From positions 5,626,322 to 5,690,321 of the forward strand of contig NZ_CP036273.1 of assembly GCF_007747215.1 (NCBI RefSeq): DNA of 64,000 nt, written 5' to 3'. Source of the stretch: Urbifossiella limnaea. Lineage in GTDB: Bacteria > Planctomycetota > Planctomycetia > Gemmatales > Gemmataceae. Position 1 is the first letter of the stretch; each line of letters opens with the position of its first letter. Made by a program: the position numbers and the translations under genes. Positions 1 through 64,000 of this stretch are shown here, piece after piece. The notes beneath the pieces are model-generated. The model was not told where the DNA came from, ran no database searches, and saw only the letters and a list, made by a program, of their open reading frames with translations.

Positions 1-2
1 GG

Positions 3-1388
3 CTACTGTTTTCCCTTCTTCGGCGCCCCGGCCCCGTTGGGGCTGAGCCGCCGCCACCAGTCCGGCCCCTCGCGCTCCACCGCCGTGTTGTGCTCGCGCA
101 GCGCCGCCGTCATCGCCGCCAGCCGGTCGCGCTCGGTGCCGCTGCGGTCGGTCGCCTCGTTCGGATCGTCGCGGAGGTTGTACAGCTCGACCTTCGACAG
201 GTCGCGGGCAGCGACGATCTTCCAGTCGCCCTGCCGGAGCGCCATGTGGAGGTTGTTCGGGGCCATGTCGAGCCGCCAGTAGAGCGGCTGGGCGCGGGTC
301 ACGGCCGTGGCGCGGCCGGCGAGCACCGGGAACACGTCGGCCCCGTCGACGACGCGGTCGGCCGGCGGCCGCACGCCGGCCAGGTTGAGGACGGTCGGGA
401 ACAGGTCGGAGCCGACGACCGGCACGTCCGAGGTCCGACCCGCGGGGATGCGGCCCGGGAAGCGCGCGATGCCCGGCACGCGGATGCCGCCCTCGTACAT
501 GCTCCGCTTGCGGCCGCGGAGGCCGCCGGTCGAGCCGCGGGTGCGGCCCCTCGTGCCGTCGCCCTCCGGGCCGTTGTCGGCGGTGAAGATCACGAGTGTG
601 CTGTCGGCGAGTTTCTCGTCCTTCAGCGCCGCCATGAGCCGGCCGAAGGCGTGGTCCAACTGCGTCACGTTGCCGTGGTGCTGCCGCACGTCGGCGTCGG
701 CGATGCCGGCGTAGGGCGCCTGGAACTGCGGGTCGCTCTCGATCGGCAGGTGCGGCTCGTGCGTCCACACAGCCAGGAAGAACGGCTTCGCCTTGTCCCG
801 GTGCTGCCGCAACCAGGTCACGGCTTCGCCGACCACGAGCGGGGCCGAGTACCCCTCCAGCGGGCCGACCGCCTTGCCGTTGCGGACGAAGTTCGTGGGG
901 TTCTTGTGGCTGGGGGCGGCGTTGTTCTGCGTGCCGAGCCAGTACGCGTAGCCGTGGTCGTTCGGCTGGGGCTGGGCCGGGTCGTTGAACTTGCCGTTGA
1001 GGTGCCACTTGCCGGCGTGCGCGGTGTCGTACCCGGCCGCCCGCAGGAGCCGCGGCAGGGTGATCTCGCTCGTGCGGAGGTGGACCTCGCTCCCCTCCTG
1101 AAGCCACGTGTACACGCCGTTGCGGTACGGCGTGCGGCCGGTCAGGATCGCCGACCGCGACGGCGAACAGACCGCCGACGCGGAGTAGCACTGGGTCAGC
1201 CGCACGCCCTCCCGGGCGAACGCGTCGAGGTGCGGCGTGCGGATGGCGGGGTGGCCGTAGCAGCCGAGGTCGCCCCAGCCGAGGTCGTCGGCGAGGAACA
1301 CGACGACGTTCGGCCGCGCCGCCGGCTCCTGGGAGCGGGCGGTGCCGGCGGACGCCACGACAAGGACAAGGCAGACAAGACGCGGCAT
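3..1388 (-). CDS. Exported type I sulfatase
   Basis: This 461-residue protein is a formylglycine-dependent sulfatase that hydrolyses sulfate esters, probably of sulfated polysaccharides outside the cytoplasm. A signal peptide covers roughly residues 1-19. The metal-binding start NVVVFLADDLGWGD is at about 27-40, and the modification motif C74-S-P-S-R78 is intact, so Cys74 can become formylglycine. The later signature TADNGPEGDG and a C-terminal region ending in a Lys-rich tail fit full family length. The stop codon lies at the very edge of the window, so the gene is complete. The substrate cannot be read from sequence. Maturation needs a sulfatase-modifying factor that is not in this window. 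Confidence 0.93.
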   Translation of the reverse strand: MPRLVCLVLVVASAGTARSQEPAARPNVVVFLADDLGWGDLGCYGHPAIRTPHLDAFAREGVRLTQCYSASAVCSPSRSAILTGRTPYRNGVYTWLQEGSEVHLRTSEITLPRLLRAAGYDTAHAGKWHLNGKFNDPAQPQPNDHGYAYWLGTQNNAAPSHKNPTNFVRNGKAVGPLEGYSAPLVVGEAVTWLRQHRDKAKPFFLAVWTHEPHLPIESDPQFQAPYAGIADADVRQHHGNVTQLDHAFGRLMAALKDEKLADSTLVIFTADNGPEGDGTRGRTRGSTGGLRGRKRSMYEGGIRVPGIARFPGRIPAGRTSDVPVVGSDLFPTVLNLAGVRPPADRVVDGADVFPVLAGRATAVTRAQPLYWRLDMAPNNLHMALRQGDWKIVAARDLSKVELYNLRDDPNEATDRSGTERDRLAAMTAALREHNTAVEREGPDWWRRLSPNGAGAPKKGKQ

Positions 1389-1462
1389 GACACGCGGGCC
1401 TCGGCGGAGAGGGGCCGGGCCGCATTGTCGCCGGCAGCTGGGCCGGCGTCAAACGTCGATTG

Positions 1463-1681
1463 TCACGCCGCGATGCGGAGCGGGCCGACGACCCGCGCGG
1501 GCTGCTGTTGCTGGGTCAGACTGGCGATCTCGCGGCGGGCGTGCTTCAGCACCAGGGCCACCGGCGAATCCGCTTCCAGCCGGCCGATCAGAGCGGCCAG
1601 CTCCTCGGTCGCCCAGCGGGCCTCGGACACGTCGATGGCGGGGGATTGCGGCGCGAACGCGGACGGATTCGTCACGATCAT
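1463..1681 (-). CDS. Small hypothetical protein (72 aa)
   Basis: A short protein beginning MIVTNPSAF. I chose this start because a clear GGAGGT lies 7-8 bases upstream of the ATG; the same frame stays open further upstream but that part is Pro/Arg-rich and looks non-coding. The protein has an amphipathic helical centre (residues about 18-58, WATEELAALIGRLEADSPVA) and a Gln-rich stretch near 57-60. I do not recognise a family. It follows no obvious operon and faces away from the BON-domain gene across a 320-base gap. Confidence 0.5.
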   Translation of the reverse strand: MIVTNPSAFAPQSPAIDVSEARWATEELAALIGRLEADSPVALVLKHARREIASLTQQQQPARVVGPLRIAA

Positions 1682-2001
1682 GACCACGACCTCCATGTCG
1701 GGGTGGGACGGACGCGGCATCATCTCAGCAGACCGCCGGCCGCACAACCCCACTTTTTGGTCGCCCGCATGTTCGCCCCGCGCCGGCACTTGCGGCGCGA
1801 CTTGAGCGAAACCGCGGCGCCGGGCCGGCGGGCGGGCCGAATGTGCGGGTCGGTGGGCCGGGTGGGGTGGTGCCGGCGGGAGCGGCGCGGGCGGCAGGTT
1901 CGGGCCGGGGAAGCGGGATCGGCGGTTCGGTTCGGGAGGGCGGCGGGCTGATAAGAACGGCGTCGGAATCCGCGCACGTTCTCGTGACAAGGAGGTTCGC
2001 C
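1682..2001. other. Divergent intergenic region
   Basis: This 320-base gap separates a minus-strand small gene from a plus-strand BON gene and should hold both promoters. I see a 7-bp stem-loop (CGCGCCG, loop of 7, CGGCGCG) at 1779-1799 and GC-rich low-complexity sequence. I see no confident -35/-10 pair; TGATAAGA near 1950 is the most A/T-rich candidate for the plus-strand gene. Confidence 0.35.
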
Positions 2002-2664
2002 GTGAAGGTGCGTGCCCTGTTCTCGCTCGCCGCCGCCGCCGGGATCTCGGCCGGCACCGCCGGCGCTCAGTCTGCCAACCCCAACCAGCCGCTCGCCGAC
2101 GCCGTCAAGGCGCGGGTCGGCGCCCTGCCGAGTGTCGGCGGGGCGGACCTGTCGGTCCTCACCCAGGGCGGCACCGTCCGCGTTCTGGGCACGGCCGTGT
2201 CCGCCGTCCAGAAGGACGCGGTGATCGCCGCCGTCCGCGGCACCCCCGGGGTGACGCTGGTCGAGGACGGCATCGTGGTCCGCGGCACCGCCGTGACCCC
2301 GGTGCAGTTCCCGGCCCCGGGCGCCGCGCCGGTCGCCCCGCCGGTGCCGCCGGCCCACCTGGGCGGCGGCAACCCGGTCGTGGAGCCGGTGCCGCTCGGC
2401 GTCCCGGGCTCGATCACCCCGGACCTGCAGGCCCCGCCGCTGCCGCCGTACGCGTGGCCGACGTACGCCCCGCACAACAACGTGAGCCGGGTCGGCTACC
2501 CGGAGGCGTACCCGTACAACGCGTTCCCGTACATCGGGCCGTACTACCCGTTCCCGAAGGTGCCGCTCGGCTGGCGGAAGGTGACGCTGGAGTGGGAGGA
2601 CGGCCACTGGTACCTCGGCCGCAACTCCGCCCCGCACGACTACTGGCGCGTCCGGTTCTGGTGA
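2002..2664 (+). CDS. Exported BON-domain protein
   Basis: A 220-residue exported protein. The GTG start is chosen because AAGGAGG sits 6 bases upstream and a signal peptide (VKVRALFSLAAAAGIS...AGAQ, cut near residue 23) follows directly. Residues about 28-97 form a BON-like fold (LADAVKARVGAL...VRVLGTAVSAVQKDAVIAAVRGTPGV), a domain known for phospholipid or envelope association. A Pro-rich linker (about 103-150) leads to a Tyr/Pro-rich tail ending in W, where aromatic residues recur (YPYNAF, YIGPYYPF). The tail resembles repetitive envelope proteins of planctomycetes. Role in the cell is inferred only as periplasmic or surface. Confidence 0.7.
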   Translation: MKVRALFSLAAAAGISAGTAGAQSANPNQPLADAVKARVGALPSVGGADLSVLTQGGTVRVLGTAVSAVQKDAVIAAVRGTPGVTLVEDGIVVRGTAVTPVQFPAPGAAPVAPPVPPAHLGGGNPVVEPVPLGVPGSITPDLQAPPLPPYAWPTYAPHNNVSRVGYPEAYPYNAFPYIGPYYPFPKVPLGWRKVTLEWEDGHWYLGRNSAPHDYWRVRFW

Positions 2665-2691
2665 GATCGAGCGGTCGCGGGTAGAATGATG

Positions 2692-2716
2692 ACGCCCGGG
2701 GGCCTCCCCCGGGCGT
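2692..2716 (+). terminator. Intrinsic terminator-like hairpin
   Basis: A perfect 11-bp stem (ACGCCCGGGGG with CCCCCGGGCGT) and a 3-base loop lie 28 bases after the BON gene stop. It is followed only by TTTCGCATT, so the U-tract is short. TAGAAT at 2682-2687 immediately upstream might alternatively be a -10 box for the next gene. Confidence 0.6.
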
Positions 2717-2818
2717 TTCGCATTGCCCCCCGGCCCGGGCGTCGGGCGGGGTCGTGTGAGCCGGCACGCTGTTCGCACCGCGGGCCGTCACGTCATACTC
2801 CGCGCGAGCCGCCCCGCC

Positions 2819-6142
<3,324 letters not shown>

Positions 6143-6245
6143 CGCCGCTCGCGGCGGCGCGGGCACCGTCACCCGTCCGTAACAGCCGCTCGACGCGGGA
6201 CCGCGCACCGGTCACCATGCGGGAGTCGCCACTGGAGCCGACCCG

Positions 6246-7112
6246 ATGCCCCGTCGCACCCTCGTCGCCGCCGCGCTGCTCGCCCTTACCGTCGGCGCCC
6301 AGCCGCCGGCCGAGGACCCACTCGAAGACGGCGTCTACCAGCTCCGCTTCGACGGCCCCGGCCGCCCGGTGACACTCACCGACGGCGCACCCGCGGTCCT
6401 CGGCAAGCGGCTGTCGCCGGGGATCGGCAAGGCGACGGCGCTGAAGTCGCAGACGAACGACAACAGCCGCTACCACCTGACGCTGACGGGCCTCGGGCCT
6501 GTACTGAAAGACCCGACGGGGGGGCAGGCGGCGCTCGTCGTGGACGGCGTCGTAATCCACCTCGGCACCGGTACGCTTGGGGCGGACGGGGTGACCTATG
6601 CCGGTGCGAACCTGTGGACGGCGGCCGCGGCCCGCACCGTGGGGGCGAAGTACCGCATCACGCCGGAGCGGCGGAACCACCCCGGCCACCGCTTCGAGGT
6701 CCGCTGGACGCCGGACAAGCCGACGTTCAAGGCCGGCGAGCCGGTGGTGCTGAAGCTCGCGCTGAAGAACACCGGGACCGAGACGCTCCGGTTCACGTTC
6801 GGCGGCAAGCAGCGCGGCCGGCGGGACAACCAGTTCCGCTTCGTCGCCCAGGAGGGGCAGGACGGCAAGGGCCTGCCCGACACCGGCGACGCGACCAACT
6901 TCGGCGGCATCATGTCGGTGCGGGCGCTACGGCCGGGTGAGGCGTTCCGCGCGGAGGTGGACGTGACGAAGTGGTTCACATTCCCGCGGCCGGGGACGTA
7001 CCGCGTCACGGGCATTCTGGAACTGCCGGTCCTCGCGCCGGACGACGACGGCTTCGGCCCGACGGTGTGGGACGACCTGGCGGTCGGCGAGTGCGACGTG
7101 CGGATCCGGTGA
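6246..7112 (+). CDS. Exported protein with Ig-like C-terminal part
   Basis: A 288-residue protein with a signal peptide at about 1-19 (MPRRTLVAAALLALTVGAQ). The C-terminal half reads as a beta-sandwich: PDKPTFKAGEPVVLKLALKN, then RPGEAFRAEVDV and a final RPGTYRVTGIL, the pattern of BsuPI/Ig-like domains where a proline-glycine turn leads each strand. I do not recognise the N-terminal half, which has a YHLTLTGLGPVLKDPTGG segment. It follows treS by 103 bases with no visible terminator between, but co-transcription is only a possibility. A palindrome begins at its stop codon. Confidence 0.6.
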   Translation: MPRRTLVAAALLALTVGAQPPAEDPLEDGVYQLRFDGPGRPVTLTDGAPAVLGKRLSPGIGKATALKSQTNDNSRYHLTLTGLGPVLKDPTGGQAALVVDGVVIHLGTGTLGADGVTYAGANLWTAAAARTVGAKYRITPERRNHPGHRFEVRWTPDKPTFKAGEPVVLKLALKNTGTETLRFTFGGKQRGRRDNQFRFVAQEGQDGKGLPDTGDATNFGGIMSVRALRPGEAFRAEVDVTKWFTFPRPGTYRVTGILELPVLAPDDDGFGPTVWDDLAVGECDVRIR

Positions 7113-7196
7113 CGGCGAGCGGCCGGCGTCAGCCGGCTGGTGGCGACCTCAGGTGTCTGAGTCCGCCACCAGCCGGCTGACGCCGGCCGCTCGCCG
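7113..7196. repeat. Long palindrome, GGCGAGCGGC family, copy 1
   Basis: About 33 bases of perfect complementarity: the left arm starts CGGCGAGCGGCCGGCGTCAG and the right arm is its reverse complement ending at 7196. A second small stem (CTCAG, loop GTGT, CTGAG) caps the loop. The arm contains a nested palindrome GCCGGC-GTCA-GCCGGC. It sits between the stop codon of the preceding gene and the 3' end of RNase P RNA, whose terminator T-run is directly adjacent. Confidence 0.9.
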
Positions 7197-7219
7197 AAAA
7201 AGCCGGAGGGTCTGCCGGC
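7197..7219 (-). terminator. Terminator of RNase P RNA
   Basis: On the minus strand GCCGG-CAGACCCT-CCGGC is followed by five U. The stem shares bases with the last paired strand of the RNase P P1 helix, as is common for rnpB. Confidence 0.7.
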
Positions 7220-7706
7220 CGGCGTGTAAGCCGGGTTCTGTCCCGCCGCGGCCTTGCGACCACGGCGGCGACGGCCATTTATCTAGCCCCACGGTTGCCC
7301 GTGGGGTCGAGCAGCCTACCCGGGGATCGTAACGGACCGGGCCGGTCCTGTCCCCTGCTTGGCCTTGCTCCCGGTGGGGTTTGCCGAGCCGGCCGGTCAC
7401 CCGGCCGCTGGTGCGCTCTTACATTAAGGGCTTTCGCCCCGCACCATTTCACCCTTACCTTTCGTCACTCGTCATTCGTCATTCGTCATTCGGGGGGCAG
7501 ACCGAAAGGTTCACGCCCCTCGAATGACGGATGACGAATGACGAGTGACGACGAGGCGGTATCTTTCTGTTGCACTGTCCCGCCCGCTGGCGGCCCGGGC
7601 CGGTCCCGAAGCCGTTACCGGGGGTGGGCGTTACCCACCACCGCACCCTGTGGAGCCCGGACTTTCCTCCCCTTGCGGGGCGGCCGTCCCGCCGGCCGTC
7701 AGACCC
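7208..7706 (-). ncRNA. rnpB: RNase P RNA (bacterial type A)
   Basis: The catalytic RNA that matures tRNA 5' ends. On the minus strand the universal blocks appear in order: GGAGGAAAGTCCGGGCTCC near the 5' end, GTGCAACAGAAAGATACCGCC, GGTAAGGGTGAAATGGTGC, GTAAGAGCGCACC, GGGTAGGCTGCTCG, CTAGATAAATGGCC and GACAGAACCCGGCTTA at the 3' end. I set the ends by the P1 helix: 5' GGGTCTG-A-CGGCCGGCG pairs with 3' CGCCGGCCG-G-CAGACCC. The RNA is about 499 nt, long for the family, mostly because P12 is replaced by a 90-nt palindrome. It is transcribed divergently from ribF, from a start inside a 75-base gap. I did not find a confident promoter. Confidence 0.96.
7462..7551. repeat. Tandem-heptamer palindrome inside rnpB (P12 arm)
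   Basis: The left arm is four consecutive CGTCAYT heptamers followed by CGGGG; the right arm is the reverse complement with one mismatch and one bulged base, giving a helix of about 34 bp. It lies exactly where P12 of RNase P RNA should be, between GGTAAGGGTGAAA and ACCGCC. The loop (GGCAGACCGAAAGGTTCACG) is unrelated to standard P12. Confidence 0.9.
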
Positions 7707-7780
7707 GTTCTCAACCTACCCGCGGCGGCGGCTCCGGGTAGAGTGGTGGCCGGGTTCGACCCGTCGCCCACAATAGCCCG

Positions 7781-8716
7781 ATGACCACCGCCACGCTGGA
7801 CCGGACAGCCGCCGCCCCGCCGGGGTTCGCGGGCGGGGCGGTCACCGTCGGCAATTTCGACGGCGTCCACCGCGGGCACCAGGCGCTCGTCGCCGCCGCC
7901 GCCCGGTGGGCGGCGCGGCTCGGCGGCCCCGCCGTCGCCGTCACCTTCGACCCGCCGCCGTATTCGGTGCTCGTGCCGGACGCCCCGCCGCGGCCGCCGC
8001 TCACCACGACCGCCGACCGGGCCGACCTGTTGCGCGCCGCCGGGGCCGATCGTGTCATCGTGTACCGACCCGACCGGGAGTTGCTGGCGCTGCCGCCGGC
8101 GGCGTTCGTCCGCGACGTGCTCCTCCGCCAACTCGGGTCGAAGGCCGTCGTCGAGGGGTACGACTTCCGCTTCGGCCGCGGCCGGGCCGGCGACACGGCG
8201 ATGCTGGCGGACCTGTGCGCGGCCGCGGGCGTCGGGTTCGAGGAGGTGCCGCCGCTCGCCGACGCCGACGGGCCGGTGTCGAGCAGCCGGGTGCGGGCGG
8301 CGTTGCTGACGGGAAACGTCGAGGGGGCGGCGGCGCTCCTCGGCCGGCCGTACCGCGTGACGGGGAAGGTGGTGAGCGGCGCCCGCCGCGGCCGCACGAT
8401 CGGCTTTCCGACCGCGAACCTCGGCGACGTACCGACCCTGCTACCGGGAAACGGCGTGTACGCCGTCCGTGCCGCGGTGAACGGCGCGACGTGGCCGGCC
8501 GCGGCGAACGTCGGCCCGAACCCGACGTTCAGCGACGACGCGCGGAAGGTCGAGGTGCACCTGATCGGCTTCGCCGGCGACCTGTACGGGGCGGCCCTGC
8601 CGGTCGAGTTCGTGGCGAAACTGCGGGACACGCGGCCGTTCGGCGGCGCGGCAGAACTGGTCGCGCAGCTAGCCCGCGACGTGGCTGCCGCGCGGGGGGT
8701 GCTGGGCGGTGGGTAA
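7781..8716 (+). CDS. ribF: Bifunctional riboflavin kinase/FAD synthetase
   Basis: A cytoplasmic 311-residue enzyme that turns riboflavin into FMN and then FAD. The N-terminal nucleotidyltransferase domain carries GNFDGVHRGH at 24-33 and SSSRVRAAL near 165-175, the equivalents of the HxGH and SSTxxR motifs. The C-terminal riboflavin kinase domain begins near residue 190 with PYRVTGKVVSGARRGR and has the GFPTANL ligand motif. Length is normal for RibF. The ATG lies 75 bases from the 5' end of the divergent RNase P RNA. In many bacteria ribF follows truB or rpsO; here it stands alone. Confidence 0.95.
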   Translation: MTTATLDRTAAAPPGFAGGAVTVGNFDGVHRGHQALVAAAARWAARLGGPAVAVTFDPPPYSVLVPDAPPRPPLTTTADRADLLRAAGADRVIVYRPDRELLALPPAAFVRDVLLRQLGSKAVVEGYDFRFGRGRAGDTAMLADLCAAAGVGFEEVPPLADADGPVSSSRVRAALLTGNVEGAAALLGRPYRVTGKVVSGARRGRTIGFPTANLGDVPTLLPGNGVYAVRAAVNGATWPAAANVGPNPTFSDDARKVEVHLIGFAGDLYGAALPVEFVAKLRDTRPFGGAAELVAQLARDVAAARGVLGGG

Positions 8717-8718
8717 AT

Positions 8719-8746
8719 GAAAAAACCGGGGGCTCGCGCCCCCGGT
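8719..8746 (-). terminator. Intrinsic terminator for the minus-strand gene
   Basis: ACCGGGGGC, loop TCGC, GCCCCCGGT is a perfect 9-bp stem; read on the minus strand it is followed by TTTTTTCAT. It lies 24 bases beyond the stop of the 134-residue Lys/Pro-rich gene and directly abuts the ribF stop, so it may also stop ribF transcripts. Confidence 0.85.
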
Positions 8747-8769
8747 ACGCCTGGGATCTCGCGGTCGAC

Positions 8770-9174
8770 TTACAGGCGGCCGAACCCCGGCAGGGTGGGG
8801 CCTCGGGCCGGCTCGTCGTCGGGCGGGAGGGCCAGGTTCTGCGTCATCAGCCGGGCGGCCAGCCTGGTGACCGGCGGCGCCTGCACGGTCTTCTTCTCGG
8901 GCAGCGGCTTCCGCTCCGTCTTATCCGGAACGTACACGAACTTCGGCCGCTTCACCTTTTCCTGCTGCCGCTTCCCGGGCTTGGGCGGCTCCGGCGGGGC
9001 CACCGGCTCCGGCGGCGCGGCCGGGGCGACCGCGACCGGGGCGGCGGGCGTGGGGGCCGGGCCCTGGCCCGTGGGAGCCTTCTTGTTCTTCTTGTTTTTC
9101 TTGGACGAGGAACCGTCGGCGGACTGGTCGGGCTCGAGTTCTCGCAACTTCTTCGCTAGCCGGGACAACGCCAT
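8770..9174 (-). CDS. Lys/Pro-rich hypothetical protein
   Basis: A 134-residue protein of low complexity. The N-terminus MALSRLAKKLRELEPD is a short amphipathic helix; a KKNKKNKK block at about 25-32 is followed by a Pro/Ala-rich segment (about 35-66) and a basic stretch (KPGKRQQEKVKRPKF). No signal peptide, membrane segment or known domain is visible. A GGAG lies 5 bases before the ATG, and TAGAAT is found about 40 bases upstream on the minus strand as a possible -10. The basic, disordered character would suit nucleic-acid or ribosome contact, but that is only a guess. Confidence 0.55.
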   Translation of the reverse strand: MALSRLAKKLRELEPDQSADGSSSKKNKKNKKAPTGQGPAPTPAAPVAVAPAAPPEPVAPPEPPKPGKRQQEKVKRPKFVYVPDKTERKPLPEKKTVQAPPVTRLAARLMTQNLALPPDDEPARGPTLPGFGRL

Positions 9175-9285
9175 CGATCACTCCGTGGGTAGGGGCGGGG
9201 CATGTATTCTACCGCATTCTCGGGGGTTTGAGTAGACCAGACCGCGGCCCGAATCGCGGAACCGCACCCTCCCCGGAGCCAATTC

Positions 9286-10275
9286 ATGCCCGCCCGCACC
9301 CTCGCCGCCCTGCTGCTGGCCGCCGCCCCCGCCGCGGCCCAGGAGCCGACCGCCCGCCAAACGCCCTTCCACGGGTACGAGAGAGCCGTCGAACTGACGC
9401 TCGGCAGCGGCCGGGCCGTCGTCGCCCCGGAGGCCGGCGGGCGTGTACTGTCGTTCACCGCCGGCACCGCCGAAGCCATGTGGCTCGACCCCGCGGAGAA
9501 GGCCTGGAAGCCGGGCCAGCCGCCGCCGTCGAGCGCCGGCCGGTTCGACTTCGGCCCCGAGCTGACCGTGCCGGCGCACCCGAAGACGTGGGGCGGCGAC
9601 TGGTCCGCGGAGGTGACGAAGGACAACGCCGTGCGGCTGACGAGTCCGCGCGACGACCCGGCCGGCGTGCAGTTGGTGCGCGAGTTCCGGCTGGTGCCGC
9701 GCGGGGCGCTCGTGGGGTTGAACTGCAAGCAAACGATGACGAACGTGGGCAAGGAGGTCCGCGAGGTGTGCCACTGGGGCCGGTCGTTCTCGCCCGGCGG
9801 CGGCATTTGCGTGATCCCGCTGGGGGACCGCCCGAGCCGCTTCCCGTCGCGCTACGCGATGTACGAGGAGGGGGCGACGATCAACGTGCGCAACACCGAC
9901 CCGAACATCCGCGAGCGCGACGGCTTTCTGGAAATCCTGGCCCCGCCGCGGAAGCCGAAGCTCGGGTTCGACACCTACGCCGGCTGGCTGGCGTACCTGA
10001 TGCCGAACAACGTGGCGTTCGTCAAGCGATTCCCGACGTTCCCGGACCGCGTCTACAACGAGGCCGCGGGGCTGACACTCTCAGTGTGGTACCCGACCGG
10101 ACCGCGGATCGAGCTGGAGCCGATCGGCCCCCGCGAGCGGCTGCGGCCGGGCGAATCGGCGTCGTTCACCGAGGGGTGGTGGGTGATCCCCTTCCCCTAC
10201 CCGCAGGCCGGCGAGCGCGCCGACCTGCGGGCGCTGGCCGACCGCGTGGCCCGGCTAACCGCCGCGCCGGAGTGA
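9286..10275 (+). CDS. Exported protein, aldose-epimerase-like beta fold
   Basis: A 329-residue protein with a signal peptide at about 1-19 (MPARTLAALLLAAAPAAAQ). The pattern VELTLGSGRAVVAPEAGGRVLSFTAGTAEAMWLDP, a later EVCHWGRSFSPGGG and the C-terminal LRPGESASFTEGWWVIPFPYP matches the beta-sandwich of galactose-mutarotase-like proteins, close to DUF4380 members found in planctomycetes. That family binds carbohydrate, but I do not see a confident catalytic pair, so no enzyme activity is claimed. No partner genes adjoin; the next gene converges on it with a 4-base gap. Confidence 0.6.
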   Translation: MPARTLAALLLAAAPAAAQEPTARQTPFHGYERAVELTLGSGRAVVAPEAGGRVLSFTAGTAEAMWLDPAEKAWKPGQPPPSSAGRFDFGPELTVPAHPKTWGGDWSAEVTKDNAVRLTSPRDDPAGVQLVREFRLVPRGALVGLNCKQTMTNVGKEVREVCHWGRSFSPGGGICVIPLGDRPSRFPSRYAMYEEGATINVRNTDPNIRERDGFLEILAPPRKPKLGFDTYAGWLAYLMPNNVAFVKRFPTFPDRVYNEAAGLTLSVWYPTGPRIELEPIGPRERLRPGESASFTEGWWVIPFPYPQAGERADLRALADRVARLTAAPE

Positions 10276-10279
10276 CGGC

Positions 10280-10894
10280 TCAGGCGTTGGCGAGTTCCCA
10301 CGTCACGCCGCGGGGGCCGGCGTTAACGACGGGCACCCCGGCCAACTCGCCGGTGGTGCCGTTGCTGCCGTGGACGTGCCCGCACACCACGAGTCGCGGC
10401 CGCACGCGCAGCACGGCGTCGCGGATCGCCGTGCTGCCGATGCTGCCGCCGCGACTCGACACGTCCACGACCCCCTTCGGCGGCGAGTGAACGACGAGCA
10501 CGCACCCGCTCGGCGCCGCCGCGAGGAGTGCCGTGCCCTGTTGTTCGTCGAAGTCATAACTCCAGCTGCCGAACGGCGTGACCGGAATGCCGCCACCGAC
10601 GCCGTAAAACGTGATGCCGTCGACGCTCGCTGCCGCGCCGTGGAGAACGTGACAGCCGGGCCACCCGCGGCAGGCATCGGTTAGCTCGTCGGCCGACTCG
10701 TTGTTCCCGGGAACGAGCACAGCCGGTTTACCGGTGCCGCGGAGTACGTCGAGACAGTCCGGGAAGCGAGAAGTATCGCGGCCGTTGATGAAGTCGCCGG
10801 CGCCGACGAGCAGATCGGCAGCCGCCGCGGCGCGGGCCAGCGCGACGGCGGCGGGGCGATCGGCATGTAGGTCGCTGAACAACAGGAGGCGCAT
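10280..10894 (-). CDS. Calcineurin-like metallophosphoesterase
   Basis: A 204-residue cytoplasmic phosphoesterase. The dinuclear metal motifs appear in order: FSDLHADR (about 6-13), GAGDFINGRD (about 32-41), GNNES, HSPPKG and GHVHGS. The start is placed at MRLLLFSDLH because the first metal ligands lie at residues 7-9 and an upstream extension in the same frame has no family match. It belongs to the small single-domain group related to YfcE-type and Icc-type enzymes; substrate is unknown. An 8-bp hairpin lies 25 bases upstream of the start, in what should be the leader or promoter. Confidence 0.85.
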   Translation of the reverse strand: MRLLLFSDLHADRPAAVALARAAAAADLLVGAGDFINGRDTSRFPDCLDVLRGTGKPAVLVPGNNESADELTDACRGWPGCHVLHGAAASVDGITFYGVGGGIPVTPFGSWSYDFDEQQGTALLAAAPSGCVLVVHSPPKGVVDVSSRGGSIGSTAIRDAVLRVRPRLVVCGHVHGSNGTTGELAGVPVVNAGPRGVTWELANA

Positions 10895-10918
10895 GGTGTA
10901 GGTGTGGTTGCGACTCGC

Positions 10919-10942
10919 GGGGGAGCAGCTCGTAGCTCCCCC
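10919..10942. repeat. Small hairpin upstream of the metallophosphoesterase
   Basis: GGGGGAGC, loop AGCTCGTA, GCTCCCCC: a perfect 8-bp stem between the divergent starts' outer region and the PQQ-propeller gene end. It may end transcription from the minus strand but no T-run follows. Confidence 0.45.
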
Positions 10943-11015
10943 ACGAAGAATCCGCGCTGAATTCCTTGACTCCTCCCAGTCGGACATTACGGTACAGCCG
11001 TACACATCGGCGGCG

Positions 11016-12269
11016 TCACTTCGCCCGCACGTCGTAGCACAGCAGCACGCCCATGTCGCGGAGGTAGAAGCCGCCGTTGGCCACGACCGGATGCGGCCAC
11101 GCCAGCGTCTTCCCGTGGTCGGGCTGCTTGAACCGGCCGCGCTCGCGGTACTCGGCCGGGCTCGGTTCCACCAGCGCCACGTCCCCGGCGTGGCCGCGGA
11201 CGTACAGCCGGCCGTCGGCCGCGCACAGGCTCGCGGCCCCGACGCCGCGCTCCGTCCACTTCACCTTCCCGGTGGCGAACTCGACACAGATCAGCGCCTG
11301 TCCGCCGGTCCCGTACAGGTGACCGTCCACCAGCACCGCACCGCCGATGCTCGGCGTAATCTGCTTGTCGAAGTACACCTGCTTGGCGGTCACGCCGCCG
11401 CTGGCCGCGGTCAGTTCGACGAGCCCGCCGCCGGTGCGGCTGCCGGCCGTGAACACCTTGTTCCCCTGCACGACCGGCGTGATGATGTTCGCCCCCTTGT
11501 CAACAGTCTTCTCGTACCGCCACAGGAACTTGCCGCCGGCCGCGTCGATGCCGACCACGCCCTTCTCCAGGAACTGAACGTACTGCTTGGCCCCATCGAC
11601 CTCCACGGGCACGACCGAGGCGTACTCGGCCGCGTCGCCGCCGGGTACGGCGGACTCCCACACGGTCGCGCCGGTGAGCTTGTTCAAGGCGACGAGTGTG
11701 GCCTTCGCCCCGCCCGGGGTGCAGACGACGCGGTCGCCGTCCACCAGCACCGACTCGCTGTACGCCCACCCCTGAGTCGGCGGCCGGCCGACCTTGCCGC
11801 CGAAGTCCTTCATCAGGTCTTTTTGCCAGCGGACCTTCCCGTCGGTCCCGAGGCAGACGAGCTGGCCGGCGCTTGACAGGCAGTACAGGCGGTCGCCGTC
11901 CACGGTCGGCGTGGCCCGGGTGCCGAGGTACTCCTTCACCCCGTAGTTCTCGCCGACGGCGCCGATCGGCGTCTTCCAGACGTCCTTGCCGGTCTTCTCG
12001 TCGAGCGCCAGGGCGAACTCCTGCTCGCCGGCCGTGGTCTGGAGGTACACCTTGCCACCGACGACGGCCGGGGCCGAGTAGCCCGGGCCGATGTCGGTGC
12101 GCTTCCAGCGCAGCGGCGGGCCGTCCTTCGGCCACTCCTTCAGCAGGCCGGTTTCCTGACTGACGCCGGTGCGGGCCGGGCCGCGCCACTGCGGCCAGTC
12201 GTCGGCCCGGAGGGCGAGCGAACCGGCGATCGCGACGGCGACGGAACACGCGAGAAGGGAGCGAATCAT
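11016..12269 (-). CDS. Exported PQQ-like beta-propeller protein
   Basis: A 417-residue protein with a signal peptide (MIRSLLACSVAVAIAGSLALRA) and repeated propeller blades. Each blade has the form G-x-V-x-W with preceding LxALDxxTGK: FALALDEKTGKDVWKTP, LVCLGTDGKVRWQKD, LVALNKLTGATVWESA, LICVEFATGKVKWTER. This is the PQQ-like/BamB fold very common in Planctomycetes, where DDWPQWRGPxRTGVS near the mature N-terminus is a hallmark and is present here (residues about 23-37). No enzymatic pocket for the PQQ cofactor is evident, so a structural or binding role is more likely than dehydrogenase activity. Confidence 0.88.
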   Translation of the reverse strand: MIRSLLACSVAVAIAGSLALRADDWPQWRGPARTGVSQETGLLKEWPKDGPPLRWKRTDIGPGYSAPAVVGGKVYLQTTAGEQEFALALDEKTGKDVWKTPIGAVGENYGVKEYLGTRATPTVDGDRLYCLSSAGQLVCLGTDGKVRWQKDLMKDFGGKVGRPPTQGWAYSESVLVDGDRVVCTPGGAKATLVALNKLTGATVWESAVPGGDAAEYASVVPVEVDGAKQYVQFLEKGVVGIDAAGGKFLWRYEKTVDKGANIITPVVQGNKVFTAGSRTGGGLVELTAASGGVTAKQVYFDKQITPSIGGAVLVDGHLYGTGGQALICVEFATGKVKWTERGVGAASLCAADGRLYVRGHAGDVALVEPSPAEYRERGRFKQPDHGKTLAWPHPVVANGGFYLRDMGVLLCYDVRAK

Positions 12270-12327
12270 GGCGAATCTCCCGGGGAGAAGTGACCCCCGA
12301 CAGGCTACGCCGGACGTGGCGGGTGGG

Positions 12328-13458
<1,131 letters not shown>

Positions 13459-13640
13459 CGACCGATCGCTTCCGGGAGAGGAAGCCAGGGATTCGAGCCG
13501 TTCCGAGCTCTGATAGAGGAAGTGTATCATCGTGTGCCCGAAAACGCCACACGATTCGCGCTGGAAACGGGCACCTTCGCCGAATCTCCACCACAGGGAT
13601 GCTGGTTCAGCTCTCTGGGGTTTCGTCTCACGTTCGCCCC

Positions 13641-13689
13641 TGTAAGAGTTACAAGGAACCGACGCCGGGTTCGGACTGTAGAAGTTACA
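13641..13689. promoter_or_regulatory. Two tandem dyads, probable activator sites
   Basis: TGTAAGAGTTACA (13641-13653, a perfect TGTAA-N3-TTACA dyad) and TGTAGAAGTTACA (13677-13689) are 36 bp apart centre to centre. They lie between the sigma54 activator gene and a -24/-12 promoter, about 115-160 bp upstream of the latter, the normal position of an enhancer for a sigma54 activator. That this activator binds them is inference. Confidence 0.6.
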
Positions 13690-13801
13690 CCGCCGGGTGC
13701 GGCCGGTTGCCCAACCCGCAGGGCCGGTCGAATCCCGAACCGCCGTCAGCGACGGACCTTGCGGGCGTACTTTCCGCGGCAGGAGCCGCGCTTCCGATTC
13801 G

Positions 13802-13816
13802 CGGCACCGCCGTTGC
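13802..13816 (+). promoter_or_regulatory. Sigma54 (-24/-12) promoter
   Basis: CGGCAC-CGCCG-TTGC matches the sigma54 consensus TGGCAC-N5-TTGC at all but the first base. The invariant GG and GC are exactly 12 bp apart. It would start transcription near 13828, about 70 bases before the peptidase-like gene. Confidence 0.65.
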
Positions 13817-13899
13817 CATGTACCCTTCAGACGCCGCGCAGGTACGCGCCCGGCCTCACGGCCCAAATGGCGTCCCAGTCCCAAACGAGGGTCAAGGGA

Positions 13900-14913
13900 A
13901 TGACGCTTCGTCGGCTTCCGCTGTACGCGCTCGTCGTCGCCCTCGCCTCCGCCGGCAGGGCGTCCGCCGCCTCGTACCAGACCGCCAACTTCAGCACGAC
14001 GGCGCCCACCGACGCCCTCGCCCGGCAGTTCGGCGACATGGCCGAGCACTACCGCAAGGAGAAGGCGCTGCAGTGGCTCGGGCAGGAGATGCCCAACTGG
14101 AGCCGCCGCTGCCCCCTGGAGGTGAAGATCACCGCGGGCGGCGCCGGCGGGGCGACCACGTTCACCTTCGGCGGCGACGGCGGCCGCGGCGTCGTGACCT
14201 CGCAGCACATGGAGATCCACGGCCCCGCCCGCCAGCTGCTCGACAGCGTGCTGCCGCACGAGATCACGCACACGGTGCTGGCCCACCACTTCGGCCGCCC
14301 AGTGCCCCGCTGGGCCGACGAGGGCGGCAGCGTGCTCAGCGAGAACGACGAGGAGCGGTACAACCACGACGTCCGCTGCCGCGAGTTGCTGAACGCCGGC
14401 CGGGGCATCCGGCTGTCGGTGCTGTTCCGCATGGCCGAGTACCCGCGCGACATGATCGTCCTCTACGCCCAGGGGTATTCCGTCAGCGCCTACCTCGTCG
14501 ACCGCGGCGGCAGCGGCGTGGGCGGCCGGCAGCGGCTGCTCCAGTTCCTCGCCATCGGCATGCAGGGCGGCGACACCCGCAACCACGGCACCCCCGACAG
14601 CTGGAACCAGGCCGCTCGGCAGGTCTACGGCGTGAACGGCCTCGACGCCCTCGAGCAGCAGTGGCTCGACGCCCTGAAGAACCCGCCGGCCCGCGTCGCG
14701 GCCCGCGGCGACCGGGCGCCCGGCACCCCGACCGCCCGCCAGCCAGAAGCCGTCGCCGTCCGCAGCTCGGCCCCGCCGGTCGTGCCGCTGCTCGAACCGC
14801 CGGTCCGCGCCGCCCGCGGCACCGCCCCCGAGCGTGAGCCGGCCGCCGCCCCGCGGGTGAACCCGGAGCGGCCGGTGCCCGTCCTGCTGCCGCCGGAGTT
14901 CCCGCGGAATTAG
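13900..14913 (+). CDS. Exported zinc-peptidase-like protein (peptidase MA type)
   Basis: A 337-residue exported protein. A signal peptide covers about 1-23 ([23 protein letters not shown]). The zinc-binding sequence [15 protein letters not shown] (HEITH) near residue 120 is followed by PRWADEGGS, which supplies the third Glu ligand in gluzincin style; this is the layout of peptidase MA-like proteins. The last 80 residues are Pro/Arg/Ala-rich and probably disordered. I chose the ATG that begins the signal peptide; another ATG 33 bases upstream is in frame. A sigma54 promoter lies about 85 bases upstream, making this the likely target of the divergent activator. Confidence 0.8.
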
Positions 14914-14952
14914 TCGCTGTTCAACGCGGTGCGGAGCGGGCATACTTCCCGC

Positions 14953-16170
14953 ATGACTCTCCGCACCGCCTGGCTCGCCGTCGCACTTCTGTGGCCGGTC
15001 GCCCTCCTCAACTACCTCGACCGGCAGCTCCTCGCAGCGATGAAGTTCTCCGTCATGGGCGACGTCCCGGACGTGATGAACGACGCCAACTGGGGCTACA
15101 TGCTCGGCCAGTTCAAGTGGGTGTACGCCGTCCTCAGCCCGTTCGGCGGCTACCTCGCCGACCGCTTCAGCCGCCGCGTTGTCATCGCAAGTAGTCTCTT
15201 CGCGTGGTCCGCGGTCACGTTCTGGACGGGTCATGTTCACACCTACCAGGAGTTGCTCTGGACCCGCACCTTCATGGGCATCAGTGAGGCGTTCTACATC
15301 CCGGCCGCGCTCGCCCTCATCGCCGACTACCACACCGGCCGCACCCGCAGCCGGGCCGTCGGCGTCCACCAGACCGCCATCTACTGCGGCCTCATTCTCG
15401 GCGGCTTCGGCGGCCACGCCGCGGACGCGCCCGAACTCGGCTGGCGCACCACCTTCGCCGCCCTCGGCCTCGTCGGCATCGCTTACGCTCTGCCCCTGCT
15501 GCTGCTGCTGAAGGACGCCCCGCGAACCCACTCCGACGACGAGCGCCCCGGCCCCGAAACCGCGTTCCTCGAACTGCTCCGGAACCCGTCGTTCCTGCTG
15601 CTGGTGCTGGTGTTCACGCTGCCGGCCATCGCCGCGTGGGTCGTGCGCGACTGGATGCCCGCCATCCTCAAGGACCGCTTCGCCCTGGGGCAAGGCACCG
15701 CTGGCGTCAGCGCCACGCTGTACGTCAACGTCGCGGCCTTCGCCGGCGCGTTCCTCGGCGGGTGGGCCGCCGACCGGGCCGCGCGGCGGACGCCGCGGGG
15801 CCGAACCGCCGTCAGCGCCGTCGGCATCGCCCTCCTCGTCCCCGCGTCGTTCGGCATCGGCAACGCCCCGACGCTCGCCGTCGCGGTCGCCTTCCTGATG
15901 CTGTTCGGCCTCGGCTGGGGCGTGTTCGACGGCAACAACATGCCGATCCTGTCGCAGATCGTGCGGCCCGAGCTGCGGGCGACGGGCTACGGCGTCATGA
16001 ACCTGGTGAGCATCAGCTGCGGCGGCTTCGCCGACTGGGGGTTCGGCGCCCTCCGCGACGCCCAGACGCCGCTCAACCTGATCTTCGGGGCGTTCGCCGG
16101 AACGGCCGTTCTCTCCGTCGTGCTCGTGTTGCTCATCCGCCCCCGACAGGACGGCGCCGGGGCACCATGA
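14953..16170 (+). CDS. MFS transporter
   Basis: A 405-residue major facilitator with about 12 membrane segments. The first helix ends in [11 protein letters not shown], typical of the ACS/sugar-acid (hexuronate, 4-hydroxyphenylacetate) subgroup, and [11 protein letters not shown] in loop 2-3 is the conserved G-x-x-x-D-R-x-G/S-R-R motif. A cytoplasmic charged loop ([18 protein letters not shown]) separates the two halves. The start is placed at MTLRTAWLA because the first helix follows at once; CATACT lies 5 bases before it, which would give an almost leaderless transcript. Substrate is unknown. Its 3' end overlaps a minus-strand frame that lacks a stop. Confidence 0.87.
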
Positions 16171-16716
16171 GCGGAGGTAGGTCCGGTCCAGGCCGGTGTC
16201 GGGGACCGGCCGGCGGAGCCAGTCCGGCGGCTCGTCCGGGTGGAACCCGAACCGTCGCTCGAACATCTCGTTGGCCTGCTGGTCGCAGACGGCCGCCAGC
16301 CCCTCGGACGACTCGCACAGCTTCTGGAACTCCAGGTACTTCTCGACCTCCTCGCGGAGCGCGGCGTCGATCGGCGGCGGCGGGGGTTCCTTGCGGCCGG
16401 CGGCGGACGCCCTGCGGCGGTGGCGGCGGGTGGTCATCCAGATGCGGGCGAGGGCGTCGGCGGCCTTGGCGGCGTCCTTGTCGTCGCCGGTGCGGAGGAG
16501 TTTCCGCAGGGTGAACATGGCCTCGTGGAACCCCTCGTCCACGATGCTCTGGCGGGCGTCGCGGAGGAGTTTGCGGTAGTCCGGCCCGGCGTCGCGGGTG
16601 TGCTGCTGGAGCTCGTCCGCGTCGAACCCGAGGCGGCCGGCGGTGGCCTCCCAGGACGTACCGGCGGCCCGCATGTCGGCGGTGCGCGACAGGAACTCGT
16701 CGGGGATGTGGGACAT
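16171..16716 (-). CDS. HTH-like hypothetical protein, 3' end undefined
   Basis: From [19 protein letters not shown] about 182 codons look genuinely coding: a helical N-terminus with [19 protein letters not shown] resembling a helix-turn-helix (about 20-40), helical repeats ([15 protein letters not shown]), a basic stretch ([15 protein letters not shown]), a five-Pro run and a C-terminus rich in acidic residues. Similar small-terminase-like or transposon-accessory proteins exist in Gemmata, recalled from memory only. No in-frame stop occurs before the MFS gene, and the frame runs on antisense through it, so the 3' end here is arbitrary: the gene is truncated, frameshifted (a stop at 16133 exists in another frame) or mis-sequenced. 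An SOS-like operator lies 24 bases upstream. Confidence 0.5.
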
Positions 16717-16740
16717 GGCTGCCCCCGGGGACGGGCGGGC

Positions 16741-16760
16741 GATGAAGTGTACAGGTGTAC
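16741..16760 (-). promoter_or_regulatory. SOS-like operator, copy 1
   Basis: On the minus strand GTACACCTGTACACTTCATC contains the dyad GTACA-CC-TGTAC, which resembles the cyanobacterial LexA box RGTACNNNDGTWCB, and overlaps a -10-like TACACT. The same 20-mer pattern at nearly the same distance occurs before the Rad52-like gene at 38 kb. Confidence 0.6.
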
Positions 16761-16876
16761 CGTAAACTCCGGTTGGGGGAAGTCAAGGCAGTTGGGAGGG
16801 AAATATCAGGGGCAGGCCCGCTGTTGAACCGACAAACTCTGGTCGTCCGTTGTCGCACTTGCAGTCAAGCTAGTGA

Positions 16877-16904
16877 TTGACAGGCGGCTCGGAACAGCTA
16901 CCAT
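16877..16904 (+). promoter_or_regulatory. Sigma70-type promoter of the lipoprotein gene
   Basis: TTGACA (16877-16882), a 16-base spacer and TACCAT (16899-16904). The predicted start near 16911 gives a leader of about 40 bases to the ATG at 16950. Confidence 0.6.
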
Positions 16905-16949
16905 GACGCACACTGCGACTGACGGACTCGCCCGCTCTTGGGGTCGATC

Positions 16950-17663
16950 ATGAAGGTGCTCGCTGCTGCGGCGATGGGATGTGCGGTACTGATCGCGTTC
17001 GGCTGCGCGCGGCCGCCGGAGCCCGAGCCGCAGCCCGAGCAACCGCCCGCACCTGCGCCCGAGGCGAAGGCCGCTGATGCGCCGCGCGAGGTGCCAGCTG
17101 CCCTGGCTAAGGTGTTTCAGGAGCGGAACCAACTCCACAAGCGGCAGACCGGCGCGCTGCTTACGATCACCGCCAAGTGGGTTGACGATGGGCGCATAGA
17201 ACCGTTGATTCGAGCGACCTGGTCGATCGACTACGACGGCCCCCGTCGCCCGTTCACCATTCTCAAACCTGGGGGGGGCGAGAACGCGGCGCTGCTCCAC
17301 TTCTGGTATCTCGATTCCAAGGGCGGGGTGGCCACCTGCCATACGGGGTGGGGCGGCGCGAGCTATCACAAGGAGCCACCCAAACAGAAGAGCATGTACG
17401 CGATCTCGCCCGACGGGAAAGCGGTGAGTGGCCATCTAGAGCGCGGCATCACCAGCCTGCGAGGGGGGTTCGGCCGGTATCCGAAGTCCGGCGACCCGTC
17501 GCTGTGGGCTCAACTCGAGCACACACCGACGGACCGAGGCGACGGTTTCGAGCGGCACTTCGACCCCAAGACCGGGATAACGACGAAGGGGGCCGGCTGG
17601 ACCCTCGACGCATGGACCGGAAAGCTCTGGTCACCCGTCGTCGAGGTAGTTGAGTTAAAATAG
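16950..17663 (+). CDS. Predicted lipoprotein
   Basis: A 237-residue protein with a lipoprotein signal: hydrophobic MKVLAAAAMGCAVLIAFGC ends in the lipobox LIAFGC, with lipidation at about Cys19. A Pro/Glu/Ala-rich linker (PPEPEPQPEQPPAP) follows, then a compact domain with many aromatic residues (TCHTGWGGASYHKEPP, LDAWTGKLWSPVVEVVELK). I do not recognise the domain. Base composition is slightly less GC-rich than its neighbours and codon use is less extreme, which could mean recent arrival. It precedes the IS-disrupted M23 gene by 49 bases. Confidence 0.65.
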   Translation: MKVLAAAAMGCAVLIAFGCARPPEPEPQPEQPPAPAPEAKAADAPREVPAALAKVFQERNQLHKRQTGALLTITAKWVDDGRIEPLIRATWSIDYDGPRRPFTILKPGGGENAALLHFWYLDSKGGVATCHTGWGGASYHKEPPKQKSMYAISPDGKAVSGHLERGITSLRGGFGRYPKSGDPSLWAQLEHTPTDRGDGFERHFDPKTGITTKGAGWTLDAWTGKLWSPVVEVVELK

Positions 17664-17936
17664 CTGAACCGTCGAGAGACCGGAAACGCAACACTGACGT
17701 TTAGGAGTATCGATGGCGCGAACAAGCCATTCGGCGGCAGAACGATTTCGACTCGAACAACTTGAGGCCCGCTGTGTCCTCGCGGGTTTACCGTGGCCTC
17801 TCGACTCGGGAGATATTCTCGGGATCCTCGGCACCTACGGCGAATTCGACAACCGCACCGCCGAAAACGAGGGCGGAATCCACTTTCACTCCGGGATCGA
17901 CATCTCGACAACCACTAATAAGCCGGTCTACGCCGT

Positions 17937-18968
17937 CTAAGCAGCCGGCCGTAGTTGTTTCCCAGGTTCTGGGCGGAGCTTTTGGGCATATGAGTTGAAG
18001 CCCTGCTCGACGGCCGCCCGCAGATCGGACCGGGTGGCGTAACTGCGGGTCGGGATCTCGTGGTGCTTGACCTGCTTGAACACGGCCTCGATCCGGTTCA
18101 ACTCGGGGCTGTACGCCGGCAGGTAGTACAGGTAGACCCCCGACTTCGCCAGCTCGGGCCGGGCGGCCTTGACCACCTTGCTGGTGTGGATCGGGGCGTT
18201 GTCCAGAACCACCACCCGGGGTCGCCCGACCGCGGGCCTCCCCCGCAGGTAGGCCACGAGGTCGTCCGACGTGAGCGTCCGCTCGAACGGCACGGCATCC
18301 AAGCGGGGGGCCGGGCCGAGCGGCTCGTAGGTGGCCAGGACGTTGACCCGCCGACCTTGGGGGTACTCGTACCGGACCCGCTTCCGCTGGCCCGGCAGGC
18401 ACCACGAGTACCCACCGGGCAGCGACGGGGCGAACCCGCACTGGTCGAGATAGTCCAGGACCAGCCGGCCCTCCCGGGCCTTCCGTTGCAGGCCGCCCAG
18501 GACGGCCGCCGCCCGGGCGACCTTGGGCCGGTTCTGCTTGTGCTCCAGGGTCGAGGCCGTCCGCCGGTACCCGGCCCGCAGTCGGGCGAGGTACCGACGG
18601 ACCTGACGGGCACGGAGCCGGATCCCGTTGGGGCGGAGGGCGTCGGCCAGTTGGGCCGCCGTCCACGTCCGGTCCTGGCCGAGCAGGTCGGTCAGCCGGG
18701 CGGCCACCTGATCCCGGCGGGCGTAGTTGGGGGCCGGCCCGGGCTTGCCGGGGTAGAGGGCCGGCACCCCCCGGGCGTTGAACCCGTGGATCACGGCCCG
18801 GGCGGTCTGCGGGTCACACCCGAGGTGCCGGGCGATCCGGGGCGGGGACCACCCGGCGTCGGACAGCAGGACCATCTCCAGCCGATCCCGTACCCGGGGC
18901 GGGAGGGGGTCCCGCCGGAGAGCCTGCAACTCGGACTGCGTCGCAACGGTGAGGTGAACGCGGATCAT
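17937..18968 (-). CDS. IS630-family transposase
   Basis: A 343-residue DDE transposase with a two-part helix-turn-helix N-terminus (RIARHLGCDPQTARAVIHGF near 45-65, WTAAQLADAL near 102-111). Catalytic residues are D175 (LDYLDQCGF), D256 (VVVLDNAPIHTS) and E294 (YSPELNRIEAVFK), the IS630/Tc1 arrangement. The reading frame is intact and the copy may be active. Its stop codon is not inside the element: TAG is formed by the duplicated target TA plus the next flanking base. Confidence 0.93.
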   Translation of the reverse strand: MIRVHLTVATQSELQALRRDPLPPRVRDRLEMVLLSDAGWSPPRIARHLGCDPQTARAVIHGFNARGVPALYPGKPGPAPNYARRDQVAARLTDLLGQDRTWTAAQLADALRPNGIRLRARQVRRYLARLRAGYRRTASTLEHKQNRPKVARAAAVLGGLQRKAREGRLVLDYLDQCGFAPSLPGGYSWCLPGQRKRVRYEYPQGRRVNVLATYEPLGPAPRLDAVPFERTLTSDDLVAYLRGRPAVGRPRVVVLDNAPIHTSKVVKAARPELAKSGVYLYYLPAYSPELNRIEAVFKQVKHHEIPTRSYATRSDLRAAVEQGFNSYAQKLRPEPGKQLRPAA

Positions 18969-18999
18969 GAAACATGGTACGCAATCGGGGCCAACTGCT
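17940..18999. mobile_element. IS630-family insertion sequence (about 1060 bp)
   Basis: The ends are AGCAGCCGGCC (left) and, as reverse complement of the right end, AGCAGTTGGCC, imperfect terminal inverted repeats. TA dinucleotides at 17938-17939 and 19000-19001 are the target duplication expected for this family. It interrupts the M23-like gene between the two metal-binding motifs. Confidence 0.88.
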
Positions 19000-19870
19000 T
19001 AGAGCGGCACGGTTATCGGGCGCAGTCCCGGCGGTGGTTACGCCGGATGGGTTTCGGTAGCCACCGATTCAACCCACGGGTGGAACTACGCTCACCTTAA
19101 TCCCTCCATCGCGCTTGGCGCGACAGTCACGCAAGGCGACCAGATCGGGACGGTCGCCTCGTGGACTGGGAAGGGTTCTGTTCCGGTTCACCTCCACCTC
19201 GATGCGGGCGGGGGCACAGAAACTGACGACACGTCATACCTTCGTCCGGTCGACGACCCTCTGGCATTGCTTGATCCCACTGTCATCGGCGATACCGTTG
19301 CTCCGACCCTCGGAGATGTCCACTTCATGCGGGGCGAGGATGACAACAACATTCCGCACGCATTGGTCAATGGTGAGCACTCGTCTTCCGCGGGGAAGTA
19401 CCAACTTAATCAAGATGAAGCTCGTCGCCAGGACCACGGGTACTTCGAGAGCAAGGACTTTTCTGACGCGCGGATCGTCGGCCATTTGGCGCCGGCCCAG
19501 ACGGGTTCCCCGATGCCCAGCCCGCTCGGCGGCACCTCGAACATCGAGATCATCGCCAACGCCACGGACCGAGTGAAAGGGAACTGGGATGTCGGCGTGC
19601 GATCGATGGAGTTCAGTGCCTCCGGCGAACTCGGCGGCAAGTCGATTCCACTCGTCCGACAGTTCAACTTCGCCGGCCAGTTCGTTTGGGATCCGAATCA
19701 GCCTGCCGGCACCCAGGATGGCGACGCCCTGAATATCTCGGACTTGGTCCGAGTGGCTTACGAGAACGACTACCGAAGTCCGTCAAACGGACTATCATCC
19801 GTCGGGCCGGTGAGCTTCTTCCACATCCTCACCAACACGGACGCGGCGAACACGATCGTGGACTTCGCGG

Positions 19871-21330
19871 GTACTTGATTAGCCCGTCGGCAGTAGCACC
19901 GGTCGCGGGACCAGCCCGTTGCCGGCCGCGCGGAGCGTCTGGCTGATGTAGTCCACGACCGCATGACCCCGTCGCCGGCACGTCTCCAGTACTGACATCA
20001 GCACCCCCTGCGCCCACGCGCCAGCCGCCGTTCGGTTCCCGCCCCACACCTTCCGGTTCACCACCGCCGGCCGGATCGCCTGCTCGGCCGCCCAGTTCGT
20101 CGGCTCGACCCGCGGGTCGAACACGAACCCGAACCACTGCTCGAAGTGACGCCACAGGTGCCGCGCCAGCGTGGCGTGCGCCGGGACCGCACGCGGCCGG
20201 AGCACCAGCCGCCGCAACCGGTCGTCGAACCCCTCCCGGTGCTCCTCCAACTGGTCCGACGTCCACGCCCCGGGCGCGTACCCGTTCCGCCAGTGGATCG
20301 CCTCCGTGAGCAACGCGATCACCTGCCGCGGGAACCGCACGGCTCCCCGGGTGGCCGTCGCCAGCAGGTCGCGGGCGCGCCGCAGCACGTGGGCCACGCA
20401 CTGCTGATGGATCGCGCCCTCGAACCGGTCGTACGAGGCGAAACCGTCGTGGCTCAGGATGCCCGACCAGTCCACGCCGATGACCCGCTCCAGGACGGCC
20501 GCACTGCGCTGGGAGTCGATGGCGTACGCGGTGGCCCGGTCACCGACCCAGGCGTGGAGCCAGGCGGGGTGCCCCCCGATCCGCCACCCCGTCTCGTCGG
20601 CCGCGATCTGCTCGGACGTCCGCACCTCACCGAGGATGAGGTGGTAGTCCGGTTCGAGTCGCGTCGCCGCCCGGAGGTTGATCTGGGCGCTGGCCCCGCG
20701 GGTGAGCGTGATGCCGAACAGGGCGTCGAAGACGGCGGCCACCTTGCCGTGCGACAGCCCCATCCGGGTGTGCAAGGTCGCGGCCGCGGCCTGGGCGTCG
20801 GGGCCGACCTGGCTGGCGGCCGCGCCGAGGGCGTCGGACGTCTGGAGCGGGTGCCGGCCCTGGGTCCGCTTGCCGCACGTGTCGCAGTGACCGACGTGGA
20901 TGCGGAACTTCCGCACGAGCGGGCGGCGTGGGATGTCGGTCTGGAACTGGTCGGCGGTGCCGGTCTCGACGATGCGGCCCGGGCAGTGCGGGCAGGCGTC
21001 GGGGAGGTGGGCGTCGTGGCACTCGGCGATCTGGTCGGGCGGCGGCGGGGGCCGGTGGCCGTGGGTACCGTGGGCGGCGCCCGACTTGCGGCCGGGCGTC
21101 TTCGGGTCGGGCTTGGGCGGACCTTTGCGGAACGGGGCGGCCTGCCGCTTGCCCGCGCGGAGTGCGTCCTCGAGCTTCCGGGTCAGCTCGGCGACCCGGG
21201 CTTCGAGAGCGGCGACGCGTTGGAGGAGTTCCCGGCAGCCGGGACACGCGGGCTCGTCCATGACGGCAGGGTAGGAAATCGGGCCGCGATCAGCTCCCCC
21301 TGCGTGCCAGCGGGGGCGCTAAACAAGTAC
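19871..21330. mobile_element. IS66-family insertion sequence (about 1460 bp)
   Basis: Terminal inverted repeats GTACTTGATTAGC and GTACTTGTTTAGC (right end reversed) are flanked by direct repeats ACTTCGCGG at 19862-19870 and 21331-21339 (8-9 bp, as for IS66). There is no TnpA or TnpB accessory gene, so it is the compact, transposase-only type. Both flanking repeats are perfect, indicating a recent insertion. Confidence 0.9.
19879..21261 (-). CDS. IS66-family transposase
   Basis: A 460-residue transposase. A coiled coil (LLQRVAALEARVAELTRKLEDAL, about 12-34) opens the protein, followed by a basic Pro-rich linker and a zinc-binding domain (CPHCPGR near 90 and CDTCGKR near 126). The catalytic residues are D222 (AADETGW), D272 (SHDGFASYDRF) and E393 (NWAAEQAIRP). 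The frame is intact. The start is the ATG at MDEPACPGC, 69 bases inside the right end of the element. Confidence 0.94.
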   Translation of the reverse strand: MDEPACPGCRELLQRVAALEARVAELTRKLEDALRAGKRQAAPFRKGPPKPDPKTPGRKSGAAHGTHGHRPPPPPDQIAECHDAHLPDACPHCPGRIVETGTADQFQTDIPRRPLVRKFRIHVGHCDTCGKRTQGRHPLQTSDALGAAASQVGPDAQAAAATLHTRMGLSHGKVAAVFDALFGITLTRGASAQINLRAATRLEPDYHLILGEVRTSEQIAADETGWRIGGHPAWLHAWVGDRATAYAIDSQRSAAVLERVIGVDWSGILSHDGFASYDRFEGAIHQQCVAHVLRRARDLLATATRGAVRFPRQVIALLTEAIHWRNGYAPGAWTSDQLEEHREGFDDRLRRLVLRPRAVPAHATLARHLWRHFEQWFGFVFDPRVEPTNWAAEQAIRPAVVNRKVWGGNRTAAGAWAQGVLMSVLETCRRRGHAVVDYISQTLRAAGNGLVPRPVLLPTG

Positions 21331-22282
21331 ACTTCGCGGACCGCAATCGCTACTGGCGGTCGAAGGTGAGCGAGGGGAAGGCGTGGAACGACATCACCGC
21401 CACGGAGGCGGTGAACAACGCCAAGGGGGCGTTCCCGGACGATTATTACAACATCACCGTCACCGCCACCGACGCCGCCGGGAACGCCAACTGCACCGCC
21501 GCCCGCGTGCTGCTCGACAACTGGTTGCAGACGATGAACGCGGTGCCGACCGGCCTGCTCCGGCAGTACGCCCTCTCCGGCAGCCAGTTCCTGCCGAACG
21601 CCGCGGTGCCGATCTACGCCTACACGCCGTTTGATGTCGTCGCCGAGGGGGACACGCTTAGCCAGCATGCCCTACTCGTGGGCACGGCCGCCACCGACGC
21701 GAACGGCTCGTTCAGCCTCGTGGTGACGCTTCCGCCAGGCGCCCAATTTCCGCTCATCGCCGACTACGGGGCCGACGACCTGTACGTCCCGCGGCTCGAC
21801 GCGAAGACGTTCCTGGAGGAAGAAGACCCCGGGCCGATCTTCCTGCACGGCGGCCTGACCGGGTTGGACCTGGACGCGGTGAACTTCGCGGTCGAGAGCG
21901 ACGGCGGCGGTGGTGAGGGTTACTCACCTGTGTCGGCGCCAGCCGGCGGGGCGAACGCGGTCGGGTCGGTGGGCGCTCGCTTCCTGGCTCCGGAATTGTC
22001 CGCGATGCGAGCCGCTATTGCCGAGCAGGCTCCGAGCTTCGTTCCGTTCGTGCCCGCTCGACCCGAGAACTCAGTTGCACCAGAAGCCGTCCCGGCACCT
22101 GTCCTCGCGAGTCCGTCGGTCACCGGGGGCACGGTCACACCGGTCGAAGATTCTCCAGACGCGGCTGACCTCATTGCCCTCAGGTAAGTGTGTTTCGCGG
22201 GCGGGTATCCCACGCGACCCGGCACTCCCCTTGCCCCACCCGCACATCCCCGGCTAACCTCCGCCGCCTTTCGGAGGTGACC

Positions 22283-22807
22283 ATGACCCGATTCCGCCTG
22301 GCGGTCCTGGCCGCGCTGCTCGCCCCGACCGCCGCGGCCGCCGGCCCCATCAGCTGGTCCTACACCAGCTCCGGCGCCAGCGAAGCCGGCTACGGGTTCG
22401 ACCCCGCCGCGCTCGCGTTCACCACCGACGAGGGCGAAGTCCAGCAGATCTACCCGGCCAACGGGGCGTACGCGCCGTGGTTCGTCAGCCCCATTCCCGT
22501 CGAGGGGCCGACCCTCTGGACCCACGTGACCCTCTGGGACACCGCCGCCGCCGAGGCGTACACCTTCCGCATCCCGGTCGTCTTCTCCGACAACGAGCCC
22601 GCCCCCGAGGGCGAGTGGGACACGCACGTCCCGCGCATCGGCAGTATCACCCCGTTCGACGTGAAGCTCGGCACGCACAAGTACCACGTCGAGCCGGGGC
22701 CGTGGCTCACCCTGAACGTCAGCGTCACCACGACCCCGGAGCCGGCGACCCTCCTGATGGGGGCCGTGGGGCTGGCGGGGGTCGCGATCCCGCGGCGGCG
22801 CGGCTGA
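22283..22807 (+). CDS. PEP-CTERM sorted exported protein
   Basis: A 174-residue exported protein. GGAGGTG lies 4 bases before the ATG. Signal peptide at about 1-20 (MTRFRLAVLAALLAPTAAAA). The C-terminus is a PEP-CTERM sorting signal: TPEPATLLMGAVGLAGVAIPRRRG gives the PEP motif, a short hydrophobic helix and a terminal Arg cluster, so the exosortase/archaeosortase-like system should process it. The middle is a beta-rich region starting GPISWSYTSSGASEAGYGFDP that I do not assign to a family. No exosortase gene is in the window. Confidence 0.85.
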   Translation: MTRFRLAVLAALLAPTAAAAGPISWSYTSSGASEAGYGFDPAALAFTTDEGEVQQIYPANGAYAPWFVSPIPVEGPTLWTHVTLWDTAAAEAYTFRIPVVFSDNEPAPEGEWDTHVPRIGSITPFDVKLGTHKYHVEPGPWLTLNVSVTTTPEPATLLMGAVGLAGVAIPRRRG

Positions 22808-22849
22808 CGGTACGCCTGCGGCACGGCATCGGCCCGGGACTCGGGTATG

Positions 22850-22918
22850 CTCGTTAGGCCGGGGCGCAAGCCCCGTCGGGCTCTAACGCCCACGGGGCTT
22901 GCGCCCCGGCCTAACGAG
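22850..22918. repeat. Long palindrome, GGCCGGGGCGCAAG family, copy 1
   Basis: Left arm CTCGTTAGGCCGGGGCGCAA... and its reverse complement on the right, 27 paired bases without mismatch and more with one bulge; loop about TCTAAC. It lies 46 bases upstream of the VOC gene, so it may be in that gene's leader. Confidence 0.88.
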
Positions 22919-22963
22919 TCGGCCGCCCCCCGTTCGCCGCACCCTTCCCCACCGGAACGACCC

Positions 22964-23449
22964 ATGCCGAAGCCCGCGAAGAACACGATTTGCCTGTGGT
23001 ACGACGGCGGAGCCGAGGAGGCGGCGCGGTTCTACGCCAGCGTCTTCCCCGACTCGGCCGTCACCGCCGTCCACCGCGCCCCGGGCGACTACCCCTCCGG
23101 CAAGCAGGGCGACGTGCTCACCGTCGAGTTCACCGTGCTCGGCATCCCCTGCCTCGGGCTCAACGGCGGGCCGATGTTCAAGCACACCGAGGCGTTCTCG
23201 TTCCAGGTGGCCACCGCCGACCAGGCCGAGACCGACCGCTACTGGGACGCCATCGTCGGCAACGGCGGCCGGGAGAGCCAGTGCGGCTGGTGCAAGGACA
23301 AGTGGGGGCTGAACTGGCAGATCACGCCGGTCGCGCTGTCCACAGCGATTTCGAACCCCGACCCCGCGGCCGCCAAGCGGGCGTTCGCGGCGATGATGAC
23401 GATGCGGAAGATCGACGTGGCCGCCGTCGAGGCCGCCGTCCGCGGCTGA
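22964..23449 (+). CDS. VOC-superfamily protein (PhnB / 3-dmu-9-3-mt type)
   Basis: A 161-residue cytoplasmic protein of the vicinal-oxygen-chelate fold. It shows NTICLWYDGGAEEAARFYASVF at the start, VLTVEFTVLGIPCLGLNGGPMFKH in the middle and CGWCKDKWGLNWQITP near 110-125, the standard layout of the PhnB-like group once named 3-demethylubiquinone methyltransferase-like. No activity is established for this group. The gene is bracketed by two palindromes of the same family, 46 bases upstream and 27 bases downstream, as if carried together. Confidence 0.88.
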   Translation: MPKPAKNTICLWYDGGAEEAARFYASVFPDSAVTAVHRAPGDYPSGKQGDVLTVEFTVLGIPCLGLNGGPMFKHTEAFSFQVATADQAETDRYWDAIVGNGGRESQCGWCKDKWGLNWQITPVALSTAISNPDPAAAKRAFAAMMTMRKIDVAAVEAAVRG

Positions 23450-23475
23450 GGGGTCGCATTCGGAGTTCGGCCGCT

Positions 23476-23543
23476 CGTTAGGCCGGGGCGCAATCCCCGT
23501 TCGGGGTTCTGACGCCCGACGGGGCTTGCGCCCCGGCCTAACG
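23476..23543. repeat. Long palindrome, GGCCGGGGCGCAAG family, copy 2
   Basis: CGTTAGGCCGGGGCGCAATC on the left and GCTTGCGCCCCGGCCTAACG on the right, about 28 paired bases with two mismatches. It follows the VOC gene stop and may serve as its terminator. Confidence 0.87.
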
Positions 23544-23610
23544 GCTGGTGCCCCCAATCTACCGACACAACAGCTGAAGCGCCAACCTTCCCCCGGACGG
23601 CACCCGCCGG

Positions 23611-23616
23611 TACAAT
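23611..23616 (+). promoter_or_regulatory. Possible -10 box of tRNA-Arg
   Basis: TACAAT ends 11 bases before the tRNA 5' end, a spacing that would start transcription at or just before the tRNA. The -35 region (TTCCCC) is weak. Confidence 0.45.
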
Positions 23617-23627
23617 GCCCGCGAGCC

Positions 23628-23701
23628 GCACCCGTAGCTCAACTGGATAGAGCATCGGTCTTCGGAACCGAGGGTTAGAGGTTCAAATCCTCTCGGGTGT
23701 A
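23628..23701 (+). tRNA. tRNA-Arg (anticodon UCG)
   Basis: GCACCCG pairs with CGGGTGT in the acceptor stem (first pair G-U), D arm AGCTCAACTGGATAGAGC, anticodon arm TCGGT-CTTCGGA-ACCGA with anticodon TCG, and T arm AGAGG-TTCAAAT-CCTCT. The 3' CCA is not encoded; the discriminator is A. It decodes CGA and probably CGG. It lies 38 bases upstream of the CBS gene, and the leader between them contains that gene's Shine-Dalgarno. Confidence 0.95.
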
Positions 23702-23739
23702 CTTCACGTCTCGCCGTCTCGCCCGCGGGAGGAGCCCCG

Positions 23740-25101
23740 GTGCACGACACCATTCTCCAGTCCATCGGCCGCACGCCGCTCGTGAAGCTGCGGCGCGTCA
23801 CGGCCGGGCTCGCCCCCACGATCGCGGCCAAGCTCGAATCGCTGAACCCCGGCGGCAGCACCAAGGACCGCGTCGCCGTCGCCATGATCGCCGACGCCGA
23901 GAAGCGCGGCTGGCTGCGGCCCGGCGGCACCATCATCGAGGCCACCGCCGGCAACACCGGCGTCGGCCTGGCGATGGCCGCGGCCGTGAAGGGCTACCGC
24001 TGCGTGTTCGTGCTCCCCGACAAGATGAGCAGCGAGAAGATCGCCCTGCTGCGGGCCTACGGCGCGGAGGTGGTCATCACCGCGACGAACGTGCCCCCCG
24101 ACTCGCCGGACAGTTACAACGGCGTCGCCGACCGGCTGGCCCGCGAGATCCCCGGGGCGTGGCGGCCGAACCAGTTCACGAACCTGTCGAACCCCGAAGC
24201 GCACTACCGCACCACCGGCCCCGAAATCTGGGAGCAGACCGACGGCCGCGTCACGCACGTCGTCGGCGGTGTGGGCACCGGCGGCAGCCTCACCGGCGTG
24301 GGCAAGTACCTGAAGGAGATGAACCCGGACGTAAAAGTGATCGGGGCGGACCCCGAGGGGTCGGTGTTGTCCGGCGGCTCGCCGGCGGCGTGGAAGGTGG
24401 AGGGGATCGGCGAGGACTTCGTGCCGCGGACGTTCAACTCGCAGCTGGTGGACGACTGGGTCCGCATCGGCGACGCCGAGAGCTTCCACACCGCCCGCGA
24501 GGTGTCGCGGCGCGAAGGGATGCTGGTCGGCGGGTCGTGCGGCACGGCGATCGCCGCGGCCCTCCGCTACGCCCGCCGGCTGACGGCGTCCGACCTGGTG
24601 GTGGTGCTGTGCCCGGACACGGGTCGGAACTACCTGAGCAAGATGTACGACGACAGCTGGCTGGCCGCGAACAACCTCCAGATGGTGCCCGAGGTGCCGC
24701 ACACGGTGGCCGAGCTGCTCGCCGGCCGCGGCGACCGGCCGCTCGTGACCATCGCCCCGACGGCGACCGCGGCCGACGCGGCGGACCTGTTCCGGTCGCG
24801 CGGCATCTCGCAGCTGCCGGTGCTGGACCGCGGCAAGCCGGTCGGCAGCGTCCACGAGGTGACGCTGGCGCGGGTGCTGCACGACCACCGCGACCCGGCG
24901 AAGGTGACGGTCGGCGAGGTGATGGCCCGCCCGCTGCCGCAGCTGGACGTGGGGACGCACCTGGACGAGGCGTACCGGCTGCTGCTGTCCGGCAACACCG
25001 GGGTGCTGGCGACGCTGAACGGCGAGGTCGTCGGGATCGTGACGCGGATGGACCTCATCGACTACTGGACGCGGCAACGTTCGTCGGGAGACGGCAAGTG
25101 A
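23740..25101 (+). CDS. cbs: Cystathionine beta-synthase with CBS pair
   Basis: A 453-residue PLP enzyme that condenses serine and homocysteine to cystathionine. The PLP lysine is K42 in GGSTKDR; the cofactor phosphate loop GTGGSLTGVG and CPDTGRNYLSKMYDD near 285-300 are present. Residues about 330-450 form two CBS modules (TAADAADLFRSRGISQLPVLD and LDEAYRLLLSGNTGVLATLNG), which bind adenosyl compounds in homologues and may regulate it. There is no heme-binding N-terminus. The GTG start is supported by GGAGGAG 5 bases upstream. It overlaps the next gene by 4 bases (GTGA), indicating translational coupling and a reverse transsulfuration operon. Confidence 0.93.
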   Translation: MHDTILQSIGRTPLVKLRRVTAGLAPTIAAKLESLNPGGSTKDRVAVAMIADAEKRGWLRPGGTIIEATAGNTGVGLAMAAAVKGYRCVFVLPDKMSSEKIALLRAYGAEVVITATNVPPDSPDSYNGVADRLAREIPGAWRPNQFTNLSNPEAHYRTTGPEIWEQTDGRVTHVVGGVGTGGSLTGVGKYLKEMNPDVKVIGADPEGSVLSGGSPAAWKVEGIGEDFVPRTFNSQLVDDWVRIGDAESFHTAREVSRREGMLVGGSCGTAIAAALRYARRLTASDLVVVLCPDTGRNYLSKMYDDSWLAANNLQMVPEVPHTVAELLAGRGDRPLVTIAPTATAADAADLFRSRGISQLPVLDRGKPVGSVHEVTLARVLHDHRDPAKVTVGEVMARPLPQLDVGTHLDEAYRLLLSGNTGVLATLNGEVVGIVTRMDLIDYWTRQRSSGDGK

Positions 25102-26267
25102 GCTCGAACCACGACGGCCACGGCTTCAGCACCCGCGCCATCCACGCCGGCCAGCCGGCCGACCCGACCAGCGGCGCCACCGTGGTGCCGATCTCCGTCA
25201 GCTCGACGTTCACCCAGGCGGCCCCCGGCGAGCACAAGGGGTACGACTACGCCCGCAGCGGCAACCCCACCCGCACCGCCCTCGAAACGTGCCTCGCCGC
25301 CCTCGAAGGCGGCGAGCGCGGCCTCGCCTTCGCGTCCGGCCTCGCGGCCACGACTGCGGTGCTGCAAAGCCTCCTCAAGCCCGGAGACAACGTCCTCGCC
25401 GCGGCCGACCTGTACGGCGGCACCTTCCGCCTGCTCGAGCGCGTCTTCAAGCCGTGGGGCGTCACCGCGACGTACACCGACGACCCCACGCCCGCCGGCT
25501 TCGCCTCGAAGTTCACGCCGCAGACGAAGATGGTGTGGATCGAGACGCCGACCAACCCACTGCTGCAAATCCTGGACATCGCCGCACTCGCGGAGCTGGC
25601 CCACAGCCGCGGGGCGCTGCTGGTCGTGGACAACACGTTCGCGTCGCCGTACCTGCAGCAGCCGCTCGCGCTCGGCGCCGACGTCGTTGTCCACAGCACC
25701 ACCAAGTACCTCGGCGGCCACTCGGACGTGATCGGCGGCGCGGTCGTCGGCCCGGCGAAGCTGCTGGAGCCGGTGAAGTTCTTCCAGAACGCGGCCGGCG
25801 GCGTGCCGGGGCCGTTCGACAGCTACCTCGTGCTCCGCGGCATCAAGACGCTCGCCGTTCGGATGGACCGCCACTGCGCGAACGCGGCCGAGCTGGCCGC
25901 GTGGCTGACGACGCAGAAGGGCGTCGCGAAGGTGTTCTACCCCGGTCTTCCGGAGCACGCCGGCCACGCCGTCGCGGCCCGGCAGATGCGCGCGTTCGGC
26001 GGCATGATCTCGGTCCGCGTCGCCGGCGGGATGGACGGCGCACGCCGGTTCACGACCGCGACGAAGCTGTTCAGCCTGGCCGAGAGCCTGGGTGGCGTCG
26101 AGTCGCTGGTGAACCACCCGGCGACGATGACGCACGCGAGCATCCCGAAGGCCGTGCGCGAGGCCCGCGGCGTGGACGACGGACTGGTCCGGCTGAGCGT
26201 CGGGATCGAGGACGTGGCCGACCTGCGGGCCGACCTCGCGGGGGCGCTGGCGCGGGTGGCCGGCTGA
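25098..26267 (+). CDS. Cystathionine gamma-lyase / Cys-Met metabolism PLP enzyme
   Basis: A 389-residue PLP enzyme of the Cys/Met metabolism family. It starts with GTG overlapping the preceding stop (GTGA), with GGGAGACGG just upstream. Signatures: FSTRAIHAGQ, YDYARSGNPTR, the PLP lysine K203 in STTKYLGGHSD and GGVESLVNHPATMTH near the C-terminus. The family includes gamma-lyase, gamma-synthase and beta-lyase, which differ by a few residues; the pairing with a cystathionine beta-synthase argues for the gamma-lyase, releasing cysteine from cystathionine. Confidence 0.9.
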   Translation: MSSNHDGHGFSTRAIHAGQPADPTSGATVVPISVSSTFTQAAPGEHKGYDYARSGNPTRTALETCLAALEGGERGLAFASGLAATTAVLQSLLKPGDNVLAAADLYGGTFRLLERVFKPWGVTATYTDDPTPAGFASKFTPQTKMVWIETPTNPLLQILDIAALAELAHSRGALLVVDNTFASPYLQQPLALGADVVVHSTTKYLGGHSDVIGGAVVGPAKLLEPVKFFQNAAGGVPGPFDSYLVLRGIKTLAVRMDRHCANAAELAAWLTTQKGVAKVFYPGLPEHAGHAVAARQMRAFGGMISVRVAGGMDGARRFTTATKLFSLAESLGGVESLVNHPATMTHASIPKAVREARGVDDGLVRLSVGIEDVADLRADLAGALARVAG

Positions 26268-26349
26268 TTTCTCACAACTTGCCGGTTGCTCCGCCGGCGC
26301 CGGTCGCACAAGATAAGCAGCCGCCCCTCTTTCCTCTCGGGAACTCGTC

Positions 26350-27396
26350 ATGCGTTCCGCTCTACTCACCGCCGCCGTCGTCGCCGCGGTCGCGGCCACC
26401 GCCGCCGCGCAGTCCAGCGCCGCGGAAGTGAAGTCCGTCTCCGCCCTGGCGTTCGGGCCGGACGGCGTCCTGTTCGTCGGCGACCCGGCCGGGGCCGCGG
26501 TCCACGCCGTCCCCACCGGCGACACGAAGGCCGACGGCGCCGCCGCCGTGGACATCGAGCGCGTCGACGCCAAGATCGCCGGCGTCCTCGGCACCACCGA
26601 GAAGGACATCCGCATCAACGACTTCAAGGTGAACCCGGCGAGCGGCAACGTGTACGTGGCCGTGACCCGCGGCGCCGGCGCCGGCACCCCGGCCGTCGTG
26701 CGAATCACCCGCGCCGGCAAGGTCGAGTCGGTGTCGCTGAAGAACGCCAAGGCCACGTCGGTGACCCTGCCGAACCCGGCCCAGGGGAAGGGCGCCGCCA
26801 CCGTCATCACCAGCATGTCGTTCGTGAACGGCAAGCTCATCGTCGCCGGCCTGTCGAACGAGCAGTTCGCCAGCACGCTGCGGGTCATCCCGTACCCGTT
26901 CGCCGCCGCCGACAAGGGGGCCGGGATCGAGATCTTCCACGGGGCGCACAACAAGATCGAGACGCACGCCCCGATCCGCACGTTCGTGCCGTACAAGGTG
27001 AACGGCGAGGACAACATCATGGCCGCGTACACCTGCACCCCGCTGGTGAAGGTGCCGCTGGCGGACCTGAAGGCCGGCGCCAAGGTGAAGGGCACGACCA
27101 TCGCCGAGCTCGGCAACGGGAACAGCCCGCTGGACATGATCGTGTACGCGAAGGGCGGCAAGGACTACCTGCTGATGGCCAACAACAAGCGCGGCGTGAT
27201 GAAGATCCCGACGGAGGGCTTCGGCAGCGCCACGGCCATCACCGCCAAGCTCGACCGCATCCCGTCGGGCGTCCCCTACACGACGGTGTCCGAGTTGAAG
27301 GACGTGCTCCACCTCGACAAGCTCGACGCCGACCGGGCGCTGCTGCTGGTCAAGAACGGCGACGGGGCCGACCTGAAGACGGTGCCGCTGCCGTAA
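26350..27396 (+). CDS. Exported propeller-like protein
   Basis: A 348-residue exported protein with a signal peptide at about 1-21 (MRSALLTAAVVAAVAATAAAQ). Repeating segments such as VSALAFGPDGVLFVGDPAGAAV, INDFKVNPASGNVYVAVTRG, ITSMSFVNGKLIVAGLSN and DMIVYAKGGKDYLLMANN have the form of beta-propeller blades. I recognise no catalytic signature. It occurs 82 bases after the transsulfuration genes and is followed by a perfect 38-bp palindrome, which may end its transcript. Confidence 0.65.
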   Translation: MRSALLTAAVVAAVAATAAAQSSAAEVKSVSALAFGPDGVLFVGDPAGAAVHAVPTGDTKADGAAAVDIERVDAKIAGVLGTTEKDIRINDFKVNPASGNVYVAVTRGAGAGTPAVVRITRAGKVESVSLKNAKATSVTLPNPAQGKGAATVITSMSFVNGKLIVAGLSNEQFASTLRVIPYPFAAADKGAGIEIFHGAHNKIETHAPIRTFVPYKVNGEDNIMAAYTCTPLVKVPLADLKAGAKVKGTTIAELGNGNSPLDMIVYAKGGKDYLLMANNKRGVMKIPTEGFGSATAITAKLDRIPSGVPYTTVSELKDVLHLDKLDADRALLLVKNGDGADLKTVPLP

Positions 27397-27408
27397 GCCC
27401 ATTCGCCC

Positions 27409-27489
27409 GGCGAGCGGCCCGCGTCAGCGGGCTGTTCCCGAGCGCATTTCGTGCGCTCGGGAACAGCCCGCTGACGCGGGCCGCTCGCC
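27409..27489. repeat. Long palindrome, GGCGAGCGGC family, copy 2 (perfect 38-bp arms)
   Basis: The left arm GGCGAGCGGCCCGCGTCAGC... pairs over 38 bases with no mismatch to the right arm; the loop is TTTCG. Compared with copy 1 the inner segment reads GCCCGC-GTCA-GCGGGC instead of GCCGGC-GTCA-GCCGGC, so paired positions changed together. It lies 12 bases after one exported-protein gene and 24 bases before the next. Confidence 0.93.
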
Positions 27490-27512
27490 TTCTCACATCC
27501 CATCACGACACC

Positions 27513-28604
27513 ATGCTCGCACTCACCCTCGCGCTCTCGCTCACCTCGCCGACAGCGGACGCCCCCGCCGCCGTGGAGGTCACCGGCCTCGCGCCCCGCG
27601 ACCTCGCCGCCGCCCGCGACGCCAAGCTCGCCCCCGACCGCTGGCCGGCCGTACTCCGCGTCGTCGTCGCCGGCGGCACCCCCGCCGAGGAGGCCGCCCG
27701 CCCGCCCGTTGCCGGAATGGTCGCCGTCACCGACAAGGCGATCCGCTTCACACCCGAGTTCGCGTTCGTCCCCGGGGTGACGTACCGCGCCACCTTCGAC
27801 CCCGCCCCGCTCAAGCTCGGCGGCCGGCCCGTCACCGCGGCGCTGTCGCTGCCGAAGCCGGCGCCGGGGCCGCGCGTGTCGGTGGTGGCGCTGTACCCGA
27901 GTGCCGACCGGCTCCCGGAGAACACGCTCCGCTTCTACATCCAGTTCTCCGGCCCCGTCGCCCGGGGCGACGTGTACCGCTTCCTCCGCCTGGTCCGCGA
28001 CGACGGCCGCGAGGTCGAGTCGCCGTTCCTTGAGATCGGCGAGGAGCTGTGGTCCACGGATGGCCTGCGGCTGACGGTGCTGTTCCACCCCGGCCGGATC
28101 AAGCAGGGGCTGATCCCGCGGATGGAACTCGGCCCCATTCTTGAAGCGGGGCGGCGCTACACGTTCGTCATCTCCGGCGACTGGAAGGACGCCGAGGGCC
28201 GGCCACTGGTGTCGGAGTACCGCCGCACGTTCCTGGCGACCGCGGCCGACGACGAACCGGTGAACCCCGACCGGTGGACGCTGATCCCCCCGCGGCCGGG
28301 CGGCCCGCTGATCCTGCGCCTCCCCGAGCCGCTGGACCGGGCGCTACTCCAATCGATGGTGTGGGTGGAGGACGAGGCCGGGAAGCGCGTGGAGGCGGTG
28401 ACGACGGTAGGCGGCGGCGAGCGGGTGGTGACGGTGGAGCCGTCGCGGCCGTGGCGGGCGGGCCGATACCGGCTGGTGGTGGACACGCGGCTGGAGGACG
28501 TGTGCGGCAACCGCGTCGGCGAGCCGTTCGAGGTGGACGTGTTCCGCCCCGTACAGCGGCGCATCGAGTCGAAGACGGTGTCGCGGTCGTTCGAGATACG
28601 CTAA
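27513..28604 (+). CDS. Exported protein with Ig-like (Big_5-type) domains
   Basis: A 363-residue protein; the first 20 residues (MLALTLALSLTSPTADAPAA) form a short signal peptide. Two or three beta-sandwich segments follow: VRVVVAGGTPAEE to ITFTPEFAFVPGVTYRATFDPAP, then SADRLPENTLRFYIQFSGPVARGDVYRFLRL and GRRYTFVISGDWKDAEGRPL, the Big_5/SbsA-like layout used in planctomycete cell-surface proteins. No catalytic motif is seen. The start codon lies 24 bases from the palindrome, and the stop overlaps the convergent ParE gene by four bases. Confidence 0.7.
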   Translation: MLALTLALSLTSPTADAPAAVEVTGLAPRDLAAARDAKLAPDRWPAVLRVVVAGGTPAEEAARPPVAGMVAVTDKAIRFTPEFAFVPGVTYRATFDPAPLKLGGRPVTAALSLPKPAPGPRVSVVALYPSADRLPENTLRFYIQFSGPVARGDVYRFLRLVRDDGREVESPFLEIGEELWSTDGLRLTVLFHPGRIKQGLIPRMELGPILEAGRRYTFVISGDWKDAEGRPLVSEYRRTFLATAADDEPVNPDRWTLIPPRPGGPLILRLPEPLDRALLQSMVWVEDEAGKRVEAVTTVGGGERVVTVEPSRPWRAGRYRLVVDTRLEDVCGNRVGEPFEVDVFRPVQRRIESKTVSRSFEIR

Positions 28605-28900
28605 ACCCGGCCCTGCCACACGGACGGGTCGCGGCTGGTGTGGAACACCGACACGATTCGGACGCGGTCGGCCAACTCACGGTAGAACACCCGGTAGTAC
28701 GGGTAGCCTGTGACTGGCGCGCGGCGGTAGTCGTCGGACACGACGGCGTGCATCCGCGGTTGGGCGGCGATCCGATCGAGAGTCTGCTTCACTGCACGGG
28801 CAAACGCCACACCCGACCCGGACCGCAAGCCCTGAAACCAATCGACCGCCTCGTCGAATTCGGCCTGCGCGTCGGCGTGAATCTCGACCGGCAGGCTCAT
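28601..28900 (-). CDS. ParE/RelE-superfamily toxin
   Basis: A 99-residue toxin of the type II ParE/RelE fold: SLPVEIHADAQAEFDEAVDWFQ, then GVAFARAVKQTLDRIAAQPRMH and a central GYPYYRVFYRELADRVRIVSVFHTSRDPSVW. The YRVFYRE and VFHTSRDP strands are typical of ParE. The ATG overlaps the antitoxin stop (ATGA), so the two are translationally coupled, the antitoxin coming first. Target (gyrase or ribosome) is not clear. Confidence 0.87.
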   Translation of the reverse strand: MSLPVEIHADAQAEFDEAVDWFQGLRSGSGVAFARAVKQTLDRIAAQPRMHAVVSDDYRRAPVTGYPYYRVFYRELADRVRIVSVFHTSRDPSVWQGRV

Positions 28901-29121
28901 TGTCCGAGCCTCTTCATCGTGGCCGCGTAGACCTCCTCCCACGGAAGCCGCTTGCTCGGGTCGGCGTCCATCTCGGCGTCGCGCCGCCGGAACTCGGCGA
29001 GTTGCGAGTCGGTGACCGGCGCGTCATCCGCCGGCTCCGCCTCCATCAGCCGCGCCGCGAGCTCGCGGCGCTCGTCGGGGGTCAGCGCCTCGGCCTGGCG
29101 CAGCAGCGATTCCACCGTCAT
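28897..29121 (-). CDS. Antitoxin, addiction-module component
   Basis: A 74-residue antitoxin partner. I chose MTVESLLRQAE because GGAGGG stands 7 bases before it; two further ATGs lie upstream at 29148 and 29151 without such a site. The sequence LLRQAEALTPDERRELAARLMEAE is the helical N-terminus of the addiction-module component family, and the C-terminus (RLPWEEVYAATMKRLGQ) is the toxin-binding tail. It overlaps the toxin gene by four bases and starts 38 bases after the glgX stop on the same strand. Confidence 0.8.
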   Translation of the reverse strand: MTVESLLRQAEALTPDERRELAARLMEAEPADDAPVTDSQLAEFRRRDAEMDADPSKRLPWEEVYAATMKRLGQ

Positions 29122-29159
29122 CAGTCGGCCCTCCGCGTTTGCCGCCATCATACCAGCGG

Positions 29160-31388
29160 TCACGGCTCGCTCACCAGCACGACCAGCGAGTGCGCCGCCA
29201 GCCGCAACACCTCGCCCTCCGCGATCACCGGGCCGGTCCCTTCCGCAAGGAAATCGCCGGGCGGTTCCGCGGCGGTGTCCACCACGCGGCGCCACGGCCG
29301 GCGCGTCGGCGATCGCGGCACCACGAACTCCACCGGGTCGATCCACGAGTTCATCGCCACGTAGAAGTCGGTGTCCATGCGGTAGTCGTCGTCCAGCTCG
29401 CGGCCTGTGAAGCGGCCGTCCAGCGCGAACGCCAGCGTCCGCGCGCCCTCGCCGAAGTCGGGCCGGAACGGCTCCACCCCGTGCCAGTGGATGTCCGCCA
29501 GGCCGGCCGTCGCCCACTCGCCGGAGCGGCGCGCCGCGGCCGTCGCGTCGCCGGTCGCGGTCGGCGGCAGGCCCGCGTCGGCCGGGCGGACCGGGCCGCC
29601 GGGCGGGAACGAGATCGTGTCCAGCCCCGGCACCATCTGCCCGACCGGGCCGACGAAGAACCGCCGCCGCCGCAGCGCCGGGTGCCGCTTCCTCAGGGCG
29701 ATCATCTCGCGGGTGAAGCGGAGGAAGTCGGCGTTCGTCTCGGCCAGCGACCAGTCCACCCAGCTGACGGCGTTGTCCTGGCACCAGGCGTTGTTGTTGC
29801 CGCGCTGCGTCCGCAGGAACTCGTCGCCGGCCAGCAGCATCGGCACGCCCTGCGACAGCATCATCGTCGCCATCATGTTCCGCGCCTGCCGCGCCCGCAG
29901 CGCCCGCACCGCGGGGTCGTCGGTCGGACCCTCGGCGCCGCAGTTCCACGAGCAGTTGTCGTCCAGCCCGTCGCGGTTCTCCTCGCCGTTGGCCTCGTTG
30001 TGCTTGCCGTTGTAGCTCACCAGGTCGTTGAGGGTGAAGCCGTCGTGGCAGGTCACGAAGTTGACCGTGTGCCGCGGCAATCGGCTGCTCCACTGGTAGA
30101 TGTCGGCGCTGCCGCAGACGCGGGCCGCGAGCACGCCGGCGAGGCCGGTGTCGCCGCGCCAGAAGCGGCGCACGTCGTCGCGGTACTTGCCGTTCCACTC
30201 GCTCCACCGCCGGCCGAACGGGAACCCGCCGACCTGGTACAGCCCCGCCGCGTCCCACGGCTCGGCGATCAGCTTCGTGTCGGCCAGCACGCCGTCCTCG
30301 GTGATGGACTCGATCACCGGCGGGTCGATCATGACGTTGCCGCGGCGGTCGCGGCCGAGCACGCTCGCCAGGTCGAACCGAAACCCGTCCACGTGCATCT
30401 CGCCCACCCAGTACCGCAGGCAGTGCATCATCATGTCGCGGACGACCGGGTGGTTGCAGTTCACCGTGTTGCCGCAGCCGGAGTAATTCAGGTAGTCGCC
30501 GTTCTCGCCGAGGAGGTAGTACAACTCGTTGTCGAGCCCGCGGAACGAGTACGTCCGGCCGTGGTCGTTCCCCTCGCCGGTGTGGTTGAACACCACGTCG
30601 AGGATCACCTCGATGCCGGCCTCGTGGAACGCCTTCACCATGTCGCGGAACTCGGTCAGCTGGCCGTGGTCGCGGGCCGTCGCGGCGAGCGCCGCCTTCG
30701 GGGCCGCGAACCCGATCGGCTGGTAGCCCCAGAAGTTCGTCATCTTCTCGCCGGTCGTCGGGTCGGTGAACGGGCAGTCGCACTCGTCCCACTCGAACAC
30801 CGGCATGAGCTCCACCGCCGTGACCCCGAGGTCCTGGAGGTACGGGATCTTCTCGATGAGCCCGGCGTAGGTGCCGGGGAACCGCACGCCGCTCGACGGG
30901 TCGCAGGTGAACCCGCGGACGTGGACCTCGTAGACGACACTGTCTTCGAGCGGCGTCAGCGGCGGGGCGTCGTCGCCCCAGTCGTAGCGGGCGTGGCGGC
31001 GGTAGAGGCTACGGCGGCTGGTGCGGGCCGGGTCGGTCTCGCACGTCGCGGCCCAGCTCTCGCCGGCGGAGATGATGCGCGCCGACGGGTCGAGCAGGAG
31101 CCGCGACGGGTCGAACCGGTTGCGCTGCCCCTTCGGCCCGTCCACCCGCCACCCGTAGCAGAATACTTCCGGCAGGCCGTGAACCGCGACGTGCCAGTGG
31201 TCGCCGGTGCGGTGCCGCTTCCCCGACAGCCTGAACTCCGCGAGCGGCTTGTTCCCGCCGGCCTCGGGTAGGATGACGAGCGTCACGTCGGTGCCGTGAC
31301 GGCACAGGAGGGCGAAGTTGACGCCGTCCGGCAGCGTAAGAGCGCCGAGCGGGAGCGGCCGGCCGCGGCTGGTGCGGTACTCGGGCAT
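29160..31388 (-). CDS. glgX: Glycogen debranching enzyme GlgX (isoamylase type)
   Basis: A 742-residue GH13 enzyme that cleaves alpha-1,6 branches of glycogen. An N-terminal CBM48-like domain (about 10-120) is followed by the catalytic barrel. The nucleophile is D339 (GFRFDLASV), the acid/base E376 (KLIAEPWD), and the transition-state residue lies in TCHDGFTL. The GlgX hallmark NEANGEENRDGLDDNCSWNCG is present. The Gly/Ala-rich insertion near 610-640 is unusual but not in the core. It is the second alpha-glucan gene of the window, 23 kb from treS and not in an operon with it. Confidence 0.94.
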   Translation of the reverse strand: MPEYRTSRGRPLPLGALTLPDGVNFALLCRHGTDVTLVILPEAGGNKPLAEFRLSGKRHRTGDHWHVAVHGLPEVFCYGWRVDGPKGQRNRFDPSRLLLDPSARIISAGESWAATCETDPARTSRRSLYRRHARYDWGDDAPPLTPLEDSVVYEVHVRGFTCDPSSGVRFPGTYAGLIEKIPYLQDLGVTAVELMPVFEWDECDCPFTDPTTGEKMTNFWGYQPIGFAAPKAALAATARDHGQLTEFRDMVKAFHEAGIEVILDVVFNHTGEGNDHGRTYSFRGLDNELYYLLGENGDYLNYSGCGNTVNCNHPVVRDMMMHCLRYWVGEMHVDGFRFDLASVLGRDRRGNVMIDPPVIESITEDGVLADTKLIAEPWDAAGLYQVGGFPFGRRWSEWNGKYRDDVRRFWRGDTGLAGVLAARVCGSADIYQWSSRLPRHTVNFVTCHDGFTLNDLVSYNGKHNEANGEENRDGLDDNCSWNCGAEGPTDDPAVRALRARQARNMMATMMLSQGVPMLLAGDEFLRTQRGNNNAWCQDNAVSWVDWSLAETNADFLRFTREMIALRKRHPALRRRRFFVGPVGQMVPGLDTISFPPGGPVRPADAGLPPTATGDATAAARRSGEWATAGLADIHWHGVEPFRPDFGEGARTLAFALDGRFTGRELDDDYRMDTDFYVAMNSWIDPVEFVVPRSPTRRPWRRVVDTAAEPPGDFLAEGTGPVIAEGEVLRLAAHSLVVLVSEP

Positions 31389-31415
31389 GGGGCGTCCGGA
31401 GGAGTAGGGAGCGGC

Positions 31416-31832
31416 TTAAGACGGCTGGCAGAGGTGGTGCAGCCGGCGCACGAGCGTCAGTGGGTCGGCCGGCTTCAGGAAGAAGTCGGCGGCCCCCGCG
31501 GCGGTCGCGGCCGAGCGCTGCGCCGGGTCCGTGTCGCCGGTGACGACGACGACGACAGGGCCGCCGGGCGTGCCCCGCAACTGGCGGATCAGGCGGAGCG
31601 GGTCGGAGTCGAGGGACAGGTCCATCAGCACGGCGGACGGGCGGGTGGCGGCGACGAGCCGAATCGCGTCGCGGACGGTGTGCGCCTCGTCGGCGTCGAA
31701 CCCGCTGAGCCGGAGCATCCCCGCGAGGCTGGCGGACCCGTCGGAATCCGCGTCGAGGACGACGACCCGCGCGCCGCCGAGCGGGCGCGCGGCGAAATCG
31801 GTCGCGGTCATGGGCGGGGTGGTGTCACTCAC
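31416..31832 (-). CDS. Single-domain response regulator
   Basis: A 138-residue receiver. The phosphoacceptor is D71 (VLMDLSLD), with an acidic pair near D27-D29 (VVLDADSD), a Thr in VVTGD and the conserved Lys in FFLKPADP. There is no output domain, so it probably acts by protein contact in a phosphorelay. It begins with GTG; a second start MTATDF lies 21 bases inside. A strong promoter places the transcript start about 3 bases before the GTG. Confidence 0.85.
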   Translation of the reverse strand: MSDTTPPMTATDFAARPLGGARVVVLDADSDGSASLAGMLRLSGFDADEAHTVRDAIRLVAATRPSAVLMDLSLDSDPLRLIRQLRGTPGGPVVVVVTGDTDPAQRSAATAAGAADFFLKPADPLTLVRRLHHLCQPS

Positions 31833-31841
31833 GTTGACCCG

Positions 31842-31870
31842 ATTCTACCCCGCTTTCCGGCGGGGTACAA
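31842..31870 (-). promoter_or_regulatory. Sigma70-type promoter of the receiver gene
   Basis: On the minus strand TTGTAC (31865-31870), exactly 17 bases, then TAGAAT (31842-31847). This is the best vegetative promoter match in the window and implies a start near 31835, leaving almost no leader. Confidence 0.65.
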
Positions 31871-31884
31871 CCGCGTTGACCCGA

Positions 31885-32733
31885 TCACGTCTGCGTGTTC
31901 ATCTCCCGCTCGCGGATCAGTTCCTGGATGCGGCCGAGCCGCGACCCGATGAACAGCACGTTGTTCAGGTCGAACTCCAGGTTCGCCGGCCCGCCCGTCT
32001 TGACGTGCAGGTCGCCCGACCCGAGGCCGAGCACCCAGTGGCGGAACAGGTCGTTCCGCCGCTTCTCCAGGACGACGGAGTGGGTGTCCACCGCGACCTC
32101 GCCGTCGCCGATGTCCTGCCGCAAGCGGATCTGCCCGCGGGTGAAGATGAGGTAAACGTACCGGTCGTACACGAACGTGGCGAAGAGCCACACCACGAGC
32201 AGCGGCACGGCGATGGCCAGGTAGCCGCCCGCGTTCATGCGGATGTCCAGCCCGCCGACCCACTGGAAGATGGAGTCCCACATGTGGAACTGGGCGAGCA
32301 CCAGGGTGGCGATAATGAGCCCGGCGATGACGACGATCGACGCCAGCCCGCGGACGGTGAGGTTCGTGAACACCACGACCAGGAGGATGGTCATCACGAA
32401 GATGACGCCGTAGTTGTTGTTCCGCGCCACGAGCATGCCGGGCTGGTTGTCGCCCTCGCCGGCCTTCGGCTGCGTCGGCAGTGAGGTTCCCTGCGGGGCG
32501 ACGAGAACGTCGCGCGGGCCGGCCTCGCCGGGGATGGTCTGTCCCTTCTCGACGAGTGTGCCGGCGGGGACGACGGCCATCCGGTGCCCGTCCATCCAGG
32601 TGAGGAACGCGAACACGAACCCGAGCAGCCACACCGGCCACCAGTAGACGAGGTTGGTGTGCCCGAACACGCGGATCTGTTCGTCCGGTACGGCGTCTGT
32701 CGGCGCGAGTCCGGCGGGTGGGGCGGTGCTCAT
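31885..32733 (-). CDS. Membrane protein with four helices
   Basis: A 282-residue inner-membrane protein of unknown function. Predicted helices: VYWWPVWLLGFVFAFLTW (about 29-46), GVIFVMTILLVVVFTN (about 107-122), ASIVVIAGLIIATLVLAQF (about 130-148) and YLAIAVPLLVVWLFATFVY (about 168-186). The soluble C-terminus (VYLIFTRGQIRLRQDIGDGEVAVDTHSVVLEKRRNDLFRHW, cited by ends) is beta-rich like a bacterial PH domain. ATG is the start nearest to the divergent promoter region shared with pyrC, 79 bases away. No partner is suggested by neighbours. Confidence 0.7.
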   Translation of the reverse strand: MSTAPPAGLAPTDAVPDEQIRVFGHTNLVYWWPVWLLGFVFAFLTWMDGHRMAVVPAGTLVEKGQTIPGEAGPRDVLVAPQGTSLPTQPKAGEGDNQPGMLVARNNNYGVIFVMTILLVVVFTNLTVRGLASIVVIAGLIIATLVLAQFHMWDSIFQWVGGLDIRMNAGGYLAIAVPLLVVWLFATFVYDRYVYLIFTRGQIRLRQDIGDGEVAVDTHSVVLEKRRNDLFRHWVLGLGSGDLHVKTGGPANLEFDLNNVLFIGSRLGRIQELIREREMNTQT

Positions 32734-32812
32734 GATTCGGCTCCCGGGGCGCGAGTGTCCACGAATGCTCCACAGCAACCCCCGTGCCGGCGGCGGTCTG
32801 TATACCAGCCAC

Positions 32813-34096
32813 ATGAGTACCCTCCTCCTCCGCAACGGCCGCGTCATCGACGCCGCGCAGAACCTCGACCGGGTCGCCGACCTGTGGCTCGACGGCACCA
32901 AGGTGCTCGGCGTCGGCCCGCAGCCCGGCCGCGCCGCCGACCGCACCCTCGACTGCACCGGGCTCATCGTGTCGCCCGGCCTCATCGACATGCACGTCCA
33001 CCTCCGCGAGCCCGGCCGCGAGGAGGACGAGACCATCGCCACCGGCACCGCCGCCGCCGTCGCGGGGGGCGTCACGTCGGTGGCGTGCATGCCGAACACA
33101 GAGCCGGCGCTCGACAGCCGGGCCATGGCCGAGTTCGTGATTCTTCAGGCGAAGCGGGCGGGGAACTGCAACGTCTTCCCGATCGGCGCGGTGACGAAGA
33201 ACCGCGAGGGGAAGGAGCTGGCCGAGCTCGGCGGGCTGGTCGAGGGCGGGGCGGTCGCCTTCACCGACGACGGCGCCCCGGTCTACTCCGCGGAGATCAT
33301 GCGGCGGGCGCTCGAGTACTGCCGGATGCTCGACAAGGCCGTCCTCGTTCACGCCGAAATCCTGGAGCTGACCGTCGGCGGCGTGATGAACGAGGGACTC
33401 GTGAGCACGTCGCTGGGCCTGCGCGGGATGCCGGCGGTGGCCGAGGACATCATGATCGCGCGGGACATCATGCTGTCGGAGCTGACCGGCGGCCGCTGCC
33501 ACATCCTCCACGTCTCGACGGCCGGCGGCGTGGACCTGATCCGCCAGGGCCGGGCGAAGGGCGTGAAGATCAGCGGCGAGGCGTGCCCGCACCACTTCAT
33601 CCTGACCGACGACGAGCTGCGCCGCTTCGACAGCAACTACAAGATGTCGCCGCCGCTGCGCACCCGGAAGGACGCCGACGCGCTGATCGCGGGGCTGAAG
33701 GACGGCACGCTGTCGGTGCTGGCGACGGACCACGCCCCGCACGCGCCGGAGAAGAAGGAGCGCGAGCTGGACCAGGCGCCGAACGGCATCCTGGGACTGG
33801 AGACGTTCCTGCCGCTGTGCGTGACGCACCTGATCGAGCCGGGCCACCTGACGTGGCCGCAAATGCTGGAGAAGATGACGGTGAACCCGGCGCGGGTGCT
33901 GAGCATCAACCGCGGCACGCTGCAGCCGGGGGTGCCGGCCGACGTGACGGTGATCGACCCGACGGCGACGTGGACGATCGACAAGGCGGCGTCGAAGTCG
34001 AAGAGCCGCAACACGCCGTTCGACGGCTGCAAGGTGACGGGACGGGCCGTGGCGACAATCGTGAACGGGGCGGTGAAGATGAGCCAGCTGGGGTGA
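32813..34096 (+). CDS. pyrC: Dihydroorotase
   Basis: A 427-residue zinc amidohydrolase that closes carbamoyl aspartate to dihydroorotate in pyrimidine synthesis. The first metal pair is H61 and H63 (DMHVHLREPG); the catalytic Asp is D306 in ATDHAPHAPEKK, and SGEACPHHFILTDDELRRFD is the usual type I signature. Lys metal-bridging at about 150 is expected in this class. The ATG lies 20 bases after TATACC in the divergent spacer. It is unlinked to pyrB here, and the next gene starts 4 bases after its stop. Confidence 0.95.
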   Translation: MSTLLLRNGRVIDAAQNLDRVADLWLDGTKVLGVGPQPGRAADRTLDCTGLIVSPGLIDMHVHLREPGREEDETIATGTAAAVAGGVTSVACMPNTEPALDSRAMAEFVILQAKRAGNCNVFPIGAVTKNREGKELAELGGLVEGGAVAFTDDGAPVYSAEIMRRALEYCRMLDKAVLVHAEILELTVGGVMNEGLVSTSLGLRGMPAVAEDIMIARDIMLSELTGGRCHILHVSTAGGVDLIRQGRAKGVKISGEACPHHFILTDDELRRFDSNYKMSPPLRTRKDADALIAGLKDGTLSVLATDHAPHAPEKKERELDQAPNGILGLETFLPLCVTHLIEPGHLTWPQMLEKMTVNPARVLSINRGTLQPGVPADVTVIDPTATWTIDKAASKSKSRNTPFDGCKVTGRAVATIVNGAVKMSQLG

Positions 34097-34100
34097 CACC

Positions 34101-34700
34101 GTGACCGAAGCGGAGTGGCTAGCGACCGACGCCGATCCTACGCGTATGTGGGAGTTGGTACAGGGTCGGCCGCGATGGACGCCACGAACCCTACGGCTAT
34201 TTGTCGCCGCGTTTTGGGATTGGCAGGCTCATCATCGACTATCTGGTGGCGCGATGGAGGACACGATCCGGCGAGCGGAGGCATTTTCACGCTGGGCCGA
34301 GACGGGCAAGTTGGGCCACCGCTATCGAGTCAGCCGGAGTCCGAACGTCATCTTCTTCAACGCTTCGGCTGGGCTTGCAGCCCAATTAACAGTTGAGGCA
34401 ACGAGACCTGCGCGGGACCGGGATCGGGAGATCAGCCGGAGCGCGGCGGCGCGGCTCCTTCGCTGCATCTTCGGCAACCCGTTCCGCCCGGTCGCGCTCG
34501 ACCCGGCGTGGCGGACGGAAGCGGTCGTCGGCCTCGCCACCGGCATTTACGCCGACCGCGCGTTCGACCGGCTGCCGGTCCTCGCCGACGCCCTGGAGGA
34601 CGCCGGCTGCTTCGACGCGGACGTGCTCGGCCACTGCCGCGGCCCCGGCCCGCACGCCCGCGGGTGCTGGGTCGTCGATCTGCTCCTCGGCAAGACGTGA
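34101..34700 (+). CDS. Gemmata-type MTEAEWLA protein, shortened
   Basis: A 199-residue protein of a lineage-specific family that I recall as abundant in Gemmata (paralogues start MTEAEWL and end in a conserved block). The C-terminal block is well kept: LRCIFGNPFRPVALDPAWRTEAVVGLATGIYADRAFDRLPVLADALEDAGC, then DVLGHCRGPGPHARGCWVVDLLLGKT. The middle, normally a longer region with Cys pairs, is shortened and poor in that block. The GTG start is 4 bases after the pyrC stop. No function is known. Shortness suggests a decayed or alternative member. Confidence 0.65.
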   Translation: MTEAEWLATDADPTRMWELVQGRPRWTPRTLRLFVAAFWDWQAHHRLSGGAMEDTIRRAEAFSRWAETGKLGHRYRVSRSPNVIFFNASAGLAAQLTVEATRPARDRDREISRSAAARLLRCIFGNPFRPVALDPAWRTEAVVGLATGIYADRAFDRLPVLADALEDAGCFDADVLGHCRGPGPHARGCWVVDLLLGKT

Positions 34701-34749
34701 CGCCGGCGGGGCGTGGTAGAATGCGGGCGACACCCGCCGAGGGCAACCG

Positions 34750-35421
34750 ATGCCGTCACCTTTCCCGGGGATGAACCCGTACCTCGAACAGCATGGCGTG
34801 TGGAACGACTTCCACAAGACGTTCCTGGTCACCATGCGGGAACTCCTTACCCCGCAGTTGGTGCCGCGTTACGTCGGCCGCTTGGAGGAGCATGTCCACA
34901 CCCACAACGTGGACGACGGGCGAACCTCCGCCTTCCAGGACGAGATTCATTCGGTCTACCTGGAGATCCGCGATACGGCCGGCCTTGAGGTGGTGACCAC
35001 GATCGAACTCCTCAGCCCGTCGAACAAGCGAACCGGGCCGGACCGGGAGGCGTACCGAGCGAGGGTGCGGCGGGTGCTGTCGTCGTCGGCCAACTTCGTC
35101 GAGATCGACCTGCTCCGCGGCGGCCCGCGGATGCCGTGGGGGAACCTGCCGGCGTGCGACTACTACGCCCTCGTCAGCCGGCCCGAGACGAGGCCGCGGA
35201 CGGACGTGTGGCCCGTCGCCCTCCGCGACCGGCTGCCGAGCATCCCGATCCCCGTGCGGGCCGGCGAACCGGCCGCGTAGATCGACCTGCAAGCGCTCCT
35301 ACACCGCGTGTACGACGCGGCCGGATATGAGGACGCGATCTACACCGGCGAGCCCGAGCCGCGGCTCGCCCCGGACGACGACGCGTGGGCGGCTACCTTC
35401 GTGCCCCGTCAGGGGGCGTGA
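34750..35421 (+). pseudogene. DUF4058 gene, broken by stop and deletion
   Basis: Codons 1-176 begin MPSPFPGMNPYLEQHGVWNDFH and contain ELLSPSNKRTGPDREAYRARVR and EIDLLRGGPRMP, the core of DUF4058. A TAG at 35278-35280 ends the frame, yet the next 47 codons continue the family's C-terminus in the same frame (IDLQALLHRVYDAAGYEDAI, then YTGEPEPRLAPDDDAWA). Relative to the family I recall, about 40 residues are also missing between HTHNVDDGR and EIHSVYLEIRD. The frame overlaps the convergent amidohydrolase by 13 bases. TAGAAT at 34717 may be its old -10. Confidence 0.75.
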
Positions 35422-37076
35422 CGCAGCGCCTTCCCCGGCAGCGCCCCGGTGTGCGTGCCGCGGTCGAGCACCACCTTGCCGTTCACCACCACGTACTCCA
35501 CCCCCACCGCGTACTGGAACGGCGCCGTGTACGTCGCCCGGTCGGCCACCGCCGCCGGGTCGAACACCGTTACGTCGGCGAACGCCCCCGGCCGCAGCAC
35601 GCCGCGGTCGCGCAGGCCCAGCTTCGCCGCGTTCAGGCTCGTCATCTTCCGCACCGCGTCTTCGAGCCTCAGCACGCCGCGATCGCGGACGTACTCGCCG
35701 AGCACCCGCGGGAACGTGCCGAAACTTCGCGGGTGCGGGTTGCCGCGCCGCAGCGGCCCCTCCGTCGCCAGCGCGTAGCCGTCCGACCCGACCGAGCACC
35801 ACGGCTGCGCCAGCGCCAGCGTCATGTCCTTCTCGTCGTGGTGGGCGTACACCGTCGGCACCGACCCGTCCTGCTCCACCAGCACGTCGAACAGCACGTC
35901 CAGCGCGTCGGGCAGCGGTGTCTTCCCCTTCTGCTTCTCGCTGATGACGCGGTCCATCGTCAGCCCCTCGTACGGGCCGCGGCCGCTGACGAGCATCCGC
36001 GACCAGTCGCCGCCGACCGCGGTGAAGTGGTTGTACCACCCGGGGATGCCGCCCGTGATGTCGGCCTTCATCCGCGTGCGGGCGGCGGGGTCGCGGAGCC
36101 GCTCCAGTAGCTTCGCCCGGCCGCCCTCGTGCGCCCACGGCGGCACGATGCTCGACAGGTTGTTGTTGCCGCGGGTGTACGGGTACACGTTGGCCCGCAC
36201 GTCCACGCCGCGGCGGCGCGCGGCGTCGATCAGCGCCACCACCTCATTCATCCGCCCCCAGAACTGCTGGTCGGCGATCTTGATGTGGATGATGTCCACC
36301 GGCACGCCGGCCCGCTCGGCGACGGCGATCATCTCGCGCACGGCGTCGAACACGCCCGTCCCCTCGTTGCGGGTGTGCGCCGAGTAGATGCCACCGCGCC
36401 GGCCCGCGGCCTTCGCCAGTTCGACTAGGTCGTCGGTCGTAGCGAGCGACCCCGGCGGCATCGCCAGCAGCGACGACAGGCCGAACGCCCCGTCGCGCAT
36501 CGCGGCGTCGATCACGGCCTTCATCTGCTCGAACTCGGCGGGCGTCGGCCGGGCGTGCGACTGCCCCATGACCGACTCCCACACGTTGTCGAGGCCGACG
36601 TAGGTGGCGACGTTCACGCCCACGCCGGCGCGGTCGATCTCGTCCAGGTAGCCGCGGACGGTCGTCCACTCGAACGTCTTGCCGCGGGCCGTCACCTTGC
36701 GGGCCGACAGCTTGCCGACGAGCGGGGCCGCAGAGCGGCCTTCGCCGAGCACCTCCGTCGTGACGCCCTGCCGCACCTTGCTCTCGGCCTTGCCGTCCTC
36801 GAACAGCGTCTCGTCGGAGTGCGAGTGGATGTCGATGAAGCCGGGGGCGACGATCTTGCCCTTGGCGTCGATCGTCCGCGCGGCGGTGCCGGTGACGCGG
36901 CCGACGGCGGCGATGGTGTTGCCGCGAACGGCCACGTCGCCGGCGAACCACGGGTTACCGGTGCCGTCCACGACGCGGCCGTTGCGGATAACGAGGTCGT
37001 AGTCGGGGTCCGCCGGCCGCGCGGGGACGGCGACCACGGCGAGGAGGCCGAGCGCGGAGAGGGCGAGGAGACGCAT
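35409..37076 (-). CDS. Exported D-aminoacylase-type amidohydrolase
   Basis: A 555-residue protein with a signal peptide (MRLLALSALGLLAVVAVPARP) that belongs to N-acyl-D-amino-acid deacylases. Metal ligands H84 and H86 are in FIDIHSHSDE; IYSAHTRNEGTG, IIHIKIADQQFWG and VYAHHDEKDM supply further His and the active-site Asp is in CSVGSDGYA. The C-terminal LRPGAFADVTVFDPAAVADRATY is the composite-domain closure of amidohydrolases. Likely function is hydrolysis of N-acyl-D-amino acids outside the cytoplasm. It precedes dapA on the same strand 30 bases away. Confidence 0.88.
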   Translation of the reverse strand: MRLLALSALGLLAVVAVPARPADPDYDLVIRNGRVVDGTGNPWFAGDVAVRGNTIAAVGRVTGTAARTIDAKGKIVAPGFIDIHSHSDETLFEDGKAESKVRQGVTTEVLGEGRSAAPLVGKLSARKVTARGKTFEWTTVRGYLDEIDRAGVGVNVATYVGLDNVWESVMGQSHARPTPAEFEQMKAVIDAAMRDGAFGLSSLLAMPPGSLATTDDLVELAKAAGRRGGIYSAHTRNEGTGVFDAVREMIAVAERAGVPVDIIHIKIADQQFWGRMNEVVALIDAARRRGVDVRANVYPYTRGNNNLSSIVPPWAHEGGRAKLLERLRDPAARTRMKADITGGIPGWYNHFTAVGGDWSRMLVSGRGPYEGLTMDRVISEKQKGKTPLPDALDVLFDVLVEQDGSVPTVYAHHDEKDMTLALAQPWCSVGSDGYALATEGPLRRGNPHPRSFGTFPRVLGEYVRDRGVLRLEDAVRKMTSLNAAKLGLRDRGVLRPGAFADVTVFDPAAVADRATYTAPFQYAVGVEYVVVNGKVVLDRGTHTGALPGKALRHAP

Positions 37077-37106
37077 GGGAACCTCGCGGGAATGTGCGGG
37101 CCGGCC

Positions 37107-38000
37107 TTACAGGAGGCCGTACCCCGAGAGCGTGGCCCGCACGCGGGCTTCGCCGGCGGCGTCGAGCGGGGTCATCGGCAGCCGCAGTTCGCCGGTGCCG
37201 CGGCCGAGCAACTTCATCGCGGCCTTCAGCGGGATCGGGTTCGTCGCCACGCCGAGCATGTCGCGGCACAACGGGAACAGCTTCCGGTGCCACCGCTGGG
37301 CCTCGTCGATCTTGCCGGCGTCGAACGCCGCGCACAGCGCCATCAGGTCGCGCGGCACCACGTTCCCGACCACGCTCACCACGCCGCGGCCGCCCACGGC
37401 CATGATCGGCAGCGTCAGGCTGTCGTCGCCGCTGAGCACGGTCAGGTCCGTCAGCGCGATCACCTGCGAAGCCATGTCGAGCTTGCCGGTCGCCTCCTTC
37501 ACGCCGACCACGACCGGGTAGGCGTCGGCGAGCTTGGCGATCGTCTCGGCGGCGATCTCGGAGCCGGTGCGGCCGGGGATGTTGTAGATGACCTGCGGCA
37601 GGTCGCAGGCGTCGGCGATCGCCGCGAAGTGGCGGAAGTAGCCGTCCTGCGTCGGCTTGTTGTAGTACGGCCCGACCTGGAGGGTGCCGTCGGCCCCGGC
37701 CTTCTTCGCGGCCTTCGTCATGCGGATCGCTTCGCGGGTGCTGTTCGACCCGGTGCCGGCCATCACCTTCAGCCGGCCGCGGGCGCGCTCGCACACGAAG
37801 GCGACGACGCGCTCGTGCTCCTCGTGGTCGAGCGTCGGCGACTCGCCGGTCGTGCCGCACGGCACGAGCCCGTGGGTGCCCTGCTCGGCGTGCCAGTCGA
37901 CGAGTTTGCCCAGGTCGGCCCAGTCGATTTCGCCGCTCGTGAAGGGGGTGACCAGGGCGACGGTGACGCCGGCGAACTGTTCGCCGCGGGTGGCGGGCAT
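37107..38000 (-). CDS. dapA: 4-hydroxy-tetrahydrodipicolinate synthase
   Basis: A 297-residue TIM-barrel lyase of the lysine/diaminopimelate pathway that condenses pyruvate and aspartate semialdehyde. The Schiff-base Lys is K168 ([10 protein letters not shown]), the catalytic Tyr Y139 ([10 protein letters not shown]) and Thr50-Thr51 lie in [10 protein letters not shown]. Length is normal. It is followed by the amidohydrolase gene, so the two may be co-transcribed, but no functional link is obvious apart from D-amino-acid or peptidoglycan chemistry. The supply of meso-DAP fits a planctomycete with peptidoglycan. Confidence 0.95.
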
Positions 38001-38067
38001 GACGGACCTCGGCAGGGCGACGGAAAGGGTCAGGGTACGACCCCGCCCGCCGCCCGGCGACCGCGCC

Positions 38068-38838
38068 TCACGCGGCCGTCGCGGCGCGGGCCGCCTGGTC
38101 GAACGCCTTCACCGCGTCGGCCGCGAAGGCGATGGCGGCGCCGCTCCACTCGGTGAGGTTCGCCGAGTACCCGGCCTTGATGCCGGCCTGCGTCACGTGG
38201 GCCAGCAGCGCCCCGCGCGAGCTCAACTTCTGGGCCGCGAGTTTGGCGTCGTAGTCCTGCAACCGGCGGTGCAGTTCGGCGCCGTCGGCCGGCAGCGCGG
38301 CCGGCTTCTCGACCGGCGCCGCAGTCGTCGTCTGCGGGCCGGGCTTCGTCGGCTTCGGGGCGGGGTCCTTCGCCGCGGGCACGGCGAACGCCGGCAACTG
38401 CGGCGGCCGCACGATCTGCTTCTTCGCCGGGTCGTAGTCCACCCACTGCGCCGGCAGCCGGTACAGGTAGCGGCCGATGCCGAACTTCACCGCCGCGCGC
38501 TTGAGCGCGTCGGAAAACGCCGCCTTGAGCCGGTCGCCGCCGTCGGGCTGCTCGCTCGGCGAACCCACGTCCATTTTGGTGACCCACTCGCCGCCGAGGT
38601 TCACCCGCAACTTGCACGTCACGGAGCCGTCCGGCAGGATGTCGTAGTCGTCCTGCCAGTTCTCGACGCCGAGCACGTCGTCGAGCCGGTCCTCGATCAG
38701 GCGCACGTCCACGTAGGCGATCGCCAGCGCCTTGTTGTTCTTCACGATCTGCGGCTTGAACTTGATCTCGCGCGGCTCGAACGGGGCCGAGAGTGCGTCG
38801 GTGACGGACCGCACGGCGGGGGTGGGGAGCGCGACCAT
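38068..38838 (-). CDS. Rad52/DdrA-like single-strand annealing protein
   Basis: A 256-residue cytoplasmic protein of the Rad52/Rad22 fold, used in single-strand annealing and repair. Residues about 25-125 contain the core: [25 protein letters not shown], then [20 protein letters not shown] and the basic [31 protein letters not shown] Pro/Ala-rich linker (about 140-180) and a helical tail ([18 protein letters not shown]) follow. The start has GAGGAGG 7 bases upstream. Such proteins are encoded by phages as well as chromosomes. A LexA-like operator with an overlapping -10 TACACT lies 23 bases before the ATG, pointing to damage-induced expression. Confidence 0.85.
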
Positions 38839-38861
38839 CGGGAAACCTCCTCGGGGGAATG

Positions 38862-38881
38862 GATGAAGTGTACACCCGTAC
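38862..38881 (-). promoter_or_regulatory. SOS-like operator, copy 2
   Basis: On the minus strand GTACGGGTGTACACTTCATC, matching copy 1 at 17 of 20 positions. TTGTCC, an 18-base spacer and TACACT form a promoter that the dyad GTAC-N4-GTAC overlaps, the normal arrangement for a repressor site. Confidence 0.65.
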
Positions 38882-38912
38882 CCACGAGGAGGACAATGAC
38901 GGTAGCGGCGGT

Positions 38913-40886
38913 TCAGCGGCTCAGCTTGTCCGCGCCCGGCGTGGGGGTCTGGCCCACGGTGGCGAGCGCCGTCGCCAGGAAGGCCGTTGCCAGTTTCTGC
39001 ACCTGCACGTCGGCGGCGGCGGTCAGCGCCGCCCACTCGGCGTCGGTCGTGCCGGCGCGGCGCGGGTCGGTGCTCACCTCCAGGTAGGCCTTCGCCTTCG
39101 GCTCGGTGCCGCTCGGCCGCAGCGACACCTTGGCGGCCAGTCCGCCCTGCCCCGCCATGCGGAAGATCAGGAAGTTCCGCGCCGCCTTGTCGGTGTCGCC
39201 CTTGAACAGCCCCATGCGGCCGTTCTCGTCGCGCAGGTCCTCGAAGCCCGTCACCGCCAGTCCGCCGATCTCGCGCGGCGGCGACGCCCGCAGCGTGTCG
39301 AGCATCTTCGCCATGTTCTGCTTCCCTTCGAGGCCGGTCATGACGATGTTCAGCACCTCGTTGCGGAAGTAGCCGAACTGGCGGTTCAGGTCGTCGAGGT
39401 AGTCCACGAGCGTCCGCCCGGCGCGCTTCTGCACCAGCGCCGCCTCGGCCATCAGCAGTACGGCGCACGCCGAGTCCTTGTCGCGTATCCCGGCCGTCGC
39501 CAGGATGCCGTGGCTCTCCTCGGTGCCGATCACGAAGTCGTCCGGGGTGCCGGTCACGTCGCCGTACCGGCCGGTGCTTTCGAGCTGCCACAGCACGTCG
39601 GCGTGGTACTTGAACCCGACCAGCAGGTCCGCCACCACCTGCGCCCCGAAGTGCCGGCCGATCCGCGTGATCTGGCCGGTGGTCACCTCCGTCGTCACCA
39701 CGATGGGGTTCGCCGGCAGTGAGCCGCTGCGCGACAGCTGGGCCAACTTGAAGTGCGTCAGCAGCGCCGCGATCTCGTTGCCGGTGATGGCGCGGAAGGT
39801 GCCGCCCCCGGCCGGCGAGGTGCTCGCCATCCCGCCGATCCGGTCCGCGTCCGGGTCGGTGGCCAGCACCAGGTCGGCGTTCTTCTCCTTCGCCTTCGCC
39901 TCGGCGCGGTCCATGCACTCGGGGATTTCGGGGTTCGGCGTCTTCGTCACGTTCGGGAACTGGCCGTCCGGCGTCTGCTGCTCCGGCACCTGGATCGGCG
40001 CGAAGCCCTGGGCCTCCAGCGTCTCGCCGGCGCAGAACCAGCCGCACCCGTGCAGCGGGGTGAACACCACGCGCATCTCGTCCCGCTTCGGCGGCGGCAC
40101 CAGGCTCTGCCTGCGGCACAACTCGATGTACGCCCGGTGCGGCGCGTCCTCCAAGAACTTCACCTTCCCGGTCCGCACCGCGTCCGCCCACGGCAGGTGC
40201 TTGATGTTCGTCACGCGGCCCACGAACTCGCTCATCAGCTGGTCCTCGGGCGGGACCGGCTGGGCGCCGCGCTCGTCGTAGAACTTGCTGCCGTTGTCGT
40301 CGGGCGGGTTGTGGCTCGCCGTCATGTTCAGGCCGCCGTGCGCCCGCAGGTAGCGGATGCTGAACGACAGTTCCGGCGTCGGCGTGTACCGCGGCGAGTC
40401 GGGCGGCAGGATGTGGGCCACGATGCCGTTGGCGGCGTACACCCCGGCCGCGTACTGGCAGAACTCGCGGCTCGACAGGTGAAGCACCGGGTTGGGCAGG
40501 TCGCGGTTGTAGACGCCGCGCTTGTCCTCGAACTGCCGCACGTCGAAGGCGAGCACCACCTGGAGCGGCCCGACGCCCGGGAAGCGCTGCTTCAGGTACT
40601 CGCAGTGCCCCTGCACGCTGGCGCCGAGCGTCCACAGGTTCATGCGGTTCGGCCCGATGCCGACCGAGCCGCGGCGGCCGCCGGTGCCGAACGGCATCAC
40701 CTGGTAGAAGCTGTCCACGAGCACCGACCACTTCGCCGATTCGACGAGCCACTGCAGTTGCGGAAGGTAGCCGGAAAAGTCGCGGTGTGTGAGCCAGGTG
40801 ATGAGGTTGACGAGCGCCTTGTCCTTCAGGGCGGAGTCGGCGTCGACGCTGGCGAAGCCCAGGCGGGCGGAGGCGGGGAGGTCCAT
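38913..40886 (-). CDS. Phosphohexomutase (phosphoglucomutase/phosphomannomutase type)
   Basis: A 657-residue alpha-D-phosphohexomutase that interconverts sugar 1- and 6-phosphates. The phosphoserine is S191 (MTASHNPPDDNG), the metal loop DPDADR is at 344-349, sugar binding GTEESHGI lies near 460-467, and the phosphate loop VSLRPSGTEPKAKAY near the end. The protein is about 150 residues longer than usual, the extra length mostly in an N-terminal helical region (about 1-60). GAGGG lies 6 bases before the ATG. It follows the minus-strand hypothetical by 79 bases. Confidence 0.93.
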   Translation of the reverse strand: MDLPASARLGFASVDADSALKDKALVNLITWLTHRDFSGYLPQLQWLVESAKWSVLVDSFYQVMPFGTGGRRGSVGIGPNRMNLWTLGASVQGHCEYLKQRFPGVGPLQVVLAFDVRQFEDKRGVYNRDLPNPVLHLSSREFCQYAAGVYAANGIVAHILPPDSPRYTPTPELSFSIRYLRAHGGLNMTASHNPPDDNGSKFYDERGAQPVPPEDQLMSEFVGRVTNIKHLPWADAVRTGKVKFLEDAPHRAYIELCRRQSLVPPPKRDEMRVVFTPLHGCGWFCAGETLEAQGFAPIQVPEQQTPDGQFPNVTKTPNPEIPECMDRAEAKAKEKNADLVLATDPDADRIGGMASTSPAGGGTFRAITGNEIAALLTHFKLAQLSRSGSLPANPIVVTTEVTTGQITRIGRHFGAQVVADLLVGFKYHADVLWQLESTGRYGDVTGTPDDFVIGTEESHGILATAGIRDKDSACAVLLMAEAALVQKRAGRTLVDYLDDLNRQFGYFRNEVLNIVMTGLEGKQNMAKMLDTLRASPPREIGGLAVTGFEDLRDENGRMGLFKGDTDKAARNFLIFRMAGQGGLAAKVSLRPSGTEPKAKAYLEVSTDPRRAGTTDAEWAALTAAADVQVQKLATAFLATALATVGQTPTPGADKLSR

Positions 40887-40965
40887 AAACGCCCTCGGGA
40901 AACGGGACCGGGCAGCCCCGCAGGGCCGCCCGGGTAGCATATGTCGGCCGCGCCCCGCGGCCGGG

Positions 40966-41598
40966 TCAGTTGATCGTGTACACCACGTCGACCGACGCCA
41001 CCGCGCCCGCGCTGTCGGTCGCCCGGCAGGTGAACGTGTAGATCGTCCCGCCACCGACGGTCAGGGTGATCTTCAGTGTCTCCGTCGTCGAGAGCGGCAG
41101 AGTTCCTGAAAACCAGTCGAACGTGTACGAGCCGCTCCCCCCGCTCGCCACGCCAACAAGCGACAGGTCGAGCGGCGCGGGGTAGGTGCACGGCGGGTTC
41201 CCCCCGGTGTCGACGCCAACCTCCAGCGGCGTCCCGGCCGCGAGCACGGTGACCACGATCCGGTGTGGCGGGCCGCTCGTCGGCACGACTTCGATGAAGT
41301 ACTCGACGTCGGCCCCCCCTCCCATCGGGAGGGTGACGTCGGCCGTGCCGGGGCTGTCGCCGCCCGGGAATGTGACGGACTGGCTGTCGAAGACCGTCCC
41401 GCTCCCGTCGCTCGCGAGCACCGAGACAATGTGGGGCCGGTCCGGGCGGTTGGTGCTGACGGTCACGGTGATCGTCCCGCCCTTCACGACACTCCCGCTC
41501 GTCGGGTCATCGATCGTCGGGTAGGCGTCTGGGAGCGCGGAGACGAGCGCGCGGCGGACGACGCGGGCGATGCGGCCGGTGGTCTTCAGGGTGGGCAC
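40966..41598 (-). CDS. Hypothetical protein with Ig-like/PKD-like repeats
   Basis: A 210-residue protein without an evident signal peptide. After a basic N-terminus (MPTLKTTGRIARVVRRALVS) come beta-rich segments, GTITVTVSTNRPDRPHIVSVLASDGSGTV, DVTLPMGGGADVEYFIEVVPTSGPPHRIVVTVLA and TYTFDWFSG..ITLTVGGGTIYTFTCRATDSAGAVASVDV. The last is typical of PKD/Ig-like folds. It is not known whether it is exported. It lies 16 bases before the Ser/Thr kinase gene stop on the same strand, so both may be co-transcribed with the kinase first. Confidence 0.55.
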   Translation of the reverse strand: MPTLKTTGRIARVVRRALVSALPDAYPTIDDPTSGSVVKGGTITVTVSTNRPDRPHIVSVLASDGSGTVFDSQSVTFPGGDSPGTADVTLPMGGGADVEYFIEVVPTSGPPHRIVVTVLAAGTPLEVGVDTGGNPPCTYPAPLDLSLVGVASGGSGSYTFDWFSGTLPLSTTETLKITLTVGGGTIYTFTCRATDSAGAVASVDVVYTIN

Positions 41599-41614
41599 GG
41601 GCGACTACTCCGGG

Positions 41615-43468
41615 TCAGGGGGTGGGAGGTGTGACGAGGCGGACGTTTCGGAAGGCGGCCCCGGCGTGGTTCACGACCAGACCGAGCCGGGGGCCGATCG
41701 GGCCGGCGGCGGCGACCACGCCGTCCTCCGCGAGGAGGGTCACCACCCGGGCGCCGTGGAGGGGCGGAACCCCCACCCCGTCCCAGGTCGCCTCGACGTG
41801 CGTGGGCCAGACCGTGACGGCGAGTTGGTGCCACGCGTCGCCGTCCGTCGGCGGGTCGGCGAGCCGCTGCTCCCAGGGGGGGTTGGCGAAGCGCGGGCCC
41901 GGCAATTTCTCGGTCCAGCGGAGCAGTTCGAGGCCGGTGTTGACCCGGTAGAACGGCCGCTCGGGCAGCTTCGGCGGGACCACCGTACGGACGAGCTGCA
42001 CAAGCGCCGACCGCTTGCCCTGAGGCGACGGCCAGTCCGCCGCGCCGACGAACAACCCGGCCCAGGAAGTCTGGTCGCGAGTCGCGGTGAACTGCATCTC
42101 GGCTTCGAGGCGGGTGCCTGGCGGGAGCGGGTGGTTCAGAAGTTCGACGCCCAGACAGCCGACCGACCCGACCGAAACCCGGCCGGTCGCGTCGACCTCG
42201 ACCCCGCCGGGCGCGCTCCCGGGGAGGACGGAGTGCGGGTAGCGGAAGCCGACCGCCGGGCTGATGAAGTCGAACGCCTCCCGCCGGGCCAGCCGCTCGG
42301 CCGCGGTCGGCGCCAGGCGGGGCGGCGGTACCAGCGGATCACTCGCGCGGGCACTGGCTTCGGAGACGACCTGCCGACCCGGGCTGGCGGCGACCAGCGC
42401 GGCGACCACTGCGAGGACCGCGCCTGCCGCGACGACCCACACGGGGCCCCGCCGCTTCGTCGGGCGGGGCGGCGGCGGGAGCGTCGCCGTGACCGCCCCG
42501 CCGGCCAGCCACGCCTCCAGGTCGTCGGCCACGGCCGCGGCCGACGGGTAGCGGTCGGCCGGCCGCTTCGCCAGGCACCGGTGCGCCACCGCCGCCAACT
42601 CCGGCGGCGCGGCCGGGTTCGCCTCCAGCACCGGCTTCGGGTTCGCCTCGCGGATTTGTAGGTACACCTCTACCGGGTCGGTGCCCGGGAACGGCCGCTC
42701 GCCGGTCAGTAGCTCGTACAGGATGACGCCGACCGCCCAGATGTCGCACGACGGGCTGTAGTCCGCCTTCTGCGCGAACGTCTGCTCCGGCGACATGTAC
42801 TGCCGCGTCCCCATCGGGGCGCCGGTCACGCTGGCGTCCGAGTCCTCGCCCAGATACTTCACCAGCCCGAAGTCGGCGACGAGCGGCTCGTCGTCGTCGT
42901 CGAGGAGGATGTTGTGCGGCTTCAGGTCGCGGTGGAGCACGTCCGCGGCGTGTAACTTGGCGACGGCGCGGGCGACCTTCGCCATCAGCCCGGCAGCGGC
43001 CCGTGGGTCCATCCGAAACCGGTCGAGCTGCGTGCTGAGCGCTCCCCCGGGGACGTACTTCATGGTGAAGAACGGCACCCCCTCCCACGTCCCGGCGGCG
43101 TACACCGGGATGATGTGGTGGTGCCCGAGTTTGGCCAGCGACTTAAACTCGCGCTCGAACCGCGCCCGGGCCGCCGAGTCGCCGCTGTTGCGCGGGGTGA
43201 TGAGCTTCAGCGCCTCGGTGCGGTCCAGTTCGGTGTTGCGGACGCGGTACACGGACCCCATGCCGCCCTGGCCGATCTTCTCCAGCAGTTCGTAGGGGCC
43301 GAACCGCGGCGCGGTGGTGGACAGGGCCGTGGTCAGGACGCCGGTGCTGGCGCTGCCGTTGAGGGAGCGGGTGGCGCCGGCGGACAGGTCCGACGCCTGG
43401 AGGTTGCCGACCGAGGCGACGGCGTCGTCGTCCGACCCCGACCCGGTGACCGTTTCGGGTTCCGCCAT
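41615..43468 (-). CDS. Hanks-type Ser/Thr protein kinase with extracellular domain
   Basis: A 617-residue membrane kinase. After a disordered N-terminus (1-56), the kinase domain (about 58-320) shows IGQGGMGSVYR, catalytic K88 (EALKLI), HRD D181 (HRDLKPHN), DFG D199, GTRQYMSPEQ and DIWAVGVILYELLTGERPF. A membrane helix at about 345-365 (VWVVAAGAVLAVVAALVAA) precedes a beta-rich outer domain (about 400-617) with GFRYPHSVLPGSAPGGVEVD and TSWAGLFVGA, resembling a concanavalin-type ligand domain. GGAGG is 6 bases before the ATG. Only kinase function is sure; ligand is not known. Confidence 0.93.
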   Translation of the reverse strand: MAEPETVTGSGSDDDAVASVGNLQASDLSAGATRSLNGSASTGVLTTALSTTAPRFGPYELLEKIGQGGMGSVYRVRNTELDRTEALKLITPRNSGDSAARARFEREFKSLAKLGHHHIIPVYAAGTWEGVPFFTMKYVPGGALSTQLDRFRMDPRAAAGLMAKVARAVAKLHAADVLHRDLKPHNILLDDDDEPLVADFGLVKYLGEDSDASVTGAPMGTRQYMSPEQTFAQKADYSPSCDIWAVGVILYELLTGERPFPGTDPVEVYLQIREANPKPVLEANPAAPPELAAVAHRCLAKRPADRYPSAAAVADDLEAWLAGGAVTATLPPPPRPTKRRGPVWVVAAGAVLAVVAALVAASPGRQVVSEASARASDPLVPPPRLAPTAAERLARREAFDFISPAVGFRYPHSVLPGSAPGGVEVDATGRVSVGSVGCLGVELLNHPLPPGTRLEAEMQFTATRDQTSWAGLFVGAADWPSPQGKRSALVQLVRTVVPPKLPERPFYRVNTGLELLRWTEKLPGPRFANPPWEQRLADPPTDGDAWHQLAVTVWPTHVEATWDGVGVPPLHGARVVTLLAEDGVVAAAGPIGPRLGLVVNHAGAAFRNVRLVTPPTP

Positions 43469-43685
43469 GGAACGCCTCCGCGCACCCGGGTCTGAGGATA
43501 CCCCCGAGCACAGCCGCCGCCACGACAAACTCGTTCTTCTATCTGGGAATACGCACGAACCCTTACGCCCCTGACAAATGAGAGCCGAATGAGAGCCCGT
43601 GCCGGGTACGGGGGCGCCGAACCGGCAGAGCGGCACACGCGTCTGCTACGATGATCCGGTGCCGACGAACGGGTGTAGACGCGCG

Positions 43686-45491
43686 ATGACCCTGACTTTT
43701 CAGTTCGACGTCGTGGTGGTCGGGGCCGGGCACGCCGGCGTCGAGGCCGCGACCGCCGCCGCCCGGCTCGGGCTGCGCACCTGTCTTCTCACCATGAACG
43801 CCGACGCCGTCGGCCAGATGAGCTGCAACCCGGCCATCGGCGGCGTGGCCAAGGGGCAGATCGTCCGCGAGGTGGACGCCCTCGGCGGCGTCATGGGCCG
43901 GCTCACCGACGCCAGCGGCATCCAGTTCCGCATGCTGAACGCGAGCAAGGGGCCGGCGATGCACTCGCCCCGCGCCCAGTGCGACAAGAAGCTCTACCAG
44001 TTCGCCGCCAAGCGGCTCGTCGAGGAGCAGCCGAACCTCACGCTGCGGCAGGAGATCGTCGAATCCCTGCTCCTGCGCGACGGCCGCGTCGAGGGCGTGA
44101 TCGCCACCGGCGACACGCGCTACCTGGCGCCGGCGGTCGTGCTCACGACCGGCACCTTCCTCAAGGCGGTGATGCACACCGGCGAGGCGAAGACGGTCGG
44201 CGGTCGGGCCGGAGACGCCTCCGCGGAGGGGATGAGCGGCAGCCTCGCCGCCGCCGGCTTCGAGCTGGCCCGCTTCAAGACCGGCACGCCGTGCCGCCTC
44301 AACGGCCGCACCATCGACTTCTCCAAACTCACGCCGCAGCCCGGCGACGACCCGCCACGGCCGTTCAGCTTCGGGACGGACCGCGTCACGGTGCCGCAGG
44401 TGATTTGCCACAGCACGGAGACGACGCCGGCCGTCCACGACCTGATCCGCGCCAACCTCCACCGGGCGCCGATGTACAGCGGCCAGATCGGCAGCCGCGG
44501 GCCGCGCTACTGCCCGAGCATCGAGGACAAGGTCGTCCGCTTCGCCGACAAGGACTCGCACCTGCTGTTCCTCGAACCCGAGGGGCTGAACACCCGCGAG
44601 TACTACTGCAACGGCATCAGCACGAGCCTGCCGAAGGACGTGCAGCACGCGATGTTGAAGTTGATTCCGGGGCTGGAGAACGCAGAGGTCATGCGCTGGG
44701 GGTACGCCGTCGAGTACGACTACGCCCCCCCGACGCAGCTCCACCCGACGCTCGAAACGAAGCTCGTGGCGGGCCTGTACTTCGCCGGGCAGATCAACGG
44801 CACGACCGGCTACGAGGAGGCCGCGGCGCAGGGGCTCGTCGCCGGGCTGAACGCGGCGCTGAAGCTGAAGGGCGAGCCGCCGCTGATCCTCGACCGCAGC
44901 CAGGCGTACATCGGCGTGCTGATCGACGACCTCGTGACGAAGGGCGTCGACGAGCCGTACCGGATGTTCACGTCTCGGGCCGAGTACAGGCTGCTGCTGC
45001 GGCACGACAACGCCGACCGCCGGCTCACGCCGGTCGGCCGGCGGGTGGGGTCGGTCGGGGCGGAGGCGTGGGGCCGGTACGAAGCGAAGGAAGCGGGAAT
45101 CGCGGGGCTTCAGAAGCTTCTCGCTTCTACGCGGTCCGACGGGGACACGCTGGAGACGTGGCTTCGCCGCACGGAGGTGGAGTGGGCCGCGCTGAAGGTG
45201 CGGCACCCCGCGCTGGCGGACTGGGACGCCCGGCCCGACGTGGTGGAACAGGTCGTGATCGAGGCGAAGTACCGCGGCTACATCGACCGGCAGGCCGCGG
45301 AGGTGGCGCGCTTCCGCAAGATGGAGGGGCGCCCGATCCCCGCGGCCTTCGACTACGCCGCAGTGCCCCAGTTGCGGGCCGAGGCGCGCGAGAAGCTGAG
45401 CCGTCTGCGGCCCCACAGTCTCGGGCAGGCAAGCCGCGTGAGTGGCATCACGCCGGCCGACTTAGCAGTGCTGTTGTTTTATCTCGATTGA
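43686..45491 (+). CDS. mnmG: tRNA uridine-5-carboxymethylaminomethyl synthesis enzyme
   Basis: A 601-residue FAD enzyme that with MnmE modifies U34 of certain tRNAs. The FAD motif [10 protein letters not shown] is at 13-22; [25 protein letters not shown] (cited by its ends) is the typical MnmG stretch, [26 protein letters not shown] and [22 protein letters not shown] follow, and the C-terminal helical MnmE-binding domain starts near 470 and ends [17 protein letters not shown]. Size is normal. TACGAT 40 bases upstream may be the -10; there is no clear Shine-Dalgarno. MnmE and RsmG are not near. Confidence 0.96.
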
Positions 45492-46130
45492 GCCGTTATG
45501 CGGGGCCTGCCCGAGGGGGGAAGCCGGGGAACCGGCGGACCCCACGCGGGACGGGTTCCGGTCGCTCGTTGCGGCCGACCCGGGTGGGCCAGCGGTGGCA
45601 GCGGGATTCGTCCGCCGCCGCGCCAACCGGCTCGACCCTGCCTCCGACTCGCCGCGCCGGTTGCCGCAGCCGACCCAAATTGCCTTCCTTCCCATCCGGG
45701 AATCTGGCAAAATGGCGGAAGCTGCGGGGGCTGGGCGGTCGATGGGAGGGGTGGCCGAGTCGGCAACGGTGCTGACGCCGAACACGCAGGGAAGGTGTGA
45801 CGCCGCGCTTGCGGCCCTTCGGGGCGAAGCGGGGTAAGCTCGGGAAGGGTTCCGGGTCGTGCGACCGGCTCCGGCTTCCGCGGCACCAGCGCCGCCGGCG
45901 GCTGCTCCTGTCTCTTGGTCCGAACAGGTCACCGGGTTACGATGGGTCGGGAGCGGTAAGGACCGCCCGGCCCGCGTGGGTTCACCGCCTTTCCTCCCTC
46001 CCCCGGCCTGCGGGGGTGGTACTCGGCAGCAGCGATTCACGGACGGGTTCCGGTCCGCCGCCGGCTCGGCCACGCGCCGCGCGGACCTCCTTCATGCGAG
46101 CCGGCCGGAGCCGGCAGGACGGGTACGCGT
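45492..46130. other. Unassigned 640-base gap upstream of the HTH-receiver gene
   Basis: No credible gene is found: frames on both strands are low-complexity Pro/Ala/Arg. The 14-mer GACGGGTTCCGGTC occurs at 45550-45563 and again at 46042-46055. A segment at 45740-45780 (GGAGGGGTGGCCGAGTCGGC) resembles the start of a class II tRNA but cannot be completed. An AGGAC/AGCCGGC stretch precedes the next ATG. A long leader or small RNA of the regulator is possible. Confidence 0.4.
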
Positions 46131-46712
46131 ATGAAGACGGTGTTCACGACCGGCGAAGCGGCGAAGATCTGCAAGGTCAGCCAGCAGACCATCATCCGCT
46201 GCTTCGACAACGGTCAGCTCAAGGGGTTCCGGGTGCCCGGCTCGAAGTTCCGGCGCATCCCGCGTGAGGCCCTGTACAAGTTCATGAAGGACAACAACAT
46301 CCCGACGGACGCTCTGGAGAGCGGCAAGCGGAAGGTGTTGCTCGTGGACGACGACCCGGACCTGGTGGACACCGTCCACCGCGCCCTGCAGGACGACGGC
46401 CGGTTCGAGGTGCGGATCGCCTCGAACGGGTTCGACGCCGGCATGATGGTGAAGGAGTACCGGCCGGACCTGATCATCCTCGACGTGATGCTGCCGGACA
46501 TTAACGGCAAGGAGGTCTGCCACCGGGTGCGGGCCGACAACACGATGGAGGACGTCCGCATCATCTGCATCAGCGGCATGATCGAGGACGACAAGGTTCA
46601 GGAGCTGAAGCTGGCCGGCGCGGACGACTTCGTCGCCAAGCCGTTCGACGTGGACGTGCTGATCGAGAAGATGTGCGTCCAGCTGGACATCGAGGTCGCG
46701 GCGGTCGCGTAG
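46131..46712 (+). CDS. Response regulator with N-terminal MerR/excisionase-type HTH
   Basis: A 193-residue protein of reversed architecture. Residues 1-53 are a helix-turn-helix of the excisionase/MerR type (FTTGEAAKICKVSQQTIIRCFDNGQLKGFRVPGS); residues about 66-190 are a receiver with D73-D74 acidic residues (LLVDDDPD), phosphoacceptor D118 (LIILDVMLPDING), S148 (CISG) and K170 (AKPF). DNA binding precedes the receiver, whereas typical regulators have the receiver first. In planctomycetes this form is widely conserved. A histidine kinase follows 95 bases downstream, so the two may be a pair. Confidence 0.88.
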   Translation: MKTVFTTGEAAKICKVSQQTIIRCFDNGQLKGFRVPGSKFRRIPREALYKFMKDNNIPTDALESGKRKVLLVDDDPDLVDTVHRALQDDGRFEVRIASNGFDAGMMVKEYRPDLIILDVMLPDINGKEVCHRVRADNTMEDVRIICISGMIEDDKVQELKLAGADDFVAKPFDVDVLIEKMCVQLDIEVAAVA

Positions 46713-46717
46713 GCGTT

Positions 46718-46805
46718 GATGATCGAGGATTGAGGATCGAGGATTGGGAGGGGCCGACGGCACTTCCCGATTCCTCCCAATCATCAATCCTCGATCATCG
46801 ATCAT
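46718..46805. repeat. Tandem-heptamer palindrome between regulator and histidine kinase
   Basis: The left arm is GATCGAG-GATTGAG-GATCGAG-GATTGGG (7-bp units) and the right arm is CCCAATC-ATCAATC-CTCGATC-ATCGATC. Pairing is imperfect but register-consistent over about 33 bases. It ends only 2 bases before the histidine kinase ATG and occupies the place where a Shine-Dalgarno would be. Confidence 0.8.
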
Positions 46806-46807
46806 AA

Positions 46808-48448
46808 ATGGAGAGTCCCGTGCCACGGACGGCGGTGGGGCGGCGCGCGGCGGACCTGCCGTGGCTGTGCCCGAACACGACCGGGCTGGTCGCGCTGGCC
46901 GAGCGGCCGGACGACCTCCCCGCGCTCGCCGTCGCCGACCCAGCGTTGCTGGCATTTCTTGCGCGGTTCGCGCTCGGCACGGACGGCCGCGTCTGCCCCC
47001 AACGCTTGAACGGACCGCAGTTGCCCGAGGCGGCGGCCGCGTTCCTCGCTCACTCCGAAGCCGGCTGGCTCGACCCGCTCTCGGCGGTAATCGTTGAGAT
47101 CGATGCCGTCGGCGGCCGCGCGGCGGAAGTAGCACGATCGCTCGCCGAACAGACGGGCCGCGCCGACCCGGACGCCGCGGAATTGGCCGCGCGGTTGGCG
47201 CCGCTCGGGTGGTACGCCGTCGCCGCGGCGGACAGGGCGGCCGCGGTTGCGTGCCTGCGGGCCGCGGACCCGGCTGCCTACCAGCGCGAGCATTGGGGAC
47301 ACGACGCCCATGCAATCACCCGGCGGCTGACGATGCGGTGGCGCTTCCCCGGGTGGTTGGCGACTGCGCTCGGCGGGCTCGGCCTGCCGGACTCGGCGCG
47401 CGCCGACGCCCTGGCCGACGTGGTGGCGCTGGCCGTCGCCGAAGCCCAGCGCGAGACCCGCGACCTGGGGCTGACGCCGAAGGTGGACGTTCAGCGGCTG
47501 CACGCCCGCCTGGCGAGCGGCCCGCGTCAGCGGGCTGTGCCTTTCGTCGCTGATGGGTGGGAGCAAGCGCACGCCGACGCGGGCCGCTCGCCTTCGGCCC
47601 TCAACCCGAATCCGTACCGCGTGCCGCTGCTACCGACGTTGCTCCGCACCGCCGCCGACGCCCGCCGCCGCAACGGCGCCGCGCTGGTGCTGCGCCTGGA
47701 AGCCGAGATCGACACGCTGCACGCCCGGCTCGCTGATGAGACCGCAAACGTCGATTTGCAGGCGGCGAAACTGGCGGCGCTGGCCGAGTTCGCGGCCGGG
47801 GCCGGGCACGAGATCAACAACCCGCTCGCCGTCATTTCGGGCCACGCCCAGCGGCTCATTCGCACCGAACAGGACGACGACCGCGCCGACAGTCTTCGCA
47901 CCGTCGTCCGCCAGACGCAGCGAATTGCCGGCATCCTCCGCGAGGTGATGCAGTTCGCCCGCCCGCCGAAGCCCACGCCCGGCCGGGTGGCGGTCGCGGA
48001 GTTGTTCGCGGCGGTGGTGACGGAGCAAGAGCCGTTCGCCGCGGAGCGGTCGGTGCGGCTCGAGGCGACCGACGCCGCCGGGTCCGTCGACGCCGACGCG
48101 GGTCAGCTACGGACGGCGGTCGCGGCGGTCGTCCGCAACGCGATCGAGGCGGCCGGCGCCGACGGCTGGGTCCGCCTCCGGGCCGAAGCCGGCGCGACGA
48201 CCGTGCGGCTCCTGGTCGAGGACGGCGGGCCGGGACTGACGGCGGACGTGGCGACGCACGCCTTCGACCCCTTCTACTGCGGCCGACCCGCCGGTCGCGG
48301 TCGCGGGCTCGGCCTGCCGACCGCCTGGCGCCTGGCCCGCCAGAACGGCGGCGACCTGCGCCACGAACCCGGCGCAGGCCCCACGCGGTTCGTGTTCACG
48401 TTCCCCGCCGCGCGGGAATCGGCATTCCCGACGCGGGAAGCGGCGTAG
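46808..48448 (+). CDS. Sensor histidine kinase, HDOD-like N-terminus, palindrome in frame
   Basis: A 546-residue kinase. Residues about 20-230 are helical with features of an HDOD-like regulator (FLARFALGTDGRVCPQRL, LAARLAPLGWYAVAAA). The dimerisation helix has phosphoacceptor H334 (GAGHEINNPLAVISGHAQRL), and the ATPase domain shows VVRNAIEAAG, EDGGPGL and GRGLGLPTAWRLA. Residues about 236-262 (LASGPRQRAVPF...ADAGRSP) are encoded by the GGCGAGCGGC palindrome. The ATG at 46808 has no Shine-Dalgarno because a palindrome ends just before it; the GTG at 46820 (VPRTAVGRR) has GGAGAG 5 bases upstream and could be the real start. Confidence 0.85.
   Translation: MESPVPRTAVGRRAADLPWLCPNTTGLVALAERPDDLPALAVADPALLAFLARFALGTDGRVCPQRLNGPQLPEAAAAFLAHSEAGWLDPLSAVIVEIDAVGGRAAEVARSLAEQTGRADPDAAELAARLAPLGWYAVAAADRAAAVACLRAADPAAYQREHWGHDAHAITRRLTMRWRFPGWLATALGGLGLPDSARADALADVVALAVAEAQRETRDLGLTPKVDVQRLHARLASGPRQRAVPFVADGWEQAHADAGRSPSALNPNPYRVPLLPTLLRTAADARRRNGAALVLRLEAEIDTLHARLADETANVDLQAAKLAALAEFAAGAGHEINNPLAVISGHAQRLIRTEQDDDRADSLRTVVRQTQRIAGILREVMQFARPPKPTPGRVAVAELFAAVVTEQEPFAAERSVRLEATDAAGSVDADAGQLRTAVAAVVRNAIEAAGADGWVRLRAEAGATTVRLLVEDGGPGLTADVATHAFDPFYCGRPAGRGRGLGLPTAWRLARQNGGDLRHEPGAGPTRFVFTFPAARESAFPTREAA
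47512..47592. repeat. Palindrome, GGCGAGCGGC family, copy 3, in frame in the histidine kinase
   Basis: The left arm GGCGAGCGGCCCGCGTCAGC matches copy 2; the right arm GACGCGGGCCGCTCGCC pairs only over the outer 17 bases, and the inner right part is diverged. It is read in frame without a stop. Confidence 0.85.
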
Positions 48449-48539
48449 TCGATTTCGGTCCCTCCACGTCTTGAGTTCCGACACGCTCCGCCCTACGATT
48501 CGATCAGTTTCTCACCGGTCGCCGGGACGGAGTCCCGTC

Positions 48540-49280
48540 ATGTGGCCGCGAACTCTGTACGATCTGGCGCGTGGCGCGGCGGATCTGATTTTTCCGCCCG
48601 CCTGCCTCCTCTGCGACGCCGCCGAGGCCGAAGCCGCGCCGTTCCGGCATGGGTTCTGCTCGGCCTGTCGCGACGCCCTGACCGCCGATCCGGCGGCACG
48701 GTGTCCGAAGTGTGCGGCGACCGTCGGGCCGCACACCGACCTGAAGGGCGGTTGCCCGGCGTGCCGGGGCCGCGGCTTTGGGTTCGACGCCACCGTCCGA
48801 CTCGGCCCGTACGACGGGTCCTTGCGGGCCGCGATCTTGAAGACGAAGGGCTCGGCGGGCGAGCCGGTAGCCGAGATGCTCGGGCGGACGCTGGCCGAGG
48901 CGCGGGCGACCGAGTTGCGGGCGCTCGCGGCGACGGTGGTTGTGCCGGTTCCGCTGCACTGGCGCCGCAGATTGACACGCGGCTACAACCAGGCCGCTGC
49001 CGTCGCCGACGAGCTGGCGGCGGCGTTGAAGTTGCCCCTACGACCGGCGTGGCTGGTGCGGACGAAACCGGCCGAGCAACACACACAACCCTCCGCGACG
49101 GCACGGGCCGTGAACATCCGGGGCGCTTTCCGCGTGGGGCGCCGTGCAAGTTTCGCCGGGGCGTCGGTCCTCGTGGTGGATGACGTGATGACCACCGCGA
49201 GCACCGCGGCGGAGGCCGCCCGGATGATTCGAGCGGCGGGGGCGAGCCGGGTTGGAGTTGCCGTGTTGGCCCGGGCGTAA
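48540..49280 (+). CDS. ComF-family phosphoribosyltransferase-like protein
   Basis: A 246-residue protein with an N-terminal double zinc ribbon (CLLCDA, CSACRDA, CPKCAA, CPACRG, residues about 20-80) and a C-terminal PRTase domain carrying VLVVDDVMTTASTAAEAARMIRAAG, the PRPP-binding loop. ComF is required for DNA uptake in naturally competent bacteria, but many non-competent species keep homologues; a function here is not established. The ATG is chosen as the start of MWPRTLYDLARG. It follows the histidine kinase by 91 bases. Confidence 0.88.
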   Translation: MWPRTLYDLARGAADLIFPPACLLCDAAEAEAAPFRHGFCSACRDALTADPAARCPKCAATVGPHTDLKGGCPACRGRGFGFDATVRLGPYDGSLRAAILKTKGSAGEPVAEMLGRTLAEARATELRALAATVVVPVPLHWRRRLTRGYNQAAAVADELAAALKLPLRPAWLVRTKPAEQHTQPSATARAVNIRGAFRVGRRASFAGASVLVVDDVMTTASTAAEAARMIRAAGASRVGVAVLARA

Positions 49281-49459
49281 CGGTCGTGTCGAGGGGACCA
49301 GGAACGCCGGCCAGGACAGGCGGCGACACCCGGCGGGGGGTACCCGGCGGGCAAACTGCTGGTGAAGGACCGCCGGCGCGTCTGATAGAGAACGAGTATC
49401 CCGTGCGGGACGCTGTTCGGGGGAGCGGCGGCCCGCCGGCTTCTGGGGGACGAGTTACC

Positions 49460-50215
49460 ATGTTGCGGTTCGCGCTCGCGGCGGTGGGGGTGGCGCTTTC
49501 ACTCGGGTCGGCCGCGGCCAACCCCGCCGCCCTGTTCGCCGAGAAGGTGAAGGACTTCGGCCCGACCCCGCGGGGGCCGGTCGTCACCCACTACTTCCGC
49601 TTCACCAACACCACCAACCAGACGCTGACGCTCGGCCAGCCGCGCGTCTCGTGCGGCTGCGTGTCGGCGTCGGTCAGCCAGTTCACCGTCGCCCCCGGGC
49701 AGTCGGCCGCGATCATCGCGCAAATGAACACCACCCGCGCCGGCCCGGCCAACGTCACGAAGTCGGTGACCGTGTACGTGCCGTTCGTCTCCCCGAGCGC
49801 GACGGAGGTGTCGCTGCGGGTGCAGGCGGTGATCCGCGACGACCTGATCCTGTCGCCGGACACGATTAACCTCGGCACCGTCCGCAAGGGCCAGGCTCAC
49901 AACGGGCAGACGAAGGTGACGTTCACCTCCGACCCGGGGTGGCAGGTGAGCGAGGTGACCAGCACCGGGGCGTTCGTGAAGGCCGAGGCGAAGCTGGAGT
50001 CGCGGCAGGGCTCGATGGTGACGTACGCCGTGACGGTGACGCTCGACAAGGACTGCCCGGCCGGGTTCTGGGCCGCCGACCTGTACCTGAAGACGTCGAA
50101 CCCTGGGGTGGCGTCGGTCCGCGTGCCGGTGCTGGTGACGGTGACGCCGCCGGTGACGGTCAGCCCCGCGGCGGCACAGACCGGCGAGGAACCTGCGACG
50201 ACCGCGCGGCCGTAA
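49460..50215 (+). CDS. Exported DUF1573 protein
   Basis: A 251-residue exported protein with a signal peptide at about 1-20 (MLRFALAAVGVALSLGSAAA). DUF1573 is seen in HYFRFTNTTNQTLTLGQPRVSCGCVSASVSQFTVAPGQSA, with the SCGC motif near 60-63 that gives this immunoglobulin-like family its name in envelope proteins. A second, related segment starts at SPDTINLGTVRKGQAHNGQTKVTFTSD. Its function is unknown; proteins of this type are widespread in Planctomycetes and Bacteroidetes. GGGGGACG before the ATG acts as a Shine-Dalgarno. Confidence 0.85.
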   Translation: MLRFALAAVGVALSLGSAAANPAALFAEKVKDFGPTPRGPVVTHYFRFTNTTNQTLTLGQPRVSCGCVSASVSQFTVAPGQSAAIIAQMNTTRAGPANVTKSVTVYVPFVSPSATEVSLRVQAVIRDDLILSPDTINLGTVRKGQAHNGQTKVTFTSDPGWQVSEVTSTGAFVKAEAKLESRQGSMVTYAVTVTLDKDCPAGFWAADLYLKTSNPGVASVRVPVLVTVTPPVTVSPAAAQTGEEPATTARP

Positions 50216-50510
50216 CGTGTGGCCGGCTTCCAACCGGCCTAGCGGACTCAGTCCGGTTGGGAGCCGCCCCCAAGAAAATCTCAGGGCCGTCCCTGGGCTT
50301 TTCTACCTTGCCCCCCGCTCTGCGGGGGTGAGTGCATTTAGCCGCTCCGCGGCATGCCCCGTTTCTCCCCTCAGCAAGCTGAAGGGTTAACAGGCAGGCC
50401 GCGGAGCGGCCTAACACTCGTTCCCCCGCTCCGCGGGGTAACGAGATCGGTCCGTCTCAGCCTGAGACAGACGGGCGGCTCGTTCCCCCGCGGAGCGGGG
50501 GAACGAGGCT
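50216..50510. repeat. Cluster of stable hairpins between convergent genes
   Basis: Within 295 bases there are: GGCTTCCAACCGG pairing with CCGGTTGGGAGCC near 50225-50270; CAGGG-CCGT-CCCTG followed by GGGCTTTTC; TAGCCGCTCCGCGGC pairing with GCCGCGGAGCGGCCTA; CTCGTTCCCCCGC-TCC-GCGGGG..AACGAG; CGTCTCAG-CC-TGAGACAGACG; and CTCGTTCCCCCGC-GGA-GCGGGGGAACGAG. The two CTCGTTCCCC hairpins are copies of each other. No gene is visible. They may terminate the two convergent genes. Confidence 0.75.
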
Positions 50511-50744
50511 TCACACTTGCTCGTTCGGGTACTCGTGGTCGAGGATCGTCTTGATCGTTGGCATCCCGACCGGCGGGGCGAGGCCGGACAGCACACCGGT
50601 GTACCGCGCGAAGTAGTAATCCACGATCTCCTCACCCGCCGCCGTCCGCATCAGGCGGCCGAGTTCGGCCGCTCGCTCAGCCCGAGACTTCGACGGGTCC
50701 GCCTCCCCAGGACCGCGGTACTCCTGACCCCAGTTCAGATTCAT
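50511..50744 (-). CDS. Small hypothetical protein (77 aa)
   Basis: A 77-residue protein, MNLNWGQEYRGPGEADPSKSR and then RAAELGRLMRTAAGEEIVDYYFARYTGVLSGLAPPVGMPTIKTILDHEYPNEQV. GGAGGG lies 5 bases before the chosen ATG; the open frame extends further up but loses coding character. The C-terminal block (VGMPTIKTILDHEYP) looks conserved-like. No known family. It starts 158 bases from the divergent pyc gene. Confidence 0.55.
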   Translation of the reverse strand: MNLNWGQEYRGPGEADPSKSRAERAAELGRLMRTAAGEEIVDYYFARYTGVLSGLAPPVGMPTIKTILDHEYPNEQV

Positions 50745-50901
50745 CACATCCCTCCGATGCGGCATGCGCCGCTTTGCCACCAGTCGGAAGACCGGCGACG
50801 CCCCGAGTCTCGGGGCTACGCGGGCAGTCCCCGGGCTTTTTTGCGCGCATCGATTCCGTATCCCATCCGGCGTGCCCACCCTCTCCGAGGCCGCGCCGGA
50901 C

Positions 50902-53900
50902 ATGCCGGATTCGCTCCCCCAGCCCTTCAAGAAGCTCCTCGTCGCCAACCGCAGCGAGATCGCCACCCGGGTGTTCCGCTCGGCCCACGAGCTCGGCATC
51001 CGCACGGTCGCGGTGTACAGCCACGAAGACCGCTTCGCCCTCCACCGGTTCAAGGCCGACGAGGCGTACCAGGTCGGCAAGCCCGGCGAGCCCATCCGCT
51101 CGTACCTCGACATCCCCGGCATCGTGGCTCTGGCGAAGTCCGTGGGCGTGGACGCGATTCACCCCGGCTACGGCTTCCTGAGCGAGAACGCCGGCTTCGC
51201 CCGCGCCTGTGCCGACGCCGGCATCACGTTCGTCGGCCCGAAGCCGGACATCCTCGACAACCTCGGCGACAAGGTCGCAGCCCGCGCCATCGCCAAGAAG
51301 GCCGGCGTCCCCGTCCTGTCGGGGACTGACAACCCGCTGACATCCGCCGACGCGGCTTCGACACTCGCCGACGCGCTGGGTTACCCGGTGATCGTGAAGG
51401 CGTCGATGGGCGGCGGCGGGCGCGGGATGCGGGTGGTGCGGTCGGCGGACAAGTTGAAGGAGTCGGTGGAGTCGGCCCAGCGCGAGGCGGGCACGGCGTT
51501 CGGCGTGCCGGACGTGTTCCTGGAGAAGTTCGTCGAGCGGGCCAAGCACATCGAGGTGCAGCTGATCGGCGACCGCCACGGCGGGCTCGTTCACCTGTTC
51601 GAGCGCGACTGCTCCATCCAGCGGCGGCACCAAAAGGTCGTGGAGTTGGCCCCCGCCCCGAACCTGCCCGAGAAGGTGCGGAAGGAGATTCTCGACGCGG
51701 CGCTGGCGGTCGGCGGCGCGGTCGGGCTCGACAACGCGGGCACGGTCGAGTTCCTGTACGACACCGACGCCGGCAAGGTGTACTTCATCGAAGTCAACCC
51801 GCGCATCCAGGTCGAGCACACGGTCACCGAACAGGTGACGGGCTTCGACATCGTGCGCAGCCAAATCCTGATCGCCGGCGGGCTCCCCCTGAATCACCCC
51901 GAGGTGGGGCTGGTGCAGGAACAGATCGCCACGCAGGGGTTCGCCATCCAGTGCCGGGTGACGACGGAAGACCCCGCGAACGGCTTCGTGCCCGACTACG
52001 GCCGGCTGACGGCGTACCGCTCCAGCGGCGGCCCCGGCGTGCGGCTCGACGGCGGCACCGCGTTCGGCGGGGCGATCATCACGCCGTACTACGACTCGCT
52101 GCTGGTAAAGGTGACCGCCAGCGGCCGCCGCTTCGCCGACGCCGCAACGCGGATGGAGCGCTGTCTGCAAGAGTTCCGCATCCGCGGCGTGAAGACGAAC
52201 ATCCCGTTCCTGCTGAACCTGATCGAGCACCCGGAGTTCCTGGCCGGGAACGTGACGACGCGGTTCCTGGACGAGACGCCGGACCTGTTCAAGCTGTCCG
52301 GCCGCCGCGACCGCGCGACGAAGCTGCTCGCCTACGTCGCCGACGTGATCGTGAACGGCCACCCGGAGGTCCGTGGTGAAGGGGTGAAGGGGCGAAGGGG
52401 CGAAGGGGTGACGACCGGGCCGGGTTCCCTCACCCCTTCACCCCTTCACCCCTTCACCCCTTCACCGGCGCTCCCTGAAGGCACCCGCGATTACTTCAAG
52501 GCCCACGGCGCCAAGAAGCTCGCCCAGTGGGTGAAGGAGCAGAAGCGCCTCCTCGTCACCGACACGACGATGCGCGACGCCCACCAGTCGCTCCTGGCGA
52601 CGCGGATGCGCACCGCCGACATGCTCGCCGTCGCCCCGCGCTACGCCGCGGCGCACGCCAACTTCTTCTCCCTGGAGATGTGGGGCGGCGCCACCTTCGA
52701 CACGTCGATGCGCTTCCTCAAGGAGTCGCCGTGGGACCGGCTCGCCCGGCTGCGCGAGGCGGTGCCAAACATCCTGTTCCAGATGCTGCTCCGGGCCGCG
52801 AACGCCGTCGGCTACTCGAATTACCCCGACAACGTGGTGGACGAGTTCGTCCGCCTCTCGGCGCAGCACGGCATGGACATCTTCCGCGTGTTCGACGCCA
52901 ACAACTGGCTGCCGAACCTCCGCGTCGGCGTCGAGGCCGTGCTGAAGACCGACGCCATCTGCGAAGCGGCCGTGTGCTACACCGGCGACATCCTCGACCC
53001 GCGGCGCGACAAGTATTCGCTGACCTACTACGTGACACTGGCGAAGGAACTGGAGAAGCTCGGCACGCACTTCCTGGCCATCAAGGACATGGCCGGCCTG
53101 CTCAAGCCGTACGCCGCGAAGAAGCTCGTGAAGGCGCTCCGCGAGGCGGTCGGGCTGCCGATCCACTTCCACACGCACGACTCGGCCGGCGGGCAGGTCG
53201 CGGCCTACGTCATGGCCGCGGAGGAAGGCGTCGATATCGTCGATTGCGCCTTCGCCCCGCTGGCCGGGAACACGGCGCAACCCAGCCTCAACGCGCTGCA
53301 AGAGACGCTGCGCTTCACCGACCGCGACCCCGGTTTCGACTTCGACACGCTGCGCGAAACGGCCCTCTACTGGGAGCGCGTCCGCGGCTACTACGCGGCG
53401 TTCGAGACGGGGCAGCTGGCGGCGTCGGCCGACGTGTACCAGCACGAAATGCCCGGCGGCCAGTACGCCAACCTGTACCAGCAGGCGCAGTCGCTCGGGC
53501 TCGGCGACCGGTGGGCGGAGGTCGGCCCGATGTACGCCGCCGTGAACCAGCTGTTCGGCGACATCGTCAAGGTCACGCCCACGTCGAAGGTTGTGGGCGA
53601 CGCGGCGCTGTTCCTCCTGTCGCACGGCCTGACACCGGCGGACGCGCTCGACCCGAAGAAGGCCGTGTCGTTTCCCGAGTCGGTGGTCGAGTTCTTCGAG
53701 GGGAAGCTCGGCCAGCCGCCGGGCGGGTTCCCGAAGGAGCTCCAGGCGAAGGTGCTGCGCGGCAAGAAGCCGCTGACCGACCGCCCGGGGGCGCTTCTCT
53801 CGCCGACCGACTTCGGCAAGGCGCGGGTCGACTTGGAGAAGAAGCTGGGCCGGCCGGCGAGCGAGACGGACGTGATCTCCTACGTCCTGTACCCGAAGGT

Positions 53901-54393
53901 GTTCCCCGAGTTCGCCGCGGCCGAGGCCAAGTACTCGGACCTGAGCGTGCTGCCGACGCCGGTGTTCTTCCACGGCATGGAGAAGGGCGACGAGGTCAGC
54001 ATCGAGATCGAGTCGGGTAAGACGTTGATCGTGAAGTTCCTGACAGTCGGCGAGCCGCAGCCGGACGGCCGGCGCGTCGTGTACTTCGAGCTGAACGGCC
54101 AGCCGCGCGAGGTCGTGGTGGTGGACCGGTCGCTCGACGCGACCGCGACCAAGAGCCGCCCGAAGGCCGAGGTCGGGAACGCCAAGCACGTGGCGGCGCC
54201 GATGCCCGGCGCGGTGGTGGGAGTGGCCGTGGCCCCGGGCGAGGAGGTCGCCGCCGGGCAGAAGCTGATGACGCTCGAAGCGATGAAGATGGAGACGACG
54301 CTCTACGCCACCGTGGCAGGCAAGGTGGCCGAGGTGCTGGTCCGCCCCGGCATCCCGGTCGAGGGTGGCGACCTGGTGGTGCGATTCGAGTAA
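50902..54393 (+). CDS. pyc: Pyruvate carboxylase with palindrome-encoded insert
   Basis: A 1163-residue biotin enzyme that makes oxaloacetate from pyruvate and bicarbonate. Biotin carboxylase (about 8-460) has KASMGGGGRGMRVV, EVNPRIQVEHTVTE and the C-terminal lid; the carboxyltransferase domain begins near 545 (VTDTTMRDAHQSLLATR) with FDANNWL..CYTGDILDP and GHHFHTHDSAGG-like LPIHFHTHDSAGG; biotin is attached at K1129 (LEAMKMET). Residues about 492-522 are encoded by an octamer palindrome, in the linker between the carboxylase and transferase parts. It is the tetrameric, single-chain form. The ATG has no strong Shine-Dalgarno. Confidence 0.95.
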   Translation: MPDSLPQPFKKLLVANRSEIATRVFRSAHELGIRTVAVYSHEDRFALHRFKADEAYQVGKPGEPIRSYLDIPGIVALAKSVGVDAIHPGYGFLSENAGFARACADAGITFVGPKPDILDNLGDKVAARAIAKKAGVPVLSGTDNPLTSADAASTLADALGYPVIVKASMGGGGRGMRVVRSADKLKESVESAQREAGTAFGVPDVFLEKFVERAKHIEVQLIGDRHGGLVHLFERDCSIQRRHQKVVELAPAPNLPEKVRKEILDAALAVGGAVGLDNAGTVEFLYDTDAGKVYFIEVNPRIQVEHTVTEQVTGFDIVRSQILIAGGLPLNHPEVGLVQEQIATQGFAIQCRVTTEDPANGFVPDYGRLTAYRSSGGPGVRLDGGTAFGGAIITPYYDSLLVKVTASGRRFADAATRMERCLQEFRIRGVKTNIPFLLNLIEHPEFLAGNVTTRFLDETPDLFKLSGRRDRATKLLAYVADVIVNGHPEVRGEGVKGRRGEGVTTGPGSLTPSPLHPFTPSPALPEGTRDYFKAHGAKKLAQWVKEQKRLLVTDTTMRDAHQSLLATRMRTADMLAVAPRYAAAHANFFSLEMWGGATFDTSMRFLKESPWDRLARLREAVPNILFQMLLRAANAVGYSNYPDNVVDEFVRLSAQHGMDIFRVFDANNWLPNLRVGVEAVLKTDAICEAAVCYTGDILDPRRDKYSLTYYVTLAKELEKLGTHFLAIKDMAGLLKPYAAKKLVKALREAVGLPIHFHTHDSAGGQVAAYVMAAEEGVDIVDCAFAPLAGNTAQPSLNALQETLRFTDRDPGFDFDTLRETALYWERVRGYYAAFETGQLAASADVYQHEMPGGQYANLYQQAQSLGLGDRWAEVGPMYAAVNQLFGDIVKVTPTSKVVGDAALFLLSHGLTPADALDPKKAVSFPESVVEFFEGKLGQPPGGFPKELQAKVLRGKKPLTDRPGALLSPTDFGKARVDLEKKLGRPASETDVISYVLYPKVFPEFAAAEAKYSDLSVLPTPVFFHGMEKGDEVSIEIESGKTLIVKFLTVGEPQPDGRRVVYFELNGQPREVVVVDRSLDATATKSRPKAEVGNAKHVAAPMPGAVVGVAVAPGEEVAAGQKLMTLEAMKMETTLYATVAGKVAEVLVRPGIPVEGGDLVVRFE
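52375..52466. repeat. Tandem-octamer palindrome in frame in pyc
   Basis: The left arm is GGTGAAGG-GGTGAAGG-GGCGAAGG-GGCGAAGG-GGTGA; the right arm is more than four exact TCACCCCT octamers. Pairing covers about 37 bases with two wobble positions. The open reading frame is maintained, giving EVRGEGVKGRRGEGV and SLTPSPLHPFTPSP. Confidence 0.92.
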
Positions 54394-54408
54394 CCGCGGA
54401 GGTGCCCC

Positions 54409-55476
54409 GTGCTCACGACCCTCGTTACCGCCCTCGCCCTCGCCCAGCCGCCGACCATCACCGCCGCCGCCGGCACCGGCGAGAAGGGCTTCGCCGGCGA
54501 CGGCGGCCCCGCCACGAAGGCCAAGCTCGACCAGCCGTTCGACGTGGCGTTCGACCGCGCCGGGCACCTCTACTTCTCCGACACGTTCAACCACCGCATC
54601 CGCAAGGTGGACGCCAAAACCGGCGTGATCACCACGGTCGCCGGGTGCGGCAAGAAGAGCTACCACGGCGACGGCGGCCCGGCCACCGCTGCCGGCCTGA
54701 ACGAACCCTACGGCGTGGAGCTGGACGCCGACAGCAACCTGTACATCGTGGACCGCCTCAACTTCGTCGTGCGCCGCGTGGACGGCAAGACCGGCGTCAT
54801 CACCACCGTCGCGGGGAACGGCAAGGCGGCCTACGGCGGCGACGGCGGCCCCGCCACGCAGGCCGGGCTGAAGGAGCCGAACGGCATCTGCCTCGACGGC
54901 AAGGGGAAGCTCTACATCGCCGACGTGGCCGACCACCGCGTCCGCGTCGTGGACCTGAAGACGGGGATCATCACCACCCTGTGCGGCACCGGCAAGGGGG
55001 CCCGCGCAGGCGACGGCGGGCCGTTCAAGGAGGCCTCGCTCCTGGGCCCGCGGGCGGTCGCGATCGGGCCGGACGGCAAGCTCTACGTCGTCGAACGCAA
55101 CGGGAACTGCGTCCGCCGTATCGACCTCACCACGGGCACGATCGAGCGCTTCGCCGGCACCGGCGTGCGCGGCTACACCGGCGACGGCGCCGCGGCGCTG
55201 GACGCCACTTTCGACGGCCCGAAGGAGATCGACATCGACAAGGCCGGCAACGTGTACGTGGTGGACACCGAGAACGAGGCCATCCGCCGCATCGACGCCA
55301 AGACGCGGGTGGTGACGACGGTGGCGGGTCGCGGCCGCACCAAGACGCCGGGTCAGGGCGACGGTGGCCCGGCGACAGCAGCGACGCTCGGCCGGCCGCA
55401 CGGCGTGGCGGTCGGCCCCGACGGGGGGCTGTACATCGGCGACACGAACGCCCACCGCATCCGCGTCGTGCGGTGA
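54409..55476 (+). CDS. Exported NHL-repeat protein
   Basis: A 355-residue protein with a short N-terminal hydrophobic segment (MLTTLVTALALAQPP). Six NHL blades follow with the repeat pattern GDGGPATKAKLxxPFDVAFDRAGHLYFSDTFNHRIRKVDAKTGVITTVAGxGxxxYxGDGGPAT, spaced about 55 residues. This is a closed six-blade propeller, probably extracellular or periplasmic, a binding scaffold. The GTG start follows the pyc stop by 15 bases with GGAGG in the gap, suggesting co-transcription. Confidence 0.9.
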   Translation: MLTTLVTALALAQPPTITAAAGTGEKGFAGDGGPATKAKLDQPFDVAFDRAGHLYFSDTFNHRIRKVDAKTGVITTVAGCGKKSYHGDGGPATAAGLNEPYGVELDADSNLYIVDRLNFVVRRVDGKTGVITTVAGNGKAAYGGDGGPATQAGLKEPNGICLDGKGKLYIADVADHRVRVVDLKTGIITTLCGTGKGARAGDGGPFKEASLLGPRAVAIGPDGKLYVVERNGNCVRRIDLTTGTIERFAGTGVRGYTGDGAAALDATFDGPKEIDIDKAGNVYVVDTENEAIRRIDAKTRVVTTVAGRGRTKTPGQGDGGPATAATLGRPHGVAVGPDGGLYIGDTNAHRIRVVR

Positions 55477-55478
55477 GC

Positions 55479-56012
55479 CTAGAGAAGCGACGCGATCACG
55501 AACCCGCCGCCGAACGCCGCCAGCAGCAGCAGCGCCACGGCGACTACGAGAATCGCCGCCTTACGCGGGCTCACGATCCACGTCCCGTTGCCGCCGTCGA
55601 GGCTCTGCACGTCCATGCCGCTGACGGGCGTCGGGCCGCGCTTCGGCGGCGGCGGGGCGACGTCTTCGACGGGCGGCAGCTCGCGCGGCAGGCCGAGCAA
55701 CTCGTCCACGTCGCCGGTCTCGAACAGCGAGTCGCCCGGCTTCATTTGCTTCTTCGGCGCAGCCGGCTTCGGCGGCGGGGCGACCTTCACCTGCGGCCGC
55801 GGCGGCGCCACCACCGGCGACGTGGGCTCCGGGCCGGTGAGGCCGAGCAGCTCGTCGATCTCGTCGAGTTCCTTCGGCACCGGGCCGTCGCCGTTCGGGT
55901 TCGGCACGGTCACCAGCCCCGCACACTGCGGGCACGGGATGTCGGTGCCGGCCTTGCGGGTGGCGATCCCGAGGAGGCGGTTGCAGTGCGGGCAGCGGAA
56001 CCGAATCGGCAT
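55479..56012 (-). CDS. Zinc-ribbon membrane protein
   Basis: A 177-residue protein with a zinc ribbon at the N-terminus (FRCPHCNRLLGIATRKAGTDIPCPQCAG, CxxC pairs near 7-10 and 28-31), a Pro-rich linker with two short conserved blocks (ELDEIDELLGLTGPE and TGDVDELLGLPRELPP) and a C-terminal membrane helix (AAILVVAVALLLLAAFGGGFVIASLL). The linker and C-terminal anchor recall tail-anchored proteins. GGAGGG is 6 bases before the ATG. Function unknown. It ends 2 bases from the stop of the NHL gene, convergent. Confidence 0.75.
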   Translation of the reverse strand: MPIRFRCPHCNRLLGIATRKAGTDIPCPQCAGLVTVPNPNGDGPVPKELDEIDELLGLTGPEPTSPVVAPPRPQVKVAPPPKPAAPKKQMKPGDSLFETGDVDELLGLPRELPPVEDVAPPPPKRGPTPVSGMDVQSLDGGNGTWIVSPRKAAILVVAVALLLLAAFGGGFVIASLL

Positions 56013-56102
56013 CGGCGGCCCTCCGCGGGCCAGGCGGGTGACGGGGGACGCAGACAGTATAACGCAGGTCGCCGGCCGGTGTCGAATCCGTAACCCAACC
56101 GC

Positions 56103-56696
56103 ATGACCGATCCCACCTGGACGCCGCCGCCGGGCACCCGCGGCCTGATCTTCGACTGCGACGGCACGCTCGCGGACACAATGCCGGCCCACTACCGCGC
56201 CTGGACGGCGATGCTCGGCCGCCACGGCATCGCCTTCACCGAACGGCGCTTCTACGAGCTCGGCGGCGTCCCCACGGCGCAGATCATTCGCATCCTCTCC
56301 GCCGAGACCGGCGTCCCGGTCGCCGACGTGGACGTGATGGTCGTCGAGAAGGAAACCTTGTTCCTGACGCACATTCACGCGATCCAGCCGCTCGAATCCG
56401 TGGTTGCGGTCGCGGCGGCCCACCGCGGCCGGCTGCCGATGGCCGTCGCCAGCGGCGGCTACCGCGAAACCATCACGCGCACACTCGACCAGCTCGACGT
56501 CCGCGACTGGTTCGACGCGGTCGTGACGGCCGAGGACACCACCCGCCACAAGCCGGAACCGGACGTGTTCCTGGAAGCCGCCCGCCGAATCGGTGTGCCG
56601 CCCGCGGCGTGCGTCGTGTTCGAGGACACCGACATCGGCCTGGAGGCGGCCCGCCGCGCCGGCATGGCGTCGGTCGATGTGCGGCGGCCGTTCTAG
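56103..56696 (+). CDS. HAD-superfamily phosphatase (beta-PGM/YqaB-like)
   Basis: A 197-residue hydrolase. D18 is the nucleophile and D20 the acid/base (LIFDCDGTLADTMP); the cap helix follows, ASGGY gives the motif II Ser, RHKPEPDVFLEAARR has the motif III Lys and VFEDTDIGLEAARRAGM the motif IV Asp pair. The short cap and the signature are those of YqaB-type fructose-1-phosphate phosphatases and beta-phosphoglucomutase relatives. Substrate cannot be fixed. It ends 9 bases before rsmH; its stop codon is part of a TAGAAT box. Confidence 0.87.
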   Translation: MTDPTWTPPPGTRGLIFDCDGTLADTMPAHYRAWTAMLGRHGIAFTERRFYELGGVPTAQIIRILSAETGVPVADVDVMVVEKETLFLTHIHAIQPLESVVAVAAAHRGRLPMAVASGGYRETITRTLDQLDVRDWFDAVVTAEDTTRHKPEPDVFLEAARRIGVPPAACVVFEDTDIGLEAARRAGMASVDVRRPF

Positions 56697-56705
56697 AATG
56701 CCAGG

Positions 56706-57689
56706 ATGGCCGACGACCCCCCGAAGAAGAAGCGCCGGCCGTTCTGGCGGAAGCGCGTCCGCCGCAGCACCGCCGCCGGCGAGCACAAGCCCGTCCTTCT
56801 CGCCGAAGTCCTCGACGCCCTGAAGCCGCAACCGGGCCAGACCGTCGTCGATTGCACGCTCGGCTTTGCCGGGCATTCCGTCGAGTTGCTAAAGGCCGTG
56901 GGCCCGGACGGCCTCCTCGTCGCCACCGACCTCGACCCCGCGAACCTGGAACCGGCCCGCACCAAGCTGGACGCCGTCGGCGGGCTGTTCGCGCTGCACC
57001 ACACCAACTTCGCCGGCCTGTCCTACGTCCTCGGTGCGGAGGGCGTCGCCGGCGTCCACGGGCTCCTCGCCGACCTGGGCATGTCGAGCATGCAGGTGGA
57101 CGACCGCGGCCGCGGCTTCTCGTTCATGCGCGCCGGCGCGCTCGACATGCGGATGGACCCGACCCGCGGCCGCACCGCCGCCGACCTGCTGGCGACGCTG
57201 CCGGAAACCGAACTCGCCGCCGCCTTCCGCGAGTTCGGCGACGAGCCGCAGGCCGACGCCATCGCCGCGGCAATCGTGGCCCGGCGCGACACCGACCCGG
57301 TGACGACGACGCAGGCGCTGCGCGAGGTGGTGGAGGCCGCGGCGCCGGTGGTGCTGGACCGCACGCCGGGGGCGCCGCCCGAGCGGAAGCAGCGGCTCGC
57401 CCCGGTCACGCGAGTGTTCCAGGCGTTGCGCATCCGCGTCAACCGCGAGCTCGACAACCTCCGCCAATTGCTCCGCGTCCTGCCCGACGTGCTCGCCCCG
57501 GGCGGCACCGCGGCGATCATCAGCTTCCACAGCGGCGAGGACCGGCTCGTGAAGGCGGCCTTCCGCGCCGGGCTCCGCGCCGGCGTGTACGCCGCGGTGT
57601 CGGACGACCCCACCCGGCCGACGTTCGACGAGCGGAAGGCGAACCCGCGGTCGCGGTCGGCGAAGCTCCGGTGGGCGCGGCGGGCGTAA
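56706..57689 (+). CDS. rsmH: 16S rRNA (cytosine-1402 N4) methyltransferase
   Basis: A 327-residue SAM enzyme. After a basic N-terminus (KKKRRPFWRKRVRR), HKPVLLAEVLDALKPQPGQTVVDCTLGFAGHS is the SAM-binding start, followed by LADLGMSSMQVDDRGRGFSFMRAGALDMRMDP, the strongest RsmH signature, and IISFHSGEDRLVK near the end. The normal SxQLD motif is SSMQVDD here, a mild variant. In most bacteria rsmH is the mraW gene of the dcw cluster; here ftsL, pbp and mur genes are absent. TAGAAT at 56694-56699 puts the transcript start at about the ATG itself. Confidence 0.95.
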   Translation: MADDPPKKKRRPFWRKRVRRSTAAGEHKPVLLAEVLDALKPQPGQTVVDCTLGFAGHSVELLKAVGPDGLLVATDLDPANLEPARTKLDAVGGLFALHHTNFAGLSYVLGAEGVAGVHGLLADLGMSSMQVDDRGRGFSFMRAGALDMRMDPTRGRTAADLLATLPETELAAAFREFGDEPQADAIAAAIVARRDTDPVTTTQALREVVEAAAPVVLDRTPGAPPERKQRLAPVTRVFQALRIRVNRELDNLRQLLRVLPDVLAPGGTAAIISFHSGEDRLVKAAFRAGLRAGVYAAVSDDPTRPTFDERKANPRSRSAKLRWARRA

Positions 57690-57698
57690 ACTACCGTC

Positions 57699-59423
57699 AT
57701 GCACCCCGCCGACCACGACGAGCGCCTCGCCGCCCTGATCGAGCAGCTGACCGCCGAGCAGAAGGCCGGCCGTCGCGCAGACATCACCGCCGCAGCAGCC
57801 GCGAACCCCGATCTGGCGGCGGAGCTGACCGACCTGTGGGCCGTCGCCCAGTTCGCGGCCCTCGCCGTCCCTACCCCCACCGTCGCCTACGACCCGCGCC
57901 CGACGACACCGGCTGCCGCCGCGCCCGCCGCGCCGCCGCGGGCGTTCGGCGACTTCGAGATCGTCGGCGAGCTGGGCCGCGGCGGCATGGGCGTCGTGTA
58001 CAAGGCCCGGCAGAAAAGCCTCGACCGCACGGTCGCCTTGAAGATGATCCGCGAGGCGCACCTGGCGAGCCCCGACGACGCGGCCCGGTTCCGCACCGAG
58101 GCCGCGGCGACGGCCCGGCTGAAGCACCCGAACATCGTGACCGTGTACGAGGTGGGCACGGTCGGCGGACAGGCGTACCTGTGCATGGAGTACGTTGATG
58201 GCCCGACGCTCGCCCAACGGGTCGCGGCCGACGGCCCGCTGCCGCCGCGCGAGGCGGCCCGGCTCGTGGCCGTCATCGCGCGGGCCGTCCAGCAGGCGCA
58301 CGCGGAAGGCATCCTGCACCGCGACCTGAAGCCGTCCAACATCCTCCTCGGTAACGCGGAATGCGGAATGCGGAATGCGGAATTCCCGTCCCCGGCTCCC
58401 GGCTCGGATTCCGCATTCCGCAATCCGCAATCCGCACTCAAGGTGAGTGACTTCGGCCTCGCCAAGCGGCTCGACAGCGGCGGCACGCTGACCCGCACCG
58501 GGGCCGTCGTCGGCACGCCGGCGTACATGAGCCCCGAGCAGGCCGGCGGCCGCAAAGACCTGACCGCCACCGCCGACGTGTACTCGCTCGGCGCCATCCT
58601 CTACGAACTCCTCACCGGCCGGCCGCCGTTCCAGGCCGCGCACCCCGTCGACACGCTGTTGCTCGTGCTGGAACAGGAGCCGGTGCCGCCGCGCGACCTG
58701 AACCCGACCGTGGACCGCGAGCTGGAACTTGTCTGCCTCAAGTGCCTCCAGAAGCCGCCGGAGTTGCGCTACCCGTCGGCCGGGCTGCTCGCCGCCGACC
58801 TGGAAGCCTATGCGGCCGGTGAACCGATCGCGGCGCAGCCGAGCGGGCTGCGGTTCCTGCTGGCGCGCGTGTTCCGCGAGACGCACCACGCCGAGGTGCT
58901 GGAGAACTGGGGCAAGCTGTGGATGTGGCACAGCCTCATGATCTTCCTGCTGTGCCTCGCCACGCAGGCGATGGCGTGGGCGAGTGTCGGCGACCACGTG
59001 TACTACCTGGCCCTGTGGTCGGTCGGGCTGGTGACGTGGGGGGCGATCTTCTGGCAGCTGCGGCGCCGCGCCGGGCCGGTGCTGTTCGTGGAGCGGCAGA
59101 TCGCGCACGCCTGGGCGGCGGGCGTGAGCGCGAGCATCATCATGTTCGGCATCGAGTGGATCATCCCGCTGCCGGCGCTGTCGCTGTCGCCGGCGGTGGC
59201 GGTCGCGGCCGGGATGGTGTGCCTGTTCCAGGCCGGCATTCTGTCGGGGAAGTTCTACCTGTGGGCGGCGCTGAACTTCGCCGCCGCGCTGGTCATGCCG
59301 CTGATCCCGGGAGCGAGCGTCCTCCTGTTCGGCGTGGTGTCGGCGCTGTCGTTCTTCATCCCGGGCCGGGCTTACCACCGGCAGCGCGTGCTGGCGGACG
59401 CCCGCCGCGCTCGTACCGCTTGA
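57699..59423 (+). CDS. Ser/Thr kinase with palindrome insert and multi-helix C-terminus
   Basis: A 574-residue membrane kinase. Kinase domain about 86-345: LGRGGMGVVYKA, K115 (VALKMI), HRD D209 (HRDLKPSNILL), DFG D251 (KVSDFGLAKR), GTPAYMSPEQAGG and DVYSLGAILYELLTGRPPF. Residues 219-247 (NAECGMRNAEF...AFRNPQSAL) are palindrome-encoded and sit between the catalytic loop and DFG, where other kinases have a short turn. The C-terminus has about six membrane helices (from LMIFLLCLATQAMAWAS to LLFGVVSALSFFIPG). The kinase starts 9 bases after rsmH. Confidence 0.92.
   Translation: MHPADHDERLAALIEQLTAEQKAGRRADITAAAAANPDLAAELTDLWAVAQFAALAVPTPTVAYDPRPTTPAAAAPAAPPRAFGDFEIVGELGRGGMGVVYKARQKSLDRTVALKMIREAHLASPDDAARFRTEAAATARLKHPNIVTVYEVGTVGGQAYLCMEYVDGPTLAQRVAADGPLPPREAARLVAVIARAVQQAHAEGILHRDLKPSNILLGNAECGMRNAEFPSPAPGSDSAFRNPQSALKVSDFGLAKRLDSGGTLTRTGAVVGTPAYMSPEQAGGRKDLTATADVYSLGAILYELLTGRPPFQAAHPVDTLLLVLEQEPVPPRDLNPTVDRELELVCLKCLQKPPELRYPSAGLLAADLEAYAAGEPIAAQPSGLRFLLARVFRETHHAEVLENWGKLWMWHSLMIFLLCLATQAMAWASVGDHVYYLALWSVGLVTWGAIFWQLRRRAGPVLFVERQIAHAWAAGVSASIIMFGIEWIIPLPALSLSPAVAVAAGMVCLFQAGILSGKFYLWAALNFAAALVMPLIPGASVLLFGVVSALSFFIPGRAYHRQRVLADARRARTA
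58356..58435. repeat. Tandem-heptamer palindrome in frame in a kinase domain
   Basis: Left arm: GCGGAAT repeated three times and GCGGAATTCC; right arm: GGATTCCGCATTCCGCAATC and CGCAATCCGC, about 30 paired bases. The unit is 7 bp, the reading frame is preserved. Confidence 0.9.
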
Positions 59424-59427
59424 GATC

Positions 59428-60339
59428 ATGATGACACGGATTCGTCGCTGGGCCGTCCGCCTCGTCCTTGCCGCGGGCGCGCTCGTGTTGCTCGTCGGCG
59501 GGCTGGTCGCGCTGAACGGCCTCGTCCTCGCCGACCGGCAGGCGCCGCGGATGCGCCACTACGCCGACGTGGCAGTCACCCCGTCGGCGTCCGCGCCGGG
59601 GGAGTTGACGGTCGTGGCGTACAACGTGGCGAAGGGCTTCGCGCATCGCGGCGGGCTGCGGTTCGACAGCCGCACCGCCGTCGAGGCGCGCGTCTCGAAG
59701 ATGGCCGCGGTCGTGCGGGCCGAGAAGCCCGATCTGCTGTTCCTGTCCGAGGCGCTGACCGAGCTGGCGCCGTGCCCGGTGGATCAGGTCGAGCGGTTCG
59801 CGCGGGAGTGCGGGCTGCCGCACGTCGCCACCGGCGAGAACTACAACCTCGGCGTCCCCGGCCTCCGCGTCGTCGGCGGCAACGCCATCCTGTCGCGGCT
59901 GCCGCTGACACCGGTCGCGAACATCGACCTGGCCGGGCGCCAGCCCTTTTGGGTGACGAAGAACAACCGCCGCGCCCTGTTCGCGTCGGCCGAGATCGGC
60001 GGGAAGCCGGTGCTGCTCGGGGCGCTGCACAACGACTCGTTCGACATGCGGAACAACGCCGCGCAGGCGCGGCAGTTATTGGAGTTCATCGGCGACCGGT
60101 CCTGCGTGCTGGCGGGTGACTTCAACAACCGGCCGGGCGAAGAGTCGATCCGCCTGGTCCGCGACAGCGGCCGGTTCAGCGGCGCATTCGACGGCCCGCC
60201 GACGTACTTCGAGGGGAAGCGGGCCGAGCGGCTCGACTACGTTTTCGCCCCCGCCGCGTGGGAGCTGCTTGAATCCCGTGTCGTCCCCGATGACACATCG
60301 GACCACCGCCCGCTGGTGTGCCGCTTCCGGGTCCGGTGA
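59428..60339 (+). CDS. Membrane-anchored endonuclease/exonuclease/phosphatase-fold protein
   Basis: A 303-residue protein with an N-terminal anchor or signal (RWAVRLVLAAGALVLLVGGLVAL). EEP-fold motifs: LTVVAYNVAKGF, PDLLFLSEALTE, GNAILSRLPLTPV, HNDSFDMRNNAAQARQLLEF, VLAGDFNNRPGEE and TSDHRPLVCRFRV, with the catalytic Asn, Glu, Asp and His. Substrates in this fold range from DNA to phospholipids and inositol phosphates; the anchored form suggests an extracytoplasmic phosphodiesterase. It starts 4 bases after the kinase stop, and both may be one transcript. Confidence 0.88.
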   Translation: MMTRIRRWAVRLVLAAGALVLLVGGLVALNGLVLADRQAPRMRHYADVAVTPSASAPGELTVVAYNVAKGFAHRGGLRFDSRTAVEARVSKMAAVVRAEKPDLLFLSEALTELAPCPVDQVERFARECGLPHVATGENYNLGVPGLRVVGGNAILSRLPLTPVANIDLAGRQPFWVTKNNRRALFASAEIGGKPVLLGALHNDSFDMRNNAAQARQLLEFIGDRSCVLAGDFNNRPGEESIRLVRDSGRFSGAFDGPPTYFEGKRAERLDYVFAPAAWELLESRVVPDDTSDHRPLVCRFRVR

Positions 60340-60343
60340 CACC

Positions 60344-60895
60344 TCACCCCGCCGAGGGCAGCCCCGGCAGGCCGTCGATACTGGTGCGGTTCTTCTTCGC
60401 CCGGTAGTCGCTCAACGCCTCGGGGCTCTTCTTCTCGCACCACTCGGTCAGCTGCGGGCGGTCGCCGGCGTACTCGTAGCGCGGCACCGCGTAGCCGCAC
60501 GAGATGGCGATCCGCTCCACCTCCAGCACCACCACCGACCGCACCCCCGGCAGCTCGGGGAAGTGCGGCGCGAGTTCCGCCCACGCGGCGTCGGTCGGCT
60601 CCACGGCGCGGCCGCGGCCGTACAGCCGGAGGATGCGCGGCCGGCCCTCGAATGCACAGAACATCACCGTCAGCCGGCCGTTCTCCCGGAGGTGGGCGAT
60701 CGTTTCGACACCGCTGCCGGTCAGGTCGAGGTACGCCACCGTCGTCGGGCCGAGCACGCGGAACGTGTCCAGCCCCTTCGGCGACAGGTTGACGTGGCCG
60801 TCGGCCGCCAGCGGGGCCGTCGCCACGAAGAACACGTGCTGCCGCGAAATGAACCGCCTCAGGTCGTCGTCGAGCCCCTCAAATACCTTCCCCAC
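60344..60895 (-). CDS. Pyridoxamine 5'-phosphate oxidase-fold protein
   Basis: A 183-residue flavin-binding split-barrel protein. FISRQHVFFVATAPLAADGHVNLSPKGLDTFRVLGPTTVAYLDLTGSGVETIAHLRENGRLTVMFCAFEGRPRILRLYGRG is cited here by its ends; it is the core of the family. A GTG at 60895 is preferred because AAGGGGG precedes it by about 4 bases and the family begins VGKVFEGLDDDL; a further GTG lies at 60910. Cofactor may be FMN or F420; substrate unknown. It converges on the EEP gene by 4 bases. Confidence 0.83.
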   Translation of the reverse strand: MGKVFEGLDDDLRRFISRQHVFFVATAPLAADGHVNLSPKGLDTFRVLGPTTVAYLDLTGSGVETIAHLRENGRLTVMFCAFEGRPRILRLYGRGRAVEPTDAAWAELAPHFPELPGVRSVVVLEVERIAISCGYAVPRYEYAGDRPQLTEWCEKKSPEALSDYRAKKNRTSIDGLPGLPSAG

Positions 60896-61009
60896 GCGGC
60901 CCCCTTTCACGCCCCAAAGCACAATGAAATTCACGCAAGTCGGCCGGCCGGCGGCGTTGCAACGGCGGAAGGGACGGACGAAACAACGAACCCCGCGAGG
61001 AGCCGAGTC

Positions 61010-61294
61010 ATGTTCCGCAAGCTGATCCTGGCCGCCGTCGTCACCACCGCCACGGCCGCCGCCGCCGACGCCCAGCCGCTCCCCTACGGCCCCTACGGCC
61101 CCGGCCGGCACGAGCCCCACGGCCCCCGCTACCCGCAGCGCGACCGCCACGACTACGAGGTGCTGGTCCGCCACCACGGCCACTGGGACCGCTACCGCGT
61201 GTTCGACGACCTGTACGAGGCGCGCCGGGCGGTGTACTGGCTCGAACGCACCGGCCGCGACGCCCGCATCGAGGTCGTTCACCGGCACTGGTGA
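61010..61294 (+). CDS. Small exported His/Arg/Tyr-rich protein
   Basis: A 94-residue protein. GCGAGGAGCC lies before the ATG (GAGGAG 6 bases upstream). Signal peptide at about 1-21 (MFRKLILAAVVTTATAAAADA), then a Pro/Tyr/Gly-rich linker (YGPYGPGRHEPHGPRYP) and a folded end (DYEVLVRHHGHWDRYRVFDDLYEARRAVYWLERTGRDARIEVVHRHW). His and Arg are frequent. Family unknown; short basic exported proteins of this kind recur in Gemmataceae as I recall. It is 114 bases divergent from the flavin protein. Confidence 0.65.
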   Translation: MFRKLILAAVVTTATAAAADAQPLPYGPYGPGRHEPHGPRYPQRDRHDYEVLVRHHGHWDRYRVFDDLYEARRAVYWLERTGRDARIEVVHRHW

Positions 61295-61368
61295 GGGCTC
61301 GAACCCCGCGGCCCGAGTCGTATTCTAACCCGGTTCGCCCTCTCCGTTCGTGGTCGCCGGGGGTTCAG

Positions 61369-62652
61369 ATGGCCGAGATTCGTGGGTTCCGCGGGTTCCG
61401 CTACGACCTGGGCACGGTCGGGTCGCTCTCCGACGTGGTGGCCCCGCCCTACGACGTGATCGGCCCGGAGCTGCAACAGAAGCTCTACGACCTGAGCCCG
61501 CACAACGCCATCCGCCTGGAACTGACGAAGGACGAGCCCGGCGACGACGAGAGCGAGAACAAGTACACCCGCGCCGGCCAGACGCTCCGCAACTGGATCG
61601 CCGAGGACGCCCTGCGGCAGGACACGGCCCGGTCGCTGTACGTGTACGAGCAGGAGTTCGAGGCCGAGGGGAAGACGTACACCCGCCGCGGCTTCTTCGC
61701 CCGCGTCCGCCTCGAACCGTTCGGCACGGGTCGCATCTTCCCGCACGAACAGACGATGAGCGGCCCGAAGGCCGACCGGCTGAAGCTGTACCAGGCGACG
61801 GGGTTCAACCTGTCGCCGGTGTTCGGCCTGTACCCCGACCCGGAGATCGAAGTCTTCCGGGTGCTGGAGCCGTTCACGCGGAAGGGGCCGCCGCTGGTGG
61901 CGAAGGACCACCTGGGCGTGACGAGCCGGCTGTGGGTGATTACCGACACGCAGGCGATCAGCGCCGTCATCGGCCTGATGGGGCCGAAGCCGGTGTTCAT
62001 CGCCGACGGCCACCACCGCTACGAGACGGGCCTGAAGTACGCCGAGGAGCAGGGCGCGACCGACCCCGAGGCGCCGGCGAACTACTGCCTGATGATGCTG
62101 GTGAGCATGGGCGACCCCGGCCTCATCATCCTGCCGACGCACCGGCTCGTGAGCGGGCTTCCCGCGGTCACGGCGGCGCAGGTGGAGGCTGCGCTGGGCG
62201 AGCACTTCGAGGTAGTCGGCCGGTTCGACAACGCCGAGGAGTGCTGGGAGCACCTGGAGATGGACGGCGGCCAGGACGTACTCGGGTTCGGGACCGTGGC
62301 CGACGGGAAGTGGTTCGCCGCGAAGCTGCGCGACCCCGCGGTGATGGCCGGGCTGGCGCCGGAGCAGTCGGCCGAGTGGCAGGGGCTCGGCGTCAGCATC
62401 CTGCACAAGCTGGTGCTGGAGAAGCAACTCGCGGCGCTCGGCACGCCGTCGCTGACGTTCGTCCACCTCGTGAAGGAGGTGACGGACGCGGTCGCGGCAA
62501 AGGCGTGTCAGCTGGCCGTGCTGGTGCCGCCGGCGACCATGGAACACGTCGAGGAGATCGCCGGTAACCGCGAGAAGATGCCGCAGAAGTCGACGTACTT
62601 CTACCCGAAGCTGCTGACGGGGCTCGTGTTCAATTCGCTGAAGAAGGACTGA
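61369..62652 (+). CDS. DUF1015 family protein
   Basis: A 427-residue cytoplasmic protein of DUF1015. It begins EIRGFRGFRYDLGTVGSLSDVVAPPYDVIGPELQQKLYDLSPHNAIRLELTK, then GRIFPHEQTMSGPKADRLKLYQATGFNLSPVFGLYPD and FIADGHHRYETGLKY, all characteristic. DUF1015 proteins are conserved in many phyla and have been proposed to act on amino acid or cofactor biosynthesis, but no activity is established. GGGGG is 8 bases before the ATG. It ends at a hairpin shared with the convergent hpnC. Confidence 0.9.
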   Translation: MAEIRGFRGFRYDLGTVGSLSDVVAPPYDVIGPELQQKLYDLSPHNAIRLELTKDEPGDDESENKYTRAGQTLRNWIAEDALRQDTARSLYVYEQEFEAEGKTYTRRGFFARVRLEPFGTGRIFPHEQTMSGPKADRLKLYQATGFNLSPVFGLYPDPEIEVFRVLEPFTRKGPPLVAKDHLGVTSRLWVITDTQAISAVIGLMGPKPVFIADGHHRYETGLKYAEEQGATDPEAPANYCLMMLVSMGDPGLIILPTHRLVSGLPAVTAAQVEAALGEHFEVVGRFDNAEECWEHLEMDGGQDVLGFGTVADGKWFAAKLRDPAVMAGLAPEQSAEWQGLGVSILHKLVLEKQLAALGTPSLTFVHLVKEVTDAVAAKACQLAVLVPPATMEHVEEIAGNREKMPQKSTYFYPKLLTGLVFNSLKKD

Positions 62653-62659
62653 TAGGATT

Positions 62660-62707
62660 CGCCGCTAGCGGCTTCGCGGCGTGGGCGCCGCCAAGCCGCA
62701 AGCGGCG
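62660..62707. terminator. Bidirectional hairpin between convergent genes
   Basis: CGCCGCTAGCGGCTTCGCGG and its partner CGCCAAGCCGCAAGCGGCG form a 22-bp stem with two mismatches and a 4-base loop. It lies between the DUF1015 stop and the end of hpnC, and would stop both transcripts. It lacks a T-run. Confidence 0.65.
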
Positions 62708-62710
62708 GAA

Positions 62711-63682
62711 CTATGACACCCACCACCGCCACGCGGCGCCCAGTAACAACTTCACCTTCTCGCCCTTCCCCACCTCGGGCCGCCGCGCCCACACGTCGTA
62801 CCCCTGCCGCTCGACGGCCCGCAGGATCGCCCGGCCGCCGGCGATGAACAGGTCGATGTCCACCCGCGCCTCGCGCGGCAGCAGCGGCAGCAGCTTCGCG
62901 CCGCGGTCGAAGTAGCCGCGGGCGCGCTCGACCTCGAAGCGCATCAGATCGCGGAACGCCGGCGTACACCGCCTGGCATCCAACTCGTCGTCGGCGTACC
63001 CGAGGCGGGCGCGGTCCTCGGCCGGCAGGTAGACGCGACCGATGGCGAAGTCGCGGGCCACGTCCTGCCAGAAGTTGGCGAGCTGCAGGCCGGTACACAC
63101 CTCGTCGGACAGCGCCGCCCGCTCGGGACTGAAGCAGCCGAACAGGTACAGCACCAGCCGGCCGACGGGGTCGGCGGAGCGGCGGCAGTAGTCACGCAGT
63201 TGCGCGAAGGTGTCGTACCGCTTGATGATCTGGTCCTGCTCGAAGGCAGAGAGCAAATCCAGGAACGGCTCCGCGGGGATGTCGAAGCGGCGGATGGTTT
63301 CGCGGAGAGCGACCATCACGGGGTGCGTGGGCGTGCCACGATAGCAGGTGAGGAGTTCGCAGCGCCACCACGCGAGGAGGTCGAGCGCGACCTGGCCGCC
63401 GCTGGTTTCGTCGGCGAGATCGTCGGACCAGCGGCAGTAGGCGTAGACGGCGTGGAAGTGCCGCACGAGCCGCCGCGGCAGCAGCGCCGACACGACGGTG
63501 AAGTTCTCGTAGTGCGACCGGGCGACGTGAGCGCAGTAGGCGCGGGCCTGCGCCAAAGTCGGCGAGCGGCCCGCGCCAGCGGGCTGTTTCTGAGCGCCGC
63601 TGTCGCTCTCAGGAACAGCCCGCTGACGCGGGCCGCTCGCCGGCCCCCACCGCGCCAGCTCCCGCGCGAAGTCCCAGCTCAC
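62711..63682 (-). CDS. hpnC: Squalene/phytoene synthase family (HpnC-like)
   Basis: A 323-residue prenyltransferase-type enzyme. The first Asp-rich motif is DDLADE (87-92, after YAYCRWS) and the second is QDVARDFAIGRVYLP near 196-210, with ARHHYENF-like SHYENFTVVSALLPR before them; this arrangement points to HpnC, which with HpnD and HpnE makes squalene for hopanoids. HpnD-like or phytoene synthase activity is the alternative. Residues about 15-41 are encoded by a palindrome. The GTG start (VSWDFARELARWG) overlaps the preceding stop in GTGA. Confidence 0.85.
   Translation of the reverse strand: MSWDFARELARWGPASGPRQRAVPESDSGAQKQPAGAGRSPTLAQARAYCAHVARSHYENFTVVSALLPRRLVRHFHAVYAYCRWSDDLADETSGGQVALDLLAWWRCELLTCYRGTPTHPVMVALRETIRRFDIPAEPFLDLLSAFEQDQIIKRYDTFAQLRDYCRRSADPVGRLVLYLFGCFSPERAALSDEVCTGLQLANFWQDVARDFAIGRVYLPAEDRARLGYADDELDARRCTPAFRDLMRFEVERARGYFDRGAKLLPLLPREARVDIDLFIAGGRAILRAVERQGYDVWARRPEVGKGEKVKLLLGAAWRWWVS
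63561..63641. repeat. Palindrome, GGCGAGCGGC family, copy 4, in frame in hpnC
   Basis: GGCGAGCGGCCCGCGCCAGC... on the left and its reverse complement on the right, 32 of 34 positions pairing; loop of about 14 bases. It is read in frame, adding GPRQRAVPESDSGAQKQPAG to the N-terminal region. Confidence 0.92.
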
Positions 63683-64000
63683 TTCTTCGGTTCCAGGATG
63701 CGGAGTTGCGTCGTCAGTGAGAACGGCTGCCCGTCCAACTCGTATTCGGCCTCGACGAACCCGGCCTTCAACGATCCCGACTCCGGGACCGCGAACGTCG
63801 CCTCGCCCTTGGTCCAGATCATGCCGGCGGGCGGAGCGGACTCCCAGCGGGCCTTGCGGAAGTCCCTGGTCGGGGCGGTCGCACCCCAGAGCCGCACGCC
63901 CTTCATCTTCGTGTCCGACTCGAACCCGACGGCGAGTGTGGTGGCGGCTGGCGCGACCTCCTTCCACGTCAGAGCCGGCATCGCCTTGCCAAACACCTTG
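63679..64000 (-). CDS. PhoPQ-activated pathogenicity-related family protein, C-terminal part
   Basis: Only the last 105 residues or so are in the window; the start lies beyond the right edge. The end pattern VRLWGATAPTRDFRKARWESAPP, then VPESGSLKAGFVEAEYELDGQPFSLTTQLRILEP matches the C-terminus of PqaA-like proteins (alpha/beta-hydrolase-like, first described in Salmonella). They are common and exported in planctomycetes. The stop TGA overlaps the GTG of hpnC (GTGA), so the two genes are translationally coupled, which would be an odd pairing of functions. Signal peptide is not visible here. Confidence 0.75.
   Translation of the reverse strand, partial: KVFGKAMPALTWKEVAPAATTLAVGFESDTKMKGVRLWGATAPTRDFRKARWESAPPAGMIWTKGEATFAVPESGSLKAGFVEAEYELDGQPFSLTTQLRILEPKK

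What the first reader, a model, noticed from the sequence alone, without database searches (positions are those of the whole stretch)
7462..7551. RNase P RNA carries a 34-bp helix of tandem heptamers in place of P12
The rnpB gene is complete and its conserved blocks are normal, yet the P12 arm is a long, nearly perfect hairpin built from CGTCAYT repeats with a loop unrelated to usual P12. The unit size and layout match palindromes found inside coding genes of this window, suggesting a hairpin element inserted in the only RNase P RNA gene and tolerated because it folds outward from P11.
Basis: partly seen in the sequence, partly recalled or inferred. Interest (0 to 1): 0.72.

Follow-up and report, generated by a model that had tools for sequence, protein, structure and literature searches.

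The report
Heptamer-repeat hairpin replacing RNase P's P12
One arm (P12) of this planctomycete's only RNase P RNA has been replaced by a hairpin of seven-letter repeats that is also scattered through its genome; about four in ten relatives carry such an arm, usually made of a different repeat, so this site of an essential ribozyme is invaded and swapped again and again, as was reported for some cyanobacteria.

Summary
rnpB (window 7699-7211, minus strand, 213 bits, sole copy) has an ordinary core. Its P12 (7460-7554) is a hairpin with 37-nt arms, 95% complementary, built of CGTCATT heptamers (fold z = -10). The same unit forms at least 28 other hairpins in this genome, with near-perfect arms and unrelated loops.

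Across 79 Gemmataceae rnpB genes, 36 have a short P12 and 43 a long one; 34 of the long ones are tandem-heptamer hairpins, mostly with a different heptamer per genome. Sister genomes with about 96-99% identical cores carry P12s that do not align: wholesale replacement. By one criterion 29/79 P12s hold such a palindrome, against none in 83 kb of rnpB flanks and 7 in 464 kb of this genome: a hot spot.

New: the planctomycete instance, its scale, tempo and measured enrichment. How the elements move, and whether the mature RNA keeps the arm, are untested.

The parts
7211..7699 (-). rnpB, class A RNase P RNA, only copy in the genome
   Evidence: RF00010 213.3 bits; single match in the whole genome
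7460..7554 (-). P12 arm made of tandem CGTCATT heptamers; 95 nt between P11 and GGTAAGGGTGAAA
   Evidence: RNA fold z = -10
7462..7498 (-). 3' arm (in RNA sense) of the P12 hairpin
   Evidence: inverted repeat, 37 nt, 95% complementary
7515..7551 (-). 5' arm (in RNA sense) of the P12 hairpin
   Evidence: inverted repeat, 37 nt, 95% complementary
58356..58435 (+). palindrome of GCGGAAT heptamers, in frame inside a Ser/Thr kinase gene (57699-59423); same architecture, other unit
   Evidence: residues 219-244 have no counterpart in PknB 1mru
52375..52466 (+). palindrome of octamers (GGTGAAGG), in frame in the linker of pyruvate carboxylase (ORF 50764-54393)
   Evidence: absent from 28 of 29 relatives, one of which (G028) has its own heptamer palindrome there
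46719..46805 (.). palindrome of GAGGATT-type heptamers between two ORFs

Best explanation
The P12 arm of this RNase P RNA is a copy of a dispersed palindromic tandem-heptamer element, a planctomycete counterpart of the cyanobacterial STRRs, that has taken the place of the ordinary short P12. Shown: the arm belongs to a family with at least 28 other CGTCATT hairpins in this genome; relatives carry either a short P12 or a heptamer hairpin, usually of another unit; replacement is wholesale and recent; P12 is occupied far more often than the genome at large. Inferred: new P12s arise at the DNA level, by insertion of an element or by template switching at an existing hairpin; the arms are kept complementary by hairpin-templated correction and the units alike by slippage; they persist because an extended P12 projects outward from P11 and leaves the catalytic core alone, so the essential ribozyme tolerates them.
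For: Family in the own genome: 150 matches vs 0 in the control; 28 distinct hairpins; six other places match most of the P12 element at 75-84%. P12 heptamers are enriched in their own genome for CGTCATT (rank 1 of 95), AAGGATG (G061 rank 1) and GGGCAGT (G017 rank 4). Different units per genome, 34 of 43 long P12s of period 7 against a shuffle mean of 4.4 and maximum of 9. Sister genomes with about 96-99% identical cores have unrelated P12s. At least 14 state changes on the core tree. Heptamer hairpins also near the 5' end (P3 position) of three rnpB genes. Hot spot: 29/79 P12s vs 0 in 83 kb of rnpB flanks and 15 per Mb in the own genome. Same pattern in cyanobacteria.
Against: The heptamer of G053's P12 (CAGTTGG) is found nowhere else in that genome. 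P12 takes almost only period 7 although the own-genome palindromes also have periods 8, 10 and 12. No target-site duplication or junction was identified. The link between a heptamer P12 and dispersed heptamers (p = 4e-4) has too few independent pairs on the tree. Retention of the arm in the mature RNA and activity were not tested.
Confidence: 0.72

Rival explanations
1. The arm grew in place: polymerase slippage by 7 nt and template switching between the arms enlarged an ancestral P12, without any element coming from elsewhere.
For: G053's unit occurs only in its rnpB. P12s are nearly all of period 7. Template switching is a documented way to make perfect palindromes (PMC6649704), and heptanucleotide repeats have been linked to polymerase slippage (PMC4679880).
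Against: The own genome's P12 unit is its most dispersed tested unit and has full-length relatives elsewhere. Sister genomes differ in the whole arm and loop, not in unit number. Three of four tested P12 units are among the most dispersed of the family in their own genomes.
Confidence: 0.25
2. The long P12 is selected for an RNA-level function, for example protein binding or stability of the ribozyme.
For: Complementarity is kept despite turnover; the 5' arm is richer in purine in 26 of 34 Gemmataceae and 43 of 58 cyanobacteria; P12 is a hot spot in two phyla.
Against: 36 of 79 relatives do without it, one in the same genus. No sequence is conserved. Copies outside RNA genes are at least as complementary. 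P12 is reported to be sometimes dispensable, for example in cyanobacteria (PMC2858038).
Confidence: 0.1
3. The arm is a REP/BIME-type element moved by a RAYT (Y1) transposase.
For: G000 has three Y1 transposase matches. Genomes with a heptamer P12 have more Y1 genes per Mb (median 0.72 vs 0.29, p = 3e-4). REP-like palindromes of another sequence are abundant in the window.
Against: G010 has a heptamer P12 and no Y1 match. Tandem-heptamer arms are not part of the REP definition (20-40 bp with an unpaired GTAG or CGTC end tag, PMC3733652).
Confidence: 0.12

Closest known systems
STRR sequences in RNase P RNA genes of heterocyst-forming cyanobacteria (Vioque 1997, Nucleic Acids Res 25:3471; title seen, content from memory)
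   Same: Tandem heptamers lengthening P12; unrelated units in close relatives; units dispersed in the genome. Reproduced here: 62 of 71 long cyanobacterial P12s have period 7, and 8 of 12 strongly periodic palindromes near these genes have period 7.
   Different: Another phylum and other units; here the dispersed copies read out are palindromes with near-perfect arms; replacement is shown between about 96-99% identical cores; enrichment at P12 is measured.
Rickettsia palindromic elements (RPE)
   Same: Palindromic, inserted in frame in protein genes and also in the RNase P RNA and tmRNA genes (PMC2229807).
   Different: RPEs are 105-146 bp elements of conserved sequence; here the arms are tandem heptamers of changing sequence, loops are unrelated, and P12 is hit across a whole family.
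REP/BIME elements with RAYT transposases
   Same: Small dispersed palindromes, reported also in Planctomycetes (PMC3733652).
   Different: Defined end tags, no tandem-heptamer arms, mostly extragenic.
TAACTGA heptamer repeats of Beggiatoaceae, cyanobacteria and Bacteroidetes (PMC4679880)
   Same: Dispersed tandem heptamers with patchy distribution.
   Different: Direct repeats of one unit, mostly upstream of start codons; only one indirect repeat reported in that genome.

Membership tests
STRR-type repeats in RNase P RNA P12 (cyanobacterial precedent) | Tandem heptamers | tested here: met
   lag-7 identity 0.69 in this P12; 34 of 43 long P12s of the family have period 7
STRR-type repeats in RNase P RNA P12 (cyanobacterial precedent) | Located in helix P12 of RNase P RNA | tested here: met
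   between P11 ACCGCC and GGTAAGGGTGAAA in rnpB
STRR-type repeats in RNase P RNA P12 (cyanobacterial precedent) | Unrelated repeats in close relatives | tested here: met
   five sister pairs with non-alignable P12s
STRR-type repeats in RNase P RNA P12 (cyanobacterial precedent) | Unit dispersed in the same genome | tested here: met
   150 matches, at least 28 hairpins; not met for G053
STRR-type repeats in RNase P RNA P12 (cyanobacterial precedent) | Not required for catalysis in vitro | not testable with these tools
   needs a cleavage assay
Rickettsia palindromic elements | Palindromic element inserted in frame in protein genes and in RNA genes | tested here: met
   rnpB P12; kinase and pyc inserts of the same architecture but other units
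Rickettsia palindromic elements | Conserved element sequence of about 105-146 bp across copies, loop included | tested here: not met
   arms shared, loops unrelated, elements mostly about 60-105 bp
REP/BIME with RAYT | 20-40 bp palindrome with an unpaired GTAG or CGTC tag at one end | tested here: not met
   37-nt tandem-heptamer arms; CGTC occurs inside the paired unit, not as an unpaired end tag
REP/BIME with RAYT | Mobilised by a Y1 transposase of the same genome | tested here: inconclusive
   Y1 present and correlated, but too few independent pairs and G010 has none

The most novel reading that the evidence does not exclude
Helix P12 of RNase P RNA is a true landing site: an undescribed class of hairpin-seeking heptamer elements, active in Planctomycetes and independently in Cyanobacteria, preferentially enters the P12 stem-loop and replaces its occupant within species-level time, so that the arm of an essential ribozyme behaves like a cassette site.
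Probability: 0.35. Interest if true: 0.78.

Novelty: new member of a known kind. Interest (0 to 1): 0.6.

Why it matters
RNase P RNA is essential and single-copy, yet one of its arms turns over while the rest of the gene stays nearly identical. This gives a clean system for asking how small palindromic repeats move and why period 7 recurs in unrelated phyla: one defined site, many near-identical cores, visible before-and-after states. It also shows that P12 length and sequence are poor markers of kinship in this family, and such inserts may lower covariance-model scores (213 bits here, up to 307 in relatives with a short P12), so that some rnpB genes may be missed.

Tried and rejected
1) Ancestral arm shared by relatives: rejected, sequences differ even between sister genomes. 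2) Chance hairpin: rejected. 3) A second, normal rnpB copy that would make this one dispensable: none. 4) Excision of the arm from the RNA: not testable here. 5) Link to Y1 transposases: a raw association not upheld by independent pairs. 6) Link of heptamer P12s to genome-wide heptamers: Fisher p = 4e-4, but too few independent pairs. 8) A regular expression for the pyc linker found nothing and was replaced by alignment. 9) Vioque 1997 and the small-dispersed-repeat paper that I looked up by DOI are not held. 11) No target-site duplication was seen in the flanks listed, by eye only.

Full report
Observation. The window carries rnpB on the minus strand at 7699-7211, a full-length class A RNase P RNA (RF00010, 213.3 bits), and the 7.8-Mb genome has no other. 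Between P11 and the conserved GGTAAGGGTGAAA the gene has a 95-nt P12 (7460-7554) whose arms, 7462-7498 and 7515-7551, are 37 nt long and 95% complementary with 16 nt between them. The arms are tandem heptamers (CGTCATT, with CGTCACT at the base mirrored as AGTGACG in the other arm). As RNA the arm folds as one rod, 10 standard deviations better than shuffles. The core aligns normally to the family model. Its long P9 and the insert in P13 fit what I recall of published Gemmata RNase P RNAs (Butler and Fuerst 2004, from memory).

The unit is a genome-wide repeat. Three CGTCATT units with up to two mismatches match 150 times in this genome; the pattern read backwards, never. Around these matches I read out 28 distinct hairpins, in the order AATGACG...CGTCATT or the reverse, most with perfect arms and all with unrelated loops and flanks. 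BLAST with the P12 element finds six other places that match most of it at 75-84% identity; where read out they have the same polarity. By a simple codon-position test none of the 28 passes in frame through a gene: the AATGACG arm contains TGA, which a 7-nt period brings into every frame within 21 nt, so this family should be confined to non-coding DNA and RNA genes. Stop-free units do enter genes: GCGGAAT at 58356-58435 in a kinase, where PknB (1mru) has no counterpart to residues 219-244, and an octamer hairpin at 52375-52466 in the pyruvate carboxylase linker, where G028 has its own heptamer hairpin and 28 other relatives have neither. In pyc the net gain is only a few residues, so there too the element replaced most of the linker.

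Relatives. I extracted P12 from 79 Gemmataceae rnpB genes. Thirty-six are short (7-47 nt). Of 43 long ones, 34 have 7 as the best period among 3-12; shuffled arms give 4.4 on average and at most 9. The unit differs between genomes: AAGGATG, CAGTTGG, GGGCAGT, AGTCCGT, GTGGCGA, AGGGTTT and many more. In the same genus, G090 has GGTCATT, G092 a short AGCTATC arm and G091 a plain 10-nt P12. Sister pairs show the tempo: G053/G054 have cores 98.7% identical, G063/G067 97-98%, G010/G012 96-97%, G013/G025 97-98%, G016/G019 96%, and in each pair the P12s do not align. On a tree of the cores, heptamer and non-heptamer states need at least 14 changes. Three genomes also carry a heptamer hairpin near the 5' end of rnpB, where helix P3 lies. 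In other Planctomycetia most P12s read are about 20-35 nt, but heptamer P12s recur in a few lineages (G237, G157, G223, G232).

Hot spot. With one criterion (inverted repeat, arm at least 16 nt, strong periodicity) 29 of 79 P12s hold a period-7 palindrome. The flanks of rnpB in 30 genomes (83 kb) hold none, pyc loci of 29 genomes (183 kb) none, and 464 kb of the own genome, rnpB excluded, 7, that is 15 per Mb. At that density 79 stretches of 100 nt should hold about 0.1, or about 1 if all copies lay in roughly 12% of non-coding DNA (my assumption). The criterion misses degenerate copies (for example the one in G028 pyc), equally in all sets; the 79 genomes are related, so the events are fewer than 29. 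Either P12 is preferred for entry, or inserts there are retained far better than elsewhere. P12 takes almost only period 7 (29 of 31 periodic ones), whereas the own-genome sample also has periods 8, 10 and 12; I cannot explain this.

Is the heptamer of a P12 that of its genome? For CGTCATT the own genome ranks first of 95, for AAGGATG G061 ranks first, for GGGCAGT G017 ranks fourth. For CAGTTGG, G053 has it in rnpB only. Genomes with heptamer P12s more often have dispersed copies of two tested units (15 of 34 against 4 of 45, p = 4e-4) and more Y1 transposase genes per Mb, but the tree allows too few independent pairs to uphold either.

Precedent. Vioque (1997) reported STRR sequences within RNase P RNA genes of heterocyst-forming cyanobacteria (title seen; from memory, they lengthen P12, are not needed in vitro, and differ between close strains). 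I found the same in 118 cyanobacterial loci: 71 P12s are long and 62 of these have period 7. Rickettsia palindromic elements are known in the RNase P RNA and tmRNA genes (PMC2229807). The kind is therefore known. The planctomycete case adds a phylum, dispersed palindromic copies, replacement between nearly identical cores, and a measure of enrichment. I did not find this described for Planctomycetes, but the library lacks most subscription papers.

Mechanism. Shown: membership of a dispersed family, wholesale replacement, enrichment at P12. Inferred: entry at DNA level. Because arms co-vary also in copies outside RNA genes, complementarity need not reflect RNA selection; hairpin-templated correction by template switching (discussed for other palindromes in PMC6649704) and slippage of 7 nt would suffice to maintain arms and units. 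An extended P12 projects outward from P11, and P12 is reported to be sometimes dispensable, for example in cyanobacteria (PMC2858038), which would explain tolerance. Growth in place remains a serious rival because of G053 and the restriction to period 7.

Noticed in passing
window 7113-7196, 27409-27489, 47512-47592, 63560-63642: REP-like palindromes with the shared core GGCGAGCGGCC(C/G)GCGTCAGC(G/C)GGCTG; many more copies in the sampled genome (L117, L124, L129, L131, L132). A different family from the heptamer hairpins; one lies about 15 nt past the 3' end of rnpB (as modelled) and could act as its terminator.
   Followed up: partly
window 22850-22918 and 23476-23543: Two near-identical palindromes CTCGTTAGGCCGGGGCGCAAGCCCCGT upstream of the tRNA gene at 23628-23701.
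   Followed up: no
L320 1695-1783, L321 1003-1092, L322 1073-1179, L323 1038-1126, L117 10873-10962: Subfamily of CGTCATT/GGTCATT hairpins with a shared non-heptamer part (CCCACCA(A/C)TGAC..AAGGAAGAC) whose base changes are matched in both arms although the copies lie outside RNA genes, as if one arm were copied from the other.
   Followed up: partly
L035 (5' part), L048, L073: Heptamer hairpins near the 5' end of rnpB (P3 position) in G025, G052 and G019, in G019 with another unit than its P12.
   Followed up: partly
P12 of Gemmataceae and cyanobacterial rnpB loci: The 5' arm (RNA sense) of heptamer P12s is richer in purine than the 3' arm in 26 of 34 Gemmataceae (p = 0.003) and 43 of 58 cyanobacteria (p = 0.0003); unexplained, and not corrected for relatedness. 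The P12 of this window is an exception.
   Followed up: partly
L304 (G028 pyc) and window 52375-52466: The same linker of pyruvate carboxylase was hit by unrelated repeat palindromes in two genera (octamers here, TCAGGGG heptamers in G028).
   Followed up: partly
L080 (G028 rnpB): P12 with AATGACC heptamers and another long palindrome nested inside the hairpin: an element within an element.
   Followed up: no
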